Origin: a virus
Length of the DNA stretch: 30,645 nucleotides
Strand: one strand, 5' to 3'
IMG/VR virus record: IMGVR_UViG_3300035701_007228
Span: 1 to 30,645 of that record
Shown: in pieces, positions 1 through 30,645 of the stretch
Position numbering within the stretch: the first letter of the stretch is position 1
Layout: every line of letters starts with the position of its first letter
Translations under genes and position numbers: made by a program
Notes under the pieces: model-generated
What the model saw: the letters and a program-made list of their open reading frames with translations, nothing else
The model's database searches: none
What the model was told of the DNA's origin: nothing

Positions 1-113
1 CATGGCGGGCCGGATTCCCCACCCGGCTCCCATCATAACATCGTGCGCCCGGAATTGGCAGCCCACCCAACACAATGCTATTTACTAACCCCACGCTGCC
101 ACGTGCCGCCATA
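1..113 (-). repeat. CATGGCGG-bounded intergenic element A
   Basis: This is the first of five intergenic elements that open with CATGGCGG on the plus strand and close with (C)CGCCAT(G), so the two ends can pair. It opens with CATGGCGGGCCGG at position 1 and closes with GCCGCCATA at 105-113, so the last base of the inverted end is changed. It sits 6 bases beyond the stop codon of the neighbouring lipoprotein gene. The left boundary may lie outside the window. The function is unknown. Confidence 0.55.
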
Positions 114-119
114 TCCTTG

Positions 120-455
120 TCATCTTTTCTTGTTAAAATGCAGCCCCTGCACTCCAACTGGTAGTTCCTCCAACTCGAATTCCGTCATGTTTTCCACCAG
201 GGTCAATGGTCGCATTTCCACCGGGCCATCCTCCCTGAGCAAGTGGGTATCGGTATAGGTTTGTCCGGCTTGAAATCTAACGTTGTATCTATACCCTGTC
301 TCATACCCATACGCTGACACGTAAACTACCTGGCCCGGCTCCTTGCTGAGAGTGGACCTGACCATCTCCCCAACTTTGAATTTGGGTGGTGGCCTACTCT
401 CACAACCTGAAACTACGATCCAGATTCCCAGAAACAAAATTACCCATTGTTTCAT
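120..455 (-). CDS. Small putative lipoprotein
   Basis: A 111-residue protein. It begins with a short charged N-terminus, a hydrophobic stretch (residues 4-15) and a lipobox V-S-G-C ending at Cys18, as in bacterial lipoproteins processed by signal peptidase II. The mature part is soluble, beta-rich by composition, and starts with a KFKVGEMV block that could be a small SH3-like barrel (inference). A good ribosome site (AAGGAG) lies just before the ATG. Phages use small lipoproteins for superinfection exclusion or lysis, but nothing here identifies the role. It is flanked by elements A and B. Confidence 0.75.
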   Translation of the reverse strand: MKQWVILFLGIWIVVSGCESRPPPKFKVGEMVRSTLSKEPGQVVYVSAYGYETGYRYNVRFQAGQTYTDTHLLREDGPVEMRPLTLVENMTEFELEELPVGVQGLHFNKKR

Positions 456-481
456 GCATTATCTCCTTATCATAAGGTGAA

Positions 482-632
482 CATGGCGGGCCGGGCTTGA
501 TACCGGCTCCCGCATCTTCAAACGACCACCTTGGCGGTCTCAGTGTTGCCACTACTGTCCTGCCCCTTACAAGACGGTCTATCACGCGGGTCGCTGCCTT
601 GTTGCTGTGTGTCCTTCCACACCGCCGCCATG
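482..632 (-). repeat. CATGGCGG-bounded intergenic element B
   Basis: A 151-bp element running from CATGGCGGGCCGGGC (482) to CCGCCGCCATG (622-632). The terminal eight bases are perfect inverted repeats. It fills the space between the stop of the 636-893 gene (4 bases away) and the ribosome site of the lipoprotein gene. Its left end shares GCCGG-spacer-CCGGCTCCC with element A, but the interior is unrelated. Confidence 0.6.
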
Positions 633-635
633 AGG

Positions 636-893
636 TCACGCAGTTACATTCTTTGTTCCCGTGTAGGCTCCCATGTCCAATTCATTCGCGATCCGCCTCG
701 CCAGGGCGTATACTTTTTCAGGATATCTGCAAAGACCAGAGACCCGGACCTTTACCGCACTACGCTTCAATCCCCGCCCTCCTGATTTTGGTATCCACTG
801 GAAGATACCGACAGAGAAGGTAAACTGATTCCCAAATATTTCTTTCCCCAATGGGGCACAAGATCCTTCAAAATCATGTTTTCCTGCTTCCAT
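636..893 (-). CDS. Hypothetical phage protein
   Basis: An 85-residue soluble protein with no signal peptide or membrane segment. It contains FQWIPKSGGRGLKRS followed by KVRVSG, a compact basic core I do not recognise. The start at 893 was chosen over the upstream ATG at 917 because GAGAGGAAATAAAC directly precedes it and the upstream ATG overlaps element C. It lies between elements C (5') and B (3'). Function unknown. Confidence 0.6.
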   Translation of the reverse strand: MEAGKHDFEGSCAPLGKEIFGNQFTFSVGIFQWIPKSGGRGLKRSAVKVRVSGLCRYPEKVYALARRIANELDMGAYTGTKNVTA

Positions 894-914
894 GTTTATT
901 TCCTCTCGAATTAT

Positions 915-1014
915 CATGGCGGGCCGGGCCGGTCTCGATATTTGGCAAGCCCAGAATTTCGGGTCGATGTTATGCCTTAACTCTGTTTTCCACCGTGGCT
1001 TTCGCCGCCGCCAT
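915..1014 (-). repeat. CATGGCGG-bounded intergenic element C
   Basis: A 100-bp element from CATGGCGGGCCGGGCCGG (915) to CGCCGCCGCCAT (about 1002-1013). It starts one base after the stop codon of the small membrane ORF at 1016 and ends just upstream of the ribosome site of the 636-893 gene. It has the same position relative to genes as elements A, B, D and E. Confidence 0.6.
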
Positions 1015-1015
1015 A

Positions 1016-1232
1016 CTATGGGTTATTGAAATTTGAAAGCCACCAAACCATCAGCCAAGAAAATCCTACACCAAATAGCAACCCGATTCCTGTCCTGACA
1101 TCCGCCCCATAGATAGAATCGAGTGCGAGTAAGACCAAATTAACGGAAATACAGCCAAGGAAGCTGATATGTGTATTTGGTGGCTTTCAAATTTCAATAA
1201 CCCAGGGAGGTAATTTTGTTCTCATTTTCCAT
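1016..1232 (-). pseudogene. Disrupted small membrane-protein gene
   Basis: On the minus strand an open frame ending at TAG (1016-1018) encodes a hydrophobic stretch (SFLGCISVNLVLLALDS, then GIGLLFGVGFSWLMVWWLSN) typical of two membrane helices. It has no usable start codon: a stop lies just upstream. A separate 12-codon ORF with an ATG (1232-1230) stops inside a 29-bp sequence that is an exact inverted copy of the gene's own 3' end. The likeliest reading is a small membrane-protein gene whose 5' part was overwritten by an inverted copy of its 3' end. A rare start codon is the alternative. The stop codon abuts element C, as for the other genes here. Confidence 0.45.
1019..1204. repeat. Perfect 29-bp inverted repeat, 128-bp spacer
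   Basis: Positions 1019-1047 and 1176-1204 are exact reverse complements over 29 bases (TGGGTTATTGAAATTTG... at the left arm). The spacer holds most of the small membrane ORF. The right arm contains the stop that ends the 12-codon ORF beginning at 1232. Confidence 0.9.
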
Positions 1233-1243
1233 ATTTGGTTTTG

Positions 1244-1354
1244 TGCGGAGAGACAGGGTTTTTCCTGTAAATGTTCACCACGTTCGGGGGTTCGCGCTTT
1301 TGTGAACACGGTAATCCTCCCCTACCGCTGCCTTTAACTCGACCACTCTCCGCA
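1244..1354 (-). ncRNA. tRNA-like multibranched structured RNA (candidate)
   Basis: Read on the minus strand, the ends pair as TGCGGAGAG with CTCTCCGCA (9 bp). Inside are a tRNA-like D-arm segment (GTGGTCGAGTTAAAGGC), a hairpin CGGTAG-7 nt loop-TTACCG in the anticodon-arm position, a long arm TGTTCAC/GTGAACA, and a hairpin ACAGG/CCTGT directly before the closing stem. The order matches a class II tRNA cloverleaf (Leu/Ser type). However, the T loop lacks TTC, the D loop lacks GG and there is no encoded CCA. Several wobble pairs form only in the minus-strand RNA, the sense of the surrounding genes. It could be a degenerate tRNA or a novel structured RNA. Confidence 0.5.
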
Positions 1355-1370
1355 TTGACGATTTAAGTAT

Positions 1371-1440
1371 CATGGCGGACCGGATTAGCCGACCGTCTTG
1401 GGTTTGACAATCAATTCGTCCGCGTGACGTCGCCGCCATG
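1371..1440 (-). repeat. CATGGCGG-bounded intergenic element D
   Basis: The shortest copy, 70 bp, from CATGGCGGACCGG (1371) to CGCCGCCATG (1431-1440), with eight-base perfect inverted ends. It starts 12 bases past the stop of the SSB gene and is followed, in gene sense, by the tRNA-like RNA. Confidence 0.6.
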
Positions 1441-1452
1441 ACGATAGCTCAT

Positions 1453-2667
1453 CTACAGCTTCCTACGTCCTCCAGTCCGGTCTCCCGTCTCTTTCTCAGG
1501 CTCGGACCTTGGGGCTGGTCTGATAGGCCGACGGGAAGATTGTGCCTTTCTACGTTCTGTCTCAATCTCATCAGCCTTCTCACCACAGGCATCATACTTT
1601 TCTGTCACACAGTCTTTACAATCCTCAGGGAACTGGTCAATATCGACCCCAAACTCGTGACCTCGCGGACAATCTCCTTCAACCTTACTCGCCTCTTGTG
1701 CAGGCTCTGCCCTACGACCCCTCTGTGGTAGACGCCCCAGGTCTTCCTTCGGCTGTTCCCTCTCAGGAGTGTCCTCCCTCCTTGACCTGGAAGACCGCTC
1801 CTCAGGCTCCTCCGCATTCAGGACCTCAGAATCCCTTCCCCTACCCAGACCCTCGGACTTTGCACTGGCGAAAAAGGCATCGTGAATCTCAGCATAGGAA
1901 GGGACATAAACAATCTCATCCAGGCAATAAACAGAGTCCAAGGTGCCGTCGTCAATATCGTAATCCCGATCCTCAAACGCATAACCAGAATAGCTGGTAT
2001 TAGTTTTGCCCGTCCCTGTCCGCGTAAACTGAATGGTCTTTCCCAACTCCTTTTCTGGTAGAGCGAAATGCACTTCTCCCCCACCTCGCGCCTTGTGGGA
2101 TATAGCCTGAATCTCTTTTTCAAACTGGTAGTGGGATATCGGCCACACCTGAATGCCCTTGTCCTGCTCACCCTTGTCGTAGCACATAATATTGTAAAGA
2201 CAGTATCGAGTGGGACGCAGTGGGGATATCACCTTCTGGTAATACTCCTCTGCCGTAATACCCGGAGGATTGCCCTCCTCAATCATCTGCTGGCGCTTCT
2301 CACAAATGGGACAATCCCCATACAGCCGATGTCCTACATGATACGTAGTCAAGGGACAAACGAAATCTTGATCCGCTGGACCAATGAACCTATGCAGGTA
2401 TCCCTCCCACCGATAATCCGGCTTCCCGGGCTTGACCTTCGGATCTGGATGTAACCCCCGCTTGTCCTTGTCATCCTTCCCTGCTACGTGGGTCATGTAC
2501 GGAATGATGTCCAGCAAGTGCAAGCCCTCTCCCGCCCACCAGGTGAGAATTCCCAGTTCCGGCTTCAGAACCGAGGACGCCCGGCTACCTCCCCGATCCT
2601 TGGTAGCGTAAGACTCCCTGGCCCTGTTCATCAACTCCTCTGCCATGCTCTTGCGATCATACTTCAT
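1453..2667 (-). CDS. Single-stranded DNA-binding protein, T4 gp32-like
   Basis: A 404-residue protein with the layout of phage gp32-type SSBs. An N-terminal segment leads into an aromatic-rich core (ILTWWAGEGLHLLDIIPY). A zinc-binding cluster around residues 105-125 (CPLTTYHVGH...CPICEKR) follows, then a YNIMCYDKGEQ strand and a beta-rich part (HFALPEKELGKTIQFTRTGTGK). The C-terminal 130 residues are a highly charged, low-complexity tail with a second Cys/His patch (CPRGHEF...CKDCVTEKYDAC). It would coat ssDNA at the fork and recruit replication and recombination proteins. The ribosome site AAGGGAG lies upstream, and the start overlaps the preceding membrane-protein gene by 11 bp. The family call is by motif, not alignment. 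Confidence 0.7.
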   Translation of the reverse strand: MKYDRKSMAEELMNRARESYATKDRGGSRASSVLKPELGILTWWAGEGLHLLDIIPYMTHVAGKDDKDKRGLHPDPKVKPGKPDYRWEGYLHRFIGPADQDFVCPLTTYHVGHRLYGDCPICEKRQQMIEEGNPPGITAEEYYQKVISPLRPTRYCLYNIMCYDKGEQDKGIQVWPISHYQFEKEIQAISHKARGGGEVHFALPEKELGKTIQFTRTGTGKTNTSYSGYAFEDRDYDIDDGTLDSVYCLDEIVYVPSYAEIHDAFFASAKSEGLGRGRDSEVLNAEEPEERSSRSRREDTPEREQPKEDLGRLPQRGRRAEPAQEASKVEGDCPRGHEFGVDIDQFPEDCKDCVTEKYDACGEKADEIETERRKAQSSRRPIRPAPRSEPEKETGDRTGGRRKL

Positions 2668-2923
2668 TTTTTCTCCCTTCTTTTCCTTTTAGATTTGTTC
2701 CCACTTCAACACTCTCTTTGCTGGTCCTATCATTCTCGTCCCCTTTTGGTTTCTCCTTTCTGTAAAATTCTTCCCTCACATGGAACCATGAGCGAGCCGC
2801 CCCGAACGAAGCTATTCGGACAAACACGTAGCCCAAGAGCAGAGCAGCCACAATACCTGCCAGGACTTCCAGCAATCGAATTAAAATAGTCCCAAAACAT
2901 ACCACTTCGTTCGGCATTGCCAT
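2657..2923 (-). CDS. Small membrane protein
   Basis: An 88-residue protein with one strong membrane helix (about residues 10-40, LIRLLEVLAGIVAALLLGYVFV). A basic, charged cytoplasmic-type tail follows (REEFYRKEKPKGDENDRTSKES). No family recognised. An AAGGGG ribosome site precedes the ATG at 2923; a second ATG two codons later is also possible. Its end overlaps the SSB start, so the two are probably translated together. Confidence 0.6.
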   Translation of the reverse strand: MAMPNEVVCFGTILIRLLEVLAGIVAALLLGYVFVRIASFGAARSWFHVREEFYRKEKPKGDENDRTSKESVEVGTNLKGKEGRKNEV

Positions 2924-2928
2924 TCCCC

Positions 2929-3153
2929 TTACTTTCCCCGTCGCTTCCAGCCCAACCCTATTGATACCAAACCAACTGCGAGAAGAGAGATTGTGACGGG
3001 CTCAGGTACTTTTGTCGGTCTCGGCTCGGCAGAATGCGTTGGTCGAAGCAACTGTAACGAGATCTGATCATCGGCATAACCTGTAACAGCGCCAAAGGAA
3101 GCCACCAAAACCATGCAACATACAACCAGAAGAACCGTTCCTTTTCTTTTCAT
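2929..3153 (-). CDS. Small secreted protein with PEP-CTERM sorting tail
   Basis: A 74-residue protein with an N-terminal signal peptide (MKRKG, hydrophobic core, likely cleavage after GYA at residue 27). It ends in a tripartite PEP-CTERM signal: VPEP at residues 49-52, a hydrophobic helix (TISLLAVGLVSIGLG) and a basic tail KRRGK. In established systems this tail is recognised by the inner-membrane protease EpsH/exosortase of exopolysaccharide-producing Gram-negative bacteria. Only about 22 residues lie between the two signals. A strong ribosome site AAAGGAGGT precedes the ATG. Finding this in a phage context is unusual and points to an exosortase-bearing host. Confidence 0.75.
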   Translation of the reverse strand: MKRKGTVLLVVCCMVLVASFGAVTGYADDQISLQLLRPTHSAEPRPTKVPEPVTISLLAVGLVSIGLGWKRRGK

Positions 3154-3174
3154 ATTTACCTCCTTTCAAATTAG

Positions 3175-3330
3175 CATGGCGGGCTTACTCGCGGCTTCAC
3201 GGGAGTTACTCTTCCTCCACCGCTTTCGGCCATCTCCCGCTCCTCGAAGTCCCCGAGGCGGGGAAACTTCAGCCTGGGATTTATGGGAGCGCTCGATGAT
3301 GGGTCTTATCTTATGCCCACCGCCGCCATG
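3175..3330 (-). repeat. CATGGCGG-bounded intergenic element E
   Basis: The longest copy, 156 bp, from CATGGCGGGC (3175) to CCGCCGCCATG (3320-3330). It starts 8 bases after the stop of the 3339-3833 gene and ends just before the ribosome site of the PEP-CTERM gene. It contains a GAAGTCCCCGAGGCGGGGAAACTTC inner hairpin. Confidence 0.6.
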
Positions 3331-3338
3331 CTTTACCA

Positions 3339-3833
3339 TCACAACTTCCTCTTCAACCGAGGACTCCCCTCCAATCCCTTAACCTGTTCCTCGTGCCGAG
3401 CTTCCAAAGATAACTCCCTGGCCTTTTCCGGCACATACGGCTTAGCATAATACCCGGCCAGGAATAACTGGGTCAAATTCTCCAAGGACCGCTTCCTCTG
3501 ATCCAGGGCCTTAACCATCGCGTCCAAGACCTTCGCATCAGTAACCATGTCCAGATAGTCACGCTCGGCCTTCTGCACTTCTTCACTCAGAACCACCTGG
3601 CCCTTGACCGCCGACTCCGTAATTTTATCAATTCCATGGCCGTTCGGATCTTTCCGAATGGTATCCTCCACCTCAGCCCTGACGGTGTCCAGACGAACCA
3701 TAGCTAAGTCCCGATTGCTCTGCGCATCAATCGCCTTCATGGCAGCCTTCAGAAACTTAATGGACTGCTCTTCCCATTCCTCATCCAAAGACATCTTATC
3801 GATCTTCAATTCCTTAACAAAATCTCTTTCCAT
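3339..3833 (-). CDS. Coiled-coil phage protein, possible recombination mediator
   Basis: A 164-residue, strongly helical and charged protein. The middle (VRAEVEDTIRKDPNGHGIDKITESAV) and the end (LDAMVKALDQRKRSLENLTQLFLAGYYAKP) match a pattern I associate with small phage proteins next to SSB genes that have been compared with UvsY-type recombination mediators. That functional link is inference. No enzymatic motif is visible. A strong ribosome site (AGGAGGGG) precedes the ATG, with a promoter-like motif just upstream, so the leader would be very short. Confidence 0.55.
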   Translation of the reverse strand: MERDFVKELKIDKMSLDEEWEEQSIKFLKAAMKAIDAQSNRDLAMVRLDTVRAEVEDTIRKDPNGHGIDKITESAVKGQVVLSEEVQKAERDYLDMVTDAKVLDAMVKALDQRKRSLENLTQLFLAGYYAKPYVPEKARELSLEARHEEQVKGLEGSPRLKRKL

Positions 3834-3850
3834 AACCCCCTCCTAATATT

Positions 3851-3868
3851 ATTATAACCCCGTTTCTC
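3851..3868 (-). promoter_or_regulatory. Promoter-like motif P1
   Basis: Minus strand: GAGAAACGGGGTTATAATA. A TATAAT -10 (3851-3856) is immediately preceded by the purine box shared by other intergenic regions here, with no clear -35. It lies over the stop codon of the 3852-4034 gene and 18 bases before the start of the 3339-3833 gene. Confidence 0.5.
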
Positions 3869-4034
3869 CCGTTTTCCCTTCCTCCCTCATAAGTCTAAAC
3901 CTGTAGTTCATCTCGATCTCCCCTATCTCCCCTTCGCGATGGTAGTAGAAAGAGAACAGCCGATTAGCCTCCAGTCGAATCAAAATGTCCTCCCTACTTT
4001 CCGCCGTAGTACATCCAGCCAGGTAAATTTTGAT
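3852..4034 (-). CDS. Small 'KIYLAG' protein with apparent ATC start
   Basis: A 60-residue protein: (M)KIYLAGC..., then RLEANRLFSFYYHREGE, ending KTGETGL. The reading frame has no ATG, GTG or TTG at the expected place. A strong ribosome site (GGGGAGGG) is followed, six bases on, by ATC AAA ATT TAC CTG GCT GGA, so the start appears to be ATC. It resembles the 83-residue protein at 8682-8933 (MRVYLA...NRLLSFFFL), and I regard the two as paralogues. Function unknown. The KIYLAG...SFYY block also recalls the N-terminus of some DpdA-like phage proteins (from memory, uncertain). Confidence 0.5.
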   Translation of the reverse strand: MKIYLAGCTTAESREDILIRLEANRLFSFYYHREGEIGEIEMNYRFRLMREEGKTGETGL

Positions 4035-4063
4035 ATCTTGCCCTCCCCAACCCTTCCTTTAAT

Positions 4064-4160
4064 CCCCCAAGCAAGGGGCCTAATCTCCCCCAGGACGAGT
4101 TATTATTACTCTCCCCTTATAAGTCCCTTACCCTAACCCCTGAACTCGTTAAATGGGGAG
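4064..4160 (-). repeat. CTTATAAG intergenic repeat, copy 1
   Basis: A 97-bp unit. Positions 4093-4145 match copy 2 (about 18815-18867) exactly for over 50 bases, including CCCCTTATAAGTCCC. Short inverted arms ACGAGTT/AACTCGT bracket the centre, and an outer CCCCCAAGCAAGGGG palindrome lies at the left. It fills the gap between the clamp-loader stop and the small KIYLAG gene. Confidence 0.75.
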
Positions 4161-4169
4161 GTTTGGAGT

Positions 4170-5102
4170 TCACTGTGTAACTGCCATATAACAGGATAAC
4201 GACAAACCCGCTTTTCCTACATACATGTAACTTTCACAAAAATACGTTATTGTCTTCGCTGTCCGATCATCCCCTCTATTCAAGAGAACTGAATTCAGAT
4301 ACCCTAAAACTGCGTACCGAATACTTTCTGGCTCTCCAGTCAACCCTTTCAGAATAGTAGACACTTCTGCCCAGGTAGCCCGACCTCCAACCAAAGCCCT
4401 GCACAAATCCAGGACTTTAACGTCATCAACGGTGCAATCTATGATCGCTTGCATTGCTATGTCAGGGTCCACAATATCAATAATCTGATCCAACATGACC
4501 AGGGCTTGACGAGGGGATCCATTACACGAATCGGCAATCTTAATCAAAATCGGGGAATCAATCTCCACCCCTTCCTTCCCACAAACATCTCTTAACAATT
4601 TCATCTGGCTATGACGGGGAAGGGCTGAAACCTCAAACCGGGAACACCGGGTCTTAATAGTCGTAATTAACTTCTCAGGGTCCGTGGTGCAAAGAATAAA
4701 GAACACATGGGACGGAGTATCCTCCAGCAACTTCAGCAGGGCGGCTTGCCCGTCTGGGGTAATTTTGTGACATTCGTCGAGAAGGTAAATCTTTATTCCA
4801 CCCGAGAAAGCTGCGTACTGACAACCTGACCCAATGTCCCGAATAGTATCAATTCCCCTAACATTCGCTGAATTATACTCATAGAAGTCTTGGTCGGGGC
4901 ATTCCAGATGACTCTTCATAATTCGGGCCAAAGTAGTTTTTCCACACCCAGACGGACCCGTAAACAGAAATGATCTCGGCATGTCTTCGAGCTTTCGACC
5001 TAACATCATTCGGAGGGCGTTTACTACCGACTCATTTCCTACCACTTCGTCCCATTCTTTCGGTCTATACTTTAGATGCAGAGCACCTCTTTGCTCAGTC
5101 AT
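4170..5102 (-). CDS. Clamp loader ATPase (T4 gp44 / DnaX-like)
   Basis: A 310-residue AAA+ protein. Walker A is GPSGCGKT at residues 49-56, Walker B LLDECH around 107-112, a sensor-1 region FFILCTTDPEKL follows, then the TRCSRF motif (151-156) that supplies the SRC arginine finger. The N-terminal KYRPKEWDEVVGNESV box is typical of DnaX, RFC and gp44. It would load the sliding clamp encoded at 7655-8764 onto primed DNA for the polymerase next to it. It is shorter than cellular DnaX, with no zinc module and no tau extension. It overlaps the polymerase gene by 8 bases. Confidence 0.9.
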   Translation of the reverse strand: MTEQRGALHLKYRPKEWDEVVGNESVVNALRMMLGRKLEDMPRSFLFTGPSGCGKTTLARIMKSHLECPDQDFYEYNSANVRGIDTIRDIGSGCQYAAFSGGIKIYLLDECHKITPDGQAALLKLLEDTPSHVFFILCTTDPEKLITTIKTRCSRFEVSALPRHSQMKLLRDVCGKEGVEIDSPILIKIADSCNGSPRQALVMLDQIIDIVDPDIAMQAIIDCTVDDVKVLDLCRALVGGRATWAEVSTILKGLTGEPESIRYAVLGYLNSVLLNRGDDRTAKTITYFCESYMYVGKAGLSLSCYMAVTQ

Positions 5103-7665
5103 CCTCTCCTCCTCCTACTTTCTTTTGGGCATCCCAATTACCATCTACCTCTGAAATCTTCGCTTTAATCTCCAAAGGTACTGTCAGCCAAGCGTGTTCC
5201 TCCCGAATCTTTTCGGTCATCATCCACCTGGACATTTCCAAAACATGCTCCTGCTCTTCAGGCCAGAGATCGAAAATAATATCATCATGAATTTGACCAA
5301 TTAACTTTGTCTTCCATTCTTCCTCCTTTCGTAATTTGTTCAATTCGATGAACGACCAAAGGAGGCAATGAAAAGCCGTTCCCTGTATAGGAGAATTGAT
5401 TATCTTATTCTTCTCCAGGTAATCACCCCTTCGAAAACCAAAAAACATTTCGACATATCCTTTTCTAGTATAAAAATCCAACATATAGTTCTGCCACTCC
5501 CGATGGCCCCTAAATCGCTGCCAAAAGTTTACCTCCACACCCTTGACATGTTCCTCGAAATCAGCAAGGGTTAAGATTCCCTTCCCCTTCAAATGTTCTC
5601 GAAGAGATAACCCCCTAAGATCCAATTCCATTGTTAGGGGCCACAAATCTCCAGCAATTGATTTCCAATAACTACCGTATAACTCCGGAAATACGTACCC
5701 ATTCTTCGTATGAAATCGGATCTTATCACTAACCTGAGACTTCCGTAAAAAGAATAGCTCCAGGGCTTGGTCACTATGAATATCAGTACTGGGGTCCAAA
5801 ACGTATTTTTCCAACTCTGGGTCTCGGCTAACACAGGCGGCAATGCGGAATTCGAGGCTCGAGAAATCCACCTCCAATAATTTGTACCCAGGGCTTGGGA
5901 CTATCCCCGTTCGGACTGACTTCTTAGCATCCTCGTCCCGAACGGGAATATTCTGAAAGCTCGGTCCACTAGCACTGGAACGATAAGTACGGGCCGTATG
6001 CAAATTAAACGACGGATGGATTTTACCATTAACTACCTCCCTCTGAAACTGTGCCAAATAGGTATCCCGGGTCTTCAATAACTTCCGAAGGCGAACCAAA
6101 TCATTCGTAAACGGAACACCCAGATGCTCCAAAACATCCTGATCTACCGAAGGGCTACCTTTACCTGTTACTTTCAAAGGGTTAGCCTCAAGCACAGTGT
6201 ACAACAAATACCGAAGATCTGCAGACGAACCAAGTTTAATTGGCCTATCCATAGCCTTTTGAAATAACTCCGCCTCGCCCCCTTCCAACAGATCCTTTTT
6301 AATTTTGTCTATCTCCTTGGTAAGCCTAAACTTTTCCCGCTCATAGTACTTCTCATCCACGGAGATTCCGTCCTGTTCCGCGTCCGCGAAGGCCAAAACT
6401 CCCTCGTGAAGTAATTGATAAGCCCCCTTCATTTTCCCACGAAGCCGCTTGGTTTGATCCACCCATAACTCGTGCTCAAGGAATACATCACATCCACAAT
6501 AGAGGCAGACCTTCTTCCAGTCTGCCTCCGCCAAACTATTGTACCCTTGCTCATCTTCCCTTCCCAAAAAGGGCTTGACGTAGTCACCGTACCCCACCAC
6601 TCCCCACCGAACGTAGGCCTGATATTTTAACCCCACCACTTCCGACCGACAATCCAAAACATGCTCAGCCAGCATAGTATCCCAGTACCAGTTCTTTACT
6701 CCCACCCCAAACTGTTGCCGAGTCCAGCCCTCCTCAAACTTGATGTTATGGGCGATCATCTTTGGGGATCGCCCAAACAACTCACTCAGGAATCCTTTAA
6801 TGATCTTCAAGTCCGAACCGCTCCACATATTCGGCCAATCAAGAGGAAAAGCAACAGCATCCCCAGCTTGACAAAGACCAACCACCAAAATCTTACCATT
6901 CTGTTTGTAAGGGGAAATACAAGTAGTTTCGAAATCTACAACCACAGGGTCTGTCCGGTCGTAGGTACCCTCTATCCAGCTAACCACCTCTCCTACGTCT
7001 GACAATACCCGAACATACTCCTCTGGGTCGAAAAACTCTGGAGGGGCCTTATCAACTGAACAACCCTTTGCCCACTTCAAATCCCTCCGGTAGAAAGCCA
7101 AGGTATTCTCACCCTTATTACGAACAACAAAGGAGGGGTGAAACAAAGGGAGTAACCGGGTGTTGTACCGAGAGTCCGGAATACACCTACCCCGCCAACG
7201 AGATATAGACAAATTATCCGACCAACGGTCCATAAAGAAAGACTCAACTGCAGCCCCACCCACAATCCAGATGGCGGAAGGTTTCAACTCTCCGATAGCC
7301 ATCTCAACCCGAGACCTACAGCATTTAATCTCCTTGCGAGTTGGGGTTCGATTATCAGGGGGTCGGCAGGAGATCGCATTCATTTTCCAGAAATCCCTAT
7401 CCAGATCCAAGTCAAGCTCCTTCAACCACCCACGGAAGTATTGCCCCACATTTCCTACAAGCTGAGTGTTTTGACGGTCTTCTTCACTTCCAGGCGCCTC
7501 GGCTACAAGCAAAATCCCCAGCCTTCCCTCCCCGGTGTAAGGCATCCGTGGGGACCTACATCCCCGATACAGCCCACAGACCTCACAGGGGTCCCCTTTC
7601 GCTACAGAACCCTTCGCCTTACCAGTTACTTGCTCATTTTTGAAAAAGAAGCCTTCAAGAGTCAC
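5095..7665 (-). CDS. Family A DNA polymerase fused to a uracil-DNA-glycosylase-like domain
   Basis: About 856 residues in three parts. The N-terminal 190 residues resemble family 4 uracil-DNA glycosylase (CEVCGLYRGC, then AEAPGSEED, and ISCRPPDNRTPTRKEIKCC). A DEDD 3'-5' exonuclease follows (VVVDFETT; AHNIKFEE; YCGCDVFLEHEL). The C-terminal half is a Pol I polymerase domain: motif A VDFSSLEFRIAA; a motif B region around IRFHTKNGYVFPELYGSYW; motif C IGQIHDDIIFD. It would be the replicative polymerase. The GTG at 7665 was chosen because GAGAGG precedes it and overlap with the clamp gene is then only 11 bp; GTG at 7710 is the alternative. The fusion could couple uracil sensing to synthesis (inference). 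Confidence 0.88.
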   Translation of the reverse strand: MTLEGFFFKNEQVTGKAKGSVAKGDPCEVCGLYRGCRSPRMPYTGEGRLGILLVAEAPGSEEDRQNTQLVGNVGQYFRGWLKELDLDLDRDFWKMNAISCRPPDNRTPTRKEIKCCRSRVEMAIGELKPSAIWIVGGAAVESFFMDRWSDNLSISRWRGRCIPDSRYNTRLLPLFHPSFVVRNKGENTLAFYRRDLKWAKGCSVDKAPPEFFDPEEYVRVLSDVGEVVSWIEGTYDRTDPVVVDFETTCISPYKQNGKILVVGLCQAGDAVAFPLDWPNMWSGSDLKIIKGFLSELFGRSPKMIAHNIKFEEGWTRQQFGVGVKNWYWDTMLAEHVLDCRSEVVGLKYQAYVRWGVVGYGDYVKPFLGREDEQGYNSLAEADWKKVCLYCGCDVFLEHELWVDQTKRLRGKMKGAYQLLHEGVLAFADAEQDGISVDEKYYEREKFRLTKEIDKIKKDLLEGGEAELFQKAMDRPIKLGSSADLRYLLYTVLEANPLKVTGKGSPSVDQDVLEHLGVPFTNDLVRLRKLLKTRDTYLAQFQREVVNGKIHPSFNLHTARTYRSSASGPSFQNIPVRDEDAKKSVRTGIVPSPGYKLLEVDFSSLEFRIAACVSRDPELEKYVLDPSTDIHSDQALELFFLRKSQVSDKIRFHTKNGYVFPELYGSYWKSIAGDLWPLTMELDLRGLSLREHLKGKGILTLADFEEHVKGVEVNFWQRFRGHREWQNYMLDFYTRKGYVEMFFGFRRGDYLEKNKIINSPIQGTAFHCLLWSFIELNKLRKEEEWKTKLIGQIHDDIIFDLWPEEQEHVLEMSRWMMTEKIREEHAWLTVPLEIKAKISEVDGNWDAQKKVGGGEDD

Positions 7666-8764
7666 GCCTACCTCTCTTTCGTCCAGCAGCCTTTGGTTTT
7701 TCTGACTCACCAGCCGGCTTCGGAATATGCAGTAACATTACGTGCTTAAACTTCTGTCCAGACTCAAACAGAGCCCGATTGTCCCCCAAAGTCATCGTTG
7801 TAGTCTTGGCCAATACCTGAGCGAAGAAGACTGGCTGTACTGCAAACGAAATCTTTCCCCCCTTGTATTCTGGAAAATCAACATCCTTTTCGAGCCACCC
7901 TTTCCCCTGAGCAAGTTCACCCCGACAGGTAATATCACCCTCACCCATAGTAACTCGAATTTCTTTATCTGCCTCCTCCCGTCCCTGGGTAGCAATAAAC
8001 ATTTCCTGGACTACTACCCCCAGTTCTTTTGGAAGAGTAAACGTTGACCCATCGACAACCAAGTGCTCACCCATCGCTTCTTCCGGGTATGGGATATCCG
8101 AAAGATAAAGACGAGCACTAAATATAGCATCGTTCGCTGTCTTAAAATGAGCCCACGACTCATCCAGACACATACTCTGGATATCGTACTTAACCAAATC
8201 CTGAGCAGACGACAGAGGTAGAAGGAAGGACGAGCGAACCCGACCATTCATCTCGTACCTACTAATCCGATTGTTATCAGAGGAAAGAACTCGGTCGGCG
8301 TGAACGTAGAGACAGGAGAGATTTTTATGGGTCAAATTTGTGGAGGCCGAAAAAAGACAAAGGAACAACCCCTGAATAAAGTCCTCTGGTATCCGTCTCC
8401 AAATCCTGGACTCGTCCTGAGCTCCCAGTTGCTCAATGGTAGACTCCAGAGTACCCGACTCCATAACCTGCAACCCCAAACGAGTCTTCCCAGAAGAGAG
8501 TTTCAGTTGTTTATCCTGTAACTCTACCGTAAGGATTTCTTCCTTGACATCGGACAGAACGTCGTAAAACTCCTTTGCAATGACCGAGCATTGAAAGTCC
8601 GTTTCAAAAGGATGGCTAACACAAACCCGGTCATTGTAAGTAACCACCCTATCCCCGGTAAAGATGAAATGGGTTGTTTGCTCAACGATCTCTTTTTTGG
8701 CCAAACCGGGCTTTACAGCTAACAGAACCTCCAAGAGATCTTTCGTCTTCATTTGTAGGGACAC
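7655..8764 (-). CDS. DNA sliding clamp (beta-clamp-like)
   Basis: About 369 residues with the length and three-domain feel of a bacterial-type DnaN clamp. Its N-terminus (MKTKDLLEVLLAVKPGLAKK) matches DnaN, internal repeats of short beta strands follow, and the tail KPKAAGRKRGRRDS is basic. The family call rests on length, the N-terminal pattern and the position between polymerase and clamp-loader genes. AAAGGAG followed nine bases later by GTG (8764) sets the start; an in-frame ATG lies four codons on. The clamp would tether the polymerase at 5095-7665. Confidence 0.65.
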   Translation of the reverse strand: MSLQMKTKDLLEVLLAVKPGLAKKEIVEQTTHFIFTGDRVVTYNDRVCVSHPFETDFQCSVIAKEFYDVLSDVKEEILTVELQDKQLKLSSGKTRLGLQVMESGTLESTIEQLGAQDESRIWRRIPEDFIQGLFLCLFSASTNLTHKNLSCLYVHADRVLSSDNNRISRYEMNGRVRSSFLLPLSSAQDLVKYDIQSMCLDESWAHFKTANDAIFSARLYLSDIPYPEEAMGEHLVVDGSTFTLPKELGVVVQEMFIATQGREEADKEIRVTMGEGDITCRGELAQGKGWLEKDVDFPEYKGGKISFAVQPVFFAQVLAKTTTMTLGDNRALFESGQKFKHVMLLHIPKPAGESEKPKAAGRKRGRRDS

Positions 8765-8933
8765 TTTTCGTAGCTCCTTTCTTTGTAAGGAATGATCCAT
8801 TCTCAACGTACCCTTCCAGATCTATCTCTCTTTGCAGTAGAAAGAAAAACGATAGCAACCTATTTGTTGCTCCAGCTTTGGTCAATGTCACACCTTGATT
8901 ATCCTCAAGCCACGTTGCAAGATACACTCGCAT
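8682..8933 (-). CDS. Small 'VYLATWL' phage protein, paralogue of 3852-4034
   Basis: An 83-residue protein: MRVYLATWLEDNQGVTL, then KAGATNRLLSFFFLLQREIDLEGYV. Phage proteins of this sort (YLATW...RLLSY) are common but uncharacterised. The second of two nearby ATGs is preferred, because AAGGAG then sits eight bases upstream. The last 83 bases overlap the clamp gene in another frame, so the C-terminal 28 residues may be less constrained. It shares its pattern with the 60-residue protein downstream of the clamp loader. Confidence 0.6.
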   Translation of the reverse strand: MRVYLATWLEDNQGVTLTKAGATNRLLSFFFLLQREIDLEGYVENGSFLTKKGATKSVPTNEDERSLGGSVSCKARFGQKRDR

Positions 8934-8985
8934 ACGCATTCTCCTTCCTTTCTCACCCGTAAAACACCTAAACAAAGGCTATATC

Positions 8986-9144
8986 TTAGCCCAGTTGGAA
9001 CACAATATCGCTCTCCGTCATGTCAATCATCGTCCCACCACCAAGAACCTCATAGCCCATTTCTTCAAGACACTTCTCAATTTTACCTCGCTCTATCAGA
9101 CTAATAGCAGGCTGAATCGATACATTGTACTCTTGCTTTGCCAT
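8986..9144 (-). CDS. Small hypothetical protein
   Basis: A 52-residue protein, MAKQEYNVSIQPAISL...IEKCLEEMGYEVLGGGTMIDMTESDIVF. It has an alpha/beta pattern with a GGGTM loop. I recall similar short phage proteins without a function. GGGGGAGAGGAA directly before the ATG at 9144 fixes the start; upstream in-frame codons are not needed. It follows the DpdA-like gene and partly overlaps nothing. Confidence 0.6.
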   Translation of the reverse strand: MAKQEYNVSIQPAISLIERGKIEKCLEEMGYEVLGGGTMIDMTESDIVFQLG

Positions 9145-9163
9145 TTCCTCTCCCCCTTTTAGT

Positions 9164-10120
9164 TTACAACAACCCAAACCCTTGACCACCAACTTTCGCT
9201 GGTACGAAAGCCCACGGCCATTCGGGAAATGACTTTTCCAGGTCTACAAAATACCTAATATTCAACTCGTCTCTCTTTTTGTAATCGTTAGACAGACCAG
9301 GCTCTTCGACGATCTCAATGGTATGGTCCTGAGCATGCCCCCGATTCACAAATCCACTACGATCACCATGCATATTCCGTTGGCTATCCGACTCATCCTT
9401 TCCCCACCAGCGTTCACCAGGTTTCAGAACGTAGTTGAGGTCCTCCTTTCTAAGGGCTGACTTCCCCATCGCAAGACCCTTCTCCCGAAAGTATCGCAGG
9501 ATGACCTCCTGCTCCATCTTTGTCATCGTCTCAAAATGCTGACCCTCATCCTCTAAATTGGTAGATCTCCCTGACACTGCCACCTTCCACGGAGTTGCAG
9601 TATAGTCCCATTTCCCCCCACGGTAAGGTGGAACAAAAACAGATCCATACCTTGATGTCATGACCCACGCCGTGGAGTCCACACTGTAAAAGGGGAATTT
9701 AACCATTACTTCTACCGCTGTCATACCGAAGCCATGGACTCTGTTCTTAGGAAGGTACCCATTAGACGCTGGGCACACCTTTGTAAAAATCCTTTCATAA
9801 AACTCATGTCTAACGGGCCCTGCCCTCAAAGCCATACCACCCAATCCGAAGTACTCATACGCCATAGCCATCTCCAAGTACTTATCAGGCTCTCCGATAT
9901 GGTACACAGGCATCGGATGTAATCCAGCACCCTCCATCTTTCTTTGGTTATCCCAAGTCTTCTCAGGATCATCAATACTATCCATATTGATGTATACGTC
10001 AATTAGATGTTCATGCTGCTTAATAAACTCGATGTAAGCCTCTACCGAAAGTTCCTCACCCTTTGCCCACGCCGAGTACGCACCCGAGTCCAACATCAGA
10101 CATACCTTACGATCTTTCAT
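9164..10120 (-). CDS. dpdA: DpdA-like 7-deazaguanine DNA transglycosylase
   Basis: A 318-residue member of the TGT-like superfamily as found in phages. It has MLDSGAYSAW (Asp11, nucleophile-region motif), YINMDSID (Asp47), HGFGMTA (129-135) and SVDSTAW (146-152). By family knowledge such proteins exchange guanine in DNA for preQ0 or a related 7-deazaguanine. QueC, FolE, QueE and QueD in the same cluster support DNA-base exchange rather than a tRNA role. The zinc site of classical TGT is not evident. The start overlaps the methyltransferase stop by four bases (ATGA), so they are translationally coupled. The product base is not predictable from sequence alone. Confidence 0.85.
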   Translation of the reverse strand: MKDRKVCLMLDSGAYSAWAKGEELSVEAYIEFIKQHEHLIDVYINMDSIDDPEKTWDNQRKMEGAGLHPMPVYHIGEPDKYLEMAMAYEYFGLGGMALRAGPVRHEFYERIFTKVCPASNGYLPKNRVHGFGMTAVEVMVKFPFYSVDSTAWVMTSRYGSVFVPPYRGGKWDYTATPWKVAVSGRSTNLEDEGQHFETMTKMEQEVILRYFREKGLAMGKSALRKEDLNYVLKPGERWWGKDESDSQRNMHGDRSGFVNRGHAQDHTIEIVEEPGLSNDYKKRDELNIRYFVDLEKSFPEWPWAFVPAKVGGQGFGLL

Positions 10121-10806
10121 AGTAATCTCCTCTTCTCCAGAATTACATACAACCGATCTGCAGTATCCCGAAAATATCTACAGATAACAAAACCCACCCT
10201 ACAAAATGATTCAACCGCTACTCTCGTCAGGACACAGGTATGTTCCCAGTGATGGAACATGGCTTCAGGGGCCCTAAAACTATCCCCGTTATTTGTAGCA
10301 ATGAATAAACGACCTCCCTCCTCCAGAATGGACCAAATCCCCTGAAGAGCTCCAACTACATCGTTCAAATGTTCTATCACATCAATCAAAAATACATTAG
10401 AAAATCTCCCCGAGAACCTTGGGACAGAAAACGCCTCTTCGATAGGGGCAATAAACTTATCTATGTCACGAAATCCATACTCAGGACGCAACATATCCTT
10501 TAGCTCTGAATAGTAGACCCAATACGATGACGGAATGGCCCTCCTGATCAAAATGGTCATATCCCCATCAGACGCTCCAAACTCAATAGTGTGGCCATCA
10601 AGAACATAGTCGGAAAACCATTCAAACTTTGACCGCTGATGCAACTTTAACTCATCGTCCCCAACAAACCAATAATTCGAGCTAAAGTACTTATTCAGAT
10701 CAACCGAAGAGCCTCGGAACAAACAACCACAAACCTCACACTTATACACATCCTGAGTGTAAATCAACTCCTCACAATTTGGTGACTCACAAATCTTACA
10801 CTTCAT
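10117..10806 (-). CDS. Class I SAM methyltransferase with zinc-ribbon N-terminus
   Basis: A 229-residue protein. Residues 3-26 hold two CxxC pairs (Cys3/6 and Cys23/26), a small zinc ribbon. The rest is a Rossmann methyltransferase: motif I EFGASDGD (75-82), the post-motif region DVIEHLND (142-149), then GGRLFIATNNG. The motif IEHL...L..GG is typical of class I methyltransferases acting on small molecules, nucleobases or sugars. Being coupled to the DpdA-like gene suggests it acts on the deazaguanine base or its precursor (inference). Start and stop overlap both neighbours. Confidence 0.75.
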   Translation of the reverse strand: MKCKICESPNCEELIYTQDVYKCEVCGCLFRGSSVDLNKYFSSNYWFVGDDELKLHQRSKFEWFSDYVLDGHTIEFGASDGDMTILIRRAIPSSYWVYYSELKDMLRPEYGFRDIDKFIAPIEEAFSVPRFSGRFSNVFLIDVIEHLNDVVGALQGIWSILEEGGRLFIATNNGDSFRAPEAMFHHWEHTCVLTRVAVESFCRVGFVICRYFRDTADRLYVILEKRRLL

Positions 10807-11446
10807 GGAAAAGCCCTTCCTTGATCGCGCAAAACTTAATCGCCTTCTCTGCGTTTTTCACTACGTCCATATCCACAAACCTCCCTAACTCGGTAGGATC
10901 TATACGCCCCCGGAAGTTAGGTAGATAATGACAATATTGAGCGTAAATCATAAACATAGTAATTTTCGATATCAGTGGCACATTGCATAAACACTTTCCA
11001 CATGCCGGGCAGACCATAATCCCACAACATTTGCACTCCAATGTTCCAAGTGGGATGCCCTGTCCACAAAAGAAACAAGGGTGAACTTCATCCGAGGCAA
11101 TTGTCCCATGTTGAAATCTCCAGCATGAATGGCTCATCTTGTAGTCAAGGTATTGAAGCATCTGGCCATCCACAGCGGGCAGACTTCGATCGTCAATGTA
11201 AACACTTGCACAAGGTTTTCCCAACACCAATCTATCAAACGGAACGCCATTCTCCCGTAGCCACCTCACGGTCTTCCCCTGATCTTCTGAGAATCGAGAC
11301 GAATGCAAAATAATATGATGACCTTCCTCCCATAACTTACAAATATTGCCGATAGCTACCTTGTCTGGCGTCCTGGATTCATAGTCATGGCCGTCAACTT
11401 CCAGAGTTAATGTACCATCTATATCAATTACAAAATTCATACCCAT
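10796..11446 (-). CDS. HAD-type phosphatase fused to a cysteine-rich domain
   Basis: A 216-residue protein. The N-terminal 95 residues have HAD motifs: DIDGTL (Asp8, Asp10), LHSSR (motif II), LGKP (Lys77) and VYIDDR (Asp85/86). Residues about 117-145 form a cysteine-rich zinc module (CFFCGQ, CKCCG, CPACGKCLC). A helical tail completes it. HAD enzymes of this small type are often phosphatases on sugars or nucleotides. Its substrate is unknown, but its place between DpdA/methyltransferase and QueC suggests work on a base-pathway intermediate. ATG at 11446 or 11440. Confidence 0.7.
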   Translation of the reverse strand: MGMNFVIDIDGTLTLEVDGHDYESRTPDKVAIGNICKLWEEGHHIILHSSRFSEDQGKTVRWLRENGVPFDRLVLGKPCASVYIDDRSLPAVDGQMLQYLDYKMSHSCWRFQHGTIASDEVHPCFFCGQGIPLGTLECKCCGIMVCPACGKCLCNVPLISKITMFMIYAQYCHYLPNFRGRIDPTELGRFVDMDVVKNAEKAIKFCAIKEGLFHEV

Positions 11447-12092
11447 CCAACTCCCTTATGATTGCATTGTTTCGGCTATCCACATATTTCCCCTGAACTG
11501 CCGCTTCGTAGTACTCCTTCATTAACTCCTGGTTATAAAACTCCATCTCGAACCCATTGGATCTTAACGCAATAAACTTCCTAAAACAACTTGGACACCT
11601 TCCACAGTAATTCCCAGGGGAAGGGTCATAACAGGACACAGTATTCAGTAGCCCCTCCCTTCCAACATTCTCGACATACCATCGTACTACATCCTCCTTT
11701 GTCATCTGCCAAAACGGACTAAATACTTCAACTGACTTTCCCTCCATCTTCGAAAGAATCTTCGTAAACTCCTGGAAGATTGCCTCATTCTTATCGGACA
11801 CATCATCATCCTTTACCCCGGCAATACAGATCCTATCCCCGTACTTGTAGGCCAGCATGGCGAGGTAAAGGTTTCGAAATGGAATGTAAGCCTTAGAACC
11901 TATCTGTCGATCCCCAAGTTGAAGGGATCTATCAATAATAGTAGAAGGAATAAGTTCCTGTACTACCTTTAACTCTTTCTCAGTGTAGGGAGTCCCCAAA
12001 TCAAAGTACACCGTTTGGGGGTGCCCCAAAAAATGCCAGGCTACGTAGCTATCAATTCCACCCGAAAAGAGGACAATTATCGACTCACCCAT
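11424..12092 (-). CDS. queC: 7-cyano-7-deazaguanine (preQ0) synthase
   Basis: A 222-residue protein with the PP-loop SGGIDS (residues 10-15) and, near residue 160, the zinc-binding C-terminus CYDP...YCGRCPSCFRKFIAL characteristic of QueC. QueC converts 7-carboxy-7-deazaguanine to preQ0 with ATP and ammonia. It is close to the usual bacterial length. It overlaps the HAD gene by 23 bases. With FolE, QueE and QueD nearby it completes preQ0 synthesis for DNA modification. Confidence is high from the two signature motifs. Confidence 0.9.
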   Translation of the reverse strand: MGESIIVLFSGGIDSYVAWHFLGHPQTVYFDLGTPYTEKELKVVQELIPSTIIDRSLQLGDRQIGSKAYIPFRNLYLAMLAYKYGDRICIAGVKDDDVSDKNEAIFQEFTKILSKMEGKSVEVFSPFWQMTKEDVVRWYVENVGREGLLNTVSCYDPSPGNYCGRCPSCFRKFIALRSNGFEMEFYNQELMKEYYEAAVQGKYVDSRNNAIIRELDGYEFCN

Positions 12093-12112
12093 ATATTGAC
12101 CCCTCCTTTAGA

Positions 12113-12155
12113 AAATAACTTGTCCTGGGCCAAGTCTGACCCCTTGTTAACCAAA
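12113..12155 (+). repeat. Degenerate copy 5 of the CTTATAAG repeat family
   Basis: ATAACTTGTCCTGGGCC followed by AAGTCTGACCCCTTG matches the right half of copies 3 and 4 (AACTCGTCCTGGGGGAGATT...ACCCCTT), with about eight changes. It lacks the CTTATAAG centre. It lies between the radical SAM gene and queC, in the orientation opposite to those genes. Confidence 0.45.
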
Positions 12156-12157
12156 TT

Positions 12158-13168
12158 TTACCCCTGGCCAGACTCCCCTTTTGTATGAACGTAATCGGAG
12201 AAGGGTAATTCACCCCGTTTTATCAGATGCGCATCAAAATGAGTGTTCCAGGCACAGCCGGGGCACTTCTCCTGTACCACAGGCTTCCATGTCTTACAAA
12301 ACTTCTTCCAGTTCTTCGCCAGGTCCATAACGTTAAGGTCCAAAACCCCCGGAATAAAAAAATCGTCACAAGGCTGGACTATTCCTGTACAATCAACTGT
12401 CACCCAGGCGGGGAAGTTATCTTCGTTAGCACAATTCCAGTTGTACTTAAACAAAAGCTCCCCACCATTCTGTACCAGTCTACCAATAAACTGACTACTG
12501 GTATGGCAAAGGTATCCCTGGTTTTTCAACTCAAGTAGCTCTCTAAAAACTTTCACAAGGCCCAGTATATCGTCTGGACCAAATAACAACTCGTCAATCC
12601 CAGGGTAGTTCTTACATTTTGTGCCCGGTTGTCCCCGGTCTGCATGGATCAAATCAAAGAATGTCCAGATTCCCTCCTTGGTAAAATCTCGAACCATATC
12701 AGGAAGGGCCTCGTAATTTTTCCTATTCAATGTTGCGATCGCTGCAACATCTCTGATCGAACCAAAACTACGAAAGTACTTCAAACCATTCAGAGCCCTC
12801 ATCATCTTAGTACGACTAAATTTATCCAACTCAACCATATCAAAACTCATGGATAATGACTTAGCCCCCTTCCTACGAAGACTACCCAGCTTTTGAAAAA
12901 AGTTATCAGTAACCCCGGAAGTAATCACCGTAGTATGAATCCCCACTTTTTCAGCGTATCCCACCACAGTGGGCAATTTGGCAAACTCCTCCAGGGGCTC
13001 CGCTCCGTAAAAGGCTATAAACCCACAGCCTAACTCCTTCAGATTGTCAATTCCCCTCTTCCAGTCGATAGCCAACAGGACGTTTCGACGACCATCTGCC
13101 ATACCACAATATGAACAGTGTAGCTTACAAACCCGACTCCATAAGATCTCAGCTTTTACGATTTCCAT
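12158..13168 (-). CDS. Radical SAM protein with SPASM/twitch-like C-terminus
   Basis: A 336-residue protein. The cluster motif CKLHCSYC (Cys14, Cys18, Cys21; CX3CX2C) binds the radical SAM [4Fe-4S] cluster, and GAEPL (usually GGEPL) helps SAM binding. The C-terminal third has further cysteines (NCANE, DCTGIVQPCDDFF, CPGCAW), like SPASM or twitch domains that carry auxiliary clusters. It is distinct from QueE, which is encoded separately. It sits between FolE and QueC, so a role in making or modifying the 7-deazaguanine is likely but unproven. No peptide substrate gene is seen alongside it. Confidence 0.75.
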   Translation of the reverse strand: MEIVKAEILWSRVCKLHCSYCGMADGRRNVLLAIDWKRGIDNLKELGCGFIAFYGAEPLEEFAKLPTVVGYAEKVGIHTTVITSGVTDNFFQKLGSLRRKGAKSLSMSFDMVELDKFSRTKMMRALNGLKYFRSFGSIRDVAAIATLNRKNYEALPDMVRDFTKEGIWTFFDLIHADRGQPGTKCKNYPGIDELLFGPDDILGLVKVFRELLELKNQGYLCHTSSQFIGRLVQNGGELLFKYNWNCANEDNFPAWVTVDCTGIVQPCDDFFIPGVLDLNVMDLAKNWKKFCKTWKPVVQEKCPGCAWNTHFDAHLIKRGELPFSDYVHTKGESGQG

Positions 13169-13169
13169 G

Positions 13170-13760
13170 TCACCGCCCTCCCTCCACCACCGAGAGATTA
13201 ATCAGTGACAATCCCTCACTCCTGGTTCTTAAGTCCTCTTTGAAAGAGCCCCACACAGCAGACGACACCATACCAGCATTATCATATTGATGCACACCAC
13301 GACAGGTCATGCACCCATGGATCGCCCTCATAATCAGCATGGCTCCCAACGGTTGCACCAACTCTACAAACCGAGTAACGATCTGATGACATAGATTTTC
13401 CTGTAATTGTGGTCTCGAAGAGTAATGATCGATAAGACGGGCTACTTTGGAAGCTCCGACAAGGCTGGAAGATGGAATGTAAAGAAACCAGGCTCTACCA
13501 AAAAATGGTAAGAAGTGGTGGGCGCATATAGAAACGAACCGAATGTTATCAAGCATGACGATCTCATCTACACCCTCTGAGTTGGGAAAAACGGCCAGGT
13601 CCTCTTTCTCGAACTCCTTCCCCACACCCTTAAAAAATTCGTTGCAATACATCTTCGCAATCCGGACTGGAGTTTGACAAAGATTAGGATCACTCAAATC
13701 CAGCCCCAGTCCCTGGACCATCATATCCCGAACGAGGGCGGTAACAGTTACCAGATCCAT
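13170..13760 (-). CDS. folE: GTP cyclohydrolase I
   Basis: A 196-residue FolE1. NLCQTPVRIAKMYCNEFFKG starts the core; ICAHHFLPF supplies zinc ligands (Cys79, His82); GASKVAR and RPQLQE follow; HGCMTCRG supplies the third cysteine. It converts GTP to dihydroneopterin triphosphate, the first step to preQ0. ATG at 13760 was chosen because a strong AGGAGG sits four bases upstream; an earlier in-frame ATG overlaps that site. It is followed two bases later by the radical SAM gene, as one operon. Confidence 0.92.
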   Translation of the reverse strand: MDLVTVTALVRDMMVQGLGLDLSDPNLCQTPVRIAKMYCNEFFKGVGKEFEKEDLAVFPNSEGVDEIVMLDNIRFVSICAHHFLPFFGRAWFLYIPSSSLVGASKVARLIDHYSSRPQLQENLCHQIVTRFVELVQPLGAMLIMRAIHGCMTCRGVHQYDNAGMVSSAVWGSFKEDLRTRSEGLSLINLSVVEGGR

Positions 13761-13789
13761 ACTACCTCCTATCATGAGCTGACAAAAAT

Positions 13790-13824
13790 ACTAAGACCCT
13801 GGCCATATTAACCAGGGTCTTAGT
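13790..13824 (-). terminator. Rho-independent terminator
   Basis: A perfect 13-bp stem (ACTAAGACCCTGG with its complement) around a 9-base loop, followed on the minus strand by ATTTTTG. It lies between the 13850-14413 gene and folE and would end the upstream transcript. Confidence 0.85.
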
Positions 13825-13849
13825 CGAACCACCAACCAAACGACCAGAG

Positions 13850-14413
13850 TTACGCCTTTACTACTACTATCCCATCAGCCCCCCTTGTAATACCCAGGCT
13901 CAGATCGTTCTTCAGATGGGCCAGATGGCCTTTTACCCTACCGGTTTTGACACCCAGGGCCTTGGCAACATCCTCGACCGTAGCACCAACCGCAAACATC
14001 TCATCCATCTTGCCACCGTCTGACGTCGCCCGATGACCAAACACGCTCAACCCAGCCTTCTCCTTCTTGGCCTTGGGCTCCTTCTTGGCCTTGGGCTCCT
14101 TCTTGGCCTTGGGCTCCTTCGCAGGCTTGGTAGTAACCTCACCCCCCTGCAACTGAGACAACTTGTCCTGATGACGAGCCTCCTCCTCATCCACCAGGGT
14201 ATTCTGTACCTCCACCAACAGCTCGTAATTCTTCGTTTCCCCCGCCTTGTCCTCCTTCTTAATAGACTTCAGCACCCCTTCGTCCAGCTCATCGATGGTC
14301 TTCAGGAACGTGGCCTCCAACGCATCCTGCTTCAGGAAAAATCCAATCTTCTTTTCCTTGGGCAACTTCTCGTTGAGTACCTTCACTGCTGCTAATACCC
14401 GACTTCTTACCAT
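13850..14413 (-). CDS. Lysine-rich linker protein with C-terminal helix-turn-helix
   Basis: A 187-residue protein. The N-terminal 95 residues are helical and charged. They are joined by a basic linker of three PKAKKE repeats (residues about 102-119, encoded by three nearly identical 18-bp units) to a C-terminal winged-helix-like domain (KMDEMFAVGATVEDVAKALGV, then GRVKGHLAHLK). It probably binds DNA and could be a regulator or a nucleoid-associated protein; the target is unknown. It is its own transcription unit, with promoter P2 upstream and a strong terminator after it. Confidence 0.6.
   Translation of the reverse strand: MVRSRVLAAVKVLNEKLPKEKKIGFFLKQDALEATFLKTIDELDEGVLKSIKKEDKAGETKNYELLVEVQNTLVDEEEARHQDKLSQLQGGEVTTKPAKEPKAKKEPKAKKEPKAKKEKAGLSVFGHRATSDGGKMDEMFAVGATVEDVAKALGVKTGRVKGHLAHLKNDLSLGITRGADGIVVVKA
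14066..14120. repeat. Three tandem 18-bp units inside a gene
   Basis: GGCCTTGGGCTCCTTCTT repeats three times, the last copy slightly changed. It encodes the PKAKKE linker of the 13850-14413 protein. Confidence 0.85.
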
Positions 14414-14468
14414 CTTTCTCCTCCTTAACAGGACGTTTTGGTTTAGGACTATTACCCACTCTAATTCT

Positions 14469-14486
14469 ATTATAACCCTTTTTCTT
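14469..14486 (-). promoter_or_regulatory. Promoter-like motif P2
   Basis: Minus strand: AAGAAAAAGGGTTATAATAG, a TATAAT -10 (14469-14474) directly preceded by the shared purine box. It is followed by a 55-base leader and the start of the 13850-14413 gene. Confidence 0.6.
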
Positions 14487-14503
14487 CAATTCCCCTAAGA
14501 AAA

Positions 14504-14532
14504 GTTGTAAAAATTGCAAACTTTTTTACAAC
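14504..14532 (-). terminator. Hairpin terminator after queE
   Basis: On the minus strand GTTGTAAAAA pairs with TTTTTACAAC around a 9-base loop and is followed by TTTTCTT. It comes 18 bases after the queE stop and would separate the queD-queE operon from P2. Confidence 0.7.
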
Positions 14533-14550
14533 CCCCTTAGAATCAACTAT

Positions 14551-15270
14551 TTAGTACTCCTGCCCTACTCTGGCCGCTGGCCATATATATTTGTGGATCT
14601 GAAGGTTCAGAGCAAAATGCCATGCTCGATTATTCTGAACCCACTTAACTACCTCCGCCGGACCCCACCCAGGAATTCCCATGACCGGACTCAGAGCAAA
14701 GCGAGCTTGACATCTCTCCATTAGTTTCTCAGCCCAGAACATTGCCTCTCCACACTCACTTTCGGAACCTACTATAAATTTGACCCAGTCAAACTTCCTC
14801 AGCCCTTCATACCTATCAATCTGTCTCAGCTGTTCTGTCGGCCTTCCCGAGGACGCCATTTTCCAGTCAACTACCCATGACCCAACCTCTTTCCGAAAAT
14901 ATTCCTGAAGACCCCAACCAACACGGGGAAGGTCAACAAGCCCACTGGTTTCAACGGAAACACTAAATATTAAACCCCCCAATCGTTTGATTAGCTCCAC
15001 GAACCCATCCATCTGAAGTAAGGGCTCTCCCCCGGTTATTGTTATCCTCGGACATCCTATTCGCTGAATCTCTTGTACAATTTCCTCCGCCGTCATTTCC
15101 TTAACCAAAGGGGCATCCATTCGTTGGCTCCAAGGAGTGTCACATAGAATGCAATATGGAGAAACACACCCGGCGAAACGAATAAATGTAGTGGGCGTGC
15201 CTTGTCCCCAACGATTTACCTCACCATCAATAGAATTGAATATGCCAACCACTCTGACCTTCTCACTCAT
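14551..15270 (-). CDS. queE: 7-carboxy-7-deazaguanine synthase (radical SAM)
   Basis: A 239-residue QueE. FIRFAGC...YCILCDT carries the cluster cysteines (35, 40, 43), spaced CX4CX2C rather than the more usual CX3CX2C. TITGGEPLLQ binds SAM, VSVETSG follows, VVDWK is the substrate and Mg region, and NLQIHKYIWP ends it. It converts CPH4 to 7-carboxy-7-deazaguanine in preQ0 synthesis. It overlaps the preceding zinc-protein gene by four bases (ATGA), so they are coupled. Confidence 0.9.
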   Translation of the reverse strand: MSEKVRVVGIFNSIDGEVNRWGQGTPTTFIRFAGCVSPYCILCDTPWSQRMDAPLVKEMTAEEIVQEIQRIGCPRITITGGEPLLQMDGFVELIKRLGGLIFSVSVETSGLVDLPRVGWGLQEYFRKEVGSWVVDWKMASSGRPTEQLRQIDRYEGLRKFDWVKFIVGSESECGEAMFWAEKLMERCQARFALSPVMGIPGWGPAEVVKWVQNNRAWHFALNLQIHKYIWPAARVGQEY

Positions 15271-15671
15271 CGCAACAGGCTCCTCTCTTCGTTGGTGAAC
15301 TGAATGCCCGCCCTATCTGCCAGATTCACAAGAAGGCACAGGGAAATTCCGCAATCCCCAAAGTTACAGTGCTGCTTATGAAATGCGACTTCCCTCAAGA
15401 AATTTTCCTTCAATTCCTGCAACATAGCGGAAGTATCGAGGACCTTGTCAACTACACCACATCCAATCACTGGCTGCCGCTCCCTATTCCCTGCCCTAAA
15501 GCCCTCCTTGAAAGCATCTGCACAGAGCCCCATCTGACTATCAATATAAGCAGCAACCATCATCTCACAGTTACTGCAAAGACCAAGACCTGTCCCCTCG
15601 GAACCCCGGACATACAAGTTGACCATCCGAAGACTTACTCCTTCTTTTTGGCATATGGCACACTTGCTCAT
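15267..15671 (-). CDS. Small zinc-ribbon protein
   Basis: A 134-residue protein beginning MSKCAICQKEG, with a partner CSNC near residue 35, so a two-CxxC zinc ribbon. The second half is helical with further cysteines (KQHCNFGDCGISLCLL). No family recognised. AGGAGG five bases before ATG 15671 fixes the start; a GTG one codon earlier is less likely. It lies between the QueD fusion and queE, in the preQ0 operon. Confidence 0.6.
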   Translation of the reverse strand: MSKCAICQKEGVSLRMVNLYVRGSEGTGLGLCSNCEMMVAAYIDSQMGLCADAFKEGFRAGNRERQPVIGCGVVDKVLDTSAMLQELKENFLREVAFHKQHCNFGDCGISLCLLVNLADRAGIQFTNEERSLLR

Positions 15672-15825
15672 CACTTCCTCCTCTCAACGACTCAATCTGG
15701 AATCCGCCTTGCCTCTGCATCCAACGAGACAAATTTCCCAAGGGCTGCCCCACAAACTTCTTAACAATTGGTGGGGCCTCTTGTATCAACCTGGACTTTC
15801 TGGACACCGTTACGCATACTGTCAT
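15571..15825 (-). CDS. Uncertain small ORF
   Basis: An 84-codon frame starting MTVCVTVSRKSRLIQEAPP and continuing through IVKKFVGQPLGNLSRWMQRQ. The first 50 residues read like a real helical, basic peptide, and it fills the gap after the 15848 gene. However, no ribosome site is evident and its last 100 bases overlap the zinc-ribbon gene in another frame. Treat as doubtful. Confidence 0.3.
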   Translation of the reverse strand: MTVCVTVSRKSRLIQEAPPIVKKFVGQPLGNLSRWMQRQGGFQIESLRGGSDEQVCHMPKRRSKSSDGQLVCPGFRGDRSWSLQ

Positions 15826-15847
15826 ACTATTGGAGGAAACCCAAAAA

Positions 15848-15988
15848 TCATCCGTCCAGGGATTCACATTTTACCTCCGCCATACACATATCGCATCTTT
15901 CCGACCCACCCTTGGTAGTGCACTCATCCCTACCGTCATTCTCTTCCAAGAGAATTCGGCCACACGCACAGCAGACCCACTGAATCAT
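15848..15988 (-). CDS. 46-residue zinc-finger-like protein
   Basis: A short frame, MIQWVCCACGRILLEENDGR, then CTTKGGSERCDMCMAEV. The CxxC pairs (CCAC, CDMC) suggest a small zinc ribbon. The ATG overlaps the TGA of the HNH-QueD gene (ATGA), a usual sign of coupled translation. Function unknown. It was found by reading the gap between the two annotated neighbours. Confidence 0.6.
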   Translation of the reverse strand: MIQWVCCACGRILLEENDGRDECTTKGGSERCDMCMAEVKCESLDG

Positions 15989-16935
15989 TCTTCCGCCCGC
16001 CACGTAGCAAAGGATTCAATGTTATCTGACAACACCGACAACATTCCTTCCTTCGTTAAGGATGCCTCACTTGTAGGAGTTTCCCATAAGTCAATCCTCT
16101 CTATCCCTTTCAAATGGGCATCAAACATCAACACCTCCCACACTCTAATTAAGATGTTCTCCGCAGTAGGATTATCAATGTAGTCGTTCAGATAAGAGTG
16201 GTCAAGTGATGATATAACATATTCATTCACAACATTCTTCAGAACGGAAAAATCAAGGACCATGCCGGTTTTCTTATCCACTCTCTTCTTAATAGACACC
16301 ACTAATGACCATTCGTGCCCATGCAAATCACTGCAAGACCCCTCATAATCAGGTAATCTATGAGCGGCAGCAAAAGAGAATATTTTCCCTATCGTAATGA
16401 ATGGCTGTTTTTGCAAGGAGTAATGAAAGTGGCCATGACAACCAACACAAAGGGGCTCAAGATTCGAGGGAAGAAAATTACTACTATCTTCATCAATATG
16501 ATGAACATTTATTTTCTTACCCGACCCACATCTTCTACACACTGTAATGTCCTCGTACTGAGATAAAAACTCTTTGTACTGATTTTTAGCCAAAAACAAA
16601 GGGGTGTGATTTTCAGGTTTGAACAGGGGACTTAATGCCCCCCTCATCCCTACCATTCCATTTATCCGTTTCTCATACACCCCTTCGTCCCAACGAGACT
16701 TGACTGCTTTGGAAATCCTCTCTCTCACATCCTTTCTCTTTGTCGCGTTCCCCTCCCCTCTGTTAAAACGGGACGCCCCACCAAATTTCAATCCATATTC
16801 CCTTACTTTCTCGTTGAGGTACGTAAGACTTTTGCGTCCAAGTTTATCTGCTATCTGCCTCTGAGTCAACCCTTCTTCTATATACTTTTGTAGCTCACTC
16901 TTGGTAACTTGCAAAAGAATCTTTCTACTCACCAT
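15985..16935 (-). CDS. queD: HNH homing-endonuclease-like protein fused in frame to QueD
   Basis: A 316-residue continuous frame. Residues 11-48 are a helix-turn-helix (LTQRQIADKLGRKS). Residues 68-92 resemble a NUMOD-type DNA-binding segment. Residues 133-171 are an HNH motif (CRRCG, NVHHIDED, LCVGCHGHFH). Residues 183-295 are a complete QueD: FSFAAAHRLP (His192), CSDLHGH (Cys201, His205, His207), MVLDF, SLDHSYLND (Asp245/His246), NPTAEN and ETPTS. QueD makes CPH4 from dihydroneopterin triphosphate. AAAGGAG before ATG 16935 sets the start. I see no ribosome site or start codon for a free QueD, so it is probably made as a fusion. A second QueD N-terminus lies immediately upstream. Confidence 0.88.
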   Translation of the reverse strand: MVSRKILLQVTKSELQKYIEEGLTQRQIADKLGRKSLTYLNEKVREYGLKFGGASRFNRGEGNATKRKDVRERISKAVKSRWDEGVYEKRINGMVGMRGALSPLFKPENHTPLFLAKNQYKEFLSQYEDITVCRRCGSGKKINVHHIDEDSSNFLPSNLEPLCVGCHGHFHYSLQKQPFITIGKIFSFAAAHRLPDYEGSCSDLHGHEWSLVVSIKKRVDKKTGMVLDFSVLKNVVNEYVISSLDHSYLNDYIDNPTAENILIRVWEVLMFDAHLKGIERIDLWETPTSEASLTKEGMLSVLSDNIESFATWRAEE

Positions 16936-17008
16936 ATGTCTCCTTTCCCTCATGCTCTGGCAACCGATGAGCGTATTCAAATCGAAAGATCCTTGTCACT
17001 GTTAACAC
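16925..17008 (-). pseudogene. queD: Truncated QueD N-terminus ahead of the HNH insertion
   Basis: A 27-codon frame with a strong ribosome site (GAGGAGG, then GTG): (M)LTVTRIFRFEYAHRLPEHEG, then KETYGE and stop. This is the opening strand and AHRLP zinc-ligand motif of QueD, matching GKIFSFAAAHRLPDYEG in the downstream fusion. It stops just inside the HNH gene, overlapping that start. It is read as the original queD 5' end, left behind when an endonuclease gene inserted and was joined to a full-length QueD. The two DNA copies differ at many synonymous positions. Confidence 0.75.
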
Positions 17009-17019
17009 TATTGCCTCCT

Positions 17020-17097
17020 CTACCACATCTTTGATAGAAACGTAACCACAAAGAACAGCACAACAAACAGAGTTATCAAGCACCAGGCTTTCTGCAT
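17020..17097 (-). CDS. 25-residue membrane peptide
   Basis: MQKAWCLITLFVVLFFVVTF followed by LSKMW: a single membrane helix with almost nothing else. AGGAGG lies four bases before the ATG and promoter P3 just upstream, so expression is likely. It is the first gene of the queD operon. Function unknown; such peptides are easily missed in annotation. Confidence 0.6.
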   Translation of the reverse strand: MQKAWCLITLFVVLFFVVTFLSKMW

Positions 17098-17113
17098 CTT
17101 CCCTCCTACTCCT

Positions 17114-17133
17114 ATTATAGCCCCTTTTCTCCC
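17114..17133 (-). promoter_or_regulatory. Promoter-like motif P3
   Basis: Minus strand: GGGAGAAAAGGGGCTATAATAGG. The -10 TATAAT (17114-17119) follows the purine box directly. It would start the transcript of the membrane peptide, queD and queE. Confidence 0.6.
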
Positions 17134-17139
17134 AATCCC

Positions 17140-18720
17140 CTACTCAACTTCCTCTTCCCGACCCCTAATCCTCTTGGCCCACGTAGAAGAGAAGTTCAGC
17201 CACTCAGAATCCAAAATCATACTGCACACATCCAACTGCTGTAAAACCAAACATTCCCGACCCGTATCGAACTCATCCTCTCGTTTCTTTACCATTCCCA
17301 TACGGGCCACCAGAGAGCGCTTCTCCCCTTCCAACTGGTTTATCGTAATCAAATCATCCACATGCTGCGGAATGCCCCAATTGTCCGCTACATCAATCTG
17401 GGCAAGGCTCCGTCTCGTGGCACCTCTTCTGTTAGACTGAGTGGGCGCCAAGACTACGCAGTGTTTTACCCCGCTCAAAACTTTCATGCGCTGCCAGATA
17501 TCGTCCAGACGTTCTCGACGATCATCTGACTTGAATTCGGATGCCATAATCGCGGGGTAATCCACAATGAGAACATCAGTGACAAAACCATCATCCTCCA
17601 AGCAATTCATATAATTTTCTACTTGGGTCAAAGTAAGCCGGGCTTGGCACAAGATATGCAACCGACCCTTCAATCCTCCGTAGTGAATTTCAGATCCACG
17701 TAAAAACTGTTGAATGGAAATCTTATCCACCTTCTGGACTTTTTTCTCATACCACCATAACCCCGGATCGAAGTCCCCTCTGACTTCCTCCCTACAAGCA
17801 GTGCACGGGACATACCGAGAATTCGAGTAGAAGCTGGAGATATTTGTGGGAGTCCCCTTCAGCTTTATGGTATTTCTTCTTCGATCCAACGAACAACTAT
17901 TTGTCTGATTCCCCTGACAATCAAAAATCGGATAAAGTAACGTCTCTCCTTTCTGGAAAGTAGGTTTCACCCTGCCCGTAAGCCTACGATAAAACCTCAT
18001 ACCCAGCAACCGCTCCCCCATCTCCAAGGAGAAGTACAAGACATTCAATCCTTTCGTGGCTGCTACCATCCCCAACTCCTGCACAATAAAACTCTTACCC
18101 CTACCTGTTGCCCCCATCACCCCGACCAGAGTATTCCGCAACAAAGGTCCGACCATCTCCCCTACTGCCCCCGGAAGAGAAAATAGTTCGTCCCCTACCC
18201 GACCCTCCTCCGACAGCAATCTATCCACAGTATCTGAATCAAACAAATCTACTACAGGCAGAGAGCGTCTTTCAATTTGCCGATATTCCAGGGTAGCCTG
18301 TTCCGCCTCATCTGCTTTGCCCTCAGACAGCAGCACCTCTATTTGATCCTTCAGAATACCAAGAGACCGCTCCTTGACGAAATTTATCGTCTGGTCGAGA
18401 AGATATTCAGCATTGAAAGATTCCGCCCGCTCATACTCGGAGGATAGTCGAGCCAGGAAGTCCTCAGTCAGACTGATGATCTCCGGGGTCATCCGCTTCT
18501 TATGCTGCTCGTATAGATCCTGAATATGACGACCAGGAGCTACTTTATACTTTCTAAAATACTGTAAGCACCAGCGCGCTACCGGGCGACAATGCTCCGC
18601 TTGGAAATGTTCCAGGGAAATAAGCTGAGTCGCCTGTTTGGAATAGTTTGTAGAAACGATCAAGCCTGTCAGTACTTTTTCTTCCATCCTATTGTCTATG
18701 CGACGACGAGTAATTTGCAA
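17140..18720 (-). CDS. Replicative DNA helicase, DnaB-like, with inserted cysteine-rich segment
   Basis: A 526-residue RecA-fold helicase. The N-terminal 150 residues are a DnaB-type collar domain. Walker A GATGRGKS is at 203-210, YFSLEMGERLLGMRFYRR matches DnaB motif 1a, VLIVDYPAIM is Walker B, and APTQSNRRGA follows. Between motifs lies an unusual segment of about 80 residues with cysteines (FDCQGNQTNSC, PCTACREEV) that may bind zinc. It would unwind DNA ahead of the fork with the primase at 22365-23285. TTG is the start, because AGGAG sits six bases upstream and no ATG fits. Confidence 0.85.
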   Translation of the reverse strand: MQITRRRIDNRMEEKVLTGLIVSTNYSKQATQLISLEHFQAEHCRPVARWCLQYFRKYKVAPGRHIQDLYEQHKKRMTPEIISLTEDFLARLSSEYERAESFNAEYLLDQTINFVKERSLGILKDQIEVLLSEGKADEAEQATLEYRQIERRSLPVVDLFDSDTVDRLLSEEGRVGDELFSLPGAVGEMVGPLLRNTLVGVMGATGRGKSFIVQELGMVAATKGLNVLYFSLEMGERLLGMRFYRRLTGRVKPTFQKGETLLYPIFDCQGNQTNSCSLDRRRNTIKLKGTPTNISSFYSNSRYVPCTACREEVRGDFDPGLWWYEKKVQKVDKISIQQFLRGSEIHYGGLKGRLHILCQARLTLTQVENYMNCLEDDGFVTDVLIVDYPAIMASEFKSDDRRERLDDIWQRMKVLSGVKHCVVLAPTQSNRRGATRRSLAQIDVADNWGIPQHVDDLITINQLEGEKRSLVARMGMVKKREDEFDTGRECLVLQQLDVCSMILDSEWLNFSSTWAKRIRGREEEVE

Positions 18721-18731
18721 TTCTCTCTCCT

Positions 18732-18750
18732 ATTCTTGCCCTTTTCTGCC
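18732..18750 (-). promoter_or_regulatory. Weak promoter-like motif P4
   Basis: Minus strand: CAGAAAAGGGCAAGAATAGG. The purine box is kept but the -10 is AAGAAT. It is just upstream of the helicase ribosome site, in the same arrangement as P1 and P3. Confidence 0.35.
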
Positions 18751-18786
18751 CCAAAGAGGAATTTCCCTCCCCAACCCTCTCCTTAA

Positions 18787-18883
18787 CCCCTCCTTAAAGG
18801 GGCCTAACGACCCCAAGGACGAGTTATTATTACTCTCCCCTTATAAGTCCCTTACCCTAACCCCTGAACATGTTAAATGGGGT
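18787..18883 (-). repeat. CTTATAAG intergenic repeat, copy 2
   Basis: Nearly identical to copy 1 for about 80 bases (AGGACGAGTTATTATTACTC, then CCCCTTATAAGTCCC), with the right arm changed to ACATGTT. It lies between the end of the initiator gene and the helicase promoter. Confidence 0.75.
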
Positions 18884-18907
18884 GTTTTGGAGTTTTACCA
18901 ATTACCA

Positions 18908-20590
18908 TCAATCATACTCCTCTGCTTCCTCTGTCCCATAGCCCAACATATAATCCAGTTGATCTTTAGGCTTGCCCTGTCGATCCTTGGGTGTTCTCAC
19001 CACCTTGATGTCAAATGCTCTTGGAACCCGCAACTCCCACGTATAACTCGTACACAGCCAGGCAGGCGTAAATACATGTCCCGTCTCCTTTTCATCCTGG
19101 CGTATAGCATGAAAAACGCTATCCACTAACTCATCCGGGGACGACCACCCCTTGATAAAGCAATAGCGCATGAAAAACTTTACCAACCTCTCTGCTCCCA
19201 AGCGACAGCAGTTAATGTCTTTGTTAGATAGTTCCTCCTCCTTCTTCTTGCGCTTATCACAGAATGCAAGGAACCGAGCAGAGATATCTGGAAACTTGTC
19301 CTCGATAAGAGGGACCCCTTTATAGGACAATTCTGCAGGAGCTTTCAAATATCTTAGAAATAGACTTGCTATCTCTCCCTCCCACCGGGGATTGTAAAAA
19401 AAGTTACACAAAGAAGTTCCACGATAGGTCTTCTTCAGGGAACCGGTCGGAGAGTAGGACTCATCCAGAGCAGCCAGGGAAAACTCGTACATAGATTGAC
19501 AGATCTCTTCCGGGGTAAACACCTTACTGTTTAACTCGGGCAGCTTAGAACAGACAAACTCCCCTGATAGGAGATGTCGTATGGCTTTAGCTGACTGGGC
19601 AAATACATTAGTGGATGGTTTATGATGAACAAGACCTAAACCATTCCAGTGGTCAACGATCTGCTGAACAATAGGAGATACCCGAATAGGAGATCTTTCC
19701 TTTCTATGGGAGGGTAGACCATTCTTACGAAGAGACTCTCGGGGCGATAGGTCTTCTTTCATAGGAGCACTGCCTTTCTGAAGATCTAAACGTTTTGATA
19801 AAGGACCACCACCTGGTGGTCCTTCTCCCTGCTGCTTTCCTAAGCAGCAGGCATTACCCTTATTACTATCATTATACTTTATATCATTAGACTTTATATC
19901 ATTAGACTTTATATCATTAGACTTTATATCATTATACTTTATATCATTATACTTTATATCATTAGACTTTATATCATTAGACTTTATATCATTAGACTTT
20001 ATATCATTAGACTTTATATCATTACTCTTCTCTTGTTGTTTTGTGAAATCCTTATACTTTTCTTTCTTAAGAAAAGGATCTCCTATTCTTATAGGATTCT
20101 TATCTCCTTCTCCTATTCTTATAGGATTCTTAATACCTAAGGTTATCCCCTTATAAGGGAAGGACCTTATAAGGACATAGACATCTATGCTGTTATCTTC
20201 TGGACCCAGGCAATCTTTGAACGATTGCATATGTGTCTCTTCGTCTATCCAGCGGCATAAAAATAAATCAGACCCTATTACCCATCCAGACTTGTCTTTC
20301 TTCCTTTGGTACTCTATAAGCCCCAACCATCTTAGCATGCGCATAATTTTAGTAACGGTAACCTGATCCAATCCAGAATAGGCTGTACAAGTTTGGGTAA
20401 GGTTTCGAAGTTGACTATTACTACTGAATCTTCGTTCACTAAAGTCAGAGTCTATCTCGCAAAGCGCAAAATAGACATCCCGAAACCTACGATTCCATTT
20501 CTTCTCAAAAACTTTTCTAAAGAACCTCGGTATCCTTTTATCAGCCCATAGATGGGCAACATCCCTGTGGCGCTCGCTTACCTTCTCCAT
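18908..20590 (-). CDS. Winged-helix replication initiator-like protein with internal repeats
   Basis: A 560-residue protein. Residues 1-120 contain a winged-helix-like region (RNLTQTCTAYSGLDQVTVTKI, then MRMLRWLGLIEYQRKK). The middle is low complexity: two KNPIRIG repeats, about ten SNDIK/YNDIK pentapeptides and a PPGGGP stretch. The C-terminal 250 residues are helical, with no motif I can name. Phage initiators such as lambda O have an N-terminal DNA-binding domain and carry the origin inside the gene. The DNA repeats here fit that pattern (inference). Its neighbour at 20598 has a related winged helix. It sits just upstream of the helicase gene. Confidence 0.6.
   Translation of the reverse strand: MEKVSERHRDVAHLWADKRIPRFFRKVFEKKWNRRFRDVYFALCEIDSDFSERRFSSNSQLRNLTQTCTAYSGLDQVTVTKIMRMLRWLGLIEYQRKKDKSGWVIGSDLFLCRWIDEETHMQSFKDCLGPEDNSIDVYVLIRSFPYKGITLGIKNPIRIGEGDKNPIRIGDPFLKKEKYKDFTKQQEKSNDIKSNDIKSNDIKSNDIKSNDIKYNDIKYNDIKSNDIKSNDIKSNDIKYNDSNKGNACCLGKQQGEGPPGGGPLSKRLDLQKGSAPMKEDLSPRESLRKNGLPSHRKERSPIRVSPIVQQIVDHWNGLGLVHHKPSTNVFAQSAKAIRHLLSGEFVCSKLPELNSKVFTPEEICQSMYEFSLAALDESYSPTGSLKKTYRGTSLCNFFYNPRWEGEIASLFLRYLKAPAELSYKGVPLIEDKFPDISARFLAFCDKRKKKEEELSNKDINCCRLGAERLVKFFMRYCFIKGWSSPDELVDSVFHAIRQDEKETGHVFTPAWLCTSYTWELRVPRAFDIKVVRTPKDRQGKPKDQLDYMLGYGTEEAEEYD
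19801..19851. repeat. Two adjacent perfect hairpins beside the iterons
   Basis: AAGGACCACC-ACCT-GGTGGTCCTT (19801-19824) and CCTGCTGCTT-TCCT-AAGCAGCAGG (19828-19851), each with a 10-bp perfect stem and a 4-base loop, separated by three bases. They lie within the initiator coding sequence. Confidence 0.85.
19868..20017. repeat. Ten 15-bp AT-rich iterons (candidate replication origin)
   Basis: The unit ATCATTAGACTTTAT (or ATCATTATACTTTAT) repeats ten times with no spacers, then a partial copy ends near 20025. It encodes the (S/Y)NDIK pentapeptides. Beside it lie two perfect hairpins, a 24-bp direct repeat (20079-20102 and 20109-20132) and CTTATAAG palindromes. Iterons inside an initiator gene are a known form of phage origin, so this is the best origin candidate in the window. 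Confidence 0.65.
20079..20174. repeat. 24-bp direct repeat and CCTTATAAGG palindromes
   Basis: TCTCCTATTCTTATAGGATT is part of a 24-bp unit at 20079-20102 and again at 20109-20132; each holds a CCTAT/ATAGG inverted repeat. CCCTTATAAGGG (20148-20159) and CCTTATAAGG (20165-20174) follow. The same CTTATAAG core is at the centre of intergenic repeats 1 to 4. Confidence 0.75.
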
Positions 20591-20597
20591 TTTTAAC

Positions 20598-21050
20598 TTA
20601 TCCCTCTTGTTTTATACCGTGATCGTGGTAGGAATTTAATACAGTTAACATCCACTTTAGGTTGAGTCTATAGTGGTGGACTATTCGAAAATCAAAGCTT
20701 GTGGTCTTATCTGTTTGAATCCTTTTCCTCTTGAAGTCTATTAGATCTGCCTCCTTCAATTTCTTTCTGGCCAACTGTATCTGTGTTAATGACAAAAATG
20801 GCATGTCACTTTGTACAGCTTCGTCCGTCCTCCAAAAGTAACCTTCTTTATCTAATTCGTCACAGGAAAAAAGAAGCTTACCTTCGAGATAGGAGAGAAG
20901 GTACGCAGCGTTAATGCCTACAAGCAGAGCTATCCCCGGATAAATCTTTTGCCAGGCGAACCCATGCTTTTCGTTTTTTAGTCGGACGAGTTTCAAGTTT
21001 TCTTTCACATCATACTCTTTCTTATCGGCAAGAGCCCCCTTACCTCTCAT
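20598..21050 (-). CDS. Winged-helix phage replication protein (DnaD/O-like N-terminus)
   Basis: A 150-residue protein. The core GINAAYLLSYLEGKLLF, WRTDEAVQSDMPFLSLTQIQ and LARKKLKEADLIDFKRKR forms the winged-helix pattern of phage replication or DnaD-like proteins, in which helix 3 reads DNA. It may help the neighbouring initiator or be a regulator. The ATG overlaps the previous stop (ATGA). No AAA+ or nuclease motif is present. Confidence 0.65.
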   Translation of the reverse strand: MRGKGALADKKEYDVKENLKLVRLKNEKHGFAWQKIYPGIALLVGINAAYLLSYLEGKLLFSCDELDKEGYFWRTDEAVQSDMPFLSLTQIQLARKKLKEADLIDFKRKRIQTDKTTSFDFRIVHHYRLNLKWMLTVLNSYHDHGIKQEG

Positions 21051-21259
21051 CTCTTATTCTCCGGAAGAAGGGCGAAAAACAGGTTGTGTATAAACACCCT
21101 CTCCTCGGCATACTCGGTGTACCACGCCTGGTATTCTTTCCAGCATTCAGGCCCTCCTCCACCATCATGAAAATAGTGGGTGTTATCTTCTAAATCCTTT
21201 TTCTCTCTGAACTTAGTATTTACTGGAGTCCCACACCAAGAGCATTCTCTGCTTATCAT
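21047..21259 (-). CDS. Small cysteine-containing protein
   Basis: A 70-residue protein starting MISRECSWCGTP, with one CxxC (Cys6/9), a later Cys and a conserved-looking HYFHDGGGGPECWKEY. It may bind a metal through CxxC plus His/Cys. No family recognised. AGGGG precedes the ATG. It is coupled to the winged-helix gene downstream. Confidence 0.55.
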   Translation of the reverse strand: MISRECSWCGTPVNTKFREKKDLEDNTHYFHDGGGGPECWKEYQAWYTEYAEERVFIHNLFFALLPENKR

Positions 21260-21277
21260 AACGACCCCTATCGTGAT

Positions 21278-21733
21278 TTAGCCACATTCTGAGCAAGCTG
21301 TCCTCTGGATTTTTTCCATTCCCGCTCCGCAGTCTCCAGGACGATCATTGCCACTACCAGGAGAAATAGCAGACTTGACATTACTATGTTCCAAATCCAC
21401 AGTACTTTCATCATATACCTCCCTCAAGGCTTTTCCAATAGCATCGGCACAAGACAGAGTCTTCTGTGCACCAAAACCCGCTGGCAAATGGCAGCGAATG
21501 CCCACCAACTGTAACACTAACTTATGGATGTCTAAACCTCCCCGCAGCCAGCCCGAGGCCAGACGGGCTACTGCTTCTGTCTGAGCAGAGGCACAACCCC
21601 CGGCCTTGCCCAATCGAGCAAATATCTCATACGGCTTTTCCTCTTTGAAATTGATCGTAATGAATAGGGGACCACATCCTGTTATTACCTTGATGGTACG
21701 ACCGGGAAGCATTGGAAATTTCCATTCACTCAA
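21278..21733 (-). CDS. Stand-alone TSCPD-domain protein
   Basis: About 151 residues. TGCGPLFITINF, the long signature ARLGKAGGCASAQTEAVARL, LQLVGIRC and LSCADAIGKAL match the TSCPD domain found at the C-terminus of B12-dependent ribonucleotide reductases (NrdJ). The tail ends CSECG. No reductase is in this window. By itself the domain may bind nucleotides or metal, but the role is unknown. A TTG start at 21733, overlapping the previous TGA with GGGGA upstream, is preferred; an upstream TTG at 21769 is possible. Confidence 0.75.
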   Translation of the reverse strand: MSEWKFPMLPGRTIKVITGCGPLFITINFKEEKPYEIFARLGKAGGCASAQTEAVARLASGWLRGGLDIHKLVLQLVGIRCHLPAGFGAQKTLSCADAIGKALREVYDESTVDLEHSNVKSAISPGSGNDRPGDCGAGMEKIQRTACSECG

Positions 21734-21942
21734 TGGGGTTCCCCCGAACTGATGAGACAGTGCTGACAAATATATTTTCCAGCCCCACCAGCACCTGCAT
21801 GATTCTGAGCCCTAACAAACCTCAGGTGATTAACCACAGCCCAGTGGGGCATCTTGAACCTCTGAGATTCACAACGTAGGATCATTGGACCTTGTGGTCC
21901 CCGCATCATAGACCAACTGAAGTGAGTCCGATTTGGTTCTAT
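21730..21942 (-). CDS. Small zinc-finger-like protein with possible ATA start
   Basis: The frame gives MRGPQGPMILRCESQRF, then KMPHWAVVNHLRF, and KYICQHCLISSG near the end. CxxC plus His/Cys residues suggest zinc binding. AGGAGG lies just after promoter P5, and seven bases on is ATA, in frame with the gene. An ATG pair lies eleven codons later (21909) but has no ribosome site. So the start is either ATA (70 residues) or ATG (59 residues). It is coupled to the TSCPD gene. Confidence 0.5.
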   Translation of the reverse strand: MEPNRTHFSWSMMRGPQGPMILRCESQRFKMPHWAVVNHLRFVRAQNHAGAGGAGKYICQHCLISSGEPH

Positions 21943-21960
21943 TTCCTGTCCTCCTATGCA

Positions 21961-21979
21961 AGTATAACCCGGTTTCTCA
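21961..21979 (-). promoter_or_regulatory. Promoter-like motif P5
   Basis: Minus strand: TTGAGAAACCGGGTTATACT, a TATACT -10 (21961-21966) after the shared purine box. The expected transcript would start close to the AGGAGG of the 21730-21942 gene. Confidence 0.5.
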
Positions 21980-22007
21980 AATTGCCCCCTAACCCTACCC
22001 TAAACTA

Positions 22008-22122
22008 CCCCAAGCAAGGGGTCAAATCTCCCCCAGGACACGTTTTCTTTCCTATCCCCTTATAAGTCCATTACCTTCCCCACTAAACATGTCCTGGGGG
22101 AGATTAGACCCCTTGCTTGGGG
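22008..22122 (-). repeat. CTTATAAG intergenic repeat, copy 3, with long inverted arms
   Basis: Arms of about 38 bases, 22008-22046 and 22085-22122, are almost perfect reverse complements (CCCCAAGCAAGGGGTC at the left end, GACCCCTTGCTTGGGG at the right). They flank a centre containing CCCCTTATAAGTCC. This copy shows both halves of the family complete. It lies after the 22153-22368 gene. Confidence 0.8.
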
Positions 22123-22152
22123 AGTCTTTTGTAATCCCTTGAAAACAAAGGA

Positions 22153-22368
22153 CTAACCAATGCTCGCCTCTTTCAGAAGCAAGCGAATTCGATCATCCAG
22201 CATAGAGCCTTTCTCTGTTCTCAGATTAAGATCAACCGCATCCCTTACACCTTCCAATACAACAAAAGCATTTTCTGCCCACCTTATTGTGGCTCGTATC
22301 TCATCGAATACGGCACTGTTCTCGAAGTCTCTTCCGTTTAACAAATCAAACCCCTTTACGGTCATCAT
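22153..22368 (-). CDS. Small hypothetical protein
   Basis: A 71-residue helical, acidic protein (MMTVKGFDLLNGRDFENSAV, then RWAENAFVVLEGVRDAVDL). No family recognised. The ATG overlaps the primase stop by four bases, so it is coupled to the primase gene and is last in that operon before repeat copy 3. Confidence 0.6.
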   Translation of the reverse strand: MMTVKGFDLLNGRDFENSAVFDEIRATIRWAENAFVVLEGVRDAVDLNLRTEKGSMLDDRIRLLLKEASIG

Positions 22369-23285
22369 AGCCCAAGCTCCTTTCTTAGTATTACTACACT
22401 CTCTGGTAGCATGTTATGAGGACTGGCCTCGTCAAGCTCCAGCACCTCAACCATAGGGATGAAACCAGCCAGGAAGTGCGCAAGCTTGTGGGCTTTCCTC
22501 GTGGCCAGAGGCTCCCCATCAAACATAACATAAATCTCTTTCAATCCCCTATTCACAATCTTACAAACTTGATGTAATGTCCATTCCATTCCCAGCAACG
22601 CTACAGACCCCGGACCCATCCTCCACACATCCATAGGACCCTCTACCACAACAGCCTTGTCCTTTACCTCATCTATACCGTAGAGGCATCGCTTGGCTGG
22701 GATAACGGCTTGATCATTATGGCAATGTTTGTACTTTGGCACCATCCCATCAATAACGGCCCGCCCTGAGTAATTGACCAATAGTTTATCCTGGTAGATG
22801 GGAATGATAATGCGGAACTTGAACTCCCCCATTTCCCAACAGGCCTGCAGACTGTAGCGACTAATAATCTCTTCCGGATCAAATCCCTTGTTCTTGAGAA
22901 ACCACCAATGATGATCCAGAAATTGACTCACGGCTTCCGGCGGAAGGTGAAACTCCTTTTGAACTATCTTCTTAGCGGGACTGAATGGTTCGGCAACAGG
23001 GAGGACCCCGAGTCGAAATTGTTTAATGATCCCCTCAGCGTCTCCCCAGGAACATTTTTCCCATCCCTTAACCAACTCCAGGATTGAACCCTTGTGTCCG
23101 CAACGCCAGCAGTTAGTCCTTTTGGATTTGAGATTCACTCCAAGATGGGCCGAAGGATCGTCCCCACAATAAGGACAATTTAGTTCGATCCAGCCGCTCC
23201 CTACATTCTTGCCTTGAGTTAGGTAAGGGACGTCCTTTTCCTGAAGGTAGGAGACGACATCGAATAGTTCAAGGGAGAGTTTCAT
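22365..23285 (-). CDS. DnaG-type primase (zinc-binding and TOPRIM domains)
   Basis: A 306-residue protein. An N-terminal zinc ribbon (CPYC at 37-40, CWRC at 59-62) is followed by a TOPRIM region near residue 205 (VVVEGPMDVWRMG, then VMFDGE). The SGRA(V)IDGMVPKYKH segment resembles the DnaG RNA-polymerase core. It would make primers for the polymerase, working with the DnaB-type helicase. It is shorter than bacterial DnaG and lacks a helicase-interaction domain. The ATG at 23285, three bases after the previous stop and with GGGAG upstream, was chosen over 23306. Confidence 0.85.
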   Translation of the reverse strand: MKLSLELFDVVSYLQEKDVPYLTQGKNVGSGWIELNCPYCGDDPSAHLGVNLKSKRTNCWRCGHKGSILELVKGWEKCSWGDAEGIIKQFRLGVLPVAEPFSPAKKIVQKEFHLPPEAVSQFLDHHWWFLKNKGFDPEEIISRYSLQACWEMGEFKFRIIIPIYQDKLLVNYSGRAVIDGMVPKYKHCHNDQAVIPAKRCLYGIDEVKDKAVVVEGPMDVWRMGPGSVALLGMEWTLHQVCKIVNRGLKEIYVMFDGEPLATRKAHKLAHFLAGFIPMVEVLELDEASPHNMLPESVVILRKELGL

Positions 23286-23286
23286 T

Positions 23287-23580
23287 TCAGCGCTCCCTTG
23301 TTTCAAGTAAATCTGTATCTATCCCTTTAACATCTGCTAACCATTCGGGGACCCAGATTACAGACTCAGTCAAATTTAGCTGACACCTACTTTTTGGAAA
23401 CCAGATCTCTTCCCCTCCACAAAGCACCAGCCAGGCCTTAGTGGTCTCTGATAGTACAGTAGTGACAGGAAGCTTGGCTTCCCTTGTGGGTTCATACTCA
23501 TCATAGTTATTGATGTCAGCCTCGGCGCCTACAGTAATAGCATCGTAGAAATCCTCTTCCCAATCATCGTGCCAGCCCAT
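23287..23580 (-). CDS. Small conserved-type phage protein
   Basis: A 97-residue protein, acidic at the N-terminus. A C-terminal segment AWLVLCGGEEIWFPKSRC, then WVPEWLADVKG recalls short phage proteins carried in replication operons (IWxPKS...VPxWLAxxKG). The function is unknown. It lies between the DnaJ-like and primase genes in one operon. Confidence 0.6.
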   Translation of the reverse strand: MGWHDDWEEDFYDAITVGAEADINNYDEYEPTREAKLPVTTVLSETTKAWLVLCGGEEIWFPKSRCQLNLTESVIWVPEWLADVKGIDTDLLETRER

Positions 23581-23583
23581 TTT

Positions 23584-24396
23584 TCACTTCCTCCCCATAA
23601 CTCGATTCTTGGGCAATACCGGGTTATCCAACCGCAATTGTCCCTTGCCTAAACATTTGCTACAAATGTCGTAAGCCTTGGAATGAGGATTTCGAACGTA
23701 ACCTACTTCATCAAACCCATACGAGGACGATAAGAACGAATCCAAAACAAGGAAGTTCCAGAAACCTTTGCTCCACCGAGAAGGTCCCGGTTTCCCATGA
23801 GGATTGCATATATAACAAGGAACTGGACGAGGAGTCTTGGGATATGGACTTAGGATTGTCCCTGTGTAGAACTCCTTTCTGGAATTCCTCAAATCGAATT
23901 TCCCTGTCCCTCCACACTTCCTGCAGTTTACCTTCCTGGTTTGATCCAACCACTTGGGATCAGTGAATTTCCCAGTTCCTTTGCAAGCTCGACAAGGAAC
24001 AATAAAGCTCCAGCCCTCTCCCTCGCAATTGCTGCAAATCACCAGCTTCTCTGCCACTTCTTCGTTGTATCCTCTTCCCTCACATTTCTCACAGGAACGG
24101 CTATTGTGCAAGGGGTTTTCCAAACCTCTGCCAAGGTCGGCAAGGGGAGTTCCATCTATCGTTTGAAGAATAGTCTCGTCACGACCATTGTCGTCCACAG
24201 CTATCTCTGACAAAATCGCGCAACATTCCATTAGCTTCCTGAACTTTTTGCTGTCTCCCCCATGGTCCGGGTGAAGATGGATGACCATCTCCCGAAACCT
24301 TGCCTTCAAATAAGACCGAAGCGGGGGAAAATCCTGCGAATATTGAATGTCCATAAACTCTGCAGCCTGATTTACTGAAATGGTTGGTTTTCCCAT
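23584..24396 (-). CDS. DnaJ-like protein with CxxCxGxG zinc fingers
   Basis: A 270-residue protein. The N-terminus has a J-domain-like helix pair with HPD at 42-44 (VIHLHPDHGGDSKKF). The middle carries repeated zinc-binding modules: CEKCEGRGY, CSNCEGEGW, CRACKGTGK, CRKCGGTGK, and later CYICNP and CSKCLGKG. This is the DnaJ architecture without the Gly/Phe region or peptide-binding C-terminus. It may recruit host DnaK to remodel replication complexes, as lambda uses host DnaJ (inference). A purine-box promoter (P6) lies upstream. Confidence 0.8.
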   Translation of the reverse strand: MGKPTISVNQAAEFMDIQYSQDFPPLRSYLKARFREMVIHLHPDHGGDSKKFRKLMECCAILSEIAVDDNGRDETILQTIDGTPLADLGRGLENPLHNSRSCEKCEGRGYNEEVAEKLVICSNCEGEGWSFIVPCRACKGTGKFTDPKWLDQTRKVNCRKCGGTGKFDLRNSRKEFYTGTILSPYPKTPRPVPCYICNPHGKPGPSRWSKGFWNFLVLDSFLSSSYGFDEVGYVRNPHSKAYDICSKCLGKGQLRLDNPVLPKNRVMGRK

Positions 24397-24458
24397 TTCT
24401 CTTCCCCTTTCAAGATGGTTTAGACGCCCACTATGGTTTGCTTCTCCTTCCTACTCTA

Positions 24459-24480
24459 ATTATATACCTTTTTCTCTCAA
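24459..24480 (-). promoter_or_regulatory. Promoter-like motif P6
   Basis: Minus strand: TTGAGAGAAAAAGGTATATA then AT. The -10 TATAAT (24459-24464) follows the purine box. It would drive the DnaJ-like and primase operon with a leader of about 55 bases. Confidence 0.6.
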
Positions 24481-24484
24481 CTCC

Positions 24485-25849
24485 CTAAATCCATCCATTC
24501 TCGACATAGATAGAAATCCGTTGGATAGCATGCTCGCTCAAATATTTGTATGGGTCCAAGAAGTCTACTATAAGCACTTCCTGCTTGCTGTTAGTAGTCC
24601 TCAATCCTCGACCAATAGACTGGAGGGTGAAAATCTCACTCTTGCCTCCAGCAGCGTTGATGACACAATCAAGAGAAGGGACATTCACACCCTCTCTCCA
24701 AGTAGCTGTTGCAATAACACAGTTGACTCTTTTCTGCTGAAAAGCCTCTTGAATCTGAACTCGCATCTCCCTCTCGGTAGAGCCCCTGACGAACAGGGAG
24801 GCTATCCCAGACTCAGCCAGACTATCCATTAGAAGAGTGCCATGCTCAATTTTGGTCACGAGAATTAGAACGGACTTTTCCTTGTTAACCAATCCTCTGG
24901 TGGTCCTCGTAATGATTCTATTTCGGGACTCATTCCTGACAATACAAGTATCATAGATATCAGAGTATTTACGAAGGTCCACTATATCGATGGACTTGGG
25001 AACTCTCATAAGCTGTATCCGAGGCATAGCCAAAATCCCCAGGTCAACCCCATCTTCCACTGAAAACTTCCCTATTACTGGACCCAGAAAAGATTCCATG
25101 GCCAGGACTGATTCCTCTGCGGTAGGAACCGTTGCTGTTAACCCTATGCGAATGGGACAGAGAAGTTTAGAAAGAATCTCTGCATAGGTGACTTTGAGGG
25201 AAGAAACGTGGTGAGCTTCATCCACTATTACAATTTGAAATAGCGTGTCCAAGCCCTTGACTTTAACCTTCTTGAATGACTGATGGGTGGCCACTACCAC
25301 ATTTCCAGATAAATCAGCCTTACCTTCCACCACCGTAGACACTAACAACCCCTGATCCCGAAACATTTTAGCAGTCTGATCGATAAGGGTCTTAGTGTGA
25401 CAGAGGAAGAGGGTCTTGGCCTTAGGATAGCACTTAATCAGACCGGCAGCCAGGGCTGTCTTTCCAGACCCCGTAGGAGCTTGGATAACGCCCCGAGCCT
25501 GCGTAATGGCCTTTCGAATCAAATCCAGTTGGTCCTGGCGAAGATCAAATCCGTTCATCTTAGGCGGTGGGAAAAATAGAGGACGAAGGTTGATCCATAG
25601 CTTCTCGAACGACTTCTCTGTCAGAGCTAAAGCTATATTCTCCCTTTTACAATATTCTTGGACCCGAGGAACCAGTCCCGTCCAGAAAACCCCCTTATGA
25701 ATCAATTTCTTGACATAGGATTTCCTTTCCTTCCGGTAGGGTCCCTGCTTGTAATAGACAGAGGTAAACGACAGACAGCCGTCGATTAACTCTTTCCCTT
25801 CATCGACTCGCGTTAGTATCGGATCTAATATCGTTATGGATACTTTCAT
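24485..25849 (-). CDS. SF2 DNA helicase, UvsW/DEAH-like
   Basis: A 454-residue helicase. After about 110 N-terminal residues come the Q-like FDLRQDQLDLIRKA, Walker A QAPTGSGKTA, LFLCHTKTLIDQ, ATHQS, DEAH (VIVDEAHH), GLTATV, and in the second RecA domain VRGST, VIATATWREGVNVP and QSIGRGLR. This resembles T4 UvsW, which remodels recombination intermediates and R-loops at origins. It probably acts in replication restart or origin control. It overlaps the 25849-26286 gene by one base. Confidence 0.85.
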   Translation of the reverse strand: MKVSITILDPILTRVDEGKELIDGCLSFTSVYYKQGPYRKERKSYVKKLIHKGVFWTGLVPRVQEYCKRENIALALTEKSFEKLWINLRPLFFPPPKMNGFDLRQDQLDLIRKAITQARGVIQAPTGSGKTALAAGLIKCYPKAKTLFLCHTKTLIDQTAKMFRDQGLLVSTVVEGKADLSGNVVVATHQSFKKVKVKGLDTLFQIVIVDEAHHVSSLKVTYAEILSKLLCPIRIGLTATVPTAEESVLAMESFLGPVIGKFSVEDGVDLGILAMPRIQLMRVPKSIDIVDLRKYSDIYDTCIVRNESRNRIITRTTRGLVNKEKSVLILVTKIEHGTLLMDSLAESGIASLFVRGSTEREMRVQIQEAFQQKRVNCVIATATWREGVNVPSLDCVINAAGGKSEIFTLQSIGRGLRTTNSKQEVLIVDFLDPYKYLSEHAIQRISIYVENGWI

Positions 25850-26286
25850 TATCGAAACCTGCTCTTAGATACGGTATCTTCTGTCTTGATGGTCCCGTGA
25901 ACTTGATACACCATCCATTCTCCTGCCGGGGAAAGGGTTGCAAAATAATTGGCCTTCGAGGCAAGTGCGTGAGTGACCCGAATTTCGTCCGCCAAGCCAG
26001 GAGGAAACTCTCCCGGAACAAATCGGACAAACCGGCAGTTCTCACAAGGGAATCCTGTTTTCTTGTGGCCAGTTAAAGCCTGCTCACACTGCCAGGTCCA
26101 CAATCCCCCAGCTACTTTCAGACTCGTTCTGCGAGCATCGTACTCAAGACTATCTGACTCTATGCGTCCGTCAGCAAATACAATCCTCCCTCCTCTAATA
26201 AGGACCGTGTCAAAAATTTTGACCGGCTCGGGTTGGGCTTCCCCATTCCCCCCATCAAGGGCTAATCTGCGTCTTTTCAGGTCCAT
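25849..26286 (-). CDS. Hypothetical protein
   Basis: A 145-residue protein. It has a basic N-terminus, a CENC-type cysteine pair (CENCRFVRFVPGEFP), and strands such as TVLIRGGRIVFADGRIESD. No family recognised. It is the first gene of its transcript, with promoter P7 directly upstream, and its stop overlaps the helicase start. A zinc-binding role is possible from Cys and His residues but unproven. Confidence 0.6.
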   Translation of the reverse strand: MDLKRRRLALDGGNGEAQPEPVKIFDTVLIRGGRIVFADGRIESDSLEYDARRTSLKVAGGLWTWQCEQALTGHKKTGFPCENCRFVRFVPGEFPPGLADEIRVTHALASKANYFATLSPAGEWMVYQVHGTIKTEDTVSKSRFR

Positions 26287-26309
26287 TCCTTTGTCCCTCC
26301 TATACCCCT

Positions 26310-26328
26310 ATTATAACCCTTTTTCTCC
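26310..26328 (-). promoter_or_regulatory. Promoter-like motif P7 (minus, divergent from P8)
   Basis: Minus strand: GGAGAAAAAGGGTTATAATA. The -10 TATAAT (26310-26315) follows the purine box. The transcript would start about 15 bases before the ATG of 25849-26286. Confidence 0.65.
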
Positions 26329-26434
26329 TGTTTCCTTGTTAATCAAGGGCGTTTTCTCCTGGGGGAATCCTTGTAACCTATTGAATATAAAGAGGGGAGT
26401 AAAATAATTCCTATATTTTTCCCTTGTTTTCTTA

Positions 26435-26452
26435 GGGAAAAGGGGTTATAAT
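26435..26452 (+). promoter_or_regulatory. Promoter-like motif P8 (plus strand)
   Basis: GGGAAAAGGGGTTATAATA on the plus strand. The same box and -10 (26447-26452) as the minus-strand promoters, now facing the plus operon. The intergenic region 26287-26477 therefore has divergent promoters and no visible gene. Confidence 0.65.
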
Positions 26453-26477
26453 ATATTTGTAATAGGATAGAAAGGAA

Positions 26478-27128
26478 GTGGTTGATACGAATTCAAGTTG
26501 GTTATTCCAGGACCCAGGCAAAGTTTCTCCAGAAGCTCGAAGAGACGGAAGAAGAAAATCTGTAGAATCTGGCACTGACAGAGAAGATACAGCAACATCT
26601 GATGCGCCCTATGTAGTTTACGCCCTACTTGACCCGAGAGACAGAACACCATTTTATGTAGGTCAAGGCGATCAAGTTCGACCGCGGTCAAGTTCGAAGG
26701 AGGAAAACAATACTCTAAGAGGCCAACGAATTTCAGAGCTTTACTACCTCAGTTTAGAACCCACAATCAAACTTCTTGAAGAGTGTTCAACTCAAAAAGA
26801 GTCGTGGGAATGGGAAATGTTTTGGATTGACTTTATTGGCAGAAAGGATCTCGGTAAGGGTCCCCTTCTAAACATGTCAGATGGTGGGAATGGTGTAGGG
26901 AAAAATAGATCCAAGGACCTTAATCCTAAGAAAAGAACTGAATCCAAAGGAATATTCACCGCCACCTACTTGCCCGAAGAGGTGTTTAATAAGTTAAAAG
27001 TACAGGCTAAGAAAGAAGGCCGCTTCGTATCCGGACAAATTCGGCACTACATTTTGCAAGGTTTACAAGGGTTTTCAAGCCTACAACACCCCGTAAGGGC
27101 ACATAAAAAAATATCCTTGTTTTATTAA
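26478..27128 (+). CDS. GIY-YIG endonuclease with a C-terminal RHH-like domain
   Basis: A 216-residue protein. The GIY-YIG fold is seen at VVYALLDPRDRTPFYVGQG (residues about 46-65), followed by an Arg/Glu helix region with a conserved Glu near residue 114 and LLNMSDGGNG. Such nucleases include phage homing endonucleases. The last 65 residues (GIFTATYLPEEVFNKL, then AKKEGRFVSGQIR) match the stand-alone 56-residue protein at 28754, a small RHH/CopG-like domain likely to bind DNA. The start is a GTG with AGGAA just upstream; other starts are not convincing. Confidence 0.7.
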   Translation: MVDTNSSWLFQDPGKVSPEARRDGRRKSVESGTDREDTATSDAPYVVYALLDPRDRTPFYVGQGDQVRPRSSSKEENNTLRGQRISELYYLSLEPTIKLLEECSTQKESWEWEMFWIDFIGRKDLGKGPLLNMSDGGNGVGKNRSKDLNPKKRTESKGIFTATYLPEEVFNKLKVQAKKEGRFVSGQIRHYILQGLQGFSSLQHPVRAHKKISLFY

Positions 27129-27136
27129 GATTTCTC

Positions 27137-27164
27137 TTGATTTCCATAAAAAAACATATATAAT
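27137..27164 (+). promoter_or_regulatory. Sigma70-like promoter
   Basis: TTGATT (27137-27142) and TATAAT (27159-27164) with a 16-base spacer. Unlike P1 to P8 it has a -35 and no purine box. It lies just before the 27198 gene. Confidence 0.5.
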
Positions 27165-27197
27165 AATAATGTAAGGTGGAGATAGGAGGGAGTGGAA

Positions 27198-27620
27198 GTG
27201 GGAGTCCTAAACAATTTAACCAAGGGGAAAAGGGAAATGAGAACCAAACCCAGTTATATTGTGGAAGCAGCGGAGGCCTGGTTCGGACAGTACATCCCAT
27301 CCGAACAATTTACCAGAGAGGAAGGAGGGAGTATAAACTCGGAGAGGGTGTCCTTGATGCCCAAACAGCTACGAGAGGAAGAAACTCCCTTGAGCATCCT
27401 GGAGAGAAAGGAGGCCCTATCGTCCCTCTCGAAAGAAGCCCAACAATTAGTAGAGTTAATATTCGACTCCCCAAACGAGGCCCTGAAGTTCCTGGCCTCC
27501 CTCCCGAAAGACAGTAACCATAGAAAGTCCCATCAGTTGATTAGAGGCTGGTTTGGTTGGTCCCATAAAGCGGCGTCCAGCCTGGAAGAAGAAGTAAAGG
27601 CTTTTCTCAGAACCATATAG
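27198..27620 (+). CDS. Hypothetical phage protein
   Basis: A 140-residue helical protein, with KEALSSLSKEAQQLVELIFDS in the middle and a C-terminal pattern LIRGWFGWSHKAASSLEEEV resembling DNA- or replication-linked phage proteins of unknown function. AGGAGG is eight bases before GTG 27198; GTG at 27192 is too close to it, and ATG at 27237 is also possible. Its neighbours are the GIY-YIG and DUF932-type genes. Confidence 0.55.
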   Translation: MGVLNNLTKGKREMRTKPSYIVEAAEAWFGQYIPSEQFTREEGGSINSERVSLMPKQLREEETPLSILERKEALSSLSKEAQQLVELIFDSPNEALKFLASLPKDSNHRKSHQLIRGWFGWSHKAASSLEEEVKAFLRTI

Positions 27621-27667
27621 TGGAGTGGCCGCATTGCAGTTAACCAGAAGAAGTAGGAGGAAGTAAA

Positions 27668-28732
27668 ATGATGCAGGGAAGGAACATACAAGAGTTGGCC
27701 ATGGAAGTAAAGCGCATGGAAGAGACCAAACGGGACTTCATAGCAGATACAAGTCTCGTCGACGCTGTGGTGGTGGACAGAGCACCTGCTATTTCCCTGC
27801 GGGTCCCTGAGATAGACTACAGCGAGAGATTCGGAATGACCGACGTCTTTCATCAGCAGATCAGTAGCAACCTGGGCATCCCCTACAAGTACTACAATCG
27901 CATGGTCCAGGAAGCTCCCAACCTGTGGATGTACAATGTTAACCATTGGCTCCACGAGAAGCCGGAACGGAAAATGATCCGGACTCTGGATGGCAATGCC
28001 CGAGCGATGCGGTCCCCTGGGTATCGTCGCCTCGACAACTACGGACTTATGGGAGCCATCCTGCCGGCCCTGGCCAAGACCGACATGATTGTCCGGTCTG
28101 CCGAGATCACAGAACGAAAGTTGTGGCTCAAAGCTTCTTTCCCCTCCAAGAGCTTTGAGGTCAAGAAAGGGGATGTCGTAGAAATTGGGTTGGCCATTTC
28201 GAACTCGGAAGTGGGTTTGGGGTATGTAAGAGTTGATCCTTTGGTGATGAGGCTGGTCTGCTTGAATGGGGCCGTGATAAACGATGCGGCCATTAAGCAA
28301 ATTCATGTTGGTAGGGCAGATGGGCAAGACGGGGTTATTCAGGAGCTTCTTTCCAGCAAGACCCAATCCCTGGAGGATGCAGCATTCTGGTCCAAAGTTC
28401 GGGATGTTGTAGAGGCTTTTGTGGGGAATGGCCATGGCGACCGGATGCGAGAGAAGATTGAACGGTCCCTGGGACTGGAAATCAAAAAGCCTGACGCCAC
28501 CGTCAAAGTGATGGCCAAGGAGAATGGTCTGGGCGATCAGGAAGCGGACAGCATCCTGGGATACCTGATCTCAGGAGGGGATTTGTCGGCCTGGGGTTTA
28601 GGTCAGGCGGTATCCCGATTCTCTCAGGATGGTCACGACTACGACCGGGCCACTCAACTGGAGCACCTGGCAGGTAACATAATTACGTTGCCTCAGAGTG
28701 AATGGAAATTTTTGGAAGAAGCCAATAACTAA
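27668..28732 (+). CDS. DUF932 / phage-plasmid-like protein
   Basis: A 354-residue protein. The core GNARAMRSPGYRRLDNYGLM (residues about 110-130), LWLKASFP, and VCLNGAVI (residues about 200) match the DUF932 (phage/plasmid-like TIGR03299) family. These proteins occur on phages and plasmids, often near recombination or anti-defence genes; no reaction is established. AGGAGG lies ahead of the ATG. An ORF in the opposite strand is a shadow. Confidence 0.75.
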   Translation: MMQGRNIQELAMEVKRMEETKRDFIADTSLVDAVVVDRAPAISLRVPEIDYSERFGMTDVFHQQISSNLGIPYKYYNRMVQEAPNLWMYNVNHWLHEKPERKMIRTLDGNARAMRSPGYRRLDNYGLMGAILPALAKTDMIVRSAEITERKLWLKASFPSKSFEVKKGDVVEIGLAISNSEVGLGYVRVDPLVMRLVCLNGAVINDAAIKQIHVGRADGQDGVIQELLSSKTQSLEDAAFWSKVRDVVEAFVGNGHGDRMREKIERSLGLEIKKPDATVKVMAKENGLGDQEADSILGYLISGGDLSAWGLGQAVSRFSQDGHDYDRATQLEHLAGNIITLPQSEWKFLEEANN

Positions 28733-28753
28733 GGAAAGGAGGAAAGAAGGACC

Positions 28754-28924
28754 ATGGCAGGAATTGCAAGGAAGAAAAAGGAACGAGGAATATTTGCAGC
28801 TACCTACTTAGCCAAGGAGGACTTCGACGAACTGAAGCGTCGAGCTAAGAAAGAAGGCCGGTCTGCTTCTGGGCAGATTCGATACTGCGTGCTAAAATGT
28901 CTGGAAGAGGCCAATTGCCAATAG
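28754..28924 (+). CDS. Small RHH-like protein, paralogue of the GIY-YIG C-terminus
   Basis: A 56-residue basic protein (MAGIARKKKERGIFAATYLA, then DELKRRAKKEGRSASGQIRY). It shares GIF.ATYL, AKKEGR and SGQIR with the C-terminal domain of the 26478-27128 nuclease. The short strand-helix-helix pattern is like CopG/Arc DNA-binding proteins. It probably regulates or binds its own operon. AAAGAAGG precedes the ATG. Confidence 0.65.
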   Translation: MAGIARKKKERGIFAATYLAKEDFDELKRRAKKEGRSASGQIRYCVLKCLEEANCQ

Positions 28925-28932
28925 AGGAGAAC

Positions 28933-29196
28933 ATGGCCAAGCCGGATTTCACAACGGGGACAGGAGCATTTGATTCCGTCACGGAAATGAACTTGGAAGA
29001 AGGCAGACTACTCAGACAGAAGGATAGACTGAACTACGGCGACCTAACAGGGGTGCGCCTAACACTTGGAGGAGAGATGTTTCACCTTTCCAAGGACCCG
29101 AGGGATCGCCGAGCAGCCCTGGAACGGTTCAACAAAGCAACCCAGAACACGCAAGGGAACCCCAAAACTCCCCCTTTAACGAGTTCACAGGGGTAG
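28933..29196 (+). CDS. Small hypothetical protein
   Basis: An 87-residue protein starting MAKPDFTTGTGAFDSV. It contains LEEGRLLRQKDRLNYGDLTG and a hydrophilic C-terminus. No family recognised. The ATG at 28933 has AGGAGA just upstream and follows the 28754 gene; an earlier ATG at 28897 lies inside that gene. The last plus-strand gene before the terminator. Confidence 0.6.
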   Translation: MAKPDFTTGTGAFDSVTEMNLEEGRLLRQKDRLNYGDLTGVRLTLGGEMFHLSKDPRDRRAALERFNKATQNTQGNPKTPPLTSSQG

Positions 29197-29267
29197 GTAA
29201 GGGACTTATAAGGGGTAAGGAGCAACAACTCGTCCTGGGGGAGATTAGACCCCTTTAAGGAGGGGAA
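29169..29267 (+). repeat. CTTATAAG intergenic repeat, copy 4 (plus orientation)
   Basis: GAGTTCACAGGGGTAGGTAA, then GGGACTTATAAGGGG, then ACTCGTCCTGGGGGAGATTA matches copies 1 to 3 in reverse orientation. It overlaps the 3' end of the 28933-29196 gene. As with copies 1 to 3 it lies downstream of a gene and in that gene's sense. Confidence 0.75.
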
Positions 29268-29268
29268 T

Positions 29269-29310
29269 AAAAAGGGGACGCTAAGCCAAATAGTTAGCGT
29301 CCCCTTTTTT
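29269..29310. terminator. Strong bidirectional terminator
   Basis: AAAAAGGGGACGCTAA (29269-29284) pairs perfectly with TTAGCGTCCCCTTTTT (29294-29309) across a 9-base loop. The T-run follows on both strands. It ends the plus operon and the convergent receptor-type gene at 29325. Confidence 0.9.
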
Positions 29311-29324
29311 GATTAAATTTTCTC

Positions 29325-30645
29325 TCAGATAGCTTTGGCTGCACGAAACCCAATAGAGGCTAAATGAGTCACAGGATTATTGTTAAAACTCATGGCAAAC
29401 ACCCCGGCTCCTTTCCCATCAGAAAAGCATCCTCCCCTGACCATCCCTCTCTCACCACTTCCTTTTGAGAAGCTGAAAATATCATAACCAAACTCGGAGG
29501 ACCCCACGGCTGAAGAGCTAAGCGGAAAAGCCAACCGAGATAAATCACTGGCCAGATCCAAGGAAATAGAATCAATCAAATAATCCGATACCATGCCACT
29601 GGATATATCCTGCACCAGGGTCTTGAGAATGACAAAGGTGGCTACCCCGTTGGACAACTCTGGCGTGGAGGCAGGTAGAACAAGAGTAGTAGGAGTAGTG
29701 TCCTGAATGCTCTCGTAGAGATACCCTTCCCCTCCATCTGCCTCAGCAATGAAGATAGAGTAGGAAGACCCGTTAAACTCATCGGCTGTCCAAGATTTCA
29801 GCCAGTTGCCCCTTATACCATCACAAGTTAAAGTAGGAGAAGCTCCTCCCACACCCGTAATAGTCCCACGACCATATGGACTCTTTAGATATCCCACCTC
29901 AAAGTTAGCTGGATAGCGCAAGTACCCTTCTGTCGTCATAAACCCCATCAGCCATTGCCATACTAACCCTTGAAGATCATAAACCCCACCTAAACTTTTA
30001 CCAGTATGCGCCCAGGACGCCGGACCTGTTCCTGGCAAAGCTCTTTTGTAAGTAGGATAAAGAGCAAAAAGATCCCTGTCCAACTCTGCTTCCTCGTAGG
30101 GACGATCCGCATCGGAGGGAGGGTTAGTATTTCCATTTCCACCACGAGGTTGACTCCCCATTTTCTTTGACATCCAGGCCAGTGCAGCCCATTCGAAAGG
30201 AGTAAGTAAATGCCACCCCTTCCCCCTATTACAGCAAGCCACCATTGCATGGGATAACATTACATAATCCCATGCAGGGACCCCAACCGTAGACTTTGAA
30301 GCTGTGCCTCCAGGACTGCCACCAGCAGCTACAGTAGGGGAGCCATTGGAGGGAGTAGCCTTCGGTTGGCTATTGATATACTTGTCAGCAATAAATCCCC
30401 CAAAAGTTATTCCGGGGAGTTCACTCACTGTAAATTGTGGAATAACCACGCCCTTGTTTAGAAACATATTCTTCCCTCCCTTAGCAAAGTAATCATCGTC
30501 GGGCAATGGTTCTGGTTCGGGCTCTTCCTCAGGAGGAGGAACCTCCCCCTCCTGAACATACCCATGATCCTGACAGGTTTCATAGGCGAGAAACTCCTCC
30601 GCGTCAGACTCAGTATCTGGGTTAAATTGATTCTCATAAAGCAGA
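29325..30645 (-). CDS. C-type-lectin/FGE-like receptor-binding protein (5' end outside window)
   Basis: At least 440 residues; the frame is open to the right window edge, so the start lies outside. After an acidic Pro/Glu-rich linker (EEPEPEPLPDDD) comes a WHLLTPFEWAALAWMSKK segment, then GLVWQWLMGF, and a C-terminus GMVRGGCFSDGKGAGVFAMS, then NNNP and IGFRAAKA. RGG...AGVFA...NNxP...IGFRA is the ending of formylglycine-generating-enzyme/C-type-lectin-fold variable proteins, many of which are targets of diversity-generating retroelements. It would be a tail-tip adhesin. No reverse transcriptase or template repeat is in the window. Confidence 0.7.
   Translation of the reverse strand, partial: LLYENQFNPDTESDAEEFLAYETCQDHGYVQEGEVPPPEEEPEPEPLPDDDYFAKGGKNMFLNKGVVIPQFTVSELPGITFGGFIADKYINSQPKATPSNGSPTVAAGGSPGGTASKSTVGVPAWDYVMLSHAMVACCNRGKGWHLLTPFEWAALAWMSKKMGSQPRGGNGNTNPPSDADRPYEEAELDRDLFALYPTYKRALPGTGPASWAHTGKSLGGVYDLQGLVWQWLMGFMTTEGYLRYPANFEVGYLKSPYGRGTITGVGGASPTLTCDGIRGNWLKSWTADEFNGSSYSIFIAEADGGEGYLYESIQDTTPTTLVLPASTPELSNGVATFVILKTLVQDISSGMVSDYLIDSISLDLASDLSRLAFPLSSSAVGSSEFGYDIFSFSKGSGERGMVRGGCFSDGKGAGVFAMSFNNNPVTHLASIGFRAAKAI

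Follow-up and report, generated by a model that had tools for sequence, protein, structure and literature searches.

A 111-nt intergenic segment on the minus strand of an uncultured bacterial virus, at positions 1244-1354 of the window (the whole stretch of 30,645 nucleotides that was analysed), very probably descends from a tRNA-Ser gene. The initial annotation had described a tRNA-like folded RNA at this place; by its sequence the element is indeed tRNA-Ser-derived, but it is not a functional tRNA, as the features for decoding have been lost. Our preferred and still tentative reading is that it serves as an intercistronic structural RNA in the mRNA, made from tRNA-Ser, which may take part in processing or protecting the message of the neighbouring gene for a single-stranded DNA-binding protein (ssb). 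The element, its parts and its surroundings are as follows.

1244..1354, minus strand: putative tRNA-Ser-derived element, whole (111 nt), based on fold, pair probabilities, tRNA-Ser match and covariance model
1346..1354, minus strand: 5' strand of the closing stem, TGCGGAGAG; GGAGAG equals the tRNA-Ser acceptor and TGC is the partner of the former 3' end
1244..1252, minus strand: 3' strand of the closing stem, CTCTCCGCA; tRNA-Ser CTCTCC-G73-CCA cut down to GCA, which is paired
1324..1351, minus strand: 5' block GGAGAGTGGTCGAGTTAAAGGCAGCGGT; 27/28 as in tRNA-Ser(UGA) once two deletions (1 nt and 3 nt) are allowed for
1330..1343, minus strand: D-like arm, with the 3-bp stem GTC/GGC of tRNA-Ser and a loop without G18G19
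1308..1328, minus strand: anticodon-like arm; stem GCGGT/ACCGT, with AGGGGAGGATT in place of the tRNA loop and no U33 or serine anticodon
1273..1307, minus strand: expanded variable-like arm GTTCAC...GTGAAC, without tRNA similarity
1253..1268, minus strand: T-like arm ACAGG-AAAAAC-CCTGT, no TTCRA
1245..1259, minus strand: 3' block ACCCTGTCTCTCCGC; 15/15 as in the 3' ends of tRNA-Ser(GGA/CGA)
1355..1369, minus strand: variable spacer from module D to the element; 6 of 15 bases changed in records G002 and G003
1370..1441, minus strand: module D, a stem-closed intercistronic neighbour (TCATGGCGG...CCGCCATGA), with a second copy in G002 that has no tRNA-like element
1453..2667, minus strand: upstream gene, gp32-like ssb, 404 aa (Pfam PF08804, E 5.3e-6)
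1-113, 482-632, 915-1015, 1370-1441 and 3173-3332 of the window: modules bounded by CATGGCGG...CCGCCATG (8-10 bp stem)
L011:8587-8682, L012:6433-7371, L013:6433-6507 and L041:17734-17862: further such modules (the L041 stem being GGATGGCGG/CCGCCATCC)

Folding confirmed the coordinates, the minus strand, the 9-bp closing stem and the four arms that had been reported from the sequence. The minus-strand minimum free energy was -39.9 kcal/mol (z -2.72; 1 of 200 shuffles was equally good). Because the plus strand, with -36.8 kcal/mol (z -2.46), folds nearly like the minus strand, the strand is not chosen by energy. In the predicted minus-strand fold the arms follow one another as in a class II tRNA (D, anticodon, long variable, T): within the 9-bp closing stem lie a D-like arm of 3 bp, an anticodon-like arm of 7 bp with a 7-nt loop, a long variable-like arm of 6 bp, and a T-like arm of 5 bp that adjoins the closing stem. 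Pair probabilities were 0.83-1.0 and mostly above 0.9, but fell to 0.54-0.58 where the stems end and to 0.48-0.62 within the variable arm; the fold was kept when 253 nt (1200-1452) were folded as context. When the closing stem was held fixed and the interior shuffled, the z-score was -0.69 and 477 of 2000 shuffles folded equally well; the same shuffles yielded four arms in 99 cases (5%) and the arm placement of the element in 12 (0.6%). The window contains 26 perfect 9-bp stems of such span, and at the corresponding place in L014, a 52% relative, the fold was not significant (z +0.64). The fold by itself is weak evidence, and the decisive evidence is the sequence.

Among 57 bacterial tRNAs, the best local match to the element was the 3' end of tRNA-Ser (16/17). 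After enlargement of the reference set with phage-borne tRNAs, the 5' end was aligned to tRNA-Ser(UGA) with 27 of 28 aligned bases identical, a 1-nt and a 3-nt deletion apart (GGAGAG-TGGTCGA---GTTAAAGGCAGCGGT versus GGAGAGATGGTCGAGTGGTTTAAGGCAGCGGT), and the 5' and 3' matches were colinear with bacterial tRNA-Ser. The combined tRNA-Ser score was 55, while proline, the next isotype, scored 36. The ends are therefore tRNA-Ser-specific, and the class II likeness stands on firmer ground than the initial annotation could give it. In a null that preserved the base-paired structure the score was 31.7 +/- 2.3 with a maximum of 40, and none of 400 sequences reached 55. Some of the tRNAs in this set had been retrieved by means of a tRNA-Ser pattern. 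A second test therefore used tRNAs chosen independently of the tRNA-Ser match of the element, and here the element scored 49, above all 2000 null sequences (maximum 45). When it was ranked among 4,392 natural stem-closed segments, mostly coding and taken from 1.39 Mb of phage DNA, the element came fourth, behind three true tRNA genes, and the segment after it scored 46. It is on account of the colinear end matches, this rank and the unreached structure-preserving nulls that we hold tRNA-Ser ancestry, taken alone, with high confidence. The interior was considered as a second tRNA fragment, which was rejected since it has no tRNA similarity.

The phage segments also bear on the possibility that intercistronic or short coding DNA resembles tRNA-Ser by accident. 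We leave this reading a low probability because of a gene-like 26-codon frame (MRRVVELKAAVGEDYRVHKSANPRTW, 1275-1355, minus strand) that crosses the element, with a codon score of 0.075 that lies within the range of real genes, and because a D arm without GG can be imitated by coding DNA of the VVELKA type; the remaining database matches to the D-arm patterns are indeed coding, and GGGGAGGA lies 6 nt ahead of a GTG start. Against it, the real phage segments, mostly coding as they are, stay below the score of the element, the 26-codon frame has neither an upstream Shine-Dalgarno sequence nor relatives, and the GTG frame continues differently in G002 and G003 (L012 and L013). This GTG frame has 40 codons; the anticodon-like loop contains the Shine-Dalgarno-like GGGGAGGA, and the GTG 6 nt on opens the frame (window 1187-1321, minus strand).

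A search with tRNA models, which the initial annotation had suggested, gave a divided result. With a tRNA-Ser covariance model built from 30 tRNA-Ser sequences, the element was the best match in the window (14.3 bits, E 0.09), and in relatives it scored 18.4 bits (E 0.07). The general tRNA family RF00005, on the other hand, was unreported at the element even at E <= 10, where Rfam gave chance matches alone and no family at its gathering score; ARAGORN found 0 tRNAs at the element, and nhmmer with a tRNA-Ser profile (a plain profile HMM) had no match there. The information-rich loops of a tRNA are precisely those that are replaced in the element. The three G-U pairs of the minus-strand fold had been taken as support for a real transcript, which is not established: ordinary tRNA-Ser genes share the D-stem G-U (TGGTCGAG...AAGGC), so that this pair shows ancestry and strand, not transcription.

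Comparison with bacterial and phage tRNA-Ser(UGA) reveals which parts were kept. Common to both are the acceptor GGAGAG/CTCTCC, U8-G9, the 3-bp D stem, the GCGGT anticodon stem and the 3' block CCCTGTCTCTCCGC. Unlike tRNA-Ser(UGA), the element has a 35-nt variable arm, a 9-bp closed end and a 6-nt T loop, and it is without G18G19, anticodon, U33 and TTCRA. Specifically, its D loop reads GAGTTAAA and its T loop AAAAAC, so both features of the elbow (D-loop G18G19 and T-loop TTCRA) are missing. The anticodon-like arm is a 7-bp stem with the loop GGGAGGA, or alternatively a 5-bp stem with an 11-nt loop, and holds neither U33 nor a serine anticodon. The 9-bp stem ends flush, with GCA paired to TGC and no free discriminator or CCA; the next bases are CAAAAC. 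The departures in T loop, D loop and CCA had thus been noted correctly, and the loss of the anticodon loop is to be added to them.

Seryl-tRNA synthetase (SerRS) recognises its tRNA by the long variable arm, without reading the anticodon. This makes it attractive to read the element, with its class II architecture and enlarged variable arm, as a tRNA-Ser mimic or decoy for a host tRNA-handling protein such as SerRS, or for a tRNA-targeting defence enzyme. However, the anticodon loop as the target of anticodon nucleases is absent, the D and T loops that form the elbow are missing, and the variable arm does not resemble a tRNA. Although defences that cleave tRNA are countered by phage tRNAs (PMC10264068, PMC11555353), we regard a mimic as improbable on these features of the sequence.

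The element lies downstream of ssb on the same strand, 15 nt past module D. No promoter- or terminator-like site was seen beside it, so it would be transcribed by read-through, within the operon transcript. Module D belongs to a larger set of stem-closed, multi-branched modules, bounded by CATGGCGG...CCGCCATG, which separate the accessory genes. In most of them the first arm stands near the closing stem and the last arm adjoins it, the middle being variable, and they are shuffled together with genes among close relatives. Among the SSB and polymerase relatives searched, these modules are confined to the clade of the window. A tRNA origin of the modules themselves was rejected, their tRNA scores (32-39) being about those of the null. 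Where module D occurs a second time in G002, the site is empty of the tRNA-like element, which is therefore an optional piece. A further unit nearby, at 1019-1204 of the window, consists of a perfect 29-bp inverted repeat (TGGGTTATTGAAATTTGAAAGCCACCAAA) around 128 bp that include a small membrane-like ORF, and it is not at that place in L012 and L013.

Identical copies of the element, one per record, are present in three near-identical virus records besides the window (G000-G003). The element is 100% identical in all of them, while 54 of the 2,363 positions in the whole shared stretch vary. The adjoining 3' end of ssb (250 bp) and module D are likewise unchanged, however, so the identity of the element is uninformative on selection. 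The argument that 100% conservation proves selection was dropped for this reason, and the unchanged block may reflect a recent exchange. Divergent copies were not found in viral contigs, one genome per species, phages or plasmids. The closing stem alone gave 9 unrelated matches in viral contigs, about the number expected by chance, and blastn against phages and plasmids gave no credible match. The D-arm patterns, besides the three known copies, hit coding DNA only in viral and genome contigs, and among relatives collected via SSB and DNA polymerase (80 polymerase loci) the D-arm pattern gave no further copy.

Beyond the element the accessory region differs between G000/G001 and their near-identical records G002 and G003, with blocks exchanged. 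Between G000 and G002/G003 identity ends 6 bp past the 3' end of the element, much as at tRNA integration sites, which would fit a relic of an attP site or of an element that made use of a tRNA-Ser gene. We consider such a relic very unlikely, because no tyrosine integrase (PF00589) was found in the five records, all of which are fragments. Other modules have exchange points too, and attP cores normally hold just the 3' part of a tRNA.

In the history that we propose for a structural RNA, a tRNA-Ser gene of the UGA type would have been captured by the phage lineage and converted to a decoding-dead cloverleaf, with the acceptor, D, anticodon and T helices retained. The D loop would have lost G18G19 and the T loop TTCRA, the anticodon loop and variable arm would have been replaced, and the 3' end would have been shut into the 9-bp stem. 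Placed downstream of ssb, in tandem with the further stem-closed modules that lie between the genes of a shuffled cassette region, the result would act as a folded element in the polycistronic mRNA, where it would protect or process the ssb message on its 3' side and insulate the message from the variable cassettes. What the analysis shows is the predicted fold, the likeness to tRNA-Ser, the missing decoding features and the place of the element; transcription, selection on the fold and this action on the mRNA are what we infer.

What favours retention of the fold is that all four helices of the tRNA are preserved while neither the anticodon loop, the T loop nor the variable arm carries any trace of a tRNA, and that a simulation of random decay with at least 30% of positions changed kept all four helices in 0 of 20000 runs, a somewhat strict count since some starting genes have a non-standard pair. 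The same observations weigh on the main rival, a passenger pseudogene, in which a phage tRNA-Ser, disrupted by deletions and with its interior replaced, would be carried without function in a region that often recombines. Every decoding feature is gone, recent common descent suffices for identical copies, blocks are exchanged in the region and ordinary tRNA genes are present in the relatives, all as a pseudogene would have it. Yet four helices seldom all survive random decay, and the interior still provides what the anticodon and T stems need for pairing; we consider a pseudogene unlikely, if less so than the other alternatives. A mosaic origin, with the interior swapped at one stroke, is possible. 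Counting against the structural-RNA reading are the single haplotype, a stability that, given the stem, is no better than in shuffles, the blank nhmmer result and the E-values of only 0.07-0.09 from the covariance model. A more far-reaching version, in which the phage remade tRNA-Ser into a dedicated intercistronic RNA device (for mRNA processing or for binding a tRNA-handling protein), and in which the device is one exchangeable member of a wider series of cloverleaf-like modules in the accessory region, seems doubtful to us.

The nearest known case is tRNA-Other, a pseudo-tRNA of Bacillus cereus (PMC3399842), which is likewise an inactivated tRNA with no role in translation. It is chromosomal, lies beside a genomic island, and has mapped transcripts and a deletion phenotype, whereas the present element belongs to an uncultured phage, has a probable tRNA-Ser origin and replaced loops, and is known here from sequence. 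The promoter-early stem-loop cassettes (PeSLs) of T4-type phages (Arbiol 2010, Comeau 2014, both as cited in PMC4503421) resemble it, so far as that account goes, as structured intercistronic cassettes in a gene-shuffling region of close relatives; they carry an early promoter and a terminator-like stem-loop, whereas the element is a predicted cloverleaf with no such signal beside it. Its class would be a loose group of tRNA-derived, non-decoding RNAs or genes, represented here in a phage and by tRNA-Ser. Phage tRNA genes are usually seen as helpers of translation or as answers to tRNA-cutting defences. If our reading is true, the element would be a plain example of a phage tRNA put to new use because of its shape, with the helices kept and the translation loops lost. 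Such a tRNA-Ser scaffold is missed by tRNA finders, and a simple search for tRNA ends around a non-tRNA interior in phage intergenic regions would offer a route to more.

Several other features of the window and its relatives were observed. The UDG-PolA fusion polymerase of the window has no match in G002 and G003, though other stretches are shared, and a replacement of the polymerase gene in these records is possible. At 15985-17083, a QueD-like gene appears as an N-terminal fragment followed by an HNH-like ORF that is joined to a second QueD start, an arrangement that would fit the insertion of a homing endonuclease into the gene. A very strong long hairpin at 22008-22122 (-78.6 kcal/mol in a 131-nt fold) has two perfect 16-bp arms, and a degenerate partial copy of one of its sides lies near 4060-4100. 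Finally, L011:8531-8562, in a record (G001) that is 100% identical to the window where compared, holds a lone CRISPR-repeat-like 32-mer, GTCGCCCCCTGCGCGGGGGCGTGGATTGAAAC, with no adjacent array, which is a candidate solitary-repeat RNA anti-CRISPR; it matches repeated places on Nitratidesulfovibrio plasmids at 31/32 positions, a hint of a sulfate-reducing host.

Follow-up and report, generated by a model that had tools for sequence, protein, structure and literature searches.

An HNH endonuclease gene joined to a complete QueD as a probable mobile unit that replaces the phage queD it interrupts

Results

Genes and features of the queD locus

The window, meaning the whole stretch of DNA analyzed here, is a 30,645-base IMG/VR virus record (IMGVR_UViG_3300035701_007228, positions 1 to 30,645). 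The minus strand of this phage carries replication genes and a 7-deazaguanine gene set, which includes FolE, QueC, and a DpdA-like transglycosylase (phrog_887, E 6e-47). The features of the queD region, from upstream to downstream, were as follows.

17140..18720, minus strand: DnaB-like helicase (phrog_19, E 7.8e-39; Pfam DnaB_C)
17014..17020, minus strand: Shine-Dalgarno-like GAGGAGG of the resident queD start (from the sequence)
16925..17008, minus strand: resident queD remnant, a 27-codon ORF, MLTVTRIFRFEYAHRLPEHEGKETYGE and stop (GTG at 17008 to TAG at 16925)
16940..16946, minus strand: AAAGGAG inside the resident remnant, a possible ribosome site of HNH-QueD (from the sequence)
15985..16935, minus strand: HNH-QueD fusion gene, the whole inserted unit (one continuous frame of 316 aa)
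16756..16935, minus strand: putative DNA-binding module, HTH-like, residues 1-60 (HTH_3, weak, E 0.15)
16420..16539, minus strand: HNH nuclease core, residues 133-172, with CxxC, HH, N, CxxCH, and H (Pfam, PHROG, alignment)
15988..16416, minus strand: linker and complete QueD domain, residues 174-316 (Pfam, TIGR03367, fold matches)
14551..15270, minus strand: QueE, downstream of HNH-QueD in the same operon-like run (profile matches)

The helicase upstream of HNH-QueD is conserved as the left neighbour of queD in several relatives. The same HNH-QueD arrangement was found in a second IMG/VR contig, the near-twin 3300035688_000470, which is 99.96% identical over 7 kb. An assembly artefact was ruled out by this near-twin and by the independent occurrence of the same structure in contigs L007 and L018.

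In two other contigs, L004 and L005 (2848-3300), the helicase and QueE are 99% identical to those of the window, and the whole queD region (window 17020-15985) is absent. The gap is clean, with a small membrane-type ORF on one side and the next gene on the other, and neither DpdA nor QueC was found in these fragments of about 20 kb. Therefore, the presence of queD as a whole gene varies within the phage group of the window. L004 and L005 were dropped as candidate empty sites because queD is wholly absent from them, which makes them uninformative on the insertion point.

Three further features were observed elsewhere in the window. A dispersed repeat of about 133 nt (4038-4170, 18762-18894, 21981-22113, and 29158-29265) is mostly intergenic, 65-87% alike, and present in both orientations; its copies are possibly promoter or replication signals. 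A 15-nt tandem repeat, TATCATTAGACTTTA, occurs in about 10 copies at 19867-20031 within a replication-type ORF (18908-20590, minus strand), where it encodes a repeated NDIKS motif. A second candidate homing-type gene lies at 26478-27128 on the plus strand, with a ribbon-helix-helix domain, the only part that Pfam scored, and a GIY-YIG-like stretch recognized by eye (YVVYALLDPRDRTPFYVGQG); PHROG gave a weak homing-endonuclease match.

Anatomy of the HNH-QueD fusion gene

The earlier note on this DNA had read 15985-16935 as one continuous HNH and QueD protein with a complete set of QueD residues, and both claims hold. The minus-strand frame of 316 aa is uninterrupted. The zinc and catalytic residues H192, C201, H205, H207, D245, H246, and E285 are present, and the six named earlier, from H192 to H246, are conserved throughout the fusion family. 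A NUMOD-like segment had also been proposed; it gave no Pfam NUMOD match and is simply a block conserved in the family.

The N-terminal module of the window shares 9-22% identity with that of its relatives, whose module is zinc-finger or ROS/MucR-like, with a ROS_MUCR match in L007 and L014. The HNH domain of the window (residues 133-171) scored 19.5 bits in Pfam, just below the cut-off of 21.4, and matched several PHROG HNH families. The HNH domain of L018 exceeded the Pfam cut-off at 25.3.

The PTPS/QueD domain spans residues 182-295 (Pfam PF01242, E 1.8e-28), and the fused QueD scored 89.5 bits against TIGR03367 QueD at a cut-off of 89.25. The AlphaFold2 model of the fusion had a mean pLDDT of 80.9, and the QueD half was above 80 and mostly above 90. 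Its best fold matches were the QueD/PTPS structures 2oba and 4ntk, at a TM-score (target) of 0.85-0.90. Structure 4ntk is E. coli QueD (6-carboxytetrahydropterin synthase). The fused QueD is predicted to fold like the E. coli enzyme and has the same catalytic residues. It differs in carrying an N-terminal nuclease of about 175 residues, and its CPH4 synthase activity is putative. An internal start for a free QueD was considered and dropped, as inspection by eye of the region ahead of the second QueD copy revealed no conserved start codon accompanied by a ribosome site.

A resident queD remnant upstream of the fusion

The short ORF upstream of the fusion is resident-like through HEGK (to about 16943), after which it continues with non-QueD codons and stops. 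Its stop lies 11 nt within the HNH gene, overlapping the HNH start in a different frame. Against a profile of the QueD N-terminus, the remnant scored 31.4 bits and the best of 2,800 shuffled upstream stretches scored 9.8 (0/2,800 as high), so the remnant is not a chance match. This score bears out the earlier proposal of a second QueD start behind GAGGAGG that ends inside the HNH gene. Translation of the stub and of the fusion is probably coupled, since AAAGGAG is well spaced and the stub stop overlaps the start of the fusion.

The window remnant and its own fused QueD copy share 11/21 residues (by eye) and 30/54 nt. The repeated segment had been described as differing at synonymous positions. 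Such differences are present, but the protein differs as well; thus, the copies represent two separate QueD lineages rather than a duplicate recoded at silent sites. The remnant matched the intact queD of L030 at 39/54 nt, compared to 30/54 for its own fused copy. Judged by these matches, it derives from a different, resident queD of the L030 type. A DNA pattern encoding FExAHxLP[EQ]HEG matched only three contigs in IMG/VR, namely the near-twin of the window, L007, and L030.

Here a QueD start is followed by intervening DNA that encodes an HNH nuclease, as is the case for many introns and inteins, and the earlier note had proposed looking for RNA splicing. On this reading, splicing or translational bypass would produce QueD from the stub and the fusion, which would belong to an intron, intein, or bypass element. 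We regard this as scarcely credible. Splicing was not borne out: no Rfam intron was found at the gathering threshold in the whole window or by E-value in 15900-17150, where only chance matches far below the cut-off appeared, and the fusion alone encodes a complete QueD. A group I intron was rejected, as no conserved intron RNA core was matched in Rfam. An intein was rejected as well, given that the remnant and HNH frames differ (in the window, L007, and L018) and that QueD is complete without the remnant. QueD is already whole in the second copy, the conserved N-terminus of which belongs to another lineage.

The fusion family in other phage contigs

The same HNH-QueD fusion was detected in 12 further IMG/VR contigs (L007, L011, L014, L015, L016, and L018-L024), giving 13 with the window, all of them metagenomic. 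The HNH and zinc residues are kept in 13/13 fusions, with two Cys swapped for His in L023, and the QueD residues are likewise kept in 13/13. The surroundings of the fusion are different in L016, L021, and L023, where genes named by eye as topoisomerase-like and UvsW-like lie nearby. No relative turned up in scans of bacterial and archaeal genomes, and among the annotated phages of INPHARED none matched the HNH part together with QueD. The family displays traits of homing endonucleases: an HNH motif with zinc cysteines and sporadic presence, with interrupted and uninterrupted queD genes.

In two relatives, the nuclease is lost or dead. L026 retains the zinc-finger module and QueD and has no HNH domain; in L050, the frame is intact, the HNH histidines are lost (HHIDE to TFVDG, CxxCH to CVSCR), and QueD is intact. 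Therefore, QueD can outlive the nuclease.

These two contigs bear on a domesticated two-part enzyme, in which the nuclease cooperates with base synthesis, for example by attacking DNA without 7-deazaguanine, and the fusion is kept for that purpose. Conservation of the fusion across distant phages with intact HNH residues fits such an enzyme, and many fusion records also carry DpdA and QueC. However, QueD is kept in L026, which has no nuclease, and in L050, where the nuclease is dead; L025 and L030, related phages that share the pathway, have a free-standing QueD; the DNA-binding module varies; and the remnants of resident genes point to insertion. We consider this explanation very unlikely. 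The earlier idea that the fusion keeps nuclease and base synthesis together found no support in the comparison with L026 and L050, which keep QueD without a working nuclease.

Other genes of these contigs also appear to carry inserts. The QueE of L007 (4312-6024) contains an apparent HNH intein, and the upstream helicase frame of L007 (102-1661) starts within an intein-like stretch (both by eye); several genes of the L007 queD region thus carry inserts. In-frame inserts are also suggested by split matches, to QueC within a single 757-aa frame of the L030 contig (18609-19754) and to DpdA within a single 646-aa frame of the L015 contig (38949-40679). A DpdA match in L007 (27237-27803) reads through two TGA codons.

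Resident and uninterrupted queD genes

The earlier note had set the absence of uninterrupted alleles as grounds against an insertion; such alleles were found in L025 and L030. The queD of L030, MITITRRFHFEAAHLLPEHEGKCKCLHGHSY..., lies about 1.2 kb downstream of a helicase that is 30% identical to that of the window. A free-standing queD in L027 (184-575) has an apparent one-base frameshift in an A run just before the HGH codons, apparently a sequencing error or a broken gene.

L018 carries, in order, a remnant, HNH-QueD, and a complete resident queD. Its remnant and resident queD share 65/66 nt, which indicates that the inserted unit is discrete and that its arrival in L018 looks recent. The persistence of the whole resident gene indicates that insertion need not remove the resident queD. 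The resident queD of L018 (4576-5025) carries Ala at the position where CxxxHGH should have its catalytic Cys (SYTEQAQKVHGH), and by this substitution it may be inactive or belong to a different subfamily.

Remnants in relatives and the insertion point

Remnants were also found in three relatives. In L007, the remnant MISITRIFTFEAAHYLPQHEGDCHDRM, ending at its stop, lies before and overlaps the start of the HNH gene of that contig. In L018, the remnant MHLVSKTFSFCAAHMLVTSYTEARIKLMGIL ends at a stop that overlaps the HNH start as ATGA; its profile score is aided by the resident queD of the same contig being in the profile, and the nucleotide match stands independently. In L015, a resident-type start is in frame with the fusion, MKASITNVIKFETAHQLTDSYSEE, and scored 8.3 bits, with 4/2,800 shuffles as high. 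For 8/13 fusions, no remnant was detectable by the QueD N-terminus profile against shuffles. Possible in-frame vestiges in L011 (VTRKLETG) and L022 (MLTIT) were dropped, as they scored no better than shuffles.

The stub stop overlaps the HNH start by about 1-12 nt in the window, L007, and L018, which resembles the T4 nrdA/mobE overlap (PMC2988022). Such an overlap would fit a stub retained as a leader ORF for translational coupling with the fusion; alternatively, the stub may be neutral. Both roles are compatible with insertion into a resident queD. However, the stub is not required, because most fusions are without one, and we assign this reading only a slim chance.

The insertion point was compared in four sequences. 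With positions numbered by eye from the HGH codons, the resident sequence stops at about -5 in both the window and L015, at -6 in L018, and between -4 and -1 in L007. Two of the resident queD types that received the insert are clearly different, and a third is probable. The joints in these different types fall within one to four codons of each other, before the conserved CxxxHGH. The joints point to at least two independent insertions at nearly the same point of queD, two being secure and a third likely; the secure count stops at two because a single event could account for both the window and L007. The window and L007 have different DNA-binding modules despite their common insertion point.

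QueD tree and mobility of the unit

In the QueD-domain tree, which has moderate support and several long branches, the 13 fusions and L026 fall on one side of a branch (91/88), and both residents and all free-standing QueDs fall on the opposite side. The AU test for the 13 fusions excluding L026 gave p 0.13, which is compatible with L026 lying inside or outside the group of fusions. The earlier note had left open whether an HNH gene that invaded queD became fused to a copy or brought its own. The invasion is supported, and the tree and remnant types favour a unit that brought its own QueD. Replacement of the N-terminus only, with a resident QueD body, is disfavoured by the tree and by the separate complete resident gene of L018.

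Distances in HNH are correlated with those in QueD (Mantel r 0.54, p 0.018), which is what joint travel of the two halves would produce. Between the window and L007, identity is 72% for HNH and 68% for QueD, compared to 30% for the helicase, 30% for QueE, and 50% for FolE. Mean identity over 21 fusion pairs was 59.5% for QueD versus 23.2% for the helicase, and over 36 fusion pairs it was 52% for QueD versus 35% for FolE. Since QueD identity (52-60%) exceeds that of the neighbouring genes (23-35%), the HNH-QueD unit travels on its own. Slower evolution of QueD could be behind part of this gap. Rate alone is inadequate, because the FolE ranking is reversed for QueD: the phage closest to the window by FolE, L025 (59%), has a free-standing QueD at 48%.

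Movement of an old HNH-QueD fusion by general or illegitimate recombination, with remnants as joint scars and no site-specific homing, is another way to account for these patterns. Phage modules exchange freely, the nuclease activity is presumed, and the fusions of L016, L021, and L023 sit in other gene settings; the position of the left joint near the gene start could also reflect selection for a usable internal ribosome site. However, joints in different resident types fall within one to four codons in a gene of about 130 codons, before a conserved motif, and the HNH residues are kept in 13/13 fusions, as expected of a nuclease under selection. Ordinary recombination is therefore unlikely in our assessment.

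Discussion

We consider it probable that a mobile HNH gene carrying a complete, divergent QueD inserts into resident queD genes and supplies the function that it breaks. In the mobile unit, a homing-type HNH endonuclease gene would be followed in frame by a complete QueD that belongs to a lineage of its own. The nuclease half would recognize resident queD near the conserved CxxxHGH codons and cut it, and repair would then copy in the whole unit. Insertion just before these codons would break the resident gene and leave its first ~22 codons as a short ORF, the stop of which would overlap the start of the inserted gene. The fused QueD would supply the lost preQ0 synthesis step, so insertion would cost the phage little. 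Because its sequence at the site is divergent, the fused copy should escape cutting, a plausible form of protection that the earlier note had also raised. The states observed in support of this explanation are the fusion, the remnant, the family, uninterrupted queD, the L018 tandem, transfer independent of neighbouring genes, and decay of the nuclease with QueD kept.

The best reading of HNH-QueD among known systems is as a phage, N-terminal counterpart of the fungal mitochondrial "gene hybrids". Mobile ORFs in the atp6, atp9, cox2, and nad3 genes of Allomyces and Glomus mitochondria import a replacement C-terminus, which makes the genes hybrids (PMC3630166). Both systems combine an endonuclease ORF within a gene and a divergent replacement of the displaced segment, and in both the displaced native remnant is closer to uninterrupted relatives than to the imported copy. 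The fungal elements are of LAGLIDADG or GIY-YIG type, reside in mitochondria, and replace the C-terminus, whereas the phage HNH unit displaces the N-terminus and brings a whole QueD behind the nuclease. For these last two reasons, HNH-QueD is a counterpart and not a member of the gene hybrids.

Phage homing genes cluster near essential genes (PMC10448857). The T4 mob endonucleases enter or flank nucleotide genes with overlapping stop-start signals and carry no replacement (PMC2988022). HNH-QueD resembles the mob/seg elements in being an HNH gene in or near phage nucleotide-metabolism genes, with a start that overlaps the upstream stop and with variable presence; in the mob/seg cases, unlike HNH-QueD, a split gene functions as two polypeptides, or else the endonuclease is intergenic. 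Like HNH-QueD, HNH inteins and group I introns of phage genes put an HNH nuclease at a conserved motif within a conserved gene. HNH-QueD differs from them in having no self-splicing part, and a second copy restores the gene in place of removal of the insert. Searches of open-access papers yielded no report of HNH-QueD fusions.

In synthetic home-and-rescue gene drives (PMC7968924), an engineered Cas9 cuts a gene and the insert carries a divergent, uncut version that restores it. By analogy only, the proposed logic is common to HNH-QueD, whose cutting and homing are presumed. We tentatively suggest, at somewhat less than even confidence, that HNH-QueD may be a natural drive of this kind. The HNH nuclease would cut the queD of co-infecting phages and insert a cleavage-immune enzyme, possibly starving rivals of protective 7-deazaguanine; after fixation, the nuclease would decay and the enzyme would stay.

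The finding suggests how an endonuclease gene could persist within a useful phage gene with neither intron nor intein, namely by bringing along a complete, divergent copy of the gene that it disrupts. In such phages, genes annotated as HNH or as QueD may be both. The relatives, with queD uninterrupted, newly inserted, with the remnant kept, with the remnant gone, and with the nuclease dead, form a ready series on how selfish genes become ordinary enzymes.
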